Under the pieces are notes generated by a model, which was not told the DNA's origin, searched no databases, and saw only the letters and a program-made list of their open reading frames with translations. Made by a program: the position numbers and the translations under genes. Below are positions 1 to 47,877 of a stretch of 47,877 bases of DNA, one piece after another. The stretch is from the NCBI GenBank assembly GCA_017433725.1, contig JAFRGQ010000065.1, forward strand, positions 1 through 47,877. The letters are read 5' to 3'. The first letter of the stretch is position 1; each line of letters begins with the position of its first letter. The DNA is from Lachnospiraceae bacterium. Its GTDB lineage: Bacteria; Bacillota; Clostridia; Lachnospirales; Lachnospiraceae.

Positions 1-20
1 GCGCGCAAAGTGAAATCTGG

Positions 21-57
21 CTTCATCGTGAGTACAATCTCGCGATGAAGAATAAAA
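21..57 (+). repeat. GATGAAG dispersed repeat, copy 1
   Basis: Positions 28-57 share the core CGCGATGAAGAATAAAA with copies at 1672-1700 (minus) and 47545-47575 (plus). In this copy CTTCATCG (21-28) can pair with CGATGAAG (43-50), so it may fold as a hairpin. Positions 2-17 are also the exact reverse complement of 47512-47527. The stretch 1-165 holds no supportable gene, only this and the next repeat; a gene may end just left of the window. Confidence 0.55.
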
Positions 58-85
58 GCCTCCGGCGGATCGCAGACATGCGCAG

Positions 86-140
86 TGGAAGGCGCTTGCG
101 CGCCGCGCATGTCGCGGCAAGAACGCCGAGGCGTTCTTGA
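86..140. repeat. Two-hairpin 3' element, copy 1
   Basis: A GC-rich first hairpin (GCGC-TTGC-GCGC) is followed by a GTCGCGGC spacer and a second perfect hairpin, AAGAACGCC-GA-GGCGTTCTT. It lies 26 bp beyond the pyrI stop codon. Related copies are at 5655-5703 and 9785-9840. It may also help terminate pyrBI transcription on the minus strand, though there is no clear T-run. Confidence 0.6.
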
Positions 141-165
141 AAACATCGGATACAAAGCCGCGTAC

Positions 166-594
166 TTAGTGTCTCGTATATTTCTCCTCGCAGTAGAGGC
201 ATCTGTATGTATTTGTCGCTTTATCCGTCAGGACGAATACATGCGGAAGCTCCTGCTCGATTGATGTGATACAGCGGGGATTCTTGCAGCGAATTACATT
301 TGTAAGTTTCTTCGGATGATGGAGTCTCTTCTTCTCCACGATCTTGCCGTCCTGAATGACGTTGACAGTAATCTTATTGTTGATGAAACCGATCACATCG
401 AGATCGATCTCATCCAGACCGCATTCGATCTTAATGATGTCTTTCTTCCCCATCAGCTGGCTGGAAGCATTCTTGATGATAGCTACCTGATTATCGACAT
501 TGCCGAGATGGAGATATCTGTAAAGATCCATGGCCTTTCCGGCCGGGATATGATCGAGAACAATACCGTTATCAATTCCGCTGATATTTAACAT
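166..594 (-). CDS. pyrI: Aspartate carbamoyltransferase regulatory chain
   Basis: This is the zinc-binding regulatory subunit of aspartate transcarbamoylase. In known enzymes it carries the allosteric nucleotide site and bridges PyrB trimers, so it tunes the first committed step of pyrimidine synthesis in the cytoplasm. At 142 residues it is close to the usual length. The C-terminal zinc site is intact: C103, C108, C132 and C135, in the family's CX4C...CX2C arrangement. The start is chosen because AAGGAGGA lies just upstream of the ATG. It follows pyrB by 12 bp on the same strand, so the two are certainly co-transcribed and made in matched amounts. A structured repeat lies just beyond the stop. 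Confidence 0.96.
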   Translation of the reverse strand: MLNISGIDNGIVLDHIPAGKAMDLYRYLHLGNVDNQVAIIKNASSQLMGKKDIIKIECGLDEIDLDVIGFINNKITVNVIQDGKIVEKKRLHHPKKLTNVIRCKNPRCITSIEQELPHVFVLTDKATNTYRCLYCEEKYTRH

Positions 595-606
595 ATATTT
601 TCCTCC

Positions 607-1524
607 TTACACTTCAATGCCGAGTAGTGTGAGAATCAGTGCCATGCGGATATACATTCCGTACTGAGCCTGCTTGAAATAAACAGCGCGCGGGTCGTCG
701 TCGACCTCGACGGAAATTTCGTTGACACGCGGGAGCGGGTGAAGGACGAGCATATCTTTTTTGGCCAGCTCCATCTTGGGCTTATCCAGAATATAGAAAT
801 CCTTCATGCGGACATAGTCATCTTCATTGAAGAAACGCTCACGCTGTACGCGGGTCATGTAGAGAATATCGAGGACCGGCATGACTTCCTCAAGACTCTG
901 AACTTCCGTGTATTTCAGATGTTTCTTGCCGAGCATCTCCGTAATGTAATTGGGAACACGGAGCTCAGGCGGAGAAATCAGAATGAATTCAACGTCTTCA
1001 TAGCGCGACATAGCCTCAATCAGGGAGTGGGTCGTGCGGCCGAACTTAAGGTCACCGCAGAGACCGAGTACCAGATGATCGAGATGTCCTTTCAGAGAAC
1101 TGATCGTCAGAAGGTCTGTCAGTGTCTGTGTAGGATGCTGATGACCGCCGTCACCGGCATTGATCACGGGGATGGAGGACTTCAGTGAAGCGACGAAAGG
1201 AGCTCCTTCTTTCGGATGCCGCATTGCACAGATGTCTGCGTAGCAGGAAATCATGCGGATCGTATCCGATACACTTTCGCCTTTTGCGGCGGAAGAAGAA
1301 TCGGCAGATGAGAAACCGAGAACGTGTCCGCCCAGATGATACATGGCAGCTTCAAAGCTCAGTCTCGTGCGGGTGCTCGGTTCATAAAAGCAGGTCGCAA
1401 GAGTTTTTCGGTCGCACGCATGAGCGTATTTATCAGGGTTACGTTCGATATCCCCCGCAAGATCGATCAGTGACTGAATCTCCTCAACGGTCAGGTCCAT
1501 AGGATTCATAAGGTGACGTGGCAT
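607..1524 (-). CDS. pyrB: Aspartate carbamoyltransferase catalytic chain
   Basis: It condenses carbamoyl phosphate with aspartate to N-carbamoyl-aspartate in de novo pyrimidine synthesis. At 305 residues it is the usual length. Visible signatures are the carbamoyl-phosphate loop STRTR (residues 50-54), KGES (81-84), HQHPTQ (128-133) and HPLPR (262-266), so all key active-site elements are present. TAAAGGAGGATTAT precedes the ATG, a strong ribosome site. It is the first gene of a pyrB-pyrI unit. The roughly 110-nt leader ends in a possible terminator hairpin with a U-run, so control by attenuation is plausible; I could not find a recognisable PyrR-binding loop. No other pyr genes are in the window. 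Confidence 0.97.
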
Positions 1525-1544
1525 ATAATCCTCCTTTATTCGTC

Positions 1545-1620
1545 AAAAAACAGATTACGGCAAGTCTCATCCCGCTGACGTGCAAGCACGACGTGCAGGC
1601 AGACCTTTGGCGCAGTAATC
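1545..1620 (-). promoter_or_regulatory. Candidate leader attenuator of pyrBI
   Basis: Read on the minus strand, GATTACTGC near 1620 can pair with GCCGTAATC near 1553. An inner GTCT/AGAC pairing adds to the stem, and TGTTTTTTG follows directly. The arrangement looks like an intrinsic terminator placed about 20 nt before the pyrB ribosome site. The stem has mismatches and was folded by eye only. Confidence 0.35.
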
Positions 1621-1640
1621 AAGTAATAATCCTGAATGAT

Positions 1641-1668
1641 ATCTTATCCTTTACGGATGGAAAGTCAA
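1641..1668 (-). promoter_or_regulatory. Promoter of pyrBI
   Basis: On the minus strand there is a -35 box TTGACT and a -10 box TAAGAT separated by 16 bp. It would start transcription near 1634, giving a leader of about 110 nt before pyrB. Confidence 0.5.
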
Positions 1669-1671
1669 GGA

Positions 1672-1700
1672 GTTTTTATTCTTCATCGCGCAATACTCGT
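1672..1700 (-). repeat. GATGAAG dispersed repeat, copy 2
   Basis: On the minus strand this reads ACGAGTATTGCGCGATGAAG followed by AATAAAA. It matches 47545-47575 except for a 3-bp insertion there, and it matches copy 1 in the second half. It begins directly after the ygiQ stop codon. Confidence 0.6.
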
Positions 1701-1702
1701 CT

Positions 1703-3643
1703 TTATCTTTTTCCGTTCTGTGTCCCCGGTCTATGCTTAGTACCGGTTGTCTTTCGACTCTGTGCTTTCGGTTTTGCCGCCGCACCCTGTCGCTTTCCAT
1801 CCGTACCCTGTCCCTTGTTTTTCCGTGACTTTTCTCTGCCGCCTATCTGTCTCGGAGGGATCAGGCATTCTTTTCCGAAACCGATCAGGTCGGTCCGCCC
1901 TTCACGGATCAGAGCCTCTTTCACAAGATCGTAGTTCTTCGGATCCCTGTACTGGATCAGAGCCCTCTGCATGGCCTTCTCGTGCGGATTCGTGGCGACA
2001 TAGACCGGTTTCAGCGTTTCCGGGTCCAGCCCTGTGTAATACATGCAGGTCGAAATAGTTCCCGGGGTCGGGTAGAAATCCTGTACCTGTTCCGGCATGT
2101 AGCCAAGCTTCTTAATGTATTCCGCGAGGGCAATCGCATCTTTCAGCGTGCTTCCGGGGTGAGATGACATGAGATAGGGAACTATGAACTGTTTCATATC
2201 GAGTTCTCGGTTTATCTTTTCGAACTCCTTTACAAATGCATTGTAGACCGTCACACGCGGTTTTCCCATCTTAGAGAGCACGTTATCGGAGATATGCTCC
2301 GGAGCTACGCGAAGCTGCCCGCTCACATGGTATTGACACAGTTCTCTCAGAAATGTACGGTTCCTGTCCGCCATCACGTAGTCGAACCGGATTCCGGAGC
2401 GGACGAAAACCTTCTTGACCTTCGGAAGATTCCGCAGTTTCCTCAGCAGCTTCAAGTAATCGCTGTGGTCGACCTCCAGATTGGGGCATGGCTCGGGAAA
2501 GAGGCATTTGCGATGCTGACATGCGCCTGCTTTCAGCTGTTTCGCGCAGGCTGGTTTCCGGAACTCAGCTGTCGGACCGCCCACATCGTGGATGTATCCT
2601 TTAAAATCCGGGTCTTCTATGCACTGCTTAGCTTCCGCGAGGATCGACTCATGGCTGCGCGCCTGGACGATCCGGCCCTCATGGAAGGTCAGTGCACAGA
2701 AATTGCAGTCGCCGTAGCAGCCGCGGTTGGAGGTCAGTGAGAATTTGACTTCTTTCAGGGCGGGGATTCCGCCTTGAGCCTCGTAGGAGGGATGATACGC
2801 TCTCATGTAGGGCAGTGCGTACACATCGTCCATCTCCTGCATGGTCATTGGCTTCTGAGGCGGGTTCTGTACCACATACAGACTTCCGTCATACGTCTCG
2901 GCAAGGCGTTTTGCGACAAAGGGATCGGTGTTTTTGTATTGGATTGCAAAGCTTTTCGCGTAAGACCTCTTGTCTGTCTTGATTTCTTCAAATGCAGGCA
3001 GTCTGATAGCATCCTCCGTCTCATCCGCATTTCTCGTCTTAAAGACCGTACCGCGGACAAATGTGACATCGCATGCTCTGATGCCTGAATTCAGTGCATC
3101 AGCGATCTCGATTATGCTTTTCTCACCCATGCCGTAGGCTAAAATGTCCGCACCGGAATCGAGCAGGATCGACCTGCGGACCTTCCCGGACCAGTAATCA
3201 TAGTGGCCGAGCCTTCTCAGGCTCGCCTCGATGCCGCCGATTATGATGGGCGTCTTTTTATAAGTGCGCCGGATTAGATTGCAGTAAACGATGACCGCGT
3301 AGTCGGGCCGCATTCCGGTTTCGCCTCCAGGACTATAGGCGTCCTGACTCCGGCGCTTCTTGGATACGGTGTAGTGATTTACCATCGAGTCCATGTTTCC
3401 GGACGAGACGAGAAAGCCCAGCCGGGGTTCACCGAATTCCGTGATGCTCTCCGGATCCCGCCAGTCGGGCTGGCAGAGCATGCCTACCGAGTAGCCGAAT
3501 GATTCGAGCACGCGGCTGATGATAGCGCTGCCGAAACTCGGATGATCAACGTAGGCATCTCCGCAGACATAGACGAAGTCCATCTGAGAGAGACCTCTTT
3601 CTTCCATCTCTGTTCTGTTTATCGGTAAGAAACCATCTGCCAT
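1703..3643 (-). CDS. YgiQ family radical SAM protein
   Basis: This is a UPF0313/YgiQ-type radical SAM protein, a widespread family whose reaction has not been established. The cluster-binding motif CX3CX2C is seen at C309, C313 and C316 (RGCYGDCNFC). An N-terminal region of about 300 residues precedes the radical SAM barrel, as in the family, and the PYLMSSHPG and DFYPTPGT segments follow. The last 45 residues form a Lys/Arg/Gln-rich basic tail, probably disordered and perhaps nucleic-acid-binding. At 646 residues the length is normal for the family. A ribosome site AAGGAGC lies upstream of the ATG. It is transcribed away from the GH32 gene, with a 367-bp gap between them. Confidence 0.9.
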   Translation of the reverse strand: MADGFLPINRTEMEERGLSQMDFVYVCGDAYVDHPSFGSAIISRVLESFGYSVGMLCQPDWRDPESITEFGEPRLGFLVSSGNMDSMVNHYTVSKKRRSQDAYSPGGETGMRPDYAVIVYCNLIRRTYKKTPIIIGGIEASLRRLGHYDYWSGKVRRSILLDSGADILAYGMGEKSIIEIADALNSGIRACDVTFVRGTVFKTRNADETEDAIRLPAFEEIKTDKRSYAKSFAIQYKNTDPFVAKRLAETYDGSLYVVQNPPQKPMTMQEMDDVYALPYMRAYHPSYEAQGGIPALKEVKFSLTSNRGCYGDCNFCALTFHEGRIVQARSHESILAEAKQCIEDPDFKGYIHDVGGPTAEFRKPACAKQLKAGACQHRKCLFPEPCPNLEVDHSDYLKLLRKLRNLPKVKKVFVRSGIRFDYVMADRNRTFLRELCQYHVSGQLRVAPEHISDNVLSKMGKPRVTVYNAFVKEFEKINRELDMKQFIVPYLMSSHPGSTLKDAIALAEYIKKLGYMPEQVQDFYPTPGTISTCMYYTGLDPETLKPVYVATNPHEKAMQRALIQYRDPKNYDLVKEALIREGRTDLIGFGKECLIPPRQIGGREKSRKNKGQGTDGKRQGAAAKPKAQSRKTTGTKHRPGTQNGKR

Positions 3644-3691
3644 ATGTGCTCCTTCTTTAATCGAAAATATGAAGATAGTGATGAGTTCTGC

Positions 3692-3707
3692 ATGAAAAGC
3701 TTTTCAT
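3692..3707. promoter_or_regulatory. Perfect 16-bp palindrome, possible operator
   Basis: ATGAAAAGCTTTTCAT is a perfect palindrome in the gap between the divergent ygiQ and GH32 genes, about 50 bp upstream of the ygiQ start. It could be a repressor site, but nothing in the window identifies the protein. The rest of 3644-4010 holds the GH32 promoter and leader. Confidence 0.35.
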
Positions 3708-3900
3708 TTTGTGCATTTATCTCACGGCTGTCCGAAGAATACTGCATCAGAGAGCGGTTATTTCGCTTTGCAATTACTTAAGGGAAGTATAGCATATCGG
3801 CTGTCGTTTTAACAGGAGAGGAAAGCCGTACGTTCCTCTCGATTTTTTTGCCTCCTTTTTTGCAAAAGTGACAAATAAACTATAAATTTTCACGATATCA

Positions 3901-3929
3901 TTGTCATTTTTATGAATATAACATAAAAT
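3901..3929 (+). promoter_or_regulatory. Promoter of the GH32 gene
   Basis: A -35 box TTGTCA and a -10 box TAAAAT are separated by exactly 17 bp in very AT-rich DNA. They give a leader of about 75 nt before the GH32 ATG. Confidence 0.6.
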
Positions 3930-3944
3930 AGAGGAAGTAGGTTA

Positions 3945-3972
3945 TCGCGCTTTCAGGGCTATATGAGCGCGA
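3945..3972. promoter_or_regulatory. Inverted repeat in the GH32 leader
   Basis: TCGCGCT (3945-3951) and AGCGCGA (3966-3972) are perfect 7-bp arms, 14 bp apart, just downstream of the predicted start of transcription. It could be an operator for a sugar regulator or an mRNA stem. Confidence 0.35.
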
Positions 3973-4010
3973 ATGAGTAAAGAGAATAAAGGTTATCGGG
4001 AGGATTAAAA

Positions 4011-5468
4011 ATGAAGCAGTGGACACTCGAAGAGCGCTACAGAGTTCTGCAGAGCGCTGATGAAGTTAAGGATCTGTATGATCGCATTCAGACTTCCAAC
4101 TACAGACAGAAGTATCATATTCAGCCGGTGACAGGTCTTTCCAGTGATCCGAACGGATTTGCCAAGTATGACGGAACCTGGCATCTGTTCTATCAGTGGT
4201 GCCCGTGGGGCGCGGTACATGGCCTGAAATACTGGTATCATGTATCCTCCAAGGACCTTGTACATTGGCAGAATGAGGGCGTCGGCATGCACCCGGATAC
4301 CTTCTATGACAATAAGGGATGCCATTCCGGTTCAGCAATTGCGAAAGATAACGATCTTTATATCTTCTATACAGGCAACCACAGAGACGAAAATTGGGTC
4401 AGAACGCCGTACACATGCGCTGCCAAGCTCGGCGAAGACGGACAGCCGGTCAAGCTGCCTGAGCCGCTGTTCGGACCGCGCGATGACTACAGCGAACATC
4501 AGAGAGACCCGAAGGTCGTCTATGTAGCGGATAAGAATAAATACTATATCTTTATCGGAGCCCAGACATTGGACAAGAAGGGCACAGCTCTGATCTATGA
4601 GTCGGAAGAGCTGCTCTCCGGATGGAAATTTGCCGGCCAGCTGAATGTACCGGGATTCGAGGACTTCGGCGGAATGTGGGAGTGCCCGTGCATCGTCAGA
4701 ATCGGCGGAAAAGACGTCCTGATCATCTCTCCGCAGTATACTAAGCTACCGGGCCGTGCTGAGAGCACGAATCACAACGTATATATCATCGGCCATATGG
4801 ATTATGATACGCTGACCTTCACACCGGAATCCGACTACAAGTATCTCGACTTCGGTTTCGACTTCTATGCAGCTCAGTTCGCGGCAAATGTAGATGATCC
4901 CGATATGGCTATCCTGATCGCATGGATCGGTCTCCCGGACAATCACTACTGCACAGAGCCGGAAGACTGGGAAGGCAGCATGTGCCTGCCGCGCGAGCTC
5001 CGCATCAAGGGTGATCACCTCGTTCAGGCTCCGGCTGCAGCAATTGCTTCCCTGAGAGACGGCGAGATCGCAGCAGAAGGAAAACTTCCGGATTTCTGTG
5101 AGATGGAGGTCACAAATGCAGGCGGCGACTTCTTCCTGAACCTTTACACGAAGGCTGACGGAACCGGCGGCGTTACAATGAAGTATGACGAAGCGACAAA
5201 GACTCTGACGGTCGACAAGACAGGTATGGAGAAGCGCTTCAATGAGAACGTCGGCGAAGTTCTGAACGTACCGCTCGATGAGTCTCTGAAGAATATCCGC
5301 ATCTTTATCGACAGATGCTCCTTCGAGCTGTTCATCAATGACGGCGATGCAACATTCACATCCCACATTTATCCGACAGCTGACGAGCATAACTACACGA
5401 TCAGCGACAACGGATCTGTCAAGATTTATGCGCTGAAGCCGTCTGTAACGGACGAGTTCAAGATCTGA
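4011..5468 (+). CDS. scrB: Sucrose-6-phosphate hydrolase (GH32)
   Basis: This is a glycoside hydrolase family 32 enzyme that splits sucrose 6-phosphate, or a related beta-fructoside, in the cytoplasm. There is no signal peptide. The three catalytic motifs of the family are visible: the nucleophile D46 in SSDPNG (most relatives have NDPNG), D166 in RDPK, and the acid/base E224 in WECP. A five-bladed propeller region is followed by a C-terminal beta-sandwich with the usual SFELFIN segment near residue 440. At 485 residues it is typical. GGGAGG precedes the ATG. It is monocistronic: it has its own promoter and a long terminator. No sucrose PTS or regulator is adjacent, so the symbol rests on family resemblance and a fructosidase for other substrates is possible. 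Confidence 0.9.
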   Translation: MKQWTLEERYRVLQSADEVKDLYDRIQTSNYRQKYHIQPVTGLSSDPNGFAKYDGTWHLFYQWCPWGAVHGLKYWYHVSSKDLVHWQNEGVGMHPDTFYDNKGCHSGSAIAKDNDLYIFYTGNHRDENWVRTPYTCAAKLGEDGQPVKLPEPLFGPRDDYSEHQRDPKVVYVADKNKYYIFIGAQTLDKKGTALIYESEELLSGWKFAGQLNVPGFEDFGGMWECPCIVRIGGKDVLIISPQYTKLPGRAESTNHNVYIIGHMDYDTLTFTPESDYKYLDFGFDFYAAQFAANVDDPDMAILIAWIGLPDNHYCTEPEDWEGSMCLPRELRIKGDHLVQAPAAAIASLRDGEIAAEGKLPDFCEMEVTNAGGDFFLNLYTKADGTGGVTMKYDEATKTLTVDKTGMEKRFNENVGEVLNVPLDESLKNIRIFIDRCSFELFINDGDATFTSHIYPTADEHNYTISDNGSVKIYALKPSVTDEFKI

Positions 5469-5534
5469 TCATAGCAGGGGATGTTCCGGTTTTTCATAGT
5501 TATATTGGATGATATTGCCGAACTATAATTGAAT

Positions 5535-5624
5535 AGGGCTGTCGCATCAGGAAAGGCTGTAATGAAATATATGTGTATATTGATATATTTCATTGCAGTT
5601 CACCTGATGCGGCAGCCCTTTTGT
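5535..5624. terminator. Very long terminator hairpin
   Basis: AGGGCTGTCGCATCAGG (5535-5551) pairs with the matching arm at 5603-5619. The stem continues inward through GTAATGAAATATAT and ATATATTTCATTGC, giving close to 38 bp with a loop of about 10 nt. TTTT follows the 3' arm. It terminates the GH32 gene and may act on ylmH from the other side. Its GGCTGCCGCAT arm is shared with the terminator at 10880. Confidence 0.75.
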
Positions 5625-5654
5625 ATGTTGCAATCCTGTGAAGTTTGGAAGATG

Positions 5655-5703
5655 TCAGCTAACGCTGACCCGAATCCCGCGCCAAGTCTCGCGAGCGAGA
5701 CTT
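5655..5703. repeat. Two-hairpin 3' element, copy 2
   Basis: GTCAGC-TAAC-GCTGAC is followed by a spacer ending CCGCGCC, then AAGTCTCGC-GA-GCGAGACTT. The plan is the same as copies 1 and 3, but the stem bases differ while pairing is perfect. It ends 3 bp before the ylmH stop codon on the minus strand. Confidence 0.55.
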
Positions 5704-5706
5704 CAC

Positions 5707-6516
5707 TTATTTGAAAACTCTTACCCGGACATAAAGTCTCCCCTTTTTGGTGTTTGAAATGACGCCGTCGTATATGAATTTGCCGAAACCTCGGACCGAT
5801 ACTCTGGCTCCGGTTTTCAGGTCATACCCTCCGGAGAAGGCTGTGCGGCCGTCTACGATGACCGCTTCCCGCTCGATTAGTTCCTGCGCTTTCCCCCTTG
5901 CGAGTCTGTAGACAAATGCAAGGATCGCGTCAAGTCTCTCCGAAGCCACCGAGCCTTCCCGCTCTTCGAACTCGGGACGGACAGTGCATTTGCACGGTGC
6001 GACTTCCTTTGCGAGCACTGTCGTGTGCCTTACGCGGCAGAGCTCTCTGCAGATGAAATCAGCCATCATTTTCAAAACGAAGACATAGGCAGAGTGGTCG
6101 GTCCTGTCGATAAGTATGTCGCCGATCCGACCGCGGTCAATACCGAGGTTCATGAGAGCTCCGAGGTAATCGCGATGCGTCAGAGGATCCGCGAATTTTG
6201 CCTGAACGGGAGCAATGTGAAGACATGATACGACTTCAGGCGTTTCCGACTCCTGCAGGATAAAGCTTTCTTTGTCCTGCCATGAGGGAAGAAAGGCACA
6301 GACTTTCCTCTCGGCGTCATCGAAACCTCCCCACAGGAGAAAGACAGTTCCGCCGACCCGGTCGGACTGCTGCGGGACGCCGATCTTTCGCATGGCATCG
6401 TTCAGGGAGGCCTGGTCGGAGACGGAGAGAAAGTCGGTGTGGGTCACATATTCATTTTGAAAGGTTTTATTCGAGAGGTCCTTGATCCGGCTCTCGAGAT
6501 AGGCTGTATCCGGCAT
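5707..6516 (-). CDS. ylmH: YlmH-type RNA-binding protein (S4 domain)
   Basis: This belongs to the YlmH family, RNA-binding proteins with a C-terminal S4 domain. In Bacillus subtilis YlmH has been linked to ribosome-associated quality control, and in many Firmicutes it sits near division genes. The hallmark DPLTHRDYLGALMNLGIDRG lies near residue 110. The S4 fold occupies about residues 190-255 (SERLDAILAFVYRLARGKAQ, then VDGR). At 269 residues it has the usual length. Here it is not in the division cluster; it stands alone between a terminator and the divergent thrH. No strong ribosome site is visible before the ATG at 6516, so a start slightly downstream cannot be excluded. Confidence 0.88.
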   Translation of the reverse strand: MPDTAYLESRIKDLSNKTFQNEYVTHTDFLSVSDQASLNDAMRKIGVPQQSDRVGGTVFLLWGGFDDAERKVCAFLPSWQDKESFILQESETPEVVSCLHIAPVQAKFADPLTHRDYLGALMNLGIDRGRIGDILIDRTDHSAYVFVLKMMADFICRELCRVRHTTVLAKEVAPCKCTVRPEFEEREGSVASERLDAILAFVYRLARGKAQELIEREAVIVDGRTAFSGGYDLKTGARVSVRGFGKFIYDGVISNTKKGRLYVRVRVFK

Positions 6517-6685
6517 AGTTTTTGACCTGTATGTAAAGCTAAATTTGAAACATTATCTGGGCTTCCCGCTCCCACACTGAACAATTGCACCATAGAAGAC
6601 TGCTTATTCGTATGGTGAGCATATTTTATGGGAAGTTCAGCTGATATTGCAGGATCCCCAAAATCTTACCACGATTTGCTTTGAA

Positions 6686-6714
6686 TTGCATTCCCTTTGT
6701 GTTTTTGGTATGAT
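6686..6714 (+). promoter_or_regulatory. Promoter of thrH
   Basis: A -35 box TTGCAT and a -10 box TATGAT are separated by 17 bp, about 70 bp upstream of the thrH start. The rest of 6517-6685 shows nothing I can name. Confidence 0.5.
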
Positions 6715-6788
6715 AGTTCCCGGTGACAGTACCGTTACGTGAATGAGAACTGTTTCTGAAATAAAGCAGACACTTAGGAGGTTTATAT

Positions 6789-7394
6789 ATGGGGATGAAT
6801 GTTGTTTGCCTGGATATGGAAGGCGTACTCGTACCTGAAATCTGGATCGCATTTTCGGAGGCTACCGGTATCCCGGAGCTGCGCCGCACGACCCGCGACG
6901 AACCGGATTATGACAAGCTCATGAAGTACAGACTTGCCATCCTGAAGGAGCATGGACTCGGACTGAAAGAGATCCAGGCTACAATCGCGACGATCGATCC
7001 GCTTCCGGGCGCGAAGGAATTCCTCGATGAACTCCGCAGGGAGGCACAGGTCCTCATTCTGAGTGATACGTTCACGCAGTTTGCCATGCCGCTCATGGCA
7101 AAACTCAACTATCCGACACTGTTTTGCAACACGCTGGAAGTTGCTCCGGACGGCGAAATCACCGGATATCAGATGAGATGCGCGCAGTCCAAGCTGACGA
7201 CTGTCAGGGCACTCCAGTCCTGCGGATTTGACACGATCGCGGCGGGCGACAGCCACAACGACCTTGCTATGATCCGTGCTTCAAAGGCAGGATTCCTTTT
7301 CAGAAGTACCGACGCCATAATAGCGGAGAATCCGGACCTGCCGGCGTTTGAGGAGTTTGATGAGTTCCTTGCCGCTATCAAAGCTGTGCTGTGA
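6789..7394 (+). CDS. thrH: Phosphoserine phosphatase / homoserine phosphotransferase
   Basis: This is a ThrH-type HAD enzyme. Characterised members remove phosphate from phosphoserine and can pass it to homoserine, linking serine and threonine synthesis. The N-terminus CLDMEGVLVPEIWIAF is diagnostic: D9 is the expected nucleophile, and Met-Glu-Gly follows where most HAD enzymes have an XDX pattern, as in ThrH. Motif II is LSDTF near residue 95 and motif IV is AAGDSHND near residue 155. At 201 residues the length matches the family. TAGGAGG precedes the ATG. It is followed by maf, with a small hairpin between them, so partial co-transcription is likely. Confidence 0.9.
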   Translation: MGMNVVCLDMEGVLVPEIWIAFSEATGIPELRRTTRDEPDYDKLMKYRLAILKEHGLGLKEIQATIATIDPLPGAKEFLDELRREAQVLILSDTFTQFAMPLMAKLNYPTLFCNTLEVAPDGEITGYQMRCAQSKLTTVRALQSCGFDTIAAGDSHNDLAMIRASKAGFLFRSTDAIIAENPDLPAFEEFDEFLAAIKAVL

Positions 7395-7406
7395 GATTGT
7401 ACGACA

Positions 7407-7439
7407 GGATTGTGGAAGTGCGTAAGCACGGAACAATCC
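7407..7439. repeat. Small stem-loop between thrH and maf
   Basis: GGATTGT and ACAATCC enclose GTGC-GTAA-GCAC. The outer 7-bp and inner 4-bp stems are perfect. The GTAA loop is the same as in the first hairpin of the 95-bp repeat at the window end. It has no T-run, so it is not a standard terminator. Confidence 0.45.
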
Positions 7440-7469
7440 GTAATCGACTTTTGGAGATCTTATCATAAT

Positions 7470-8183
7470 ATGGGAAAGATAATACTGGCTTCCGCCTCCC
7501 CAAGGAGGCGGGAGCTTCTTACGCAGATAGGCATAGAATTTGAAATAATGGTTTCCGATAAGGAAGAGCGGATCACGGCGGAAGATCCGGCGGACATCTG
7601 TATGAACCTGGCTAAGCAGAAAGCGCTCGATGTGAGGGACAAGCTGAGGGCGCAGGGTTTTGAGAGAGGCGACGACAGGCCGGTGCGGTCCGAAGAGATA
7701 AAGCTCGATAAAGGGATGCCTTTGCTATCGACTATCCAAGTGCAGACAGAGAAACAGTCAGAAGAGACAAAGTTCGGTGGAGGGATTTCGGCCGGAGACG
7801 AATATACTGTAATCGGCGCGGATACCATCGTAGTCCTTGAAAGGCAGATTCTCGGAAAACCTCATAGTGCGGAGCATGCGGCGCAAATGCTGCGTTCTCT
7901 CTCAGGAAGAGAGCATCAGGTCTACACCGGCGTGTGTGTGGTAAGAGGAGAAACGACCGCAACATTTGCAGAGAAGACGGATGTCTATGTCGCTCCGCTT
8001 TCCGAGGCGGATATCCGCGCATATATCGCGACGGGTGATCCCATGGATAAGGCGGGGGCTTACGGAATTCAGGGAATATTTGCAAAGCACATCGAGAAGA
8101 TCGACGGCGACTACTTCAACGTGGTCGGGCTTCCGATCGGGAGGCTGTGGAGAGAGTATTTGTCAGAGCATATTGTTCTGTGA
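7470..8183 (+). CDS. maf: Maf family nucleotide pyrophosphatase
   Basis: Maf proteins hydrolyse non-canonical or modified nucleoside triphosphates and have been linked to septum control in Bacillus. The signature ASASPRRRELL is at residues 7-17. GADT is near residue 117, with GREHQVYTGV and KAGAYGIQG further on, so the active site is complete. The protein is 237 residues, about 45 longer than usual. The extra segment, residues 60-110, lies between the KALDV helix and VIGADT and is polar and charged. The ATG at 7470 is chosen because the conserved fold begins there; the GGAG upstream sits about 13 bp away, somewhat far. An upstream TTG would add unconserved residues. Confidence 0.88.
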   Translation: MGKIILASASPRRRELLTQIGIEFEIMVSDKEERITAEDPADICMNLAKQKALDVRDKLRAQGFERGDDRPVRSEEIKLDKGMPLLSTIQVQTEKQSEETKFGGGISAGDEYTVIGADTIVVLERQILGKPHSAEHAAQMLRSLSGREHQVYTGVCVVRGETTATFAEKTDVYVAPLSEADIRAYIATGDPMDKAGAYGIQGIFAKHIEKIDGDYFNVVGLPIGRLWREYLSEHIVL

Positions 8184-8272
8184 ATACTGTTTTGACCGGG
8201 CGTGCAAAATCAGTGAAGTCCGGCAGAAGAGGAATATACTTTTATTAACTGACAATTAAGAGGTGACAGAAA

Positions 8273-9769
8273 ATGAACAAGAAAAATGCATGGGCTACCT
8301 ATACAAGGGAGCAGACCAAAGCAGCATATGATTTCAGCGAGAACTACAAGAAGTTCCTCGATAATGCCAAGACCGAGCGTGAGGCGGTTGACACCCTGGT
8401 CAATATGGCTGAGGATGAGGGCTTCCGCGAACTTAACCGGCTCATTGAAAGCGGTGAGAAGCTGAATGCGGGCGATAAAGTTTATACCGTATGGATGAAC
8501 AAATCCATTGTTCTCTTTAAGATCGGTAAGGAGCCGATGGAGAACGGTATGAATATTCTTGGTGCGCACATCGATTCCCCGCGTCTCGACGTGAAGCAGA
8601 ATCCGCTCTACGAGGACAGCGGGCTGGCTTATCTCGATACGCATTACTACGGCGGTATCAAGAAGTATCTTTATGTTGCGCTTCCTCTGGCTATTCACGG
8701 TGTGATCGTCAGAAAAGACGGCACGACCACTATTCTCAATGTCGGTGAAGATGAGGACGATCCGGTGTTCTTTATCTCGGATCTGCTGATTCATCTGTCG
8801 CAGGAGCTCATGACAAAGAAAGCGAGCGAGGTTGTAGCCGGAGAGGCTTTAGATCTCGTGATCGGACATAAGCCTTTTATCCTCGAAGGCGATGATAAGG
8901 AATCAAAAAAAGATGAAGAAGCGGATGAGACGCTTACACGCGGTCAGGAGTATGCCGTCAGGGCTGAGAAAGAGGAAGGTGCCGAGGCTAAGAAAATCAA
9001 GGGTGCTGTCCGCAGAGGAATCCTTGCAATTCTGAAAGACGAGTATGAGGTCGAGGAAGATGATTTCATTTCCGCGGAACTCGAGATCGTGCCCGCCGGC
9101 AAGACACGCGATGCGGGACTTGACCGTTCGATGATTCTCGGTTACGGTCAGGATGACCGCGTCTGCGCATATCCGTCCATGCGCGCGATCTGCGAGGTCG
9201 GCGATGTGGAACGCACGTCATGCTGTATTCTTGTCGACAAGGAAGAAATCGGATCGGTCGGCGCGACAGGCATGCGGTCTCATTTCTTTGAAAATGCCGT
9301 CGCCGAAGTCATGAATCTGACCGGTGATTACAGCGAACTCAAGGTGAGAAGATGCCTGGCCAATTCCTGCATGCTCTCATCCGACGTATCTGCGGGCTTT
9401 GATCCGAATTATTCGTCGGCATTTGAGAAGAAAAATGCGGCTTATCTCGGCTGCGGTCTGGTCTTCAACAAATTTACGGGTTCAAGAGGAAAGTCAGGTT
9501 CCAATGACGCAAATGCAGAGTATGTCGCCGAAATCCGGAGAGCGCTTGACGAGGCGGGCGTCGTATATCAGACAGCTGAGATTGGCCGCGTCGATCTCGG
9601 TGGCGGCGGAACGATCGCCTACATACTTGCACTGTACGGAATGAACGTGATTGACAGCGGCGTGGCCGTCCTCAACATGCATGCACCGTGGGAAGCTACA
9701 TCCAAGGCGGATATATATGAAGCCCTGAAGGGATATATCGCTTTTCTTGAGAAAGTAAAGGCTGTATAA
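8273..9769 (+). CDS. M18 family aspartyl aminopeptidase
   Basis: This is a cytoplasmic dinuclear-zinc aminopeptidase of family M18, which trims acidic N-terminal residues from peptides. Zinc and catalytic motifs are visible: GAHIDSPRLD with H99 and D101, GYGQDDRVCAY, VDKEEIGSVGATG, and the late MHAPWE histidine. At 498 residues it is longer than most relatives. Part of the excess is a charged insert around residues 205-245 (Lys, Glu and Asp-rich) just before GILAILKDEYEVEED. GAGGTGA precedes the ATG. It follows maf by 89 bp and may share its transcript. A two-hairpin repeat follows the stop. Confidence 0.92.
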   Translation: MNKKNAWATYTREQTKAAYDFSENYKKFLDNAKTEREAVDTLVNMAEDEGFRELNRLIESGEKLNAGDKVYTVWMNKSIVLFKIGKEPMENGMNILGAHIDSPRLDVKQNPLYEDSGLAYLDTHYYGGIKKYLYVALPLAIHGVIVRKDGTTTILNVGEDEDDPVFFISDLLIHLSQELMTKKASEVVAGEALDLVIGHKPFILEGDDKESKKDEEADETLTRGQEYAVRAEKEEGAEAKKIKGAVRRGILAILKDEYEVEEDDFISAELEIVPAGKTRDAGLDRSMILGYGQDDRVCAYPSMRAICEVGDVERTSCCILVDKEEIGSVGATGMRSHFFENAVAEVMNLTGDYSELKVRRCLANSCMLSSDVSAGFDPNYSSAFEKKNAAYLGCGLVFNKFTGSRGKSGSNDANAEYVAEIRRALDEAGVVYQTAEIGRVDLGGGGTIAYILALYGMNVIDSGVAVLNMHAPWEATSKADIYEALKGYIAFLEKVKAV

Positions 9770-9784
9770 GCAGTAAAATGATGA

Positions 9785-9840
9785 TGGAAACGCGCTTACG
9801 CGCTGCGCACGTCGCGGCAAGAACTCTGAGGCGTTCTTGC
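9785..9840. repeat. Two-hairpin 3' element, copy 3
   Basis: GCGC-TTAC-GCGC is followed by CGTCGCGGC and AAGAACTCTGAGGCGTTCTT, closely matching copy 1 at 86-140. The second stem is imperfect here: six outer pairs are kept and the inner ones are lost. It lies just behind the M18 gene. Confidence 0.6.
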
Positions 9841-9925
9841 AACAAAAAAGACTATCAAATATTAAAATATGTGATACAATGTTTTTTGTCGTCTTAATCA
9901 TCTGAGTGTTTTGAGGAGCTATCGT

Positions 9926-10777
9926 ATGAGAACAGGAATTGTAATGGAAGGCGGGGCAATGCGCGGTCTTTTTACCGCGGGAGTCATCGACGTGTTACTT
10001 GAAAAAGGACTTACGAACTTCGATGGGGCAATAGGAGTCTCAGCCGGAGCTTGCTTCGGGTGTAATATCAAGTCCCGGCAACATGGTCGAACCGTTCGAT
10101 ATAATCTCAGGTATTGTCAGGACTGGAGATATGCCTCCATGCGTTCACTGAGAGAGACCGGAGATCTCTACGGTTCAGACTTCTGTTACAGACAGATTCC
10201 TACTGTACTCGATCCTTTTGATACGGAAGCGTTTATAAAGAATCCGATGGAATTTTACGTTGTGGCCACAGACCTTGAGACGGGAAAACCGGTTTACCAC
10301 AAGCTTTATGACGGCCTGAACAGTGATCTCAAGTGGATTCAGGCTTCCGCGTCCATGCCGCTTGCAGCAAGGACTATAGAAATCGGAAAATGGAAGCTTG
10401 TCGACGGGGGCGTTGCGGATTCCATTCCGCTCAAATTCATGGAGAGGAAAGGGTATGACAAAAATGTCGTAGTCTTGACACAGCCGCGAAATTTTGTGAA
10501 GAAACCTAATAAAGCGCTGCCGGCCATCCGCATAGCTTACAAGGAGTATCCGGATTTTGTACGCAGAGTGGAGACAAGGCATATCCATTACAACGAGGAG
10601 ACGGAGTATGTAAAAGAGCGCGAAGCCGCGGGAAAATGCTTTGTAATCTGTCCCCCTGAACCCCTCGGAATTAAGCAGGTGTGTCATGATCCGATGGAGA
10701 TCGTGCGCGTTTATGAGATCGGCCGGAAGGTCATGTTCGAGCGTCTTGATGAGATGAGAGAGTTCATGAAAAAATAG
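9926..10777 (+). CDS. Patatin-like phospholipase
   Basis: This is a patatin-fold serine lipase of the RssA/YjjU kind, which probably hydrolyses acyl lipids on the cytoplasmic face. The oxyanion loop EGGAMRG is at residues 8-14, the nucleophile elbow GVSAG has S39, and the catalytic aspartate is in VDGG near residue 160. The 283-residue length is typical. The ATG at 9926 is preceded by GAGGAG, while the TTG five codons upstream overlaps that ribosome site. There is a weak -10 candidate TACAAT at 9875-9880. It converges on the rsuA-type gene, with a shared terminator in between. Confidence 0.9.
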   Translation: MRTGIVMEGGAMRGLFTAGVIDVLLEKGLTNFDGAIGVSAGACFGCNIKSRQHGRTVRYNLRYCQDWRYASMRSLRETGDLYGSDFCYRQIPTVLDPFDTEAFIKNPMEFYVVATDLETGKPVYHKLYDGLNSDLKWIQASASMPLAARTIEIGKWKLVDGGVADSIPLKFMERKGYDKNVVVLTQPRNFVKKPNKALPAIRIAYKEYPDFVRRVETRHIHYNEETEYVKEREAAGKCFVICPPEPLGIKQVCHDPMEIVRVYEIGRKVMFERLDEMREFMKK

Positions 10778-10879
10778 TATTGCGCTTCTGAATCGAGTAT
10801 ATTTTGCACCGGAGAATCAAGTACATCTCTGAAAACACGATAAATAGACTTGCATATTGAAATCGTAGATTACGTCATA

Positions 10880-10948
10880 TGGCTGCCGCATGAAGTCTGA
10901 CATTACTATAAAGTGCTGTAAGGACCGTATGCGGCAGCCACATTTTTT
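10880..10948. terminator. Bidirectional terminator between convergent genes
   Basis: TGGCTGCCGCAT (10880-10891) pairs perfectly with ATGCGGCAGCCA (10929-10940), and TTTTTT follows. It serves the patatin gene on the plus strand and, reading the other way, the pseudouridine synthase. Its arms resemble those of the 5535-5624 hairpin. Confidence 0.75.
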
Positions 10949-10974
10949 AAATCAGCTTTATGTGCGATTGTCGG

Positions 10975-11679
10975 TTACTCAGCTTGAAGTGAAGCAAGCT
11001 CCTCAGGAGTCAACTTACGCCACTCTCCCGGAGCAAGAGAAGGGTCGAGCACAAGCGGTCCCATGGAGAGCCTTTTGAGATAAAGCACCCGCTTTCCGAC
11101 CGCTTCAAACATCCGTTTGATCTGGTGGAATTTTCCTTCCTGAATCTCGACTTCAATTTCGGAAATGTCACCGCTCTTCAGAATCTCGAGACAGGCGGGA
11201 AGGCACAGAAGTCCGTCGTCAAGACGTAGTCCATCCGCAAATGCGCGCACATCACTCTCATTTACGTTCCCCTCGATTTCGGCATAATACCGTTTGTCAA
11301 CGTGGTGCTTCGGTGAGAGGAGCCTGTGATTCAGATCTCCGTCATTGGTGATGAGCAGGAGACCTTCGGTATCTTTGTCAAGTCTGCCGACAGGTGAGAG
11401 ATCTTTTCTGCGTTCCGCGGGCAAAAGGTCGAGTACAGTTCTCTGATATCGGTCCTCTGTTGCCGTAATCACCCCGGCGGGCTTATTGAGCATATAATAG
11501 GAAAAGACTTCATATACGATTTCTTTTCCCTGATAGAAAACAGAGCTTGTCTCATTGACAGACAAGCCCGGGTTTTTAACGGTCACGCCATCGACAGATA
11601 CCTGTCCCTGGCGGACCGCTTTTTTTATTTCTGTTCTTGTTCCGACGTTCATGTCGGAGAGGTATTTATCAAGCCGCAT
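10975..11679 (-). CDS. rsuA: 16S rRNA pseudouridine synthase, RsuA type
   Basis: This enzyme isomerises a uridine in rRNA. The N-terminal S4 RNA-binding domain spans residues 1-50 (MRLDKYLSDM onward). The catalytic domain contains GRLDKDTEGLLL, with the nucleophilic aspartate D101, and KFHQIKRM near residue 190. At 234 residues it fits the RsuA family. RsuA-like enzymes also include RluB and RluE types, so the exact target is inferred. No strong ribosome site is seen upstream of the ATG at 11679; an AGGTAAC lies close by. The gene stands alone, with a shared terminator at its 3' side. Confidence 0.88.
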   Translation of the reverse strand: MRLDKYLSDMNVGTRTEIKKAVRQGQVSVDGVTVKNPGLSVNETSSVFYQGKEIVYEVFSYYMLNKPAGVITATEDRYQRTVLDLLPAERRKDLSPVGRLDKDTEGLLLITNDGDLNHRLLSPKHHVDKRYYAEIEGNVNESDVRAFADGLRLDDGLLCLPACLEILKSGDISEIEVEIQEGKFHQIKRMFEAVGKRVLYLKRLSMGPLVLDPSLAPGEWRKLTPEELASLQAE

Positions 11680-11709
11680 AATAGTTACCTGTATTCCGGC
11701 TCTGCACGG

Positions 11710-11799
11710 AACATATCCGAGTATGCGTTTTGACCGTCTTGGACTCGATCAATGTAGTTTCAAGCATCATATAGCGTTGCATGTAACATATCCGAGTAT
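11710..11799. repeat. Pair of 15-bp direct repeats
   Basis: AACATATCCGAGTAT occurs at 11710-11724 and again at 11785-11799, exactly 75 bp apart, in the gap between rsuA and the esterase gene. The role is unknown; upstream control of rsuA is possible. Confidence 0.4.
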
Positions 11800-11827
11800 A
11801 TACTGCAAGCGTCGTTGGATTCATGAA

Positions 11828-12586
11828 TCAATAGGGAGATCCCAGCACGTGCTCCAGGAAATACGGAAGCTGCTTTCTCCACCAAGGCCAGTCATGGTCA
11901 CAGTCGAATCCCCAGTAATCGACCCATGCGGGAATACCTTTCTCACGCATGACGGCGTCGAGCTCCCTGGTGCTCTCGCGGAGCTCATCCTCCCAGCGTC
12001 CCTGACCGATGCAGATGATGATTCTGGAGTTCCTGTAAAGCTCCATATACGGATGATCGAGCGGCATGTTGCGAAGGAAGATGGCCGGTGAGTTATCGTA
12101 AGCGAGCGGATCATTGCATCCCGGGAAGAACATCTGGGCATTGTAGCAGCCGCTCAGCGCGATGACCGTGTCATAGAGGTCAGGTCTTCTGAAGAAGAAG
12201 TTCGCTGCGTGGACAGCACCCATGCTGCATCCTGTCGTCATGGCTCTTTCATATGCCTCCGGGCTGCCGTTCTTGGCGCGAACGGAGGGCAGGAACTCTT
12301 CGTTGATGTATGCGAACCAGCGTTCCTGCTGCTCGAGACGATAGTGCTCGTCCCCGTACTTATCGGACCAGCTCTCCTCGTCAATTGCATCCGGGCAGAC
12401 GAGCATGATTTTGCCCGCATCCACCCACGGAGCGCAGAGGTCAGTCATTTGAAAATTTTCAAAATCGTAGAAATGGCCGTCCTGCGGAGGAAAGGCGATC
12501 AGGATCTTTCCTGTGGTTCCGTAGGTCTTGAACTCCATATCACGGCCGAGTCTGTAGCTGTATTCTTTATAATAATTTACCTGCAA
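11828..12586 (-). CDS. Alpha/beta-hydrolase esterase
   Basis: This resembles the PF00756 esterase family (esterase D / YieL / antigen 85 fold). The nucleophile elbow GCSMG has S121 and the likely catalytic histidine is in CDHDW near residue 233. It has no signal peptide, so it probably acts in the cytoplasm. I start at the TTG at 12586 because AAAGGA lies 10 bp upstream and the conserved fold begins soon after. That gives 252 residues; an upstream ATG would add 33 residues that run through the terminator region. It lies 115 bp downstream of the ATP-grasp gene on the same strand. The substrate is unknown. Confidence 0.82.
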   Translation of the reverse strand: MQVNYYKEYSYRLGRDMEFKTYGTTGKILIAFPPQDGHFYDFENFQMTDLCAPWVDAGKIMLVCPDAIDEESWSDKYGDEHYRLEQQERWFAYINEEFLPSVRAKNGSPEAYERAMTTGCSMGAVHAANFFFRRPDLYDTVIALSGCYNAQMFFPGCNDPLAYDNSPAIFLRNMPLDHPYMELYRNSRIIICIGQGRWEDELRESTRELDAVMREKGIPAWVDYWGFDCDHDWPWWRKQLPYFLEHVLGSPY

Positions 12587-12628
12587 GGTTGTTTGTTCCT
12601 TTCTGATATTTGATGATAACTGTGCCAA

Positions 12629-12678
12629 AAGTATCATTATGAAACTGTGAGCTTGCTCGAGTGGGAGGAATGATACTT
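12629..12678 (-). terminator. Terminator or attenuator behind the ATP-grasp gene
   Basis: AAGTATCATT and AATGATACTT are perfect 10-bp arms with a GAGC/GCTC inner stem. On the minus strand the hairpin is followed by TTTTGG. It lies between the ATP-grasp gene and the esterase gene, so it could limit expression of the second. Confidence 0.6.
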
Positions 12679-12701
12679 GAAGCACGTCCTACGCTTGTCT
12701 C

Positions 12702-13889
12702 TTATTTGCAGAGAACGTATGCAATGAACTCCTTCGCCGCTTCCTCATCGTCCATTTTTGCGGTATACATCTGATTGCCCATGGCACCGGAGAGAATTTC
12801 CGGAATGCGCTCGCACATCACCATGCGGCTTCCGTAGAGATTCAGTATCTCCTCATGCGTGTGAGCGTAATGGTTCTTATCGCGTCTGCTGACATATACG
12901 CAGTAGTACTCTTTCTCGGATTTCGGGAAGATACGCTTGTCCGTGGTGACCATGTCCGCCCAGATCTGATAAACATCAAGGCTGTGAGCAAAGTTCATCA
13001 TATCCGGTGTGTAGCCGCCGGCAGGTCTCATATTGACTTCGAGTCCCACGAAGTCACCCTTCTTTCCGATACCTTTTTTGTCTGCTTTCAGACGGAAGAA
13101 CTCCAGGTGGACAAATCTTCTGTCCGCGTGGAAAGCACGAACAGTTGCGCGGCCTGCTTTTTTCAGACCTTCATAGACGTCCCCTGCTACATAGTAGACC
13201 AGCTCAAGCTCGTCGTTGACGATATCTGCGATTGACGGCGGCCAGCTTGTCATGGATTCGAAGAGCGGTTCAAATGTGGAACTTGTGATCGCATCATATG
13301 AGTACAGTTCTCCGTCGATGAACTCTTCCATGAGATACTGCACGTCTCTCGGCTGTGAGAAGAAGGCTGAGAGTTCGTCGTCATTTGTAATCTTATGTGT
13401 ATCGGACGCACCGACACCGACATCCGGTTTGATGATGATCGGATAGCCGACTTCCTTGATGAACTTTTTGGCATCGTCGAGATCAGTGGCAAAGTGGCAG
13501 CGGGCGGTCGGTACGCCGGCCTCAGCATAGAATTTCTTCATGTTGGACTTATGCTTAAAGTCCTGGATCCGGTCGTATTTGATGCCGGTCGTGATGTTGA
13601 AATCGGAGCGCAGGCGTGCATCCTGCTCCAGCCAGTATTCGTTGTTGGACTCGAGCCAGTCGATTTTACCGTATTTAAAAGAGAAAAATGCCACTGCACG
13701 GAATACCTCAGCATAGTTCTCAAGGGAATCGACTTTATAATATTCTGTCAGGGAGTTCTTTAAGCAGTCTTCAAGTGAGTCGTAGGAAGCATCACCGATT
13801 CCGAGGACATTCACGCCGTTCTTTTTGAGACGGTCGCAGAAGTTCCAGTAAGTGTGCGGAAAGTGAGGTGAGATAAATACAAAATTCAT
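12702..13889 (-). CDS. ATP-grasp domain protein (carboxylate-amine ligase-like)
   Basis: This is an ATP-grasp enzyme of the carbamoyl-phosphate-synthase-like class, which activates a carboxylate as an acyl phosphate and joins it to an amine or thiol. The first 110 residues form the pre-ATP-grasp domain. PIIIKPDVGVGA (about 150-161) is the nucleotide lysine region, YLMEEFIDGELYSYD the hinge, and FVGLEVNMRPAGGYTPDMMN the metal-binding Glu and Asn. At 395 residues it is complete. CTTTAAAGGAGGTTTCAT gives a strong ribosome site. The next gene is an esterase, which suggests a small biosynthetic or editing pair, but no substrate can be named. The 200 bp upstream contain two CAGGACAC repeats and no clear promoter. 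Confidence 0.85.
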   Translation of the reverse strand: MNFVFISPHFPHTYWNFCDRLKKNGVNVLGIGDASYDSLEDCLKNSLTEYYKVDSLENYAEVFRAVAFFSFKYGKIDWLESNNEYWLEQDARLRSDFNITTGIKYDRIQDFKHKSNMKKFYAEAGVPTARCHFATDLDDAKKFIKEVGYPIIIKPDVGVGASDTHKITNDDELSAFFSQPRDVQYLMEEFIDGELYSYDAITSSTFEPLFESMTSWPPSIADIVNDELELVYYVAGDVYEGLKKAGRATVRAFHADRRFVHLEFFRLKADKKGIGKKGDFVGLEVNMRPAGGYTPDMMNFAHSLDVYQIWADMVTTDKRIFPKSEKEYYCVYVSRRDKNHYAHTHEEILNLYGSRMVMCERIPEILSGAMGNQMYTAKMDDEEAAKEFIAYVLCK

Positions 13890-14089
13890 ATGAAACCTCC
13901 TTTAAAGAAAGAGTTTTTGATGTTAAAATCTTATTTAAGCGTGTAAACCATGACGCTTGGGTGCGCTAACCAGGACACATAGGCACTTGATCAGGACACT
14001 TAAGCGCGCATGCTTTGACACACAACATGGTAGTATAGCATAAAACCCCGAAGTAGAATACATTTTCATGAAGATTCAAGGAGTTTAAG

Positions 14090-14962
14090 ATGGAAGAACA
14101 GCAGGAAAAAATTTTTCGTTACATTCAGATCATTTTCGCAGCAACTTGTTGCTCGTGCGCGTACAAGTTCTTCCTTTCCCCTGCGGGTCTATACAACGGG
14201 GGTTTTACCGGTATTGCTCAGATCATACGTAATATCCTGCAGGACTCTGTCGGCATACATTTTCCATCAGACCCGACCGGTATCTTTGTATGGTGTCTCA
14301 ACGTTCCTCTGATGATCGCCGGTTACAAGTCTCTCGGCAAGATGTTCATGGTACGCACGATTGCAGTCATCACACTCCAGTCTTTCCTCATGACTGTACT
14401 GAAAAGCCCTGAGACCCAGCTCATATCAGACCATGCTCTGAACTGTGTGTTCGGCGGCGCTCTGAACGGTTTCGGAATCGGAATTCTTCTGCGAAACGGA
14501 GCATCGACAGGCGGTACGGACATCGTCGGTCTTCTCGCAGTCAAGAAAAAACCCGATCTTTCCGTCGGTACGCTGTCCATGACGATCAATGCGTGCATTT
14601 TCACGTATGCTGCGATCACAAGGACTTTTGAGATTGCTGCCTACTCCGCAGTGTATGCTTTCATCACATCCGTAGTCATTGACAGAACGCATTTCCAGAC
14701 AACGAAGGTGGCGGTATTTGTCGTTTCCAGAGTGCCGATCCTCAGCAATGAGATCAGTGTTGAGATGCACAGAGGCGTCACGACATGGGATGCTATGGGC
14801 GGACATAGCCGGAAGCCGTTCCAGGTTCATATGATTGTTATGAACCGTTATGAGCTTGCGCATTTCAGGCAGGTTATTCGGGCTGTTGATAAGAATGCGT
14901 TTATATGGACGATTAAGGCGGATCAGGTTATGGGTAATTTTAAGCAGAGGTTGGGAGTGTAA
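14090..14962 (+). CDS. YitT family membrane protein
   Basis: This is a YitT/DUF161 integral membrane protein with a C-terminal DUF2179 domain. Five to six hydrophobic segments lie between residues 10 and 200, with the family motifs SPAGLYNGGFTGIAQ near residue 29 and LLRNGASTGGTDIVG near 130. The soluble tail begins around residue 205 (FVVSRVPILSNEIS). The length of 290 is normal. These proteins are thought to transport small solutes, but the substrate is not established. AAGGAG precedes the ATG. It is flanked by the divergent ATP-grasp gene and a large fold-back element, so it is probably a single-gene transcript. Confidence 0.9.
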   Translation: MEEQQEKIFRYIQIIFAATCCSCAYKFFLSPAGLYNGGFTGIAQIIRNILQDSVGIHFPSDPTGIFVWCLNVPLMIAGYKSLGKMFMVRTIAVITLQSFLMTVLKSPETQLISDHALNCVFGGALNGFGIGILLRNGASTGGTDIVGLLAVKKKPDLSVGTLSMTINACIFTYAAITRTFEIAAYSAVYAFITSVVIDRTHFQTTKVAVFVVSRVPILSNEISVEMHRGVTTWDAMGGHSRKPFQVHMIVMNRYELAHFRQVIRAVDKNAFIWTIKADQVMGNFKQRLGV

Positions 14963-14971
14963 TTGATAGGT

Positions 14972-15192
14972 GATTAACCGAAACTTCCCACAGGGGATAT
15001 CTGCCAGTCTCATCATGATAATACTGCATCGGCGGGACGCTTTCGCTCGGTCTCGCTGGCAGCGGTACTAAGAAATTTTCGGCGCCTGTGGCTTGAAAAT
15101 TTCAAGTACCGGCCGCTCGACGACGCCACGCCGATTAGCAGTATTATATGATTTCGACTGAAGAAGACAGCAGGTGGGAAGTTTGATTAATC
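14972..15192. repeat. Fold-back element, about 220 bp
   Basis: The two halves are imperfect inverted copies. GATTAA and AAACTTCCCAC (14972-14991) face GTGGGAAGTTT and GATTAATC (15174-15192). ATAATACTGC and ATCGGCG face CGCCGAT and GCAGTATTAT. GGTACT and GAAATTTTC face GAAAATTTC and AGTACC around a centre near 15083. The transcript could fold into one long branched hairpin. It lies in a 380-bp gap without genes between the YitT gene and the RluD-type gene. It may be a non-autonomous mobile relic, a structured RNA or a terminator; no coding capacity is visible. Confidence 0.65.
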
Positions 15193-15288
15193 GAGTGGAG
15201 AGCAGCTGAGTAGTGAGAGTAATTGAGTGGAGAGAGCAGCTGAGCAGAGAGAGTAATTGAGTGGTGAGAGCAACTGTGTATGGGGGCT
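15188..15288. repeat. Degenerate 33-bp tandem repeat
   Basis: TAATCGAGTGG, TAATTGAGTGG and TAATTGAGTGG recur at 15188, 15220 and 15254. Each is followed by a GAGAGCAGCTGAG-like stretch, giving nearly three units of 32-34 bp. It abuts the fold-back element. Confidence 0.5.
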
Positions 15289-15343
15289 ATGTATGGATAG
15301 TTCTTTGTGCATAGTTGCTTCTTTATGAGTGTATGGAAAAACT

Positions 15344-16336
15344 ATGCGGATAACGACAGAATACAAGAATACATATACCGACACGGAGGTCAGCCGCCGC
15401 ATCTTCACCTATACCGCGACAGAGAAAGACGAGGGGCGGCCCGCTCGAGACATCATCCTGTACAAGTGGAAGATGGTCCACCACGACGTCGCCCGGGCCA
15501 AGTATGACACCCCGAACGGAATCACCGTGAACGGAGAAGTCGCATATGTCAACAGGCGGCTTCACAAGGGAGATGTCCTGCAAGTCATATTAACGGACTT
15601 TGCGCCGCAGAACATCGTTCCTGAGAATCACCCGATCGAGGTTGTTTATGAGGATGAGGATATTATTTGCTTAAATAAGCCCGCCGGCGTGGTCGCGCAT
15701 CCCTCCCATGGGCACTACAGTGATTCGCTTGCCAATTATCTCGCATACTATTTTCAAATGAAGCATGAGCCTCACGAGATCCGAACAGTCGGCAGGCTTG
15801 ATAAGGATACGTCAGGGCTTATTCTATTTGCCAAAAGCAGGACCATGGCGGCTCACATGACCGAGCAGGCTGAAAAGGGGATTCACACAAAGACCTACTA
15901 TGCACTGGCAAGCGGTGTATTTGAACACAGAAGCGGCAAGGTTGAAGTCCCCATTGAGCGGGAGTTTGACGGCGCACAGAAAAGGGTTGCGAGAGAGGGC
16001 GGAGACTACGCCCTTACGGATTATGAAGTCATCAGGCAGTATGAGGACTACGCTTACCTGCGAGTGCACATCGCGACAGGGAGGACGCATCAGATCCGCG
16101 TGCATATGAATCACATCGGACATCCGCTTCTCGGTGACCCGATCTACAATCCGAAGTGCAAGCCCTCGAAGTCATTTTCAGATGAGAGGAATGACGCCGT
16201 ATGTCTTACCCGCGCGGCGCTGCACGCCGGAGAAATCACCTTTCGTCAACCTTTCACGGGGAAAGATATTGTGTTGCGGGCTGAAATGCCGAAGGATTTT
16301 CTTCCTTATATACAAGACTTAACATCGGAAACATGA
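15344..16336 (+). CDS. 23S rRNA pseudouridine synthase, RluA/RluD type
   Basis: This is a RluA-family pseudouridine synthase that modifies rRNA or tRNA. GRLDKDTSGLI carries the catalytic aspartate D153. TYYALASG, GRTHQIRVHMNHIGHPLLGDP and the C-terminal RAALHA block are all present, so the domain is complete. The N-terminal 80 residues look like a degenerate S4 region (VNGEVAYVNRRLHKGDVL). I use the ATG at 15344 with a weak GGA upstream; a GTG at 15329 would add five residues, and an in-frame stop lies directly before that. The 330-residue length fits the family. It is followed within 10 bp by the HD gene, so the two are probably co-translated. Confidence 0.9.
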   Translation: MRITTEYKNTYTDTEVSRRIFTYTATEKDEGRPARDIILYKWKMVHHDVARAKYDTPNGITVNGEVAYVNRRLHKGDVLQVILTDFAPQNIVPENHPIEVVYEDEDIICLNKPAGVVAHPSHGHYSDSLANYLAYYFQMKHEPHEIRTVGRLDKDTSGLILFAKSRTMAAHMTEQAEKGIHTKTYYALASGVFEHRSGKVEVPIEREFDGAQKRVAREGGDYALTDYEVIRQYEDYAYLRVHIATGRTHQIRVHMNHIGHPLLGDPIYNPKCKPSKSFSDERNDAVCLTRAALHAGEITFRQPFTGKDIVLRAEMPKDFLPYIQDLTSET

Positions 16337-16344
16337 GGAATAAT

Positions 16345-17103
16345 ATGAATTACGAGAAAGAACTGAAAGCATTCCTGGATTACGCGGAGCATTATGACCG
16401 CACAAACGGCATGATCGAACTTAAAGTTGTGCACACGCTGCGCGTCGCGGAGGTGATGGACCGGATAACAGCAGGTCTCGACCTTCCCGATGAGATTTGC
16501 TATCTGGCAGCGCTATGTGCCGTCTTTCACGATATCGGCCGCTTCGAGCAGGTGACCAGGTATGGCACATATAATGACAGAAGAAGCGTGAACCATGCAG
16601 TTTTGAGCTGTGAAGTCCTTCGGGAAAACGGCTTTCTCGAACACTTGCCGGGAAAACAGCAGGAGATGATTCTCACTGCGATCGAGAACCATAATAAGCT
16701 CGTGATAGATGAGGGTCTTGATGAGGATACGATGCTACTTGCGAAGCTTATACGTGATGCCGATAAGGTCGACATTTTCAGAGTATTTGCAGAGGAAGAG
16801 ATGGTCGATACGATGGGGGAGACGATCGAGATGGTGGAGCAGGAGACTGTGACGGATGAGGTCTTCGAACATTTTATGGCTCACGAATGCGTTCCGAAAG
16901 ATATTCGTCGTACCGGACTCGATATCTGGGTCGGATTCCTCGCATTTTTCTATGATATGAACTTTCCGCAGAGCATGAAGATCGCGTTGGATGAGGGCTA
17001 CTACAGAAGGCAATTCGATCATGCGGAATTTACCCTTCCGGAGACACGGGAAAGAGTGGATGCGATATTGTGCGAGCTCGAGTTTTATCTGGACAGGTTC
17101 TAA
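16345..17103 (+). CDS. HD domain phosphohydrolase
   Basis: This is an HD-superfamily metal-dependent phosphohydrolase of unknown substrate. H30 (VVHTLRVAEVM), the H62-D63 doublet in FHDIGRFEQ, and D128-type residues in RDADKVDIFRVF give the expected metal site. About 252 residues make one helical domain. The ATG at 16345 has AGGA five bases upstream. An ATG at 16333 overlaps the stop codon of the previous gene as ATGA and would add four residues, so the true start is uncertain by that much. It forms a two-gene unit with the pseudouridine synthase and ends at a strong terminator. Confidence 0.83.
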   Translation: MNYEKELKAFLDYAEHYDRTNGMIELKVVHTLRVAEVMDRITAGLDLPDEICYLAALCAVFHDIGRFEQVTRYGTYNDRRSVNHAVLSCEVLRENGFLEHLPGKQQEMILTAIENHNKLVIDEGLDEDTMLLAKLIRDADKVDIFRVFAEEEMVDTMGETIEMVEQETVTDEVFEHFMAHECVPKDIRRTGLDIWVGFLAFFYDMNFPQSMKIALDEGYYRRQFDHAEFTLPETRERVDAILCELEFYLDRF

Positions 17104-17161
17104 AGCAGTGAGTCTGTAGGAGCTGAGGTCTTTGGTAAAAGGCCATTAAATGTGAAAAATA

Positions 17162-17202
17162 AAAAAGAGACCCCGGTTATTTTTCAAGAGGGGTCTCTTT
17201 TT
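17162..17202. terminator. Strong bidirectional terminator
   Basis: AAAAAGAGACCCC (17162-17174) pairs perfectly with GGGGTCTCTTTTT (17190-17202). The 13-bp stem has U-runs in both directions and separates the convergent HD and flavoprotein genes. Confidence 0.85.
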
Positions 17203-17211
17203 GTACGAAAC

Positions 17212-17775
17212 TTATTTTAATTTCAAACCATCCTTAAAAGCGTCTCCAACTCGTTCGGATACCTTATAGTAACCGTGCGTGTAAGGGTCGAACGCGATGG
17301 CATTAACCAGGGACATGTCAGGCTTCCCGTCCACCATGATGCTTTCGTCAGCTGTTACGTTTACAACCTTTCCGATAACGCCGCATCCGTATTCGTTATC
17401 CTGATATTCGATGAACTCACACTCCAGGCAGAGGGGAAATTCATTAATGACCGGGGCGTCAACAGTCTCTGCTTTGCTGGCGGTAAGGCCGCTGCGTGCG
17501 AATTTATCGGCCGCTTTATTTCCTGATTCTACGCCGAAATAGTCGGCTTCCACGACGTGAGCTGCATCAGCTATGCTTACTGTAAATGCCTTTCTGGCTT
17601 TAATATTTTTCACGGTTTTATGGCTTTCAGTCAGATTAAGGGCGACGGTATTTCTTTCCTGCATAGTGCCCCAGGCTGCATTCATAACATTGACACTGCC
17701 GTCTTCGTTATATGTAGCGATCATAAGTACCGGCATCGGGAATATGCCTTCGGTGATTTTAAGTTTTGTTCTCAT
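17212..17775 (-). CDS. Flavin reductase-like FMN-binding protein
   Basis: This is a split-barrel flavin reductase-like protein (DIM6/NTAB, flavoredoxin group) that probably binds FMN and moves electrons between reduced carriers and a partner. Typical segments are PMPVLMIATYNEDGSVNVMNAAWG near residue 15, TVALNLTESHKTVKNI near 43, and GCGVIGKVVNV near 133. The ATG at 17775 has AAGGAGA eight bases upstream; a longer reading from 17820 would include the ribosome site in the coding region. That gives 187 residues. The gene stands alone upstream of a terminator. The electron partner is unknown. Confidence 0.85.
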   Translation of the reverse strand: MRTKLKITEGIFPMPVLMIATYNEDGSVNVMNAAWGTMQERNTVALNLTESHKTVKNIKARKAFTVSIADAAHVVEADYFGVESGNKAADKFARSGLTASKAETVDAPVINEFPLCLECEFIEYQDNEYGCGVIGKVVNVTADESIMVDGKPDMSLVNAIAFDPYTHGYYKVSERVGDAFKDGLKLK

Positions 17776-17832
17776 AACAGAAGTCTCCTTTTGGCTGTGA
17801 TTGACAGAACTGTGTGTCATATATAAAGATAC

Positions 17833-17879
17833 AAAAGTGACGGATAAGACAAATCAATGTCTTTATCCGTCACTTTTTT
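17833..17879. terminator. Terminator behind tRNA-Ala
   Basis: AAAAGTGACGGATAAGAC (17833-17850) pairs with GTC, TTATCCGTCACTTTT (17859-17877). On the minus strand it follows the tRNA by a few bases and ends in TTTTG. Confidence 0.8.
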
Positions 17880-17883
17880 ATCC

Positions 17884-17956
17884 TGGAGACAGTGGGACTT
17901 GAACCCATGACCTCCTGAATGCCATTCAGGCGCTCTCCCAACTGAGCTATGCCCCC
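17884..17956 (-). tRNA. tRNA-Ala (anticodon GGC)
   Basis: The 73-nt cloverleaf reads on the minus strand. The acceptor arm GGGGGCA pairs with TGTCTCC, including G-T pairs. The D arm contains AGCTCAGTTGGGAGAGC. The anticodon stem CTGAA/TTCAG holds loop TGGCA with anticodon GGC. The T arm contains GGGTTCAAGTCCC. The discriminator is A and no CCA is encoded (GGA follows), so CCA must be added after transcription. Confidence 0.95.
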
Positions 17957-18159
17957 GCGTTTTCACAAGGGGTATTATAACACATGTGGCTGGATTGTGA
18001 AAGTATTATTTTCTGAATTGCTCGGCAATTGAATAAGCGAGGATTCCCGAATACTATTCTGAAGTTTTGTCGGGTCTCAGAGCAAATCTATAGATATATG
18101 AACAATCCTCGTTATATATAAACACAGGTCATATGCTCATCAACGCGTCCGGTATATAC

Positions 18160-18188
18160 TTGACATTCATGTAGACAACAGGTATTAA
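18160..18188 (+). promoter_or_regulatory. Promoter upstream of the AraC gene
   Basis: A -35 box TTGACA and a -10 box TATTAA have a 17-bp spacer; a TATACT lies 4 bp further on. The start is about 215 bp before the araC-type ATG. The stretch 17957-18402 (446 bp) has no gene; besides this promoter it contains the GACATTCTGACA motif at 18295. Confidence 0.45.
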
Positions 18189-18294
18189 TGTTATACTGAC
18201 CGTTATTCATCCGCATGAAGTATCGGTATGTATGACATAACGACAATAAATATACGAAATCATCGGCTTTATCGAAAAAGTAGAATTAAATAAT

Positions 18295-18306
18295 GACATT
18301 CTGACA
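18295..18306. promoter_or_regulatory. Shared motif before the regulator gene, possible AraC site
   Basis: GACATTCTGACA here and GACATTTTGACA at 19275-19286 differ at one base, and both are followed by a T-rich stretch ending in TAC or TAAC. One copy precedes the regulator gene and one the transporter gene, which would fit autoregulation. This is inference from two copies. Confidence 0.35.
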
Positions 18307-18402
18307 ATTTTTTATTACTAAAAAGACTGCTCTGCAAACGCTATAAAAGATAAACTCTATGTATATCAGAGATATAAATCGCAGCTGATGAAGGAGCACA
18401 AG

Positions 18403-19257
18403 ATGGCGAACGAGAATCTGTTTTTGTGTAAACCCGTTGAACGAAAGTTTTCGGACCTGTATTTCTGCTATTGCGGTTATCAAGTATGCGCACCGCTTCA
18501 CAGTTTCGGACCTGCGGTTCGTCCGAACTATCTCATTCATTTTATCATGGACGGCAAAGGAATCTTCACAATAGATAACACGACATATCAGTTGGGAGCG
18601 GGAGAAGGGTTCATTATAGAACCAGGTAAGCAGACATTTTATCAGGCCGATGCCAAAGAGCCGTGGACTTACTTCTGGATCGGATTCGACGGAGCGCTGG
18701 CGAAAGACATACTCTCCAAGATGGGGCTCGGTCAGACTCATCTGATCTTCAGGTGTGATAACGGGGAGGAGATGCGAGACATCATATTTGACATGCTTAA
18801 GTACAATCGTGCAAATGATGCCGATGAATTAATGATTGAAGCTCTGCTCTACAGGCTTTTTTCATCCATGATGAAAGGTGCGGCCGCCGGAATACCCGGA
18901 ACTGTCAAAGGAAATGAGTATGTCAGAAAAGCGATCGAGTTCATCCAGAACAACTATGCCAGACCGATTCATGTGAAGGATGTCGCGGATTATGTGAATA
19001 TCAACAGAGGATATCTGTACTCGCTTTTTAAGTCGGAGACGAACATGTCCCCTCAGGAGTACCTGAGCAACCTCAGACTTACAAGGGCCGCAGAGCAGCT
19101 GAATACAACGAACTACTCCATAGAAGTCATTGCGACATCTAACGGATACGGTGACCCGGTGGTCTTTACCAAGGCTTTCAAAAAGATGCATGGTATATCT
19201 CCTTCAAAATACAGACAGAGCACGGTCGAAAGGTCACTGAAATCACTTGAAGAGTAA
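18403..19257 (+). CDS. AraC family transcriptional regulator
   Basis: It has an N-terminal cupin-like sugar-sensing domain (about 1-140; VRPNYLIHFIMDGKGIF and EGFIIEPGKQTFYQAD) and a C-terminal pair of helix-turn-helix motifs (about 175-275; VKDVADYVNINRGYLYSLFK and GYGDPVVFTKAFKKMHGISPSKYR). This plan matches MsmR/RafR-type activators of alpha-galactoside operons. The ATG at 18403 is chosen because AAGGAG lies just upstream; the ATG at 18388 overlaps that site. That leaves 284 residues. The next gene, in the same direction, is the sugar-binding lipoprotein, so control of the downstream uptake locus is the natural inference. Confidence 0.9.
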   Translation: MANENLFLCKPVERKFSDLYFCYCGYQVCAPLHSFGPAVRPNYLIHFIMDGKGIFTIDNTTYQLGAGEGFIIEPGKQTFYQADAKEPWTYFWIGFDGALAKDILSKMGLGQTHLIFRCDNGEEMRDIIFDMLKYNRANDADELMIEALLYRLFSSMMKGAAAGIPGTVKGNEYVRKAIEFIQNNYARPIHVKDVADYVNINRGYLYSLFKSETNMSPQEYLSNLRLTRAAEQLNTTNYSIEVIATSNGYGDPVVFTKAFKKMHGISPSKYRQSTVERSLKSLEE

Positions 19258-19274
19258 TGCAAAGCGATAATAAG

Positions 19275-19349
19275 GACATTTTGACAGGTTTTCATAACAA
19301 ATTTATCTAACGATTAGTCGCTATTAGCAAATAAAATTAGTATAGTTGC
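19275..19349 (+). promoter_or_regulatory. Control region of the sugar ABC operon
   Basis: GACATTTTGACA (19275-19286) is followed by three ATTAG words at 10- and 13-bp spacing and a TATAGT -10 candidate at about 19340-19346 with no good -35 box. That is what an activator-dependent promoter looks like. The TTGACA inside the motif also lies 17 bp before TATCTA, an alternative promoter. Confidence 0.4.
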
Positions 19350-19378
19350 ACAAATAACAACACGATAGGGAGGTAACT

Positions 19379-20719
19379 ATGAAAAGAAAGCTTTTAGCGG
19401 CTACACTTACCACTGCAATGGTGCTCTCGCTGGCAGCATGCGGCGGCTCATCATCATCTTCATCCGGTACGGCTGCATCAGGCTCCGGTTCATCCGGATC
19501 AGGTGAACTTCAGGTCAACATCTGGGATAACAATCAGCTCGCAGGCCTGCAGCAGATCGCAGACGAGTGGACGGAAGAATCCGGCGTCAAGGTCAAAATT
19601 AATGTCGTTGACTGGGATAACTACTGGACACTTCTCGAGGCAGGCGCTTCCGGCGGACAGATGCCTGACGTATTCTGGATGCATTCCAATACAGCACAGA
19701 TGTATATGGAAAATGACCTTCTTCTGAATCTCGACGACTACATTGCAAAGGACGATGCAATCGACCTTGCAAACTATTACGAAGGCGTTGTTGAACTCTA
19801 CAATCGCGATGACAACGGCTCACAGTATGCACTTCCGAAAGATCATGACACGATCGCACTTCTCTACAACAAAGCAATTTTTGACAAGTATAGCGTAGAA
19901 TATCCGACAGACGACTGGACATGGGAAGATGTCCGTGATGCTGCTACCAAGATTTCTGAAGCAGGCAAGGCTGACGGCATATACGGCTATGCAATCAACA
20001 CATCCAACAACCAGGACGGCTGGTACAACATCATCTATGATTACGGCGGACAGGTCATCACAGAAGATCACAAGGGAACAACAATCGGTTCCGACGAAGC
20101 AAAAGCAGGTATGGAAATGTTACGCCAGATCCTTGAAGTCGCTGCACCGCAGACAGTCGTTGCAGAGACAGGCACAGATTCTCTGTTCAATTCCGGTCTT
20201 GCTGCAATGATCACACAGGGCTCCTGGATGATCAATACCTTCTACAAAGCCGAGCACCATGATGATTATGCATGGGCAATGCTTCCGTACGCTGATGTCA
20301 ACGGCAACGGCCAGTGCGATAAGGGCGAGCGCTACTCCGCATACAACGGACTCGGATGGGCAGCAGCAGCCAACACAGCTAATCCGGATGCAGCTTACAG
20401 TCTGATTTCCTACTTCTGCTCCGAGAAGGCTCAGAAAGAGCAGGCAGCTCTCGGCGTCACAATGGGCGGTATGAAGGGCATCTCCGAAGATTTCGCAAAT
20501 GCATTTGAAGGCATGGATGTTTCCGCTTTCACACGCGCTGAGGAAGAAGGCGAACTGTTCTTCCGTCCGTACACAAGAAACACGACAGTATGGGAAGATG
20601 CGCTTCAGCAGAACGGTGGTTTCCTCGATGCATGGCTCAATCCGTCTGATCCAGCAGTAATGGCCAAAGCTTGCGACAATGCACAGAAGATCATTGAGGA
20701 CGCAATCGCAGCCGAATAA
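19379..20719 (+). CDS. Sugar ABC transporter substrate-binding lipoprotein
   Basis: This is a family 1 extracellular solute-binding protein, the receptor of a CUT1-type sugar importer. The signal peptide ends in LSLAAC, so C21 is lipidated and anchors the protein outside the membrane. A Ser/Gly-rich linker (residues 22-42) precedes the binding fold. The mature domain has typical segments such as VNIWDNNQ, WDNYWTLLEAGASGGQMPDVFWM and LAAMITQGSWM. It is 446 residues. GGGAGG precedes the ATG. It lies between the AraC regulator and two permease genes, and the hairpins behind it suggest higher expression than the permeases. The GH36 enzyme downstream points to alpha-galactosides such as raffinose or melibiose. 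Confidence 0.94.
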   Translation: MKRKLLAATLTTAMVLSLAACGGSSSSSSGTAASGSGSSGSGELQVNIWDNNQLAGLQQIADEWTEESGVKVKINVVDWDNYWTLLEAGASGGQMPDVFWMHSNTAQMYMENDLLLNLDDYIAKDDAIDLANYYEGVVELYNRDDNGSQYALPKDHDTIALLYNKAIFDKYSVEYPTDDWTWEDVRDAATKISEAGKADGIYGYAINTSNNQDGWYNIIYDYGGQVITEDHKGTTIGSDEAKAGMEMLRQILEVAAPQTVVAETGTDSLFNSGLAAMITQGSWMINTFYKAEHHDDYAWAMLPYADVNGNGQCDKGERYSAYNGLGWAAAANTANPDAAYSLISYFCSEKAQKEQAALGVTMGGMKGISEDFANAFEGMDVSAFTRAEEEGELFFRPYTRNTTVWEDALQQNGGFLDAWLNPSDPAVMAKACDNAQKIIEDAIAAE

Positions 20720-20729
20720 GGAGACGTCT

Positions 20730-20855
20730 TACAGGCAGGTAAACAGAATCCTGTAAAGATTCTGTAAGCCAAATAGTTCGTATCTCTGCAGAGTCAGAGA
20801 ATGAAAATATTGAAGCATCTAAGCCGGGCTCGCAGGAGTTCCCTGCAGCCCGGCT
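20730..20855 (+). promoter_or_regulatory. Stem-loops between binding protein and permease genes
   Basis: TTACAGG (20730) can pair with CCTGTAA (20750), or ACAGAATC (20743) with GATTCTGT (20758); the two exclude each other. A strong GC hairpin follows, AGCCGGGCT and GCAGG pairing with CCTGC and AGCCCGGCT (20822-20855), with no real U-run. It probably protects or partly ends the message, keeping binding protein in excess. Confidence 0.55.
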
Positions 20856-20882
20856 ATTATCATCATTCGGAAAGGGGGATTT

Positions 20883-21770
20883 ATGAAACAAAAGATGACA
20901 GTGGCCGAGAAAAGAGAGGCTAGATGGGCATATCTGTTCGTCTTTCCAACAATGCTCGGTCTGATCGTTCTCAATTTCTACCCGTTTTTTAATACGATTT
21001 ACCAGTCTTTCTGTAAGACAGGTGATTTCGGAAAAGGAAACAAACTCGTAGGATTGCTCAATTATAAGATGGTTCTCACAAGAGCGGAGACCTGGCAGTC
21101 CTTATGGAACACCGTTAAGTACGCAATCATAGAAGTTCCTTTCGGCATTGTAATTGCCCTTCTTCTCGCAGTTCTTCTGAATAAGAAAATTGCCGGCCGT
21201 TCAATCTACCGTACAATTTTCTTCCTTCCGATGGTCTGCGCACCAGCGGCTGTCGCTATGGTATGGAAGTGGCTTTACAATACACAGTTCGGTCTTCTGA
21301 ATAATGTTTTCCACACCAGAATCGAATGGATCTCCAATCCGAAGATTGCATGGATCTCGATCGGTATTATCGGCGTTTGGTCCATCATCGGATATAATAT
21401 GGTCCTTTTCATCGGCGGTCTGCAGGAAATTCCCGGCGACTACTACGAGGCGGCGTCAATCGACGGTGCGACCGGTGTCCGTGCTTTCTTTAACATCACA
21501 CTTCCGCTGCTTTCGCCGACAACTTTCTTTATTGTCCAGACCAGAATTATCGGTGCTCTGACGATTTTCGACCTTATGTTCATGGTAATGGATAAAACAA
21601 ATGTTGCTCTGCCGAAAGTACAGTCCATTGTTTATCTGTTCTACCAGTATGCATTCACGAACGGTGATAAAGGTTACGGTGCGACGCTCGTCATGGTGCT
21701 CGTTGCATTCATTATGATCATCACGTTCATTCTGCAGAAGGCAGAGAAGCATATTGTATATCACAATTAA
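20883..21770 (+). CDS. Sugar ABC transporter permease (MsmF/MalF type)
   Basis: This is the first membrane subunit of a CUT1 sugar importer. It has six predicted membrane helices. The EAA loop that contacts the ATPase reads YYEAASIDGATGVRAFFNIT, near residues 185-204. At 295 residues it is the usual length. AAAGGGGG precedes the ATG. It is followed by its partner permease after 17 bp. No ATP-binding subunit is in the locus; many Firmicutes use one shared MsmX-type ATPase for such importers, so that is the likely energy source. Confidence 0.94.
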   Translation: MKQKMTVAEKREARWAYLFVFPTMLGLIVLNFYPFFNTIYQSFCKTGDFGKGNKLVGLLNYKMVLTRAETWQSLWNTVKYAIIEVPFGIVIALLLAVLLNKKIAGRSIYRTIFFLPMVCAPAAVAMVWKWLYNTQFGLLNNVFHTRIEWISNPKIAWISIGIIGVWSIIGYNMVLFIGGLQEIPGDYYEAASIDGATGVRAFFNITLPLLSPTTFFIVQTRIIGALTIFDLMFMVMDKTNVALPKVQSIVYLFYQYAFTNGDKGYGATLVMVLVAFIMIITFILQKAEKHIVYHN

Positions 21771-21787
21771 GGAAGGAGGACATATAA

Positions 21788-22630
21788 GTGGAAGGTTACG
21801 CAGCAAAACAGAGAAGAACAACAATTCTCATTCACGTGATTCTGATCGTCATGTCCTTCATCATGATCGTGCCGTTCGCATGGATGATCCTGACTGCTTT
21901 AAAGACAAATCAGGAAGCAATATCCGTCTCTCCGTTCTATATTCTGCCGCATAACGGCTGGCACTGGGAGAACTTCGGAACTGTATGGAAGAGCTACAAT
22001 TTCCTGATTCTTTATAAGAACACATTGCTTATGATTTTCTGGCGCGTTGTGTGCGCGGTCCTTACGGCTACGATGGCAGGTTATGCATTCGGTCGTCTGA
22101 AATTCCCGGGAAAGAACTTCCTTTTCTCCCTGGTTCTTGTTCAGATGATGATTCCGGCTCAGATCTTCATTATTCCGCAGTACCTTATGGTTTCCAAGAT
22201 GGGCATGCTGAATACACAGTTCGGTCTGGTGTTCCCGGGTCTTGTCACTGCATTCGGTACATATCTTCTGAAGACCGGATTTGAAGGCCTTCCGAAAGAC
22301 CTTGAAGAGGCTGCTATGATTGACGGATGCAATATCGGGCAGCGTTTCCTGATGATCATGATGCCGCTGACCAAGAGTTCCATGGTATCTCTCGGTATCT
22401 TCACCGCAGTTTTCGCGTTCAAGGATCTTATGTGGCCGATGATCGTCTGCACGAATGCAAGCACGACAACACTGTCAGCAGGTCTTGCCAAGATGCAGGG
22501 TCAGTACGGAAGCGATTATCCCGCTATGATGGCGGCTGCTACACTGGCAGTTCTTCCTATGATCGTCATCTATGTTATCTTCCAGAAGCAGTTCGTGGAA
22601 GGTATTGCGACATCGGGCGGAAAGCTTTAA
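21788..22630 (+). CDS. Sugar ABC transporter permease (MsmG/MalG type)
   Basis: This is the second membrane subunit of the same importer. It has six predicted helices, and the EAA loop LEEAAMIDGCNIGQRFLMIM lies near residues 173-192. It starts at a GTG with AAGGAGGA seven to eight bases upstream, and it is 280 residues long. The C-terminus FVEGIATSGGKL is typical of MalG-like subunits (G-x-x-x-GAVKG region). It is tightly coupled to the previous permease. A terminator follows 100 bp later, so the next two membrane-protein genes are probably expressed by read-through or separately. Confidence 0.94.
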   Translation: MEGYAAKQRRTTILIHVILIVMSFIMIVPFAWMILTALKTNQEAISVSPFYILPHNGWHWENFGTVWKSYNFLILYKNTLLMIFWRVVCAVLTATMAGYAFGRLKFPGKNFLFSLVLVQMMIPAQIFIIPQYLMVSKMGMLNTQFGLVFPGLVTAFGTYLLKTGFEGLPKDLEEAAMIDGCNIGQRFLMIMMPLTKSSMVSLGIFTAVFAFKDLMWPMIVCTNASTTTLSAGLAKMQGQYGSDYPAMMAAATLAVLPMIVIYVIFQKQFVEGIATSGGKL

Positions 22631-22733
22631 TCTTTGAACAAGCATCAGAGATTATTCTCTGACGCAGAATTCTCGTGGCATTAGAGTCGTGAGACGAATG
22701 CCTAAAGGAAACACTTTATATCGGAATTTTGAC

Positions 22734-22781
22734 AAAATGAGCAAGAGGCGGGGGGAAACTTCTGAATCTTGCTCATTTTTC
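22734..22781 (+). terminator. Terminator after the permease genes
   Basis: AAAATGAGCAAGA (22734-22746) pairs perfectly with TCTTGCTCATTTT (22767-22779), followed by T. The 13-bp stem with U-run ends the importer unit. Confidence 0.8.
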
Positions 22782-22797
22782 TTATCTGGAGGGGACA

Positions 22798-23490
22798 TTG
22801 AAGAGAGTAGATATAAGGAACACGATGAATGATATAAAGAGCAATACGCGCGGGATGTCACGGAAAGAGCGTCTCGGCTATATATTTGCATATTACTGGC
22901 TCCATGTTTTCGGAGCAGTTTTGGCGGTCTTCTTCATCATCTATTTTCTCACACATTTCCTCTTCGGTATAAAAGAGAACTGGATTTATGTGACGTTCAC
23001 AAATGTTCTCACGTCAGACGAGGGCGTGAACGCGCTGAGAGATGATTTTATCGAATATACCGGATACGACCTGAAAGAAAAAAATGTAGTCTTTAACGCA
23101 AACAGCTACTTTGACGCCACTACGGTACAGGGGACGAACAACAGCTATTTTCAGGCATTCGTTGCGATGATCGAGGCCGGAGACCTCGATGCGGTCATAG
23201 GGACGAAGGATAATATCGCAGCGGTCGGGGCGAGCGGGAGATTGAAAGATTTGTCGTCGGAGGAGATGAGAGAGCTGTTTGCCTCCTATTCCGACCGTTT
23301 CGTATACTGCACGCCGATTGATGAGGAATATTCCGAGGACGAGGTTCCCGTAGGTATTGATATTTCGGACAGCAGTATCGTCGGAAAGTACGGGATCTAT
23401 ACAGGGGATTGTGTGCTGGGCTTGGGGGCATATACAAAACATGCAGAGGAAGTTCTGAAGTTCCTGAAATACATATATGAAGACATCTGA
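22798..23490 (+). CDS. Membrane-anchored protein of unknown function
   Basis: I do not recognise a named family with certainty. It has about 30 cytoplasmic residues, one hydrophobic segment at about 38-58 (VFGAVLAVFFIIYFLTHFLFG), and an extracellular domain of about 170 residues. The external part alternates beta and alpha segments (VYVTFTNVLTSDEG, DLDAVIGTKDNIAAVGASGRLKDLS), somewhat like a binding-protein fold. The start is a TTG with GGAGGGG five bases upstream; an ATG at 22825 is an alternative. It sits between an importer and a DUF624 gene, a pairing suggesting a role in sensing or assisting the sugar importer. The product would be 230 residues. Confidence 0.7.
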   Translation: MKRVDIRNTMNDIKSNTRGMSRKERLGYIFAYYWLHVFGAVLAVFFIIYFLTHFLFGIKENWIYVTFTNVLTSDEGVNALRDDFIEYTGYDLKEKNVVFNANSYFDATTVQGTNNSYFQAFVAMIEAGDLDAVIGTKDNIAAVGASGRLKDLSSEEMRELFASYSDRFVYCTPIDEEYSEDEVPVGIDISDSSIVGKYGIYTGDCVLGLGAYTKHAEEVLKFLKYIYEDI

Positions 23491-23641
23491 GACTGCCGGG
23501 TATACCTGTACATGCTTTAGAACAGGACGCGAAACTGCTGCAAGCAACATCAGGCCGGGGGGATTCCGAATAAGTTTTGCGTGGAGGGTCAGAAGTGTCC
23601 CTGCATGCAGCGAGTAAGAAGATAGCTGTGAGAGGAATAAT

Positions 23642-24304
23642 ATGAAGAAGCGAATAACAGCATTTCTGAGTAACGACAGCGCATTCGGACAGCTGATGGC
23701 TAAGATCTGGATCGTCATCGGTTCCAATCTGATGTTCATGATCTTCAGCCTGCCTGTCATCACCATAGGACCGGGGCTTGTAGCCTTGTACCATGTTCAT
23801 CTAAAATCCATGAGAGGTCATTCGGACCTGAATCCTATCGCGGAGTTCTGGCACGGTTTCAGGAATAACTTCAGGCAGGCAATCATTATCTGGATCGTAT
23901 TCCTGCTCGTGCTTCTGGTCGCTCTGGCAGACATTCGTTTTCTGACCGGACAGGAAGGGATTATGGCGTACATGCGCTATATGGTATATTTTATATCAGG
24001 TCTTGTACTTGTGATCGTCTGTATGCTGCTTCCGGTCATGGCCGCTTTTGCGGATGACCTGCGCGGGCTTTTCCGCAATGCATTTTACTTTGCCGCAAAG
24101 AACCCGGCAAGGGCGATCCTTATCGCGGCACTGTATGTATTTCCTCTTTTTCTCTCTTATATGGATGTGCAGAGACTCCCCCTGTACGGTTTCCTGTGGG
24201 TCGTCTGCGGATTTTCTCTGATAGCGAGAATCATTTCGTTCCTGCTGCTTAAAGACTTCAGCCGATTTCTTCCTCCGGTGGATGAGGATATATCAGAGTA
24301 TTGA
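23642..24304 (+). CDS. DUF624 (YesL-like) membrane protein
   Basis: This is a DUF624/YesL family protein, commonly encoded next to CUT1 carbohydrate importers; its function is unproven. Five hydrophobic segments are visible, at about 17-45, 75-95, 110-140, 155-178 and 182-205. The family's N-terminal region (KIWIVIGSNLMFMIFSLPVITIGPGL) is present. At 220 residues it is the normal length. AGAGGAA precedes the ATG. It is 151 bp downstream of the membrane-anchored protein; that gap shows no promoter or hairpin I can name. Confidence 0.85.
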   Translation: MKKRITAFLSNDSAFGQLMAKIWIVIGSNLMFMIFSLPVITIGPGLVALYHVHLKSMRGHSDLNPIAEFWHGFRNNFRQAIIIWIVFLLVLLVALADIRFLTGQEGIMAYMRYMVYFISGLVLVIVCMLLPVMAAFADDLRGLFRNAFYFAAKNPARAILIAALYVFPLFLSYMDVQRLPLYGFLWVVCGFSLIARIISFLLLKDFSRFLPPVDEDISEY

Positions 24305-24316
24305 GTGTTCATACAG

Positions 24317-24384
24317 GTTTGAAAGTAAACTTTCAAACTTTGATTGGCGGTTCAGATGACTATGCAGGCATGGTCGTCTGAACC
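24317..24384 (+). terminator. Two hairpins before the alpha-galactosidase gene
   Basis: GTTTGAAAGT and ACTTTCAAAC (24317-24338) form a perfect inverted repeat followed by TTT. GGTTCAGATGAC and GTCGTCTGAACC (24349-24384) form a second hairpin. They may end the DUF624 transcript or act as an operator; they lie about 75 bp before the GH36 start. Confidence 0.5.
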
Positions 24385-24456
24385 TGGTGGAGCAAATTAC
24401 CGAGAGAGAAGAGTTTCAAAACTGCCTTGTATTGAATAACTTGGAAAGGAGACAGA

Positions 24457-26739
24457 ATGATGTCTGTGATATTTCATGAGAAGAGCAAAGTATTTCATCT
24501 GACGAATTCCTATGTCAGTTACATTATTCGCATTATGGAGAACGACCAGCTCGAGAACCTGTATTACGGAAAAGCCGTCCATGACAGCGAGGACTTTGAC
24601 CGATTTCACGAAGAGGGCTGGCGCTCCCAGGCAGCCGTCTGCATGCCGGATCCGTCCGATCTGTCCATGCATTACACAAGGCAGGAATACCCGGTATATG
24701 GGACCGGAGATTTCAAATCCCCTGTCTGCACGATCAGGCAGGAGAACGGCAGCCGGATCGTTGATTTCAAATACGTCTCTCACGAGATAAGCGACGGAAA
24801 ACCCCTTCTTGAAGGTCTGCCGGCAACCTATGTCGAATCTGACGAGGAAGCCCAGACGCTTACGGTCAGACTGCACGACAGCCTGATGAATACCGATCTG
24901 TATCTGCACTATACTCTCTACAGAGATTATCCGGTCATTACCCGCCATGCACAATTTGTTCATGCCGGGGATGACAGCATCGTCCTTGAACGGGCAATGA
25001 GTGCGGGCGTTGACTTCCTTGATATGAACTATGATTTCCTGCAGCTTTCCGGTGCGTGGGGCCGTGAACGCTATCCGAAAAGAAGACGGCTTGAGATGGG
25101 TCTTCAGGGAATCCAGGGCCTTGCAGGCACGACCGCCGGAGCGGAGCAGAATCCGTTTGTAGCTCTTCTCCGTCCTGACGCAACGGAAGATTTCGGTGAA
25201 GTTTACGGATTCAGTCTGGTATACAGCGGGAATTTTCTGGCAAACGTTGAGGTGTCGACATTTGACATGACCCGTCTGTCGATCGGTATTAACCCGGAGA
25301 ACTTTGCCTGGAAGATTGAGAAGGGACAGAGCTTTACCACGCCGGAAGTCGTTATGGTCTATTCGGACAGCGGACTCGGCGGCATGAGCAGGACCTATCA
25401 CAGGCTTTACCGCAGCCGTCTGATCAGAGGAATATGGAGAGACAAAGCGTGTCCGATCCTTCTGAACAACTGGGAAGGAACATATTTCGATTTCAATGAG
25501 GAAATCATCCTGAAGATGGCGAGGGAAGCGAAGGAAGTCGGAGTGGAACTCTTCGTTCTTGACGACGGATGGTTCGGAAAACGGAACGACGACAGGAGAG
25601 GACTCGGCGACTGGTTCTGCAATCTTGACAAAATTCCTTCCGGTATCGACGGTCTCTCACGCAAAGTCGAGGAAATCGGTCTGAAATTCGGTCTCTGGGT
25701 CGAACTTGAGATGATTAATGAGGACAGCGACCTGTACAGAGCGCATCCGGATTGGCTCATACAGGCACCGGGGCGTAAACGCTGCCAGACGAGGCATCAG
25801 TACGTGCTCGACTATTCGAGAAAGGAAGTAGTCGATCATATCTACGGAATGATGTCTGAGCTTCTCAAAAAATCAAAGATTTCGTATATCAAATGGGATA
25901 TGAACCGTTACATGACGGAGCCGTTCAGTGCTGCACTTCCCGCAGACAGGCAGGGGGAAATGATGCACCGCTATATTCTCGGCGTTTACTGTCTCTACGA
26001 GAGGCTTACCTCCGAGTTCCCTGAAATCCTGTTCGAATCCTGTGCGAGCGGCGGAGCCAGATTCGATCCGGGTATGCTCTACTATGCGCCTCAGACATGG
26101 TGCAGTGATGATTCAGACGCCAACGAGCGCCTGAAGATTCAGTACGGCACTTCCGTCGTCTATCCGATATCCAGCATCGGAGCACATGTATCCGCAGTGC
26201 CGAACCACCAGGTGATGCGGAAGACGCCGCTGCATACACGCGCCTCAGTGGCTTACTTCGGCACATTCGGTTATGAGCTGGTACTCGGGAAGCTCAGCGA
26301 CTTCGAGCTGTCTGAGGTAAGACGGCAGATCGATTTCATGAAGAGGCATCGCGAACTTATTCAGATCGACGGAGATTTTTATCGCATCTCAAGTCCGTTC
26401 GAACACAACGAGACCGGCTGGATGACCGTCTCGCAGGACAGAAAAAATGCGCTTGCGCTTTATGCACAGACGCTCAATAAAGTCAATGCATCCTGGGTGC
26501 GCTTTAAACTGAAGGGACTTGATCCCGATACGAAATACAGAGTCAGGTACGAGATCGTGGAGGAGCCGAGAGATTTCTATATTTACGGGATGGAGCCGAC
26601 CGAGGGCAAAGTCGAAACGCGGGAATTCCTTGCTTACGGCGACGAGCTGATGAATATCGGCGTCGTTGTCGACCGGATCGACTTCTTTAAGCTCGGCGGA
26701 GACTTTGCTGCTTTCCTATATGAGATAGATGCAATATGA
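24457..26739 (+). CDS. Alpha-galactosidase (GH36)
   Basis: It releases alpha-linked galactose from melibiose, raffinose and related sugars in the cytoplasm; there is no signal peptide. An N-terminal beta-supersandwich domain (about 1-320) precedes the catalytic barrel. FVLDDGWFG (about 367-375) and WVELEMINEDSD (about 414-425) bind sugar. The nucleophile is D481 in KWDMNR. CASGGARFDPG is at 529-539, and CSDDSD carries the likely acid/base D551. A C-terminal beta domain follows. At 760 residues it is close to the family's 730. AAAGGAGA precedes the ATG. Position behind the AraC regulator and importer gives the physiological role: importing and cutting alpha-galactosides. Confidence 0.95.
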   Translation: MMSVIFHEKSKVFHLTNSYVSYIIRIMENDQLENLYYGKAVHDSEDFDRFHEEGWRSQAAVCMPDPSDLSMHYTRQEYPVYGTGDFKSPVCTIRQENGSRIVDFKYVSHEISDGKPLLEGLPATYVESDEEAQTLTVRLHDSLMNTDLYLHYTLYRDYPVITRHAQFVHAGDDSIVLERAMSAGVDFLDMNYDFLQLSGAWGRERYPKRRRLEMGLQGIQGLAGTTAGAEQNPFVALLRPDATEDFGEVYGFSLVYSGNFLANVEVSTFDMTRLSIGINPENFAWKIEKGQSFTTPEVVMVYSDSGLGGMSRTYHRLYRSRLIRGIWRDKACPILLNNWEGTYFDFNEEIILKMAREAKEVGVELFVLDDGWFGKRNDDRRGLGDWFCNLDKIPSGIDGLSRKVEEIGLKFGLWVELEMINEDSDLYRAHPDWLIQAPGRKRCQTRHQYVLDYSRKEVVDHIYGMMSELLKKSKISYIKWDMNRYMTEPFSAALPADRQGEMMHRYILGVYCLYERLTSEFPEILFESCASGGARFDPGMLYYAPQTWCSDDSDANERLKIQYGTSVVYPISSIGAHVSAVPNHQVMRKTPLHTRASVAYFGTFGYELVLGKLSDFELSEVRRQIDFMKRHRELIQIDGDFYRISSPFEHNETGWMTVSQDRKNALALYAQTLNKVNASWVRFKLKGLDPDTKYRVRYEIVEEPRDFYIYGMEPTEGKVETREFLAYGDELMNIGVVVDRIDFFKLGGDFAAFLYEIDAI

Positions 26740-26809
26740 TATCTGAGCATTTCTTAGGTGGTTTCTGCCTTTGAAGGATGCATGAAATAGAAATACGGAC
26801 ATTTTCAAT

Positions 26810-26861
26810 AAAGGGGATGGTTCACATGAAGCGTTTTCTGCTTCAAAGAACCATCCCCTTT
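26810..26861 (+). terminator. Terminator after the alpha-galactosidase gene
   Basis: AAAGGGGATGGTTC (26810-26823) pairs perfectly with GAACCATCCCCTTT (26848-26861), with an inner TGAAGC/GCTTCA stem. Only TTT follows, so ending may be partial. Confidence 0.65.
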
Positions 26862-26938
26862 ATCCGAAAAAAGATTTGAAAATATGCCCTCTCCATTATA
26901 TCATAGACAGTAAGAAAACTAGTTTAGGAGAATGTGTA

Positions 26939-27508
26939 ATGGGAGCATTAGACGGTCAGATACTGCTCTGGATTCAGAGCCTGAGAACACCGCTGCTGAA
27001 CAAATTCATGGTTTCTTATACTCAGCTCGGTGACCATGGGTTACTCTTTATTGCTATGGCACTGCTTCTTATTGCCATTCCGGCTACGCGCAGAACAGGA
27101 TGTGCGTCAGCTTTTGGGCTGGCAATCGGTGCTCTTGTCACAAATCTTTTATTAAAACCCTTCTTTATGAGACCTCGGCCGTACGTGACGGTTCCGGGTC
27201 TGACCAATCTTATCGATATGTCGAGAGACCCGAATTCTTTTCCGTCAGGACATTCGACAGCTGCTTTCGGCGTGTGTATGGCGATCTTTCTGACCGTCAA
27301 AGATAAAAGGCTGAAAGCCGCATCGCTTTTTGTGGCAGTGCTTATGGGATTTTCCAGATTATATGTAGCGGTACATTACCCGACGGACGTCATTGTCGGT
27401 GCGCTGATCGGAACTATGGCAGCCTGCCTGGGCATTAAGCTCGTGCGGTTCCTGGAAAGAAAAATCAGCGAAAGGAAGATGAAAACATCCGGGAAGGAGA
27501 AAAAATGA
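26939..27508 (+). CDS. PAP2-family membrane phosphatase
   Basis: This is a PAP2 phosphatase of the undecaprenyl-pyrophosphate or phosphatidylglycerol-phosphate type. All three motifs are intact: KPFFMRPRP (about 60-68), PSGH (about 86-89) and SRLYVAVHYPTD (about 125-136). The catalytic histidines are H89 and H133. It has about six hydrophobic segments and a basic tail, and the active site is expected outside the membrane. The ATG at 26939 has TAGGAGA upstream, giving 189 residues; a reading from 26876 would overlap the control region. It shares ATGA with the start of the next gene, so translation is coupled to a lipoprotein. Confidence 0.9.
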   Translation: MGALDGQILLWIQSLRTPLLNKFMVSYTQLGDHGLLFIAMALLLIAIPATRRTGCASAFGLAIGALVTNLLLKPFFMRPRPYVTVPGLTNLIDMSRDPNSFPSGHSTAAFGVCMAIFLTVKDKRLKAASLFVAVLMGFSRLYVAVHYPTDVIVGALIGTMAACLGIKLVRFLERKISERKMKTSGKEKK

Positions 27509-29301
27509 AGAAAAAAATCATGGTCGCTGTTCTTGCAGCGCTCTTATGCACGGGTTGCAAAATGCCCGAGATTTCTTTTGAAAATGCAAACTCGCCTCTC
27601 TTTGTCCAGGACAGCAAAGTGGATTCTGTCGATGCATCTTCCGCTGAGAAGGACACAAAAGACACGAGCGGAAAAACCGATTCTGTAAGCAACGGTACGG
27701 TCACGCCTGCTCCTACAAAACCCGCCAAAGATACTTCCGATGCGACGGAATCGGCAAAGGAGCCGAAAGTTACAAGTGCTGCCGATAATAAGACGAACGA
27801 TGATTCTTCCGCACCGGCAGACAGTTCCGAGGCAACGGACAGCAAGGCAGATACAAAGGATACCGACAGTAAATCCGAAAAGACAGAGATAACCGGAAAG
27901 CCGCCGGTCGTTGTGGAAGATCCGCAGCAGCTCACGGTGAAAAATACCTGTTTCTATCAGTACGGAAAGGGAAACAAGTCTGCATATGCTAGGTACGAAT
28001 GGCTCAGACTTGATGAGGAAGCAGAAGAACTCTGCCCGGAACTGGGTAAAGCACTTCAGCAAGAGGAATCCCTGGTCAGAAAGAACATGAAAGCTGCTTT
28101 TGATGATCTGGACGCAGCATCGCAAAAAGCGTCAGGGAAGAGTTCATCAAGATATTTTATCAACCGGAAAGCTTATCCTGTAAGATGCGATAACGCAGCG
28201 CTCAGCGCATTATTTATCACGAACGATAATCGTGGAACGAAGAGTGATATGTCGTTTGAGACGATCAATCTGGATTCTCAGACAGGGGAGGCAATTGCTC
28301 TTACGGATATCGTCGATCTGAAAGAACTTCCGAAGGTGCTGACTGATTCATACGAGACGATCTACACGGATGATCCGATTCCGGATTTTAAAAAGATGGC
28401 AACGGACCTTGCCGAAGACGATTACGTATGGGCAATATCAAGAGAAGGCCTGAACTGCTATTTTGCTGATGAGAGCGGTGAACAGCTTATCACTGTTCCG
28501 GTCATAAGGACCGGCAGTAAGGATCTGTTCAGCGAATCCTATAAGGAAGTGCCCGATTCTTATATTATGCCGCTCAGTGAGGAGTTCCTGAGTGTATTTG
28601 ACAAGTCCGATGACGGTAAAGCAGACACTCTTTATTTCTACGGTAATGAGAAAGGTGACAGGGTCACCGTCGAGTTGAACGGAGAGAAAGCGGTCGGAAG
28701 ATTTATCTATAACGGATTTATGCCTTATCTTGTGCGCACGGCTGATGAGGGGTATTATATATATGTGCTTTGCAGCCTCGATAATGACTATGAGGAGATC
28801 GCTGTTTATGACATCTGTGAGGAGACTCCTGTATTCATCGGTATGGTTTCCAACACCGGCTTTATGTGGGATAACAGCGAGGATGACGTTTCAATGAAAA
28901 TTCTGCCCTGTACACCGGAGAAGTTTTATCTGGCGACCGATATTAATCTTCTGAGTACATACAGCGGTATCAGACAGTACAAAACCGGAAGTGAAGGAAT
29001 GCCGGAGCCTCTGGACGACTTGTATGATGTCCATGGGGATATCGAGCTGACGGTACTTAAGCCGTTCGTGGCGGATGTCATAAACCCGAAGACCGGAAAA
29101 GTCAAGGATGAAGGCGTGAGCATTGAAGAGGATACAAAGCTTAAGATCTTCAGAACAGATGCAAAGAGTATCGTGGATCTGAAGACGGAAGACGATGAGA
29201 TCATTCGCGTCGAAGTGGATACTACGTCCGGGGGATGGCCTCAGACGATAGACGGAACGAAGATAGAGAAACTCTTTGACGGAATCAGATTTGCAGGATA
29301 A
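27505..29301 (+). CDS. Lipoprotein with DUF4163/DUF3298-like domain
   Basis: The signal peptide ends in LLCTGC, so C18 would be lipidated. Residues 20-135 are a Ser/Thr/Lys/Asp-rich linker, probably disordered. From about 145 the sequence resembles the DUF4163-DUF3298 pair found in RsiV-type anti-sigma factors and PdaC: FETINLDSQTGEAIALTDI and WAISREGLNCYFADESGEQ are the characteristic phrases. A further 200 residues of unknown fold follow. In RsiV this domain binds lysozyme; whether this protein does is untested. The gene overlaps the PAP2 gene by 4 bp (ATGA) and the next gene by 1 bp (TAATG). All three probably act on the cell surface. It is 598 residues long. Confidence 0.75.
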   Translation: MKKKIMVAVLAALLCTGCKMPEISFENANSPLFVQDSKVDSVDASSAEKDTKDTSGKTDSVSNGTVTPAPTKPAKDTSDATESAKEPKVTSAADNKTNDDSSAPADSSEATDSKADTKDTDSKSEKTEITGKPPVVVEDPQQLTVKNTCFYQYGKGNKSAYARYEWLRLDEEAEELCPELGKALQQEESLVRKNMKAAFDDLDAASQKASGKSSSRYFINRKAYPVRCDNAALSALFITNDNRGTKSDMSFETINLDSQTGEAIALTDIVDLKELPKVLTDSYETIYTDDPIPDFKKMATDLAEDDYVWAISREGLNCYFADESGEQLITVPVIRTGSKDLFSESYKEVPDSYIMPLSEEFLSVFDKSDDGKADTLYFYGNEKGDRVTVELNGEKAVGRFIYNGFMPYLVRTADEGYYIYVLCSLDNDYEEIAVYDICEETPVFIGMVSNTGFMWDNSEDDVSMKILPCTPEKFYLATDINLLSTYSGIRQYKTGSEGMPEPLDDLYDVHGDIELTVLKPFVADVINPKTGKVKDEGVSIEEDTKLKIFRTDAKSIVDLKTEDDEIIRVEVDTTSGGWPQTIDGTKIEKLFDGIRFAG

Positions 29302-30032
29302 TGGGAATGCCAATGAGTAACCAGAATACATATCAGAATGGGAATAACAGCCAGCCATATCAGGGATTGGATGCAAACGGGCGTCCGTATTATACCGGAT
29401 ATGATGAAAGGGGAATTCCATATTATACGGGCTATGACGACAGAGGGCAGCCATACTATGTAAGCTATGACGAGTACGGCCGTCAGTATTATATGGGATA
29501 TGATGAGAACGGTAACCAGTTCACAAGGTATGCGGATGCACCGTCGGGAGCTGAGCAGACGTCGCAGGGAGGCTCCTATTCGGGCAGCGGCACAGGTGCA
29601 GCTGCCGGAAGCGCCTCTAAGACTCCGCGGAAACGCAGACCTGCTTCGGGAAATTCGGCCGGAAGGACCCGGTCAGGAAGCGGAGTAGCTTATCCGGGAG
29701 GAACATCATCGAGACCGAGGAAAAAGAAAAAGAAGACTCCCGAGGAGAGGGCGGCTGCCGACAGAAGAAAGAGACGTGAGGAGCGCCGCTTGGAGCAGGA
29801 AGCGAGAAGAGCGGCGTTAAATCGAAGAATTCTTCTTGTGGGAGGCGGCATTATTGTTTTTCTTATATTCCTGATTATCGGTTTTCTGATTGGCCGGAAA
29901 CAGGCTGATGCGCGGTATGCAAATCAAATCAGCGCGCAGACTGCGAGCGCATATACAGCTGAACTGGATATATCAGAACAGGAAGTAATAATTCAGGCGG
30001 AGGAGAAAGATACTATTACAGGGGAAATGTAA
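29301..30032 (+). CDS. Tyr-rich repeat protein with one membrane helix
   Basis: I do not recognise the family. Residues 24-72 contain four 11-residue repeats of the form PYYTGYDERGI (33-bp units, 29385-29516), and a degenerate copy lies before them. A Gly/Ser-rich stretch and a strongly basic segment (RPRKKKKKTPEERAAADRRK, then Arg/Glu-rich coiled coil) precede one membrane helix at about 178-199 (ILLVGGGIIVFLIFLIIGFLIG). About 40 residues follow. The charge pattern predicts the repeats are inside the cell. The GYD repeats look like low-complexity aromatic sequence that could drive assembly. The start overlaps the previous stop; ATG codons at 29307 and 29313 are alternatives. The product is 243 residues. 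Confidence 0.75.
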   Translation: MGMPMSNQNTYQNGNNSQPYQGLDANGRPYYTGYDERGIPYYTGYDDRGQPYYVSYDEYGRQYYMGYDENGNQFTRYADAPSGAEQTSQGGSYSGSGTGAAAGSASKTPRKRRPASGNSAGRTRSGSGVAYPGGTSSRPRKKKKKTPEERAAADRRKRREERRLEQEARRAALNRRILLVGGGIIVFLIFLIIGFLIGRKQADARYANQISAQTASAYTAELDISEQEVIIQAEEKDTITGEM

Positions 30033-30096
30033 TCTGCACATTTGGGGAAATGTACAGGTTTAAAGGGGAGTATAACTGTTTTTGAAGGGGAAAAAA

Positions 30097-30435
30097 ATGA
30101 TAATCAGTGAGCGCATTTTCGAAATTTTAAAAGAACGCGGAATGACACAGCGGGAATTTTCAATCAGAACAGACATATCACAGAGTGCGATCAGTGACTG
30201 GAAAAGGAAGAAGACGAATCCGTCTGCCGAGAAAATAATGCTCATTTGCAATGTCCTGGAGGTGTCGCCTTATGAATTGCTCGGAGAGGCAGATACAAGG
30301 ACAGATAAGAATCCGGAGCATATTATGATAGATACGGATTCGGACGAGAACTACCTGATAGAGAAATTTCACACGTTATCTAAGGCAAAGCGCAACAGAG
30401 TACTTGGGTACATAGATGCACTGGCTGAGAAATGA
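30097..30435 (+). CDS. XRE family regulator
   Basis: This is a small Cro/C1-type DNA-binding protein of 112 residues. The helix-turn-helix covers about residues 5-62 (ILKERGMTQREFSIRTDISQSAISDWKRKKTNPSAEKIM). A short C-terminal helix (KAKRNRVLGYIDALAEK) probably mediates pairing. The ATG at 30097 has GAAGGGG six bases upstream; an upstream TTG would overlap that site. It is followed after 34 bp by an acidic protein gene, so the two are likely co-transcribed, and the regulator may control its own operon. No palindromic operator is clear in the short gap before it. Confidence 0.85.
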   Translation: MIISERIFEILKERGMTQREFSIRTDISQSAISDWKRKKTNPSAEKIMLICNVLEVSPYELLGEADTRTDKNPEHIMIDTDSDENYLIEKFHTLSKAKRNRVLGYIDALAEK

Positions 30436-30469
30436 GCTATTGCATGTAGGATAAAAGGAGGCTTAGTGA

Positions 30470-32137
30470 ATGAATAAGATGCAGAAACTTCAAAGTGTTA
30501 ATGAGCAGATTCGAACACTCAGGAAGGACAACGATGTTCTTGCAGAACTGTGCCTTCGGATCGAGGACTATATTCGAGACAAAAAATTTCTGCCGACAGA
30601 TTTGTACGAGAGCACAATTTTGCAGCTGCGCAATATGAAGGAAGCGCAGGAGCTGTGCAGAAATGACTTTACAGCCCTCGTCGGATCGGAAGATTTTCCT
30701 GAAACATTTTCCGAAGCGGACGAAAGAATGGAGAAACAGTATGAGCTCTTCTGCAAGGAGGAGATCATACAGCACGCTGTGAGATTTAAGAATCTGGTTA
30801 CGGATAACCCGTTGGAAGCGGATGCATTGAAAGAGGCTCAGGATCAGACGGAAATCGTTGATCCGAATACTCTGACCCTCGAAGATTGCCAGGTCAAGTA
30901 TCAGCCGTATATTGATTTCCTGAGTGCTCTTGCTGAGAAGAATGTGTACACCAGGATCGGTTACGTCAGAAAGCTGGAAGAAACATTCGCTTCTGAGCTG
31001 ATAGCGGGTGCAATTATCAATCAGGATATTTATGAACCCGAGACTGCTGAGGAGGGATTCGAAGAAGAAGACCTCGACGAATATGACGCAAATCCGGAGG
31101 AAACCGTCGCAGCACCATCCTTTATCAGTGATGAGGATGCCGATGAGGCAGAGAATGATGACATAGAAGATGCCGTTGATGATGTGAATGAGCAGGCGGA
31201 AGAGATTGCCGCAGCGGAAGAGACTGACGATGCTTCCGCAGAGGAGATTGCTGAAGAAGATGATGCTTCTGAGGAAGTAGCCGTGGAAGAAGTTGCTGAG
31301 GAGGCTGAACCGGAGGAGGAAGCTTCCGGGAATGCGTCGGAAGAGGAGCAGGATACAGAGGCAATAACTGAGGATACAGAGGCAATAACTGAGGATACAG
31401 AGACTTCTGCTGAAGAGCCGGCCGGGGAGGCAGCTGCAGAGGCAGCTGATGAAGACAGCAACTTTCCCGTACGCGATGAGGAAGTACAGACCGGAGAGGA
31501 AGCCGAAACAGCAACCGAAGCCGAAGAAGTCGCAGAAGAAATCCCCGTCATTGAAGACTATCTCGAGGATTTTGACAGAAATTATGTCTCGTACTATCGC
31601 ACAGCATCCGACAAAGAAGAGCCGCTCGCAGCACAGCACCTCTCGAGCTGGACAGAAGACGGCGAAACGTTCGGAGCGGAAGGAGTGAAAAAACTCCTGT
31701 CGGATATCGGCTTCCATGTACATGAAATTGAGGAGCAGGATAAGATCAGGGGCAAGTATGAGAATTATAATGTTGTTCTTGAGGGACAGGACAGTGTGCT
31801 GGACGGCGACGAACCGACTCCGTTAGTCAATTTTAAACGAGAGGCTTGTCTGGAAGGATTCCGCGTAGTGTGTCTCTACGGCACATTCACCGGCGAAGCT
31901 CTGTCGAGGGCATTCCGTGAGATCGGCAACAGACATCACACACTGATCTTTTTCCAGGAGCCGATGACACAGGGCGTTCGCAGAAGTCTGGTCCGCCTTG
32001 TACGCAAGGAGGGACTGCGTAAGGAATTTGCCGTAATAGATAAGGTGGTCTACGCATATCTGGAACGCAATTATAAGGCTGACCAGATCAAAAAGATGTT
32101 CCTTGATATTGTCATGCCGGGGCCCGATACAAAATAA
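30470..32137 (+). CDS. Large acidic protein of unknown function
   Basis: I cannot assign a family. The first 185 residues are helical (ERIEDYIRDKKFLP and FLSALAEKNVYTRIGYVRKLEETF regions). Residues 185-375 are an acidic, Ala/Glu/Asp-rich disordered stretch with short TEAITED repeats. Residues about 395-555 form a folded domain (KKLLSDIGFHVHEIEEQDK, LEGFRVVCLYGTFTGEALSRAF, HHTLIFFQEPMTQGVRRSLV, EFAVIDKVVYAYLERNY) whose alternating strand/helix pattern suggests a Rossmann-like or nuclease-like fold, without a recognisable catalytic motif. AAAGGAGG precedes the ATG. It follows an XRE regulator. The length is 555 residues, with no membrane segment or signal peptide. Confidence 0.7.
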   Translation: MNKMQKLQSVNEQIRTLRKDNDVLAELCLRIEDYIRDKKFLPTDLYESTILQLRNMKEAQELCRNDFTALVGSEDFPETFSEADERMEKQYELFCKEEIIQHAVRFKNLVTDNPLEADALKEAQDQTEIVDPNTLTLEDCQVKYQPYIDFLSALAEKNVYTRIGYVRKLEETFASELIAGAIINQDIYEPETAEEGFEEEDLDEYDANPEETVAAPSFISDEDADEAENDDIEDAVDDVNEQAEEIAAAEETDDASAEEIAEEDDASEEVAVEEVAEEAEPEEEASGNASEEEQDTEAITEDTEAITEDTETSAEEPAGEAAAEAADEDSNFPVRDEEVQTGEEAETATEAEEVAEEIPVIEDYLEDFDRNYVSYYRTASDKEEPLAAQHLSSWTEDGETFGAEGVKKLLSDIGFHVHEIEEQDKIRGKYENYNVVLEGQDSVLDGDEPTPLVNFKREACLEGFRVVCLYGTFTGEALSRAFREIGNRHHTLIFFQEPMTQGVRRSLVRLVRKEGLRKEFAVIDKVVYAYLERNYKADQIKKMFLDIVMPGPDTK

Positions 32138-32164
32138 TATCTTTGCGTGAGCAAGTGGGATTCT

Positions 32165-32191
32165 ATGGCGTGTTCGGTATGAGCACGCCAT
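32165..32191 (+). terminator. Hairpin behind the acidic protein gene
   Basis: ATGGCGTG (32165-32172) pairs with CACGCCAT (32184-32191), followed by TGTGTTT. It is a modest stem with a weak U-run, likely a terminator. Confidence 0.55.
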
Positions 32192-32263
32192 TGTGTTTAT
32201 ATCAATGTTCTTCACATTTTAAAACTATGCACTGTTACATCTTAGAAAAGCCGGAGGAGAAAA

Positions 32264-33094
32264 GTGAACATAGGCGAGCGTATATTGGAACGCAGAACTC
32301 AGATTAAAATGAGCCGGGAGACATTTGCGAAGAGAACGAATGTACCGATTGAGACAGTAAAATCATGGGAAAGCGGAAGTGCAATTCCCGAAACACTCCG
32401 CCTCACAGGTATAGCACATGCGCTCAACACCAGCGTAGAGTATCTGCTGGAGGAAGACGATCCTATCCACAACAGGTGGCAGCTGAACGACCGGATGTTT
32501 TCGGAAGACAGCATGTACCGGTTCGTTGAACGGAAAAGCAGAGAGTTGAACCTTCTGCAGACTCAATATGCCCTGTCTTTTATGAAGAAAAGTCATGAGG
32601 GACAGTTTAGAAAGGGAGCTGACCGGGTGCCGTATATCAATCATCCTCTTCTTATGGCTTGCCATGCGTTTGCTGTCGGGATTCAGGAGGATTCGGTTAT
32701 TGCGGCCTGCCTGCTCCACGATGTTGTAGAGGATTGCGGCGTCAGGGCCGAAGAACTGCCTGTCAGCGACGAGGCCAGGGAGGCCGTTCTGCTTCTTTCT
32801 TTTGAAAAGCAGGAAGGGCTTACGAAGGAAGAATCACTGGAGAAGTATTATGAGAAGATTGTTAACAACAGGATCGCTTCAGTAGTAAAATGCCTGGACC
32901 GCTGCAACAATATCTCAGGCATGGCGACAGCGTTCACCAGAGAGAAAATGGCTAATTACATCGACGAGACAGAACGGTATATCATGCCGATTCTCGATAA
33001 TATCAAATATCAGTATCCTGCTTACAACACCGCTTCGTTCCTCCTCAAATATCATATGAGAAGCGTTCTGGAGACTCTGAAGCATGTTTTGTGA
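32264..33094 (+). CDS. XRE domain fused to a SpoT-like HD hydrolase domain
   Basis: Residues 1-62 form a Cro/C1-type helix-turn-helix (SRETFAKRTNVPIETVKSWESG). Residues about 100-220 match the (p)ppGpp hydrolase domain of RelA/SpoT proteins. Every residue known for hydrolysis has a counterpart: R116 (HEGQFRKG), H127 (YINHP), H152-D153 and E156-D157 (LHDVVED), and D212 and N216 (KCLDRCNN). There is no synthetase, TGS or ACT domain. It therefore looks like a MESH1-type alarmone hydrolase with a DNA-binding head; that it acts on ppGpp is inference. The GTG start follows GGAGGAG. The protein is 276 residues. The phosphodiesterase gene follows immediately. Confidence 0.85.
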   Translation: MNIGERILERRTQIKMSRETFAKRTNVPIETVKSWESGSAIPETLRLTGIAHALNTSVEYLLEEDDPIHNRWQLNDRMFSEDSMYRFVERKSRELNLLQTQYALSFMKKSHEGQFRKGADRVPYINHPLLMACHAFAVGIQEDSVIAACLLHDVVEDCGVRAEELPVSDEAREAVLLLSFEKQEGLTKEESLEKYYEKIVNNRIASVVKCLDRCNNISGMATAFTREKMANYIDETERYIMPILDNIKYQYPAYNTASFLLKYHMRSVLETLKHVL

Positions 33095-33111
33095 CAAAAG
33101 GAGAGAATTTT

Positions 33112-33600
33112 ATGCGCAGATATCTTGTCTGTTCGGACATACACGGTTTTCTGGAAAACTTTATTGAGGCACTTAAAACGGAACAGGATGTCGATGCGAT
33201 TCTCGTTGCAGGTGATATCGAGATGAAGACGAAGGAGCTTCTGAAGGCAGCCGGCGATCTGCCCTGTTATATTGTGCGTGGCAACTGCGATTATTACCTG
33301 TCCAGGGAGCTGCCGGACGAGCTCGTTATCTCGGAGGGAAGCCATCGGATTTTGCTGACACACGGACATCTCTACGGAGTGCCGCGAATCGCACGGATCA
33401 GGCAGCAGGCGAAGCAGAAGAAATGTGACATGATAGTTTTCGGCCATACGCACAGTTATTTTGAGAGAGAAATTGACGGCATCATGTTCCTCAATCCGGG
33501 CAATCTCAAAGGGCGGCTCGAATGGAGAACGCAGAGCTATATGCTGATTGACTTTAATGACGACGGAAGTATAGATATCATCAAAAAACGTTTTAGATGA
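33112..33600 (+). CDS. YfcE/MJ0936-type phosphodiesterase
   Basis: This is a small metallophosphoesterase of the YfcE group. All metal-site motifs are present: CSDIHG (about 8-13), AGDIEM, RGNCDYY, THGHLYG and FGHTHSYF. The ATG at 33112 is chosen because AAAGGAGA lies upstream; the GTG at 33091 would put that ribosome site inside the gene. The 162-residue length is typical. It is 18 bp downstream of the XRE-HD gene and 22 bp upstream of the PHP gene, so the three form one operon of phosphohydrolases. The natural substrate is unknown; family members cleave phosphodiesters in vitro. Confidence 0.9.
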   Translation: MRRYLVCSDIHGFLENFIEALKTEQDVDAILVAGDIEMKTKELLKAAGDLPCYIVRGNCDYYLSRELPDELVISEGSHRILLTHGHLYGVPRIARIRQQAKQKKCDMIVFGHTHSYFEREIDGIMFLNPGNLKGRLEWRTQSYMLIDFNDDGSIDIIKKRFR

Positions 33601-33622
33601 TAGGTCCGGAAGGAGAGATAGC

Positions 33623-34447
33623 ATGCCGCTTCTTGCAAATTACCACACACATACCACTTTTTGTGACGGAACCAGTACAGCGGAAGAGCAGGTGCAGCAG
33701 GCCCTTCGCCTTGGATTTCGGCATCTTGGATTCTCCGGTCACATGGATCCGGATATCCACATGGTGATTCAGGATTACTACAAGGAGATTCGAAGACTGA
33801 GAGATAAATACGCAGGACAGATCGAAATTCTGTGCGGAGTCGAGCTGGACAACATATATGATCCCCGATGCGCAGATGAGGCGGACTATCTGATCGGCTC
33901 AACACATTTTCTGGACGTGGAAACGGAAGTCCCCATGTCGGTTGACAATTCCGAGGAGATCATGGCGGAGCTGTGCCGCAGGTTTTACGGCGGAGACTAT
34001 TATGCCCTGGCGAAGGATTACTATGACCTTGAGGCGAAGGTCTACGACAGGCTGCATTGTACATTTGTCGGTCATTTTGATCTGGTGACCCGTTTCAATG
34101 ATTCTATGCACTTCCTTGATGAGGATGATCTCCGATACAGAAAGCCGGCTCTCGAAGCCATGGAATATCTCGTCTCCGAGGGGGTTCCGTTCGAGATAAA
34201 CTGCGGTGCTGTCAACAGGAACAGAAAAAAGGAATTTTATCCCAACACATTTCTTTTGAAGGCATTAAGGGAGTTCGGAGGGGAGATCCTGATCAACTCG
34301 GATGCGCATCACTGCTTGCTGCTTGACGGCGCATTTGACAAAGCGGTACAAAAAGCGATAGAATGTGGTTTCACGCATACGAACATTTTGACAAAGCAGG
34401 GGAGCGGCGTACTGCACTGGGAACAGCTTCCTCTTGATGCGCTCTGA
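33623..34447 (+). CDS. PHP domain phosphatase, histidinol-phosphatase-like
   Basis: This belongs to the PHP family, group HisK/HisJ, which use a three-metal site to remove phosphate from histidinol phosphate in Firmicutes. Motifs are YHTHTTFCDG (H8, H10), GFSGHMD, CGVELD, GSTHF, GHFDLVTRF, and INSDAHH. At 274 residues it is the normal length. GGAAGGAGAG precedes the ATG. No other his gene is nearby, and PHP proteins include other phosphatases, so the exact substrate is not certain. It is co-transcribed with the phosphodiesterase gene before and probably the UPF0158 gene after (12 bp gap). Confidence 0.85.
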   Translation: MPLLANYHTHTTFCDGTSTAEEQVQQALRLGFRHLGFSGHMDPDIHMVIQDYYKEIRRLRDKYAGQIEILCGVELDNIYDPRCADEADYLIGSTHFLDVETEVPMSVDNSEEIMAELCRRFYGGDYYALAKDYYDLEAKVYDRLHCTFVGHFDLVTRFNDSMHFLDEDDLRYRKPALEAMEYLVSEGVPFEINCGAVNRNRKKEFYPNTFLLKALREFGGEILINSDAHHCLLLDGAFDKAVQKAIECGFTHTNILTKQGSGVLHWEQLPLDAL

Positions 34448-34458
34448 GAGGGACGAAA

Positions 34459-34905
34459 ATGTTTAGTTTTTTTAAAAGAAAGAAGAAAGCAAAAATCATA
34501 GATATTGCGGACGCGATAGCGTTTGCCAATCGGAGCGGCAAGTATTATTATAAAATGTCGGAAGAAGAAGTTGTCCTGAGGCCGGACAGAGCATTTTCAG
34601 TCATGGGAATTACTGACCCGGAGCTCGAGGCGGATATAAAGGCGCATCCGGACGATTATCTTCCGCTGCCGGTCCTGACAGCCGCCGACGAGATGCAGCT
34701 GATGATGAATTTTGCGAAAATGCAGCGCGACAGAGAGCTTCAGAGTGAACTCATAGGGATACTGCAGAAACCGGGTGCCATGCGCGCATTTCAGGCAAGG
34801 ATCCGGAATGGCGGGATGCAGGAGAAGTATGACGCATATCGGCAGGATATATGCAGGAAGGTCGCGGAGAACTGGGCTAAGGAGAAGGGCTTAAAAGGCA
34901 TATAG
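34459..34905 (+). CDS. UPF0158 family protein, copy 1
   Basis: UPF0158 proteins are small soluble proteins of unknown function. The conserved pattern is clear: IADAIAFANRSGKYYYKMSEEEVV at the start, then HPDDYLPLP and DEMQLMMNFA, then a helical C-terminus. It starts with a short basic stretch MFSFFKRKKKAK absent from copy 2. The protein has 148 residues. A GAGGGA ribosome site precedes the ATG. It lies 12 bp after the PHP gene and 31 bp before its paralogue. Confidence 0.8.
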   Translation: MFSFFKRKKKAKIIDIADAIAFANRSGKYYYKMSEEEVVLRPDRAFSVMGITDPELEADIKAHPDDYLPLPVLTAADEMQLMMNFAKMQRDRELQSELIGILQKPGAMRAFQARIRNGGMQEKYDAYRQDICRKVAENWAKEKGLKGI

Positions 34906-34936
34906 GCTCACAAAGAGCCCGCAAGGGGGTCAATAT

Positions 34937-35362
34937 ATGACGGTGAAACTACAGGATGTAATAGACGGTATAACATTTGCGAACGCAGAGGCTCAGTTCT
35001 TCTACCACACGAAGACAGGCAGGGTGCTTATTCTGATGGATAATATCTACGGAATCGGAAGAGATAAGGCGCTCATGAAAGACATCGACCGGAATCCGGA
35101 TGATTATCTCAGCCTTCCGAATGAGTATGAAGTAGACGAGTTTGCAATGATGGCTGATTTTGTCGATACGCTCGATGACAGCGAGGAGGCTTCCGCACTG
35201 TTCAGAGTCCTTGAAGAGGATGGGAACGCTGCCACAAGACTCTTTAAACAAACCGTGAAAGCTTTCGAGCTGGATAAGGAGTGGAACGAATTCAGGAACG
35301 GGTGTTATGCCGAGATTGCACGGCAATGGTGCAGTGAAAATGAAATAGAGTATGAAGAATGA
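34937..35362 (+). CDS. UPF0158 family protein, copy 2
   Basis: This is a tandem paralogue of the preceding gene. Shared phrases are VIDGITFANAEAQFFYHTKTGRV, NPDDYLSLP and DEFAMMADFVDTL. It has 141 residues. AAGGGGGT lies upstream of the ATG. The two copies have diverged widely, so the duplication is old. The C-terminus EEYEVDEFAM region and the acidic charge suggest a soluble protein; no function is known. It ends at a terminator. Confidence 0.8.
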   Translation: MTVKLQDVIDGITFANAEAQFFYHTKTGRVLILMDNIYGIGRDKALMKDIDRNPDDYLSLPNEYEVDEFAMMADFVDTLDDSEEASALFRVLEEDGNAATRLFKQTVKAFELDKEWNEFRNGCYAEIARQWCSENEIEYEE

Positions 35363-35367
35363 CAATG

Positions 35368-35406
35368 AGGTCAGACCTGCCGAGACGGGCCTGACCTTGT
35401 CTGTTT
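35368..35406 (+). terminator. Terminator of the phosphatase/UPF0158 operon
   Basis: AGGTCAG (35368-35374) and CTGACCT (35391-35397) enclose CCTGCC/GGGC pairing, and TGTCTGTTTTC follows. A good candidate for the end of the transcript that began at or before the XRE-HD gene. Confidence 0.65.
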
Positions 35407-35512
35407 TCGGGAATAGCAGAATACATTTTTATCTTTGACACAGAATTTCCGCGATTGAATCAATGATGAATGCGCAGACGGAACTTTAATAAGGAACGGA
35501 AAGGAGGTTCTT

Positions 35513-35791
35513 ATGGACGTATATGAAGTGTTGATGGAGCTAAAGAAGATGGCAAAACAGGATCCGGAGATCAGAAAAGCGCTGCTTGATACGAAATGCA
35601 GTGAGCATCCGGTCGACGAGTTCTGCCGACTTGCCACGGAGTATGGATATCCGCTCTATGCGATGGATCTGATCGCTGCAGGTGAGGCGGATTATGCCGC
35701 TATGAAGAGAAGTACGAACGGTGGAGGGGAGAATTCTCCGATGCTTGACGGGGAAGACGATTATTATGAAATGTTCCTTGCGGAAATCTGA
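35513..35791 (+). CDS. Small Nif11-like protein
   Basis: This 92-residue protein has an N-terminal helical part (about 1-60) like the Nif11/nitrile-hydratase-type leader domain: LKKMAKQDPEIRKALL, then VDEFCRLATEYGYPLYAMDLIAAGE. A short tail with RSTNGGGENSP and an acidic end DDYYEMFLAEI follows. Nif11-like leaders often belong to ribosomally made, modified peptides, in which the leader ends in Gly-Gly; here GGG at about 71-73 could be such a site. No modification enzyme or exporter gene is nearby, so the assignment as precursor is tentative and it may be a stand-alone regulator. AAAGGAGG precedes the ATG. The family assignment is from reading, not a search. Confidence 0.6.
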   Translation: MDVYEVLMELKKMAKQDPEIRKALLDTKCSEHPVDEFCRLATEYGYPLYAMDLIAAGEADYAAMKRSTNGGGENSPMLDGEDDYYEMFLAEI

Positions 35792-35857
35792 TGCATTGTA
35801 TTTACTTTTCGATACTCTTTTTGCTATACTGAATTATTGGTAATAAGCCTATAATTT

Positions 35858-35952
35858 TCTTATCGGAAGTTGCGATAGCAGACATCGATAAAAAGGCAGG
35901 TTTATCGGCCGTATTATGATCATGAGGTTCGCGAAGCGGTTCTCATTATATC
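35858..35952 (+). repeat. 95-bp repeat, solitary diverged copy
   Basis: This is exactly the same length as the tandem units at 47636-47877 and shares their start TCTTATCGGAAGTT and the core GTTCGCGAAGCGGTT. The hairpin around that core is ATGAG/CTCAT here but ATCGG/CCGAT in the array, so both sides changed together. It ends just before the ribosome site of the M14-like gene and would form its mRNA leader. Confidence 0.75.
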
Positions 35953-35966
35953 AATTGGAGGATGCA

Positions 35967-38471
35967 GTGGCAGATAAATTCACATTATTCGGAAAAGCAG
36001 AAAAGGGAACAGATCAGGGGCAGGACAACGGTTCTCTTGATGAGGGGTTTTTCGAAGAGTTTTCTTTTGACGATTTTGATTATGACGACATCTTTGGCTC
36101 GGAGCCGGAAGAGGAAGAGCCGCCTGAACCGGTGAAAGAGGAGAAAAAGGACAATGTGCAGCAGGTGACGCCGCCCGTAACCGCGCCTGTCGGAAAGGAG
36201 CAGCCGGTCGTTACGCCGCCCGTAATTCAACCTGTGCAAAAGGAGCAGCTGTTCATTACGCCACCTCAGAGCGGAGCACAGAAGACTGAAAGAGCGGATC
36301 AGTACGAGAACCTTTATCAGGACAAGGAAAGCCTTGCTCCGAAGACAGAGATCGAACCTGACGATCCGATGCTCAGTGAGTTCGAGAGTGCACTCGCCGC
36401 GGAAATTCAACGCGTGACAAAAGAGCAGGAAGCGGAGAAGAAACGCATCGCTGCAATACGGGCTGCAAGACATGCAAATGACGCGTCCGGACAGAGGGCA
36501 GCCGATGAGAGGAATGCAAGGTCCTATGTCGGCGGTGAATCGATCAGGAGCGGCGGATGGGCGAGAAGACGCCGGAGCAATCAGCCCTATACCGAGATCG
36601 GGAATGTAAATGAACCGGTTCCTGTGAGGACTCCGAAAGCAGTTGAGCCGCGAAGGGAGATCGGCAGTTATTCGGCTTCGGGGCAGGCAGATGATGAAAT
36701 CCTCACTCAGGAAGATGTGAGAAGACTGGCCAGGGAGCAGGAGCGAGCGAAAGCAGCTGCAGCCCGGGCAGAGCGTGTGAAGGCTGCGAGAGCGGCGCAG
36801 GCGGAAGCTGAGCGCCAGGCTGCGATTGCCCGTGAGAAGGAAGAAGCGGAGGCAAGACTCAAAGCAGAAGCAGAAAAAGCGGAAAGAGAGGCCGAGGAGG
36901 CCAGGCAGCGGGAAGAGGCGGAGCGCATCGCCCGCGAAATAGCCGAGAGAGAGGAAAGAAACCGCATAGAGCGCGAGGAAGAGGCCAAGAGGGAACTTGC
37001 TGAAAAAGCAGCAGCCAGAGAGCTTCTGGATGACGATGAATATTATGATGATGACGACGACGGTCCGAGCCGCGGAAAAACAGTGGTCACGGTATCGGTC
37101 ATTATGGTACTTCTCCTGTTCGGTGTCGGCGCTGCGATGACATACTTCTGGTCGAATCTGTCAGTCAACAGACCGGGCGGCAATGCAGATAACACAGCTC
37201 AGGTCGGTGCAGCCACCGTGTCGACGGCGGAAGAAGCAGCTCAGGATGCAAAGAACAACGAAGCTTCCATGACACCGGAAGAGAGCAGATTTCTTGAGGA
37301 AAGCCGTGCGGCTGCAGCTGCGTTTGCAGAAGAACAGAAAGCAGCACTGGCAAGAGCAGCCGAACTCGAGCAGGAAGAGAGAAATGCTATGCTGGCAGAA
37401 GCCGGAATGGTCGGACTTCCGGATATCAGTACCCGTGATCTCAGTGAATACCTTACCGAGATGCCTGCGGAAGGCGCCTCAATCTGTACGACCAAATCTG
37501 TTCTGTATTCCTATGATCAGATGGTCAAAGACCTGTATTTCCTGACCGTGCGCTATGGTGATTATATCAGCATGGGCGTCATCGGAAATACGATGGATCA
37601 GAGAGCAATTTATCAGGCGGTGATCGGAAATGCCAATGCAAGCAAGCATATCGTGATATATTATGGACTTAACGCGACTGATTGTATCGATACGGTCCTC
37701 GCTATGAATCAGCTTGAGGTTTACTGCAAGGCGAGAAAGAACGGCACGGCTTATAAGAGCCACTCGATCGACAGTATCTTCGAGGATGTATGCATTCATG
37801 TAATTCCGATGGCGAATCCGGATGGTATAGCTGCGAGCCAGTATGGCATCGATGCGCTCAGAACAGAAGAGGCGAGAGCGTCTGTTCAGGCAGCGTACGA
37901 TGCGGATGTGGCTGCCGGACGCACATCTGAGCCGATCGAGAACTATCTGAAGACTTATACTGCCAATGCAGCAGGCGTCGATCTCAGCTGCAACTTTGAC
38001 ATCGGATGGGAAGAATATGTGAGCGGACCAGAAACACCCTCAGCATCAGGATACAAGGGAACAGCTCCGTTCAGCGAGGTCGAGACGCAGGCTATTGCTA
38101 ACCTTGTTGACAGTGTAAGTACAGCGGCCGTGATCGGATACGGAACGGCAGGCAACGTGATCGAGTGCGGTTTCGAGTACGACGGACCGGCAGAACAGGG
38201 CGTTTCGAACGTGACGGATATCGGTGAAGACAGTCTTGCTGACGCACTCACTGCAAAAACGGGCTATGAAAAATCTGATATGCCTAAGTTCGATGAGAGT
38301 AATGTAGGCGGTGCAGCACAGTACTTCCTGCATGAAAAGCAGATTCCTGCTGTTGTGGTCAGGACGGGAAGCGGGGAGCCGCCTCTTGATGAGACACAGA
38401 TGTCCTCGATTTGGAGTGCAAATTCCGAGGTGCTTCAGATGATAGGCAATCTATATACGAACGGATTATAA
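35967..38471 (+). CDS. Membrane protein with degenerate M14 carboxypeptidase domain
   Basis: This 834-residue protein has an acidic N-terminus (1-60), a Pro/Gln stretch, a long Arg/Glu/Ala coiled coil (about 240-350), one membrane helix at 371-394, a second coiled coil, and an external domain from about 510. That domain follows the M14 zinc carboxypeptidase plan (MANPDG at 615-620, GVDLSCNF at 670-677, PFSEVET at 701-707). However, the zinc HXXE is replaced by YYGLNATD, Arg of DLNRNF is Cys, the second zinc His is not found, and the catalytic Glu after PAVVV is replaced. It should be inactive and may bind wall peptides. The GTG at 35967 has TTGGAGGA upstream; an ATG at 35916 would lie in the repeat. 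Confidence 0.82.
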   Translation: MADKFTLFGKAEKGTDQGQDNGSLDEGFFEEFSFDDFDYDDIFGSEPEEEEPPEPVKEEKKDNVQQVTPPVTAPVGKEQPVVTPPVIQPVQKEQLFITPPQSGAQKTERADQYENLYQDKESLAPKTEIEPDDPMLSEFESALAAEIQRVTKEQEAEKKRIAAIRAARHANDASGQRAADERNARSYVGGESIRSGGWARRRRSNQPYTEIGNVNEPVPVRTPKAVEPRREIGSYSASGQADDEILTQEDVRRLAREQERAKAAAARAERVKAARAAQAEAERQAAIAREKEEAEARLKAEAEKAEREAEEARQREEAERIAREIAEREERNRIEREEEAKRELAEKAAARELLDDDEYYDDDDDGPSRGKTVVTVSVIMVLLLFGVGAAMTYFWSNLSVNRPGGNADNTAQVGAATVSTAEEAAQDAKNNEASMTPEESRFLEESRAAAAAFAEEQKAALARAAELEQEERNAMLAEAGMVGLPDISTRDLSEYLTEMPAEGASICTTKSVLYSYDQMVKDLYFLTVRYGDYISMGVIGNTMDQRAIYQAVIGNANASKHIVIYYGLNATDCIDTVLAMNQLEVYCKARKNGTAYKSHSIDSIFEDVCIHVIPMANPDGIAASQYGIDALRTEEARASVQAAYDADVAAGRTSEPIENYLKTYTANAAGVDLSCNFDIGWEEYVSGPETPSASGYKGTAPFSEVETQAIANLVDSVSTAAVIGYGTAGNVIECGFEYDGPAEQGVSNVTDIGEDSLADALTAKTGYEKSDMPKFDESNVGGAAQYFLHEKQIPAVVVRTGSGEPPLDETQMSSIWSANSEVLQMIGNLYTNGL

Positions 38472-38477
38472 TTATGT

Positions 38478-38516
38478 ATGCAGGTACTGTCACGGAATGG
38501 ACAGTACCTGCATTTT
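38478..38516 (+). terminator. Terminator of the M14-like gene
   Basis: ATGCAGGTACTGTC (38478-38491) pairs perfectly with GACAGTACCTGCAT (38500-38513) and TTTT follows. Confidence 0.85.
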
Positions 38517-38531
38517 GTATTAGAAATAATG

Positions 38532-38560
38532 TTGCAACTTAATCAGTTTTTCGTTATCAT
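38532..38560 (+). promoter_or_regulatory. Promoter of the ACP-ligase unit
   Basis: A -35 box TTGCAA and a -10 box TATCAT are separated by 17 bp, about 43 bp upstream of the acyl carrier protein ATG. Confidence 0.5.
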
Positions 38561-38602
38561 GTGATTTGGGACATATTTTAATTTTGCACAAAGGAGGAGC
38601 TT

Positions 38603-38827
38603 ATGCTTCAGGAAATTATTGACGTTCTGGCACAGTATACAGATGTACCGTCTGAGCAGATTAACGAGACATCTAACCTGATTGACGATCTTGAACTTAA
38701 TTCATTTGATGTAATGACGATTGTCGCTGACTTTGAAGAACAATATGATATCCATATTCCGGATGAACAGATCATGGAGTTCAAAACAGTTGCCGATATA
38801 GAAGAGTATCTGGAGAAAAACAGATGA
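38603..38827 (+). CDS. Acyl carrier protein
   Basis: This 74-residue carrier protein would hold an acyl or aminoacyl chain on a phosphopantetheine arm. The attachment serine is S34 in DLELNSFDVM; the usual DSL is NSF here, which some dedicated carriers share. It is acidic and has the four-helix pattern. AAAGGAGG precedes the ATG. Its stop overlaps the start of the ligase gene by 4 bp (ATGA), so carrier and ligase are made together. That pairing points to a dedicated acyl-ACP or DltC-like system, not to general fatty acid synthesis. Confidence 0.9.
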   Translation: MLQEIIDVLAQYTDVPSEQINETSNLIDDLELNSFDVMTIVADFEEQYDIHIPDEQIMEFKTVADIEEYLEKNR

Positions 38828-40395
38828 AATCATACGGACCATATATACTGCCGCAGATCGGTTCTCTGAGAGAAATGACCGATTTACGGGTAAAAGATAA
38901 TCCGGATGGTATCGCGTTCTTTTATACCGGAAACGACGGATCCATCGTTACTAAGACCTACAGACAATTCAGCGATGATGTGAATGCTGTCGGGACATAT
39001 CTTTATGCACATAATTTTCGGGAAGGGTCTCATATTGCGCTTCTCGGCGTAAATTCCTATGAGTGGCTGGTTACATTCTTTGCGATAGCCAACGGCGGAA
39101 ATGTCGCTCTGCCGATGGATGCCAGACAGCCTATGGAGAACATAATTAAGCTGTGCGCAAACGGGGACTGCGCTGCACTTGCATACTCTGAGGAGTTCGC
39201 AGCGGCTATTCCCGCATTCAGGAAGAATCTGTCCGATATTCCGGCCGCTGATGCGAGAGGATTCGTAGACCTTCCGTTTACCTCCTTTGACGAATGGGTC
39301 AGCGAAGGAGCAAAAAGGATCGGGGAAGGAGATACATCTTTCATCGATCATGAGATCAATGCGGACGATATGTGCGCGCTGGTCTTTACTTCAGGCACGA
39401 CTGGCATTCCCAAGGGCGTTATGCTCAGTCAGAAGAATATTGCGGCAAATATCAATCAGGCATGTAAAAACTTTGTGCTGGAAGGCAACGGCCTCTCACC
39501 GCTGCCTATGCATCATATGTTCGGCCTGATCGTCGGGCATCTGATGGTCTTTAATTATAATAAACCATGCTACATAGTCAGAAATATTCGAAACCTTATG
39601 AAGGACATTCAGATTGCAAAGCCGGAGTGCCTTTTCGTGGTTCCGATGATTATCGAGACCTTTGCCAAGCAGTTCAAAGTCATGGCAAAGCGAATGGGCG
39701 GACAGATCACACCGGAGCAGGTGCAGGCAATGACCGGCGGAAATCTTCGGTTCATTATCTGCGGCGGTGCTCCTTTATCGTCAATGTATGTCAAGATGTT
39801 CAGACAGTTTGGGTTAGAGATCCTGAACGGATACGGTATTACCGAATGCTCACCAGTTCTCGCAGTGAACAGGAATGAAGATATGTGTGACGGCTCTGTA
39901 GGGCCGGTCCTTTTCGGGTGCGAGGTCAGGATATCCGATGAAGGCGAGATTCTTGCCAAAGGTGACAATGTTATGCTCGGTTATTACAGGAATCCGGAGG
40001 CGACAGCCGAGGCGTTGCAGGATGGATGGTTCCATACGGGTGATCTCGGAAAGATCGAGGATCATTACCTGTTCATCACAGGCAGGACTAAGAATCTGAT
40101 CATTACCTCAAGCGGCGAGAATATTTCACCGGAAGAACTTGAGGAGAAGGTCCTCGCTGATCCGGCGGTCGCAGAGGCGATCGTATATGACGTTGACGAT
40201 GTACTTGCGGTTCAGATCTATCCGGAGAAGGAAGCGGGAGCTCCCGCCGAGTATTTCCAGGCTCTGCTCGATCGTATCAACAAGGGTGAGCCGGTCTATC
40301 GTCAGCTGAAGAAGCTCGTTCTCAGAGACGAACCTTTTATAAGGAATTCCACAGGAAAGATCATCCGGACTCAGATAAAGGATAATCAGGAATAA
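38824..40395 (+). CDS. AMP-forming acyl-ACP ligase
   Basis: This ANL-superfamily adenylating enzyme activates a carboxylic acid with ATP and probably loads it onto the adjacent carrier protein. Motifs are the P-loop-like FTSGTTGIPKG (188-198), YGITECSP, the TGDLGKIED block and the C-terminal STGKIIR, whose lysine is needed for adenylation. It is 523 residues and has no membrane segment. DltA-like enzymes use D-alanine, but the length and N-terminal sequence fit acyl-CoA/acyl-ACP synthetases better. The substrate cannot be told from sequence. It is translationally coupled to the ACP gene and ends at a terminator before the giant protein gene. Confidence 0.88.
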   Translation: MKSYGPYILPQIGSLREMTDLRVKDNPDGIAFFYTGNDGSIVTKTYRQFSDDVNAVGTYLYAHNFREGSHIALLGVNSYEWLVTFFAIANGGNVALPMDARQPMENIIKLCANGDCAALAYSEEFAAAIPAFRKNLSDIPAADARGFVDLPFTSFDEWVSEGAKRIGEGDTSFIDHEINADDMCALVFTSGTTGIPKGVMLSQKNIAANINQACKNFVLEGNGLSPLPMHHMFGLIVGHLMVFNYNKPCYIVRNIRNLMKDIQIAKPECLFVVPMIIETFAKQFKVMAKRMGGQITPEQVQAMTGGNLRFIICGGAPLSSMYVKMFRQFGLEILNGYGITECSPVLAVNRNEDMCDGSVGPVLFGCEVRISDEGEILAKGDNVMLGYYRNPEATAEALQDGWFHTGDLGKIEDHYLFITGRTKNLIITSSGENISPEELEEKVLADPAVAEAIVYDVDDVLAVQIYPEKEAGAPAEYFQALLDRINKGEPVYRQLKKLVLRDEPFIRNSTGKIIRTQIKDNQE

Positions 40396-40416
40396 AGAAA
40401 TAACGGAATTTTAAGG

Positions 40417-40446
40417 AGCTGTTCCCTCAAAGGGAGCAGCTTTTTT
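40417..40446 (+). terminator. Terminator of the ACP-ligase unit
   Basis: AGCTGTTCCCT (40417-40427) pairs with AGGGAGCAGCT with one G-T pair and a CAA loop, followed by TTTTTT. Confidence 0.85.
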
Positions 40447-40492
40447 AAATGTTACGAAAAAGTTACAAAAAACAAATTTATATGATTACTTT

Positions 40493-40521
40493 TTGTACTT
40501 TTTCGTTTATACTGTTATACG
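40493..40521 (+). promoter_or_regulatory. Promoter of the giant acidic protein gene
   Basis: A -35 box TTGTAC and a -10 box TATACG are separated by 17 bp; a TATACT lies seven bases upstream as an alternative. The leader is about 55 nt. Confidence 0.45.
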
Positions 40522-40579
40522 GGTGTACTATCGTTTTCGGTGACCCGAAAGATAAAGCAATAGAAGAGGTGTTTCAGAT

Positions 40580-43500
40580 ATGGCAAATACACTTATACTC
40601 TACGATGGAAGACAGAGCTCAGCGGAGCGCGTTGCAAATGCAATCGGCTACATAATCGGAAATGTAAGAATCGCTGAGATAGGGGATTCACCTGACGACA
40701 TAGCTGTCTATGACGGATTCTGTTTTATCTTTAATTTTTACGGGGCACTGACAGCGGGTAAGACGAAATCCTATCTGCTGAGGAACCGCGAAGGCCTGCT
40801 CGGAAAGCGGGTTGCTTTTGTCGGTCTCGGTTTTTCCGATTCCGGTTATACAAAGTATGTAGTGGATATGGAAACCGCAGTCGGAGGAGATCTCTCAATT
40901 ACCGGAATGTTCATCAAAGATGAGAGAACGACATCTGAAGTAGGCTATCAGATTGCCAAAAAGCTTCGTGCTCCGGTTTCCGTGATGCCTGCCGATATGC
41001 TTGGCCGCGAGGTCGAAAGCTTCATCAACCGGCATACGACACTGGCACTGGCGACCGGTGGTGGTGCCAGAATCAGATGTACGCCTCTTGAATACCTGTA
41101 TCTGGACGGTGTCTTTTACATTATTTCCGAGGGCGGACTTAAGTTCAGCAATATTCAGGATAACAGTAACGTGTCAGTATCTATATTCGACGAGTACACA
41201 GACAGCACACAGCCACTTTCCGGACTGCAGATGTATGGCATGGCGGAGCAGGTGGCGTTCGGAAGCAGTGACTATTGGCAGATACTGAACCTCAGAGGAG
41301 TGACGCCGGAAATTCTGGAGGATCTGCCGGTCACTCTGTTCGTGCTGCGCATTATTCCGATGACATATGAGTATCTGAATTCAACTTTTGCAAATGCAGG
41401 CTACGACGCCCGCCAGGTCCTTGACACCCGGTTCAGAGCAGAACGTTGGGAAATCAGTTATGCTTCTCTTCATGCTGCGGCAATGCGTGAACAGGAGAAG
41501 AAGGAGGCCGAGGAAGCACAGAGCAAGATTACTCCGAGAAGAGCGGCAATTGTGACAGAAAAGGCCGTACAGAAAGAACTGGCTCAGGAAATCAGAAATG
41601 TCCTGGATGAGAATACCCCCAGAAAAACGGCTGAGGATGAAGAACGTGAATATCAGGAGATGTCCGCCTTTATTGACGCGCGTGAAAATGCCGCGGCGAA
41701 GGATGAAAAACCTGTTGAAACGGAAGAAGACCTCGGTGCAGCTGTAAGAAGAATGCTGCAGATGGAGGATATCGGTAGGACTGACTTTACGGCCTCAGAG
41801 ACCTCGGAGAAAGAGTCCGGAGATGATGTAGTATCATATGCTGCTGCGAGTGCGGTATATAGCACTTATACTGCGCCGGAAGAGACAGATGATATGTCAG
41901 CGGTATCCGACACTGTAACAGAGGAAGCGGTGAGCCCGGAAGAATACGCCGGAGCTGAAGTGCAGGATGCAGAAGGTTCGGAAGCAGAGAACGCATTTGC
42001 AGAAGAAGCAGAAGATGTGGCAGAGGATGCTGACGCTCAGGTTGAAGAAGCCGAGGTTCCGGAAGAAGCCGGTAGTGAGGCAGAAGAAGTCGTGGTTCCG
42101 GAAGAAGCCGGTAGTGAGGCAGAGGAAGCCGAGGTTCCGGAAGAAGCCGATAATGCGGCAGAGCAAGCCGAGATTCCGGAAGGAGTGGCTGACTCGGATG
42201 CAGAAGAAGGCGAGAGTCCGGAAGAAGAGACAAGCACCACGGCAGAGACAATTGAAGGTACGGCAGCAGAATCCGACGTTTTGATAGTGGAATCCGAGAA
42301 TCCGGAGGAGACAGGTACCACTGCAGAGAATGCGGAAAACGTGGATTTAGATGTAGTTGCAGCACTTGTAGAGAGTAAATTAGCGGAAAAGACATTCGTC
42401 GAAGAAGATCGCGGCGGAGATGATATAGTAGAGATTTCGGAACAGACCTCTGTGCAGGAGGACGTTCCGGCAGAAGATATAGAAAAAACGGTCGGTACCG
42501 GAGAAATGACGGCTGAAGAACTTGCAGCAGAGATAGCTGCGTTCGCTTCTCAGAACATGATACTTATGGATGAGGAGGATGAGCCGTCTGAAAAAGAAAC
42601 TGCAGAAGAAGAGAACTACGAAGTCCGGGCAGTGGAGGCAGAGGAGGCAGAGGAAGCAGAGACTTACGAAGCCTCGGCAGAGGAAGTAGAGACTTATGAA
42701 GCCCCGGCAATGGAGGCAGAGGAAGTAGAAGCCTACGAGACTCCGGCAGTAGAGGCAGAGGAAGTAGAAGCCTACGAGACTCCGGCAGTAGAGGCAGAGG
42801 AAGTAGAAGCTTACGAAGCCCCGACTGTGGAGGCAGAGGAAGTAGAGGCTTACGAAGCCCCGACTGTGGAGGCAGAGGAAATAGAAGCCTATGAATCCCC
42901 GGCAGTGGAGGCAGAGGAAGCGAAGACTTCTGAAGCCTCGACTGTGGAGACAGAGGATGTTGAGAACTACGAAGCTCCGGCTATGGAAGCAGAGATTTCT
43001 GAAGCCCCGGCAACGGAAGAGGAGGCTGACGAGGTCCCGGCAGCGGTAGCAGAGGAAGTAGAGACTTACGAAGCACCGTCAGTTGTGGCACAGGAAGAAG
43101 AAACTCCCGAGGTTTCGGCTGCGGAAGCTCCTCCTATCCTGTCAGAAGAAATCAGGGCGGCCCTCAGAGAAGTTGAGGAAGGAACAGAGGAAACAGAAGA
43201 AACGGAGAAGCCGGTTGATACTGTCCTCTACAGCGGTGAGAGAAGCAGTTCCGGGAATCTGTACAGAAGCAGGCAGACCGGGAGAGACGATGATTTTACC
43301 GACAGCATACAAGTCCAGAACAGGAATCTCGGCGCTGAGATACGGAAAATATTCCAGGGTGGCGGTCTTTCTTTTGCAGACCAGCTCGAACTGAAGAAAG
43401 CTGAAGCAGACGGAATCGATCCGGATGAGATTGAAAAGCCAAAGAAGGTTCAAAAAGGAATCTTTGATGACGAATCCGAATACAGAAGAAGTGTACCGAA

Positions 43501-46378
43501 AGCGACTTCTTTCATAGCGGAACAGGATGTAGAAGGTGAGCCGGAAGAGGAAGAGGAGGAAAAAGAAACCTATACTCTTGAAGATCTCGAGAGAGATACC
43601 AGTTTTGAAAATGAGACTGAACCGACGGGCGAGAAGAAAACAGAGAAAAGGAAATTCACAGACTTCTTCCGCTCATCGAAGAAGCAGACATTTGATGATG
43701 AGTCATTTGCTGATGAATTCGATGATTTGGATGAAGAAGAGGAAATGGATGAGCTCGAAGAACTCGAAGATGAGCTTGAAGAAGAGGCCAGAATCGAAAA
43801 ACCGAAGAAGAAAAAACAAGGAGGTTTTTTCTCAACCGGGTTCGGGCGCAGTATAGGACGATTCCTCGGCATCAATCCGGATATGGAAGATGATGATGAC
43901 GAGGATGAGGAAGATTTTGATAATCTTGACGAAATTGATGAAGAAACGGATGATGATTTCGACCTCGTCGAGGATGATGACGATTCTGAGGAAAGTGAAC
44001 CGGACTGGATGACTCGTCTGAGAGAGAGACGTGAGGATGAGGATGTCGATGCAGACGACGCTGAGTTTTATGGTCTGGATGATGACGATGAAGACGAGGA
44101 TCTTGATGCAGATATCGCTAAGCTGTACGGTTCGGATGACGAAGATGAAGAAACGGATGATGCTTCTCCGGAAAACATGAATTCCTCAGAAGAAGAGTAT
44201 TCGGGCGCTGAGAATGCAACCGATCATCACGTGGATCGGGAAGCATCGGGTATAGCTGATGTCGCGGAAGTTTCAGGCGATGCCGGCGGCCCGGATGAAG
44301 AGGATTCCGGCGAAGCAGATGAATATACTGATGTTGCCGATGATGAATTGGACGCAATTTCAGCGGCCCTCCTGAAGAATCTTGAAATCGTTGAGAAGGA
44401 TGCGGCAAGAGAGAAGACGGAGCAGTCTCGTGCTGAAGATGAAGAGTACGAGGAAGGCCTTACATCTGCTGATGAGGCAGAAACAGGGGCTTATGAAGAT
44501 GAGTCTGCTTCTTACGATGAATTAGAAAACGAAGCGTACGAAGACGAATCTGACTTTGAATCTGAGACAGAGAATGAAGTGTACGAAGACGAGTTTGATT
44601 CAGATGAAGCAGAGGATGAAACGTACGAAGATGACTTTGATTCAGATGAAGCAGAGGATGAAACGTACGAAGATGACTTTGATTCAGATGAAGCAGAGGA
44701 TGAAACGCACGAAGACGAGTTTGACTCTGATGAAGCAGAGGACGAAACATACGAGGACGAGTTTGACTCAGATGAGGAGGTAGAAGACGAGTCTGCCCTC
44801 TACGATGGAATGGGGTACCAACAGGATGAGTTCACCTCTTCCGGCAAAGCAAAAGACGTGGCACCGGCATCTGAGGAAGAAGCGGAAGATACTTCGGAAG
44901 AGATTGTGTCTGAAGCAGAAGAGTATGAGGATGAGTTTGAATCCGAGGATGCGCTCGGAGAAGAGACAGCCTCTGAGGGAGATGATTTTGACTCTGATAT
45001 AGAGCAGGGTTCTTCTGAAGAATCCGAATCTCCTGAGAATGACAGAAAAAAGAAGGAGAAGAGATCTCTGTTCGGCAGGAGAAAATCATACGAAGAGGAC
45101 GAGTATGATGATCTCGATGATGACGACCTCGACGATGATGAAGAAGATGAGCTCGAGGAACACTCATTTATAACAAGCTTTTCTTCCATGCTTCGCTCTG
45201 CAATTGACAGCATCCGGGGAGGTTCATCAGATAAATCAGAGAAATCTAAGAGGAAAAAGCCAAAGGTAGAGGAAAGAATTCGGGAGGATGACGAGGAACT
45301 CAAGGAGATGGAAGCATTCATCTCCGGATTGAGAGAGAAGGAAGAGATGGAGGCCGCAAGAGAAGCCGAGCGTAAGTCGGCGCGGGCAGGTGTGACGGAA
45401 GAGCCTGATGCCGCAGAGATAGATACGGTATCTGCAGAGTATATTGGCGAATCGGAGCAGCCCTCCGAGGAAGAGCCGGACGCTGCGGAGGCTCCATCGA
45501 TATATGCAGAGTACGTAGAAGAACCGGAACAGCCCTCTGAGCAAGAGCCGGACGTAGTGGAAGATTTCACAACATCGGAGTATACAAAATCGTCAGATTC
45601 GTCTGTTCAGGAAGAACAGGGTACAGAATCGTATATCGATTATATAGACGATGACGACGAACATGAATATGAAGACGATGAGCTGGATTTCGCGGATGAC
45701 GATGACTCGGATGTTATAATTCCGGGTTCACGCAAAGAGGCTGATTTCGGAATGGTCATCAGAGGCTTTGAGGATGACGAGAGCGAAGATCTTCCGGAGG
45801 AAGAGGACGAAGAAGAGGATTCGGATGAGGATGAGGAATGGCAGTATGACTACCAGAGAATCCTTGAAAGAAGAAAAGCTACGGCTTCCCGGGATGAAGA
45901 TATGAGTGAAGATTCCGACGAGTACGCATACGAAGAAGATGAGGAGGAATCGGACGAGTACGCGTACGAAGAAAAGGATGAGGAATCAGACGAGTACGCG
46001 TACGAAGAAGAGGACGAAGAATCGGACGAGTATACGTATGAAGAGGAGGACGAGGAATCGGACGAGTATGCGTATGAAGAGGAGGATGATGATACGCTCG
46101 AAGTAGTGAGCGGAGAATCGGAAGGCTATTCATATGACGTAGAATCCGAACGAGCTTCAGATAAAGATGAAGAAACGGAACGTCCCATGACGCTGGAAGA
46201 TTTGGTGAGAATGGAACGGGAACTTGACTCTGACGATTCGTATGAGAGCTGGGAAGACCTCGACGATCCGGATGATGACGAATACTACGATGATGACCTT
46301 GAATATGAAGACGACGACGATGAGTGGGTCTATGAAGAAGATGACGACGTCGCGGATGCTTCCTTTGAGTCGCTTTGA
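40580..46378 (+). CDS. Giant acidic protein with flavodoxin- and PNPOx-like head
   Basis: Residues 1-135 look like a flavodoxin fold (TLILYDGRQSSAERVANAIG, FIFNFYG, VAFVGLGFSDSG). Residues about 150-290 look like a split-barrel FMN-binding domain (LALATGGGARIRCTPLEYLY, YIISEGG, SVSIFDEY). The remaining 1640 residues are overwhelmingly Glu and Asp, with Ala, Val, Ser and Tyr, and hold three perfect-phase tandem arrays. Short basic, amphipathic islands interrupt it: KRKFTDFFRSSKK, KKKKQGGFFSTGFGRSIG, and RKKKEKRSLFGRRKS. There is no signal peptide or membrane helix. The head suggests a flavin-linked redox role; the tail suggests scaffold or ion-binding. GAGGTG precedes the ATG. The DUF3810 gene follows by 28 bp. 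Confidence 0.82.
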   Translation: MANTLILYDGRQSSAERVANAIGYIIGNVRIAEIGDSPDDIAVYDGFCFIFNFYGALTAGKTKSYLLRNREGLLGKRVAFVGLGFSDSGYTKYVVDMETAVGGDLSITGMFIKDERTTSEVGYQIAKKLRAPVSVMPADMLGREVESFINRHTTLALATGGGARIRCTPLEYLYLDGVFYIISEGGLKFSNIQDNSNVSVSIFDEYTDSTQPLSGLQMYGMAEQVAFGSSDYWQILNLRGVTPEILEDLPVTLFVLRIIPMTYEYLNSTFANAGYDARQVLDTRFRAERWEISYASLHAAAMREQEKKEAEEAQSKITPRRAAIVTEKAVQKELAQEIRNVLDENTPRKTAEDEEREYQEMSAFIDARENAAAKDEKPVETEEDLGAAVRRMLQMEDIGRTDFTASETSEKESGDDVVSYAAASAVYSTYTAPEETDDMSAVSDTVTEEAVSPEEYAGAEVQDAEGSEAENAFAEEAEDVAEDADAQVEEAEVPEEAGSEAEEVVVPEEAGSEAEEAEVPEEADNAAEQAEIPEGVADSDAEEGESPEEETSTTAETIEGTAAESDVLIVESENPEETGTTAENAENVDLDVVAALVESKLAEKTFVEEDRGGDDIVEISEQTSVQEDVPAEDIEKTVGTGEMTAEELAAEIAAFASQNMILMDEEDEPSEKETAEEENYEVRAVEAEEAEEAETYEASAEEVETYEAPAMEAEEVEAYETPAVEAEEVEAYETPAVEAEEVEAYEAPTVEAEEVEAYEAPTVEAEEIEAYESPAVEAEEAKTSEASTVETEDVENYEAPAMEAEISEAPATEEEADEVPAAVAEEVETYEAPSVVAQEEETPEVSAAEAPPILSEEIRAALREVEEGTEETEETEKPVDTVLYSGERSSSGNLYRSRQTGRDDDFTDSIQVQNRNLGAEIRKIFQGGGLSFADQLELKKAEADGIDPDEIEKPKKVQKGIFDDESEYRRSVPKATSFIAEQDVEGEPEEEEEEKETYTLEDLERDTSFENETEPTGEKKTEKRKFTDFFRSSKKQTFDDESFADEFDDLDEEEEMDELEELEDELEEEARIEKPKKKKQGGFFSTGFGRSIGRFLGINPDMEDDDDEDEEDFDNLDEIDEETDDDFDLVEDDDDSEESEPDWMTRLRERREDEDVDADDAEFYGLDDDDEDEDLDADIAKLYGSDDEDEETDDASPENMNSSEEEYSGAENATDHHVDREASGIADVAEVSGDAGGPDEEDSGEADEYTDVADDELDAISAALLKNLEIVEKDAAREKTEQSRAEDEEYEEGLTSADEAETGAYEDESASYDELENEAYEDESDFESETENEVYEDEFDSDEAEDETYEDDFDSDEAEDETYEDDFDSDEAEDETHEDEFDSDEAEDETYEDEFDSDEEVEDESALYDGMGYQQDEFTSSGKAKDVAPASEEEAEDTSEEIVSEAEEYEDEFESEDALGEETASEGDDFDSDIEQGSSEESESPENDRKKKEKRSLFGRRKSYEEDEYDDLDDDDLDDDEEDELEEHSFITSFSSMLRSAIDSIRGGSSDKSEKSKRKKPKVEERIREDDEELKEMEAFISGLREKEEMEAAREAERKSARAGVTEEPDAAEIDTVSAEYIGESEQPSEEEPDAAEAPSIYAEYVEEPEQPSEQEPDVVEDFTTSEYTKSSDSSVQEEQGTESYIDYIDDDDEHEYEDDELDFADDDDSDVIIPGSRKEADFGMVIRGFEDDESEDLPEEEDEEEDSDEDEEWQYDYQRILERRKATASRDEDMSEDSDEYAYEEDEEESDEYAYEEKDEESDEYAYEEEDEESDEYTYEEEDEESDEYAYEEEDDDTLEVVSGESEGYSYDVESERASDKDEETERPMTLEDLVRMERELDSDDSYESWEDLDDPDDDEYYDDDLEYEDDDDEWVYEEDDDVADASFESL
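42680..42991 (+). repeat. 39-bp tandem repeat in the giant gene
   Basis: Eight units of 39 bp encode variants of EVEAYETPAVEAE. Spacing is exact from 42680 to 42991 (for example starts at 42719, 42758, 42797, 42836). Confidence 0.8.
44594..44775 (+). repeat. 42-bp tandem repeat in the giant gene
   Basis: Four units and part of a fifth, each 42 bp, start with TTTGA at 44594, 44636, 44678, 44720 and 44762, and encode FDSDEAEDETYEDD variants. Confidence 0.8.
45914..46093 (+). repeat. 36-bp tandem repeat in the giant gene
   Basis: Five units of 36 bp encode SDEYAYEEEDEE variants, starting at 45914, 45950, 45986, 46022 and 46058. Confidence 0.8.
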
Positions 46379-46406
46379 TGACTTGTAACGGTAACGGAGT
46401 AAGAAT

Positions 46407-47489
46407 TTGAAAAGATTTATAACATCACTGACTCTCTGTGCCCTGGCTCTGGCTTCGAGGCTGGGCATGAGAGCGGTGCCGCAATTTGCAAATATCTATG
46501 CCGAACACTTGAATGCCTTCTGGGTGAATACACTCGGAAGGCTTTCTTCCTTATTCGGCTTTTCTGTGGTCGAGTTCCTGATTTATCTTCTGATTATACT
46601 GACAGTCGTACTGATTGTTCGAGTGATTTGGGGTAATATCAGACGCATTGGAAACGGGAAAATCTACGGTAAAGACGAGCTGCTCCTTGCCCTTGTGCTC
46701 GCCTCGGTGATCTTTTTTCTGTTCGAGTGCAATCAGGACATGTACTTTTACCGAACGACGTTCTCGAAGACCTATGGAATCGGACAGGGCAGCTATACGA
46801 CGGATGAACTTGAGGCGGTCTGCAGGATGCTTGCTGAAAATGTCAATGCTCTCAGCACCAAAGTCACCCGGAATAAAGACGGAATCATGCAGTGTGATGC
46901 GGATATCAGGAATCGGACCAGGCTGGCTATGACAGCACTCGGTGAAAAATATCCCTATCTCGGCGGATGGTTCCCGAAAGCGAAGCCTGTCACAGTTTCG
47001 GAACTCCTGTCCTATTCGAACATGACAGGAATATATTCGGCATACACGATTGAAGCCAACTATAACACGGATATGACGCCGTACAACATTCCCTATACGA
47101 TGTGCCATGAGCTTTCTCATCTGAAAGGCGTTATGCAGGAGAATCAGGCAAATTTCTGCGCCTATCTCGCATGCACGAACGCGGAGGATCCTGACATTCT
47201 GTATAGCGGTTATCTTATGGCGTGGGTGTATTGCGGAAATGAGTTGTATAGAAGGGATTATGACAGGTGGAAGGAAATTTCCGGAACACTTGAACATAGT
47301 TGCAACATTGACCTGAGTGATAATAATGCATTCTGGGCAAAGCATGAAGGCAAAGTGTCGGAGGCCACGGAGAGTTTTAATGACTCGTGGCTTAAGGCGC
47401 ACGGGCAGACTGATGGGACCCTGTCATACGATAAGGTGGTCGATCTGATTATTTCCTATGAGAGCATGAAGGCAGTGAACGCAGGGTGA
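46407..47489 (+). CDS. DUF3810 membrane metallopeptidase-like protein
   Basis: This is a DUF3810 family membrane protein. It has an N-terminal hydrophobic stretch, two further helices at about 50-72 (VVEFLIYLLIILTVVLIVRVIW) and 89-107, and a large domain facing outward or inward of about 250 residues. The domain contains TMCHELSHLKGV near residue 228 and QENQANF just after, which is the HEXXH...E zinc-peptidase pattern in the form HELSH and E. The start is a TTG with GGAG seven bases upstream; an ATG 60 bp downstream is less supported. It lies 28 bp after the giant protein gene and is probably co-transcribed. Substrate unknown. The product is 360 residues. Confidence 0.85.
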   Translation: MKRFITSLTLCALALASRLGMRAVPQFANIYAEHLNAFWVNTLGRLSSLFGFSVVEFLIYLLIILTVVLIVRVIWGNIRRIGNGKIYGKDELLLALVLASVIFFLFECNQDMYFYRTTFSKTYGIGQGSYTTDELEAVCRMLAENVNALSTKVTRNKDGIMQCDADIRNRTRLAMTALGEKYPYLGGWFPKAKPVTVSELLSYSNMTGIYSAYTIEANYNTDMTPYNIPYTMCHELSHLKGVMQENQANFCAYLACTNAEDPDILYSGYLMAWVYCGNELYRRDYDRWKEISGTLEHSCNIDLSDNNAFWAKHEGKVSEATESFNDSWLKAHGQTDGTLSYDKVVDLIISYESMKAVNAG

Positions 47490-47511
47490 GATTGTACCCA
47501 TGATAAAGGCG

Positions 47512-47575
47512 GATTTCACTTTGCGCGTATCATAGATTCACGTCACGAGTATTGCGCGATGAAGTAGAATAAAAC
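47512..47575 (+). repeat. GATGAAG dispersed repeat, copy 3
   Basis: Positions 47545-47575 carry ACGAGTATTGCGCGATGAAG, TAG, AATAAAA, nearly identical to the minus-strand copy behind ygiQ. Positions 47512-47527 (GATTTCACTTTGCGCG) are the reverse complement of window positions 2-17. It lies just behind the DUF3810 gene. The stretch 47490-47877 holds no gene. Confidence 0.6.
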
Positions 47576-47635
47576 ACTTAATATTCACAGATATCGTAGA
47601 TAATGAACCATACCTGACAGGTTTTACATAATATA

Positions 47636-47877
47636 TCTTATCGGAAGTTTCGTAAGAAACTCCCGATAAAAGGGCGATGTAATCGCCCGTAATTCGATTA
47701 TCGGGTTCGCGAAGCGGTTCCGATAATATATCTTATCGGAAGTTTCGTAAGAAACTCCCGATAAAAGGGCGATGTAATCGCCCGTAATTCGATTATCGGG
47801 TTCGCGAAGCGGTTCCGATAATATATCTTATCGGAAGTTCCGTAAGAAACTCCCGATAAAAGGGCGATGCAATCGCC
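47636..47877. repeat. 95-bp tandem repeat array with three hairpins per unit
   Basis: Units begin at 47636, 47731 and 47826, exactly 95 bp apart and nearly identical; the array runs off the window. Each unit has three stem-loops. TTATCGG...CCGATAA encloses GTTTC-GTAA-GAAAC. GGGCGAT-GTA-ATCGCCC comes next. ATTATCGG...CCGATAAT surrounds GTTCGCGAAGCGGTT. The units touch without spacers, so it is not a CRISPR. A solitary diverged copy is at 35858-35952. Confidence 0.9.

Follow-up and report, generated by a model that had tools for sequence, protein, structure and literature searches.

The locus described here raises the question of why a protein that begins with two flavin-type folds should end in a vast acidic tail, and whether such a tail is a working part or filler. 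It lies in a stretch of 47,877 nucleotides (contig JAFRGQ010000065.1; hereafter the window, meaning the whole stretch of DNA that was analyzed) from an uncultured, gut-type member of the Lachnospiraceae, whose 2.66-Mb draft genome (98 contigs, 76.8% complete) contains one match to the two-domain head. The gene is whole, a single intact open reading frame of 1,932 codons (40580..46378, + strand) encoding 1,932 amino acids (aa). A sequence-only reading of this DNA had called the tail extraordinary, and so it proved: 1,632 aa with a net charge of -520, all within the one intact frame. Disordered polyanionic regions of giant size are known best from eukaryotic proteins. The folds of the head are of known kinds; their fusion to a long acidic tail with a gene-specific motif is new, and no published description of the fusion or of the tail was found within the literature and terms searched.

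The two-domain head and its gene neighborhood

That two flavin-type folds share one chain, as had been proposed, was confirmed by AlphaFold and PDB comparison: residues 1 to 135 (40580..40984, + strand) form a flavodoxin-fold domain and residues 137 to 285 (40988..41434, + strand) a PNPOx-like FMN split-barrel domain. The PF01243 profile scored the head alone at 29.6 bits, above its curated cutoff of 28.1, and the whole protein at 27.1 bits, under that cutoff. PNPOx_N was the sole family listed in the whole-protein Pfam scan at E ≤ 1, a threshold at which the Pfam flavodoxin profile gave no match to the window protein; Flavodoxin_5 matched 6 of 28 heads at E ≤ 0.01. In an alignment of these 28 heads, at least 90% conservation was seen at S13, E16, N52, F53, Y54, G55, T58, G82, G84, D87, and G89, positions in the three loops by which flavodoxins hold FMN; the head loop DGRQSSAE departs from the usual phosphate-loop consensus of that family. 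Within the split barrel, R166, T168, G185, G186, and K188 were invariant in all 28 heads and would suit a phosphate site. As a rule, split barrels form dimers. The head, like the islands of the tail described below, is under purifying selection and is 97% identical to that of the related locus L042; flavin binding by it, unproven, is plausible judging by its sequence.

Upstream of the head-tail gene lies a member of the AMP-binding acyl-CoA synthetase family (38824..40395, + strand; Pfam E = 2e-61), and a hairpin with a T-run, seen by eye, sits between the two. Downstream, the open reading frame of a DUF3810 protein (46407..47489, + strand; Pfam E = 6.9e-96) starts 28 bases past the stop of the 1,932-aa gene. 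Its product has two hydrophobic segments and a HELSH motif at residue 234, and two or three hydrophobic segments per sequence were counted in the four DUF3810 sequences examined; a limited literature search found no paper naming this family. DUF3810 was encoded directly 3' of the head gene at 16 of the 23 head loci with readable downstream DNA, and all 9 genomes with tails longer than 800 aa encode it, G001 on a separate contig. No DUF3810 match was obtained in 17 of the 42 genomes of the genus, drafts that may miss it, and 8 of those 17 have a tail (6 complete, 2 cut by contig ends); the family is therefore described as a frequent neighbor and was rejected as an obligatory partner. Beyond it, the contig breaks off within tandem copies of a 95-bp unit (window positions 47628-47877; 2.6 copies, 98% match), which may be the reason that the assembly stops. 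Elsewhere in the window were observed a 34-bp unit repeated in tandem about 3 times (15169-15280) outside the listed open reading frames of at least 100 aa; a 276-aa open reading frame (32264-33094) with a helix-turn-helix repressor-like start (residues 1 to 68) and a match to the first part of RelA/SpoT (residues 103 to 243); two adjoining genes of the UPF0158 family (34459-35362); and a gene (35916-38471) in which an M14 zinc carboxypeptidase (residues 543 to 814) is preceded by a long region that weakly matches TolA and contains a 45-bp tandem repeat.

A mosaic tail with a conserved motif

The tail (residues 301 to 1932) is 39% Asp plus Glu, carries -0.32 charge per residue, and matched no Pfam domain at E ≤ 1. 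It is a mosaic in which fast-evolving acidic repeats lie between conserved basic/hydrophobic islands. Compared with L042, the segment that follows the head (residues 301 to 400; 41480..41779, + strand) is 94% identical with a dN/dS of 0.049, and the acidic spacer after it (residues 401 to 870; 41780..43189, + strand), which includes a 39-bp tandem array (42676-42994, + strand), is 50 to 51% identical with a dN/dS of 0.24 to 0.31, residues 651 to 870 being only 63% alignable. A conserved block follows at residues 871 to 980 (43190..43519, + strand; NRNLGAEIRKIF.GGGLSF..QLE; 91% identity, dN/dS 0.041), with a predicted helix at residues 903 to 926 and a pLDDT of 64 to 83 for its blocks; as a general tail module it was rejected, its HMM matching only the window protein, L042, and L043, the window's own subclade. 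Together with residues 1061 to 1110, the segments 301 to 400 and 871 to 980 span 91 to 94% identity and a dN/dS of 0.04 to 0.05; the remaining tail segments gave 0.09 to 0.39, with one not computable. Against L043, where many segments were saturated, the motif described below was 73% identical and residues 401 to 870 were 28 to 30% identical. When the tail was divided into 65 stretches of 25 residues, the 9 near-neutral or basic ones averaged 88% identity to L042 and the 56 more acidic ones 60%; the rank correlation between charge and identity along the tail was not significant (rho = 0.22, P = 0.08, 65 stretches), because some acidic stretches (residues 1126 to 1175 and 1701 to 1750, 88 to 92% identity) are conserved as well.

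Islands were defined as 20-residue segments with a net charge of at least +3 and at least 4 hydrophobic residues, and were counted against 300 shuffles per tail. Each of the 7 complete tails longer than 1,200 aa contained 4 to 6, compared with 0.04 to 0.55 in shuffles, and showed charge segregation (z of 8.5 to 20.8). Over the 27 scored tails, 70 islands were found versus 12.9 expected; among the other 20 tails, the count exceeded 95% of shuffles in 6 and did not do so in 14. In the tail from the window, the scan placed basic/aromatic islands at residues 1019 to 1039 (43634..43696, + strand) and 1490 to 1509 (45047..45106, + strand). An amphipathic segment lies at residues 1529 to 1549 (SFITSFSSMLRSAIDSIRGGS; 45164..45226, + strand), with a helical moment of 0.57 that none of 1,000 shuffles matched. 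Two further tandem arrays code for acidic repeats, one of 42 bp (44568..44775, + strand) and one of 36 bp (45917..46086, + strand).

Such arrays invite the view that head and motif are what matter and that the acidic part is a tolerated spacer, grown and shrunk by slippage, which has only to be harmless and soluble. The three repeat units of 36, 39, and 42 bp, the range of tail lengths among complete tailed members (146 to 1,648 aa), the occurrence of near-neutral tails, and the relaxed evolution of residues 401 to 870 beside a nearly unchanged head, with another segment at a dN/dS of 0.39, are all as this view would have it. Yet all 7 complete tails longer than 1,200 aa hold a net charge per residue of -0.28 to -0.39 despite their divergence, several acidic stretches are conserved (the two named above), the long tails have more islands than most short ones, and wherever dN/dS of the spacer was computable it was below 1. 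We consider drift of this kind unlikely, though a serious contender.

The motif occupies residues 1073 to 1111 (43796..43912, + strand), with its core, KKKKQGGFFSTGFGRSIGRFLGINP, at 43805-43879 and acid after it. Its pattern is KK..GGFF.R.G..IG..L.I, i.e., basic residues, G-G-F-F-x-R-x-G-x-x-I-G-x-x-L-x-I, and then acid, and in the window protein it is about as conserved as the head. Of 22 complete tails, 19 scored above 26 bits with a 37-position model built from 18 aligned copies, which include most of those scored, and three (L055, L064, and L066) did not and lack the motif; the 22 leave out the tail-less L063 and four genes that run off a contig, and L049 contains a run of N. Because the 18-copy model contains most of the copies that it scored, the copies were also split between two models. 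The one from the short-tail side recovered the motif in 6 of 8 long-clade sequences (the window, L042, L043, L044, L045, and L047) at 14.5 to 27.6 bits and missed the truncated L048 as well as L046, whose best listed score of 5.9 bits fell on a different island; the window copy scored 21.0 bits with a model built from other clades only. Of the 19 other tails, 9 scored 10 to 32 bits with the reverse model; L061 scored 5.2 and L050 2.1, and L057 was not listed. The best of 2,700 shuffled tails reached 6.4 bits with either split model. Members of the medium-length group (L050, L052, L053, and L061) share a second string, LP.[IL]DM[ST]V[IL], in their tails.

On the genome scale, the window motif was found at E = 4.1e-14. 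All 8 strong matches in a scan of 12 genomes fell inside the head-tail gene, and the 19 other listed matches, two of them also in that gene, had E values of at least 0.3. Across 299 family genomes the motif was clear only in two genomes of the window's genus, and the one match besides those of the genus (E = 0.001) lay in a 35-aa frame. A general sorting signal was rejected on the basis of these two scans, within the reach of the 37-position model, and SepF as a source of the motif gave no match with the 18-copy model at the cutoff used. Helical moments were 0.43 to 0.57 in 12 of 14 copies, values equaled by 1 to 13% of shuffles; those of L050 and L057 were no better than shuffles, and the same was true of the start of SepF from the window's genome, a presumed membrane anchor. 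AlphaFold assigned low confidence to the motif region (block pLDDT 47 to 54, from 3 aligned sequences only). By its sequence the motif resembles an amphipathic membrane helix, and since two copies and the SepF start are at shuffle level and the AlphaFold confidence is low, membrane binding is something that we infer. The presence of a short conserved motif makes the tail look like a working tether or scaffold, not filler.

In short tails the motif is close to the C terminus, and in long tails it is internal. It thus sits like a loading peptide, and for this reason we considered whether an encapsulin or a bacterial microcompartment takes up the protein as cargo; an amphipathic segment, short and conserved, at the far end of a linker does resemble encapsulation peptides (PMC12339742). 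The shell genes, however, are missing: none of the 42 genus genomes gave a match to the encapsulin shell family (the window's own draft being 76.8% complete), and 4 of them matched microcompartment shell proteins, with neither the own draft nor any of the 9 genomes with tails longer than 800 aa among these 4. Cargo of either kind is very unlikely on these grounds and was rejected.

The motif also bears on a proposal that makes the polyanion itself the working part, one that takes up or exchanges divalent cations, polyamines, or basic proteins and has the head joined to it for regulation. A charge of -520 spread over 1,632 residues, and strongly negative values in all 7 complete tails longer than 1,200 aa, would suit it; but 4 of 25 tails (L054, L057, L059, and L060) have near-zero net charge and retain the motif, which favors a tether on a solubilizing spacer over a sink that works by polyanionic charge alone. 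The conserved islands would also go unexplained in a tail that has no Pfam domain to its name, and we find the proposal improbable. What the family has in common is a head, a spacer, and a sticker; its acidity varies. The sequence-only reading had described Glu/Asp repeats that may bind divalent cations or basic proteins: the acidic repeats are there, but as a description of the tail they are too simple, given the basic/amphipathic motif in 19 of 22 complete tails, and binding by a Glu/Asp tail is likewise too simple where tails can be near neutral. Overall, that interpretation was partly supported.

Distribution of head and tail

The sequence-only reading would have been refuted by a tail missing from every homologue, which is not what the genomes show. 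In the sample of 42 genus genomes, 27 encode the two-domain head, and 25 of these have a tail (3 of them cut by a contig end); L063 is complete without a tail, and L065 is cut inside the head. Three more genomes (G011, G032, and G062) encode positional orthologs of 551 to 577 aa (L133:5185-6912, L069:6962-8617, and L071:6268-8001) that have the same two neighbors and an acidic tail and no PNPOx domain. Their start is a diverged flavodoxin-like domain with diverged loops (profile comparison probability 97.8%, E = 6.6e-13, 109 columns), and why these three keep an acidic tail is a question that the locus also raises. Matches were restricted to the PNPOx half in G010 and to a 28-aa edge fragment in G064, and ten of the 42 genomes had no head match; one of the ten, G063, has an acidic frame at a contig edge just before DUF3810.

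Matches were obtained in 35 of the 397 genomes of the family sample, and 33 of these 35 lie outside the genus. Of the matches listed for those 33, the one in G229 alone covered both domains, in a protein of 286 aa without a tail; G329 and G119 have frames of 285 to 302 aa that matched in the second half only, and most PNPOx-only relatives are open frames of about 170 to 200 aa. The tail was confined to the genus among the genomes searched. A maximum-likelihood tree computed from 27 heads places the tail-less G026 at the first branch within the genus; support for the 25 tailed rows is not strong (82/80), and tails longer than 1,200 aa are placed in the group of 11 rows to which the window belongs. 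That the tail was gained rather than lost is a reading and not a result, because the root is a midpoint root and G229 is a long branch. One genus provides a natural series in which the same head carries a tail of 0 to about 1,650 residues and 0 to 6 sticker-like islands, by which effects of spacer length and sticker number on bacterial localization and assembly become testable.

A possible tether and its likeness to known systems

We regard a tether of stickers and spacers as the best-supported reading of this protein. The head, a flavodoxin-fold domain and a split barrel, would lead into a disordered acidic spacer of great length, in which a few conserved basic/hydrophobic segments would serve as stickers; these would attach the chain, most likely to the surface of the cytoplasmic membrane or to one fixed partner there, and the acidic stretches would keep it extended and soluble. 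In long-tailed species, several stickers would render the chain multivalent and concentrate the heads in a layer or condensate, an idea that fits the pattern of islands and spacers. The hydrophobic segments of the neighboring DUF3810 proteins and the three orthologs with an acidic tail and no PNPOx domain also count in favor of the tether, and the failure to find DUF3810 in 17 of the 42 genomes counts against it. We infer flavin binding, disorder of the acid, sticker function, a membrane target, and multivalent assembly alike, and the chance that the protein is such a tethered flavin-type module, bound to a membrane or partner, seems to us appreciable, if somewhat short of even. A bolder form of the proposal, to which we give little credence, is a genus-specific scaffold in which a flavin-type sensor head, acidic spacer, and amphipathic stickers build a membrane layer or condensate that possibly touches the division machinery through strings like the FtsZ tail. 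Were it true, tail length and sticker number would be an evolving control knob, which a single genus has set anywhere between no tail and about 1,650 residues.

A direct role in division, as a factor that joins the Z-ring or its membrane anchor, has a slim chance at best. The SepF of the window's genome (L100:856-1779) starts MSLFDRLLGAIRLGDDDELDDDD and continues into a long acidic linker whose acid runs and basic/aromatic islands are like those of the tail studied here; FtsZ of other genus genomes ends in IQIPDFLKNR or IQIPEFLKNR (in the 6 sequences read, of 7 retrieved); and the FtsZ-tail-like string [LM]PSF[LM][RK] occurs in 5 of 28 tails, in three groups, compared with 0.022 expected in shuffles for a slightly wider pattern, an expectation that is biased because the P-S-F-[LM]-[RK] string was picked after seeing one tail. 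No such string occurs in the window's own tail, however, the motif model gave no SepF match, the FtsZ profile had no match in the own draft genome (76.8% complete), and the identified gene neighbors are not known division genes.

Setting aside a role in division, the tether that we prefer can be compared with several known systems. Short-chain flavodoxins, e.g., that of Megasphaera elsdenii, are 14% identical to the first domain and differ in that a second domain and a tail are fused here; PNPOx-like split-barrel proteins (PF01243; of the general stress protein 26 and HugZ types) correspond to one half only, the relatives being mostly about 170 to 200 aa. SepF, a membrane anchor of FtsZ, has an N-terminal amphipathic helix for the membrane and a flexible linker (PMC8178401). 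The protein described here is similar in placing an amphipathic segment beside acid, although the order of parts is reversed and the SepF core domain had no match in the Pfam scan of the window protein. In PopZ of Caulobacter, an acidic spacer with a charge of -0.28 per residue lies between the N-terminal part and C-terminal helices that serve oligomerization, and this spacer tunes condensate properties (PMC9512792). The PopZ family was absent from the whole-protein Pfam scan at E ≤ 1, and the likeness is one of design: a functional N-terminal part is joined to an acidic disordered spacer of similar charge density (-0.28 versus -0.32 in the window), and a short conserved segment lies toward the C terminus, here in the short-tailed members. 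In contrast, the N terminus of PopZ is a short helical region where the head here comprises two flavin-type folds, and its spacer is proline-rich and 78 aa long, which the tails of this genus exceed by up to about 20 times.
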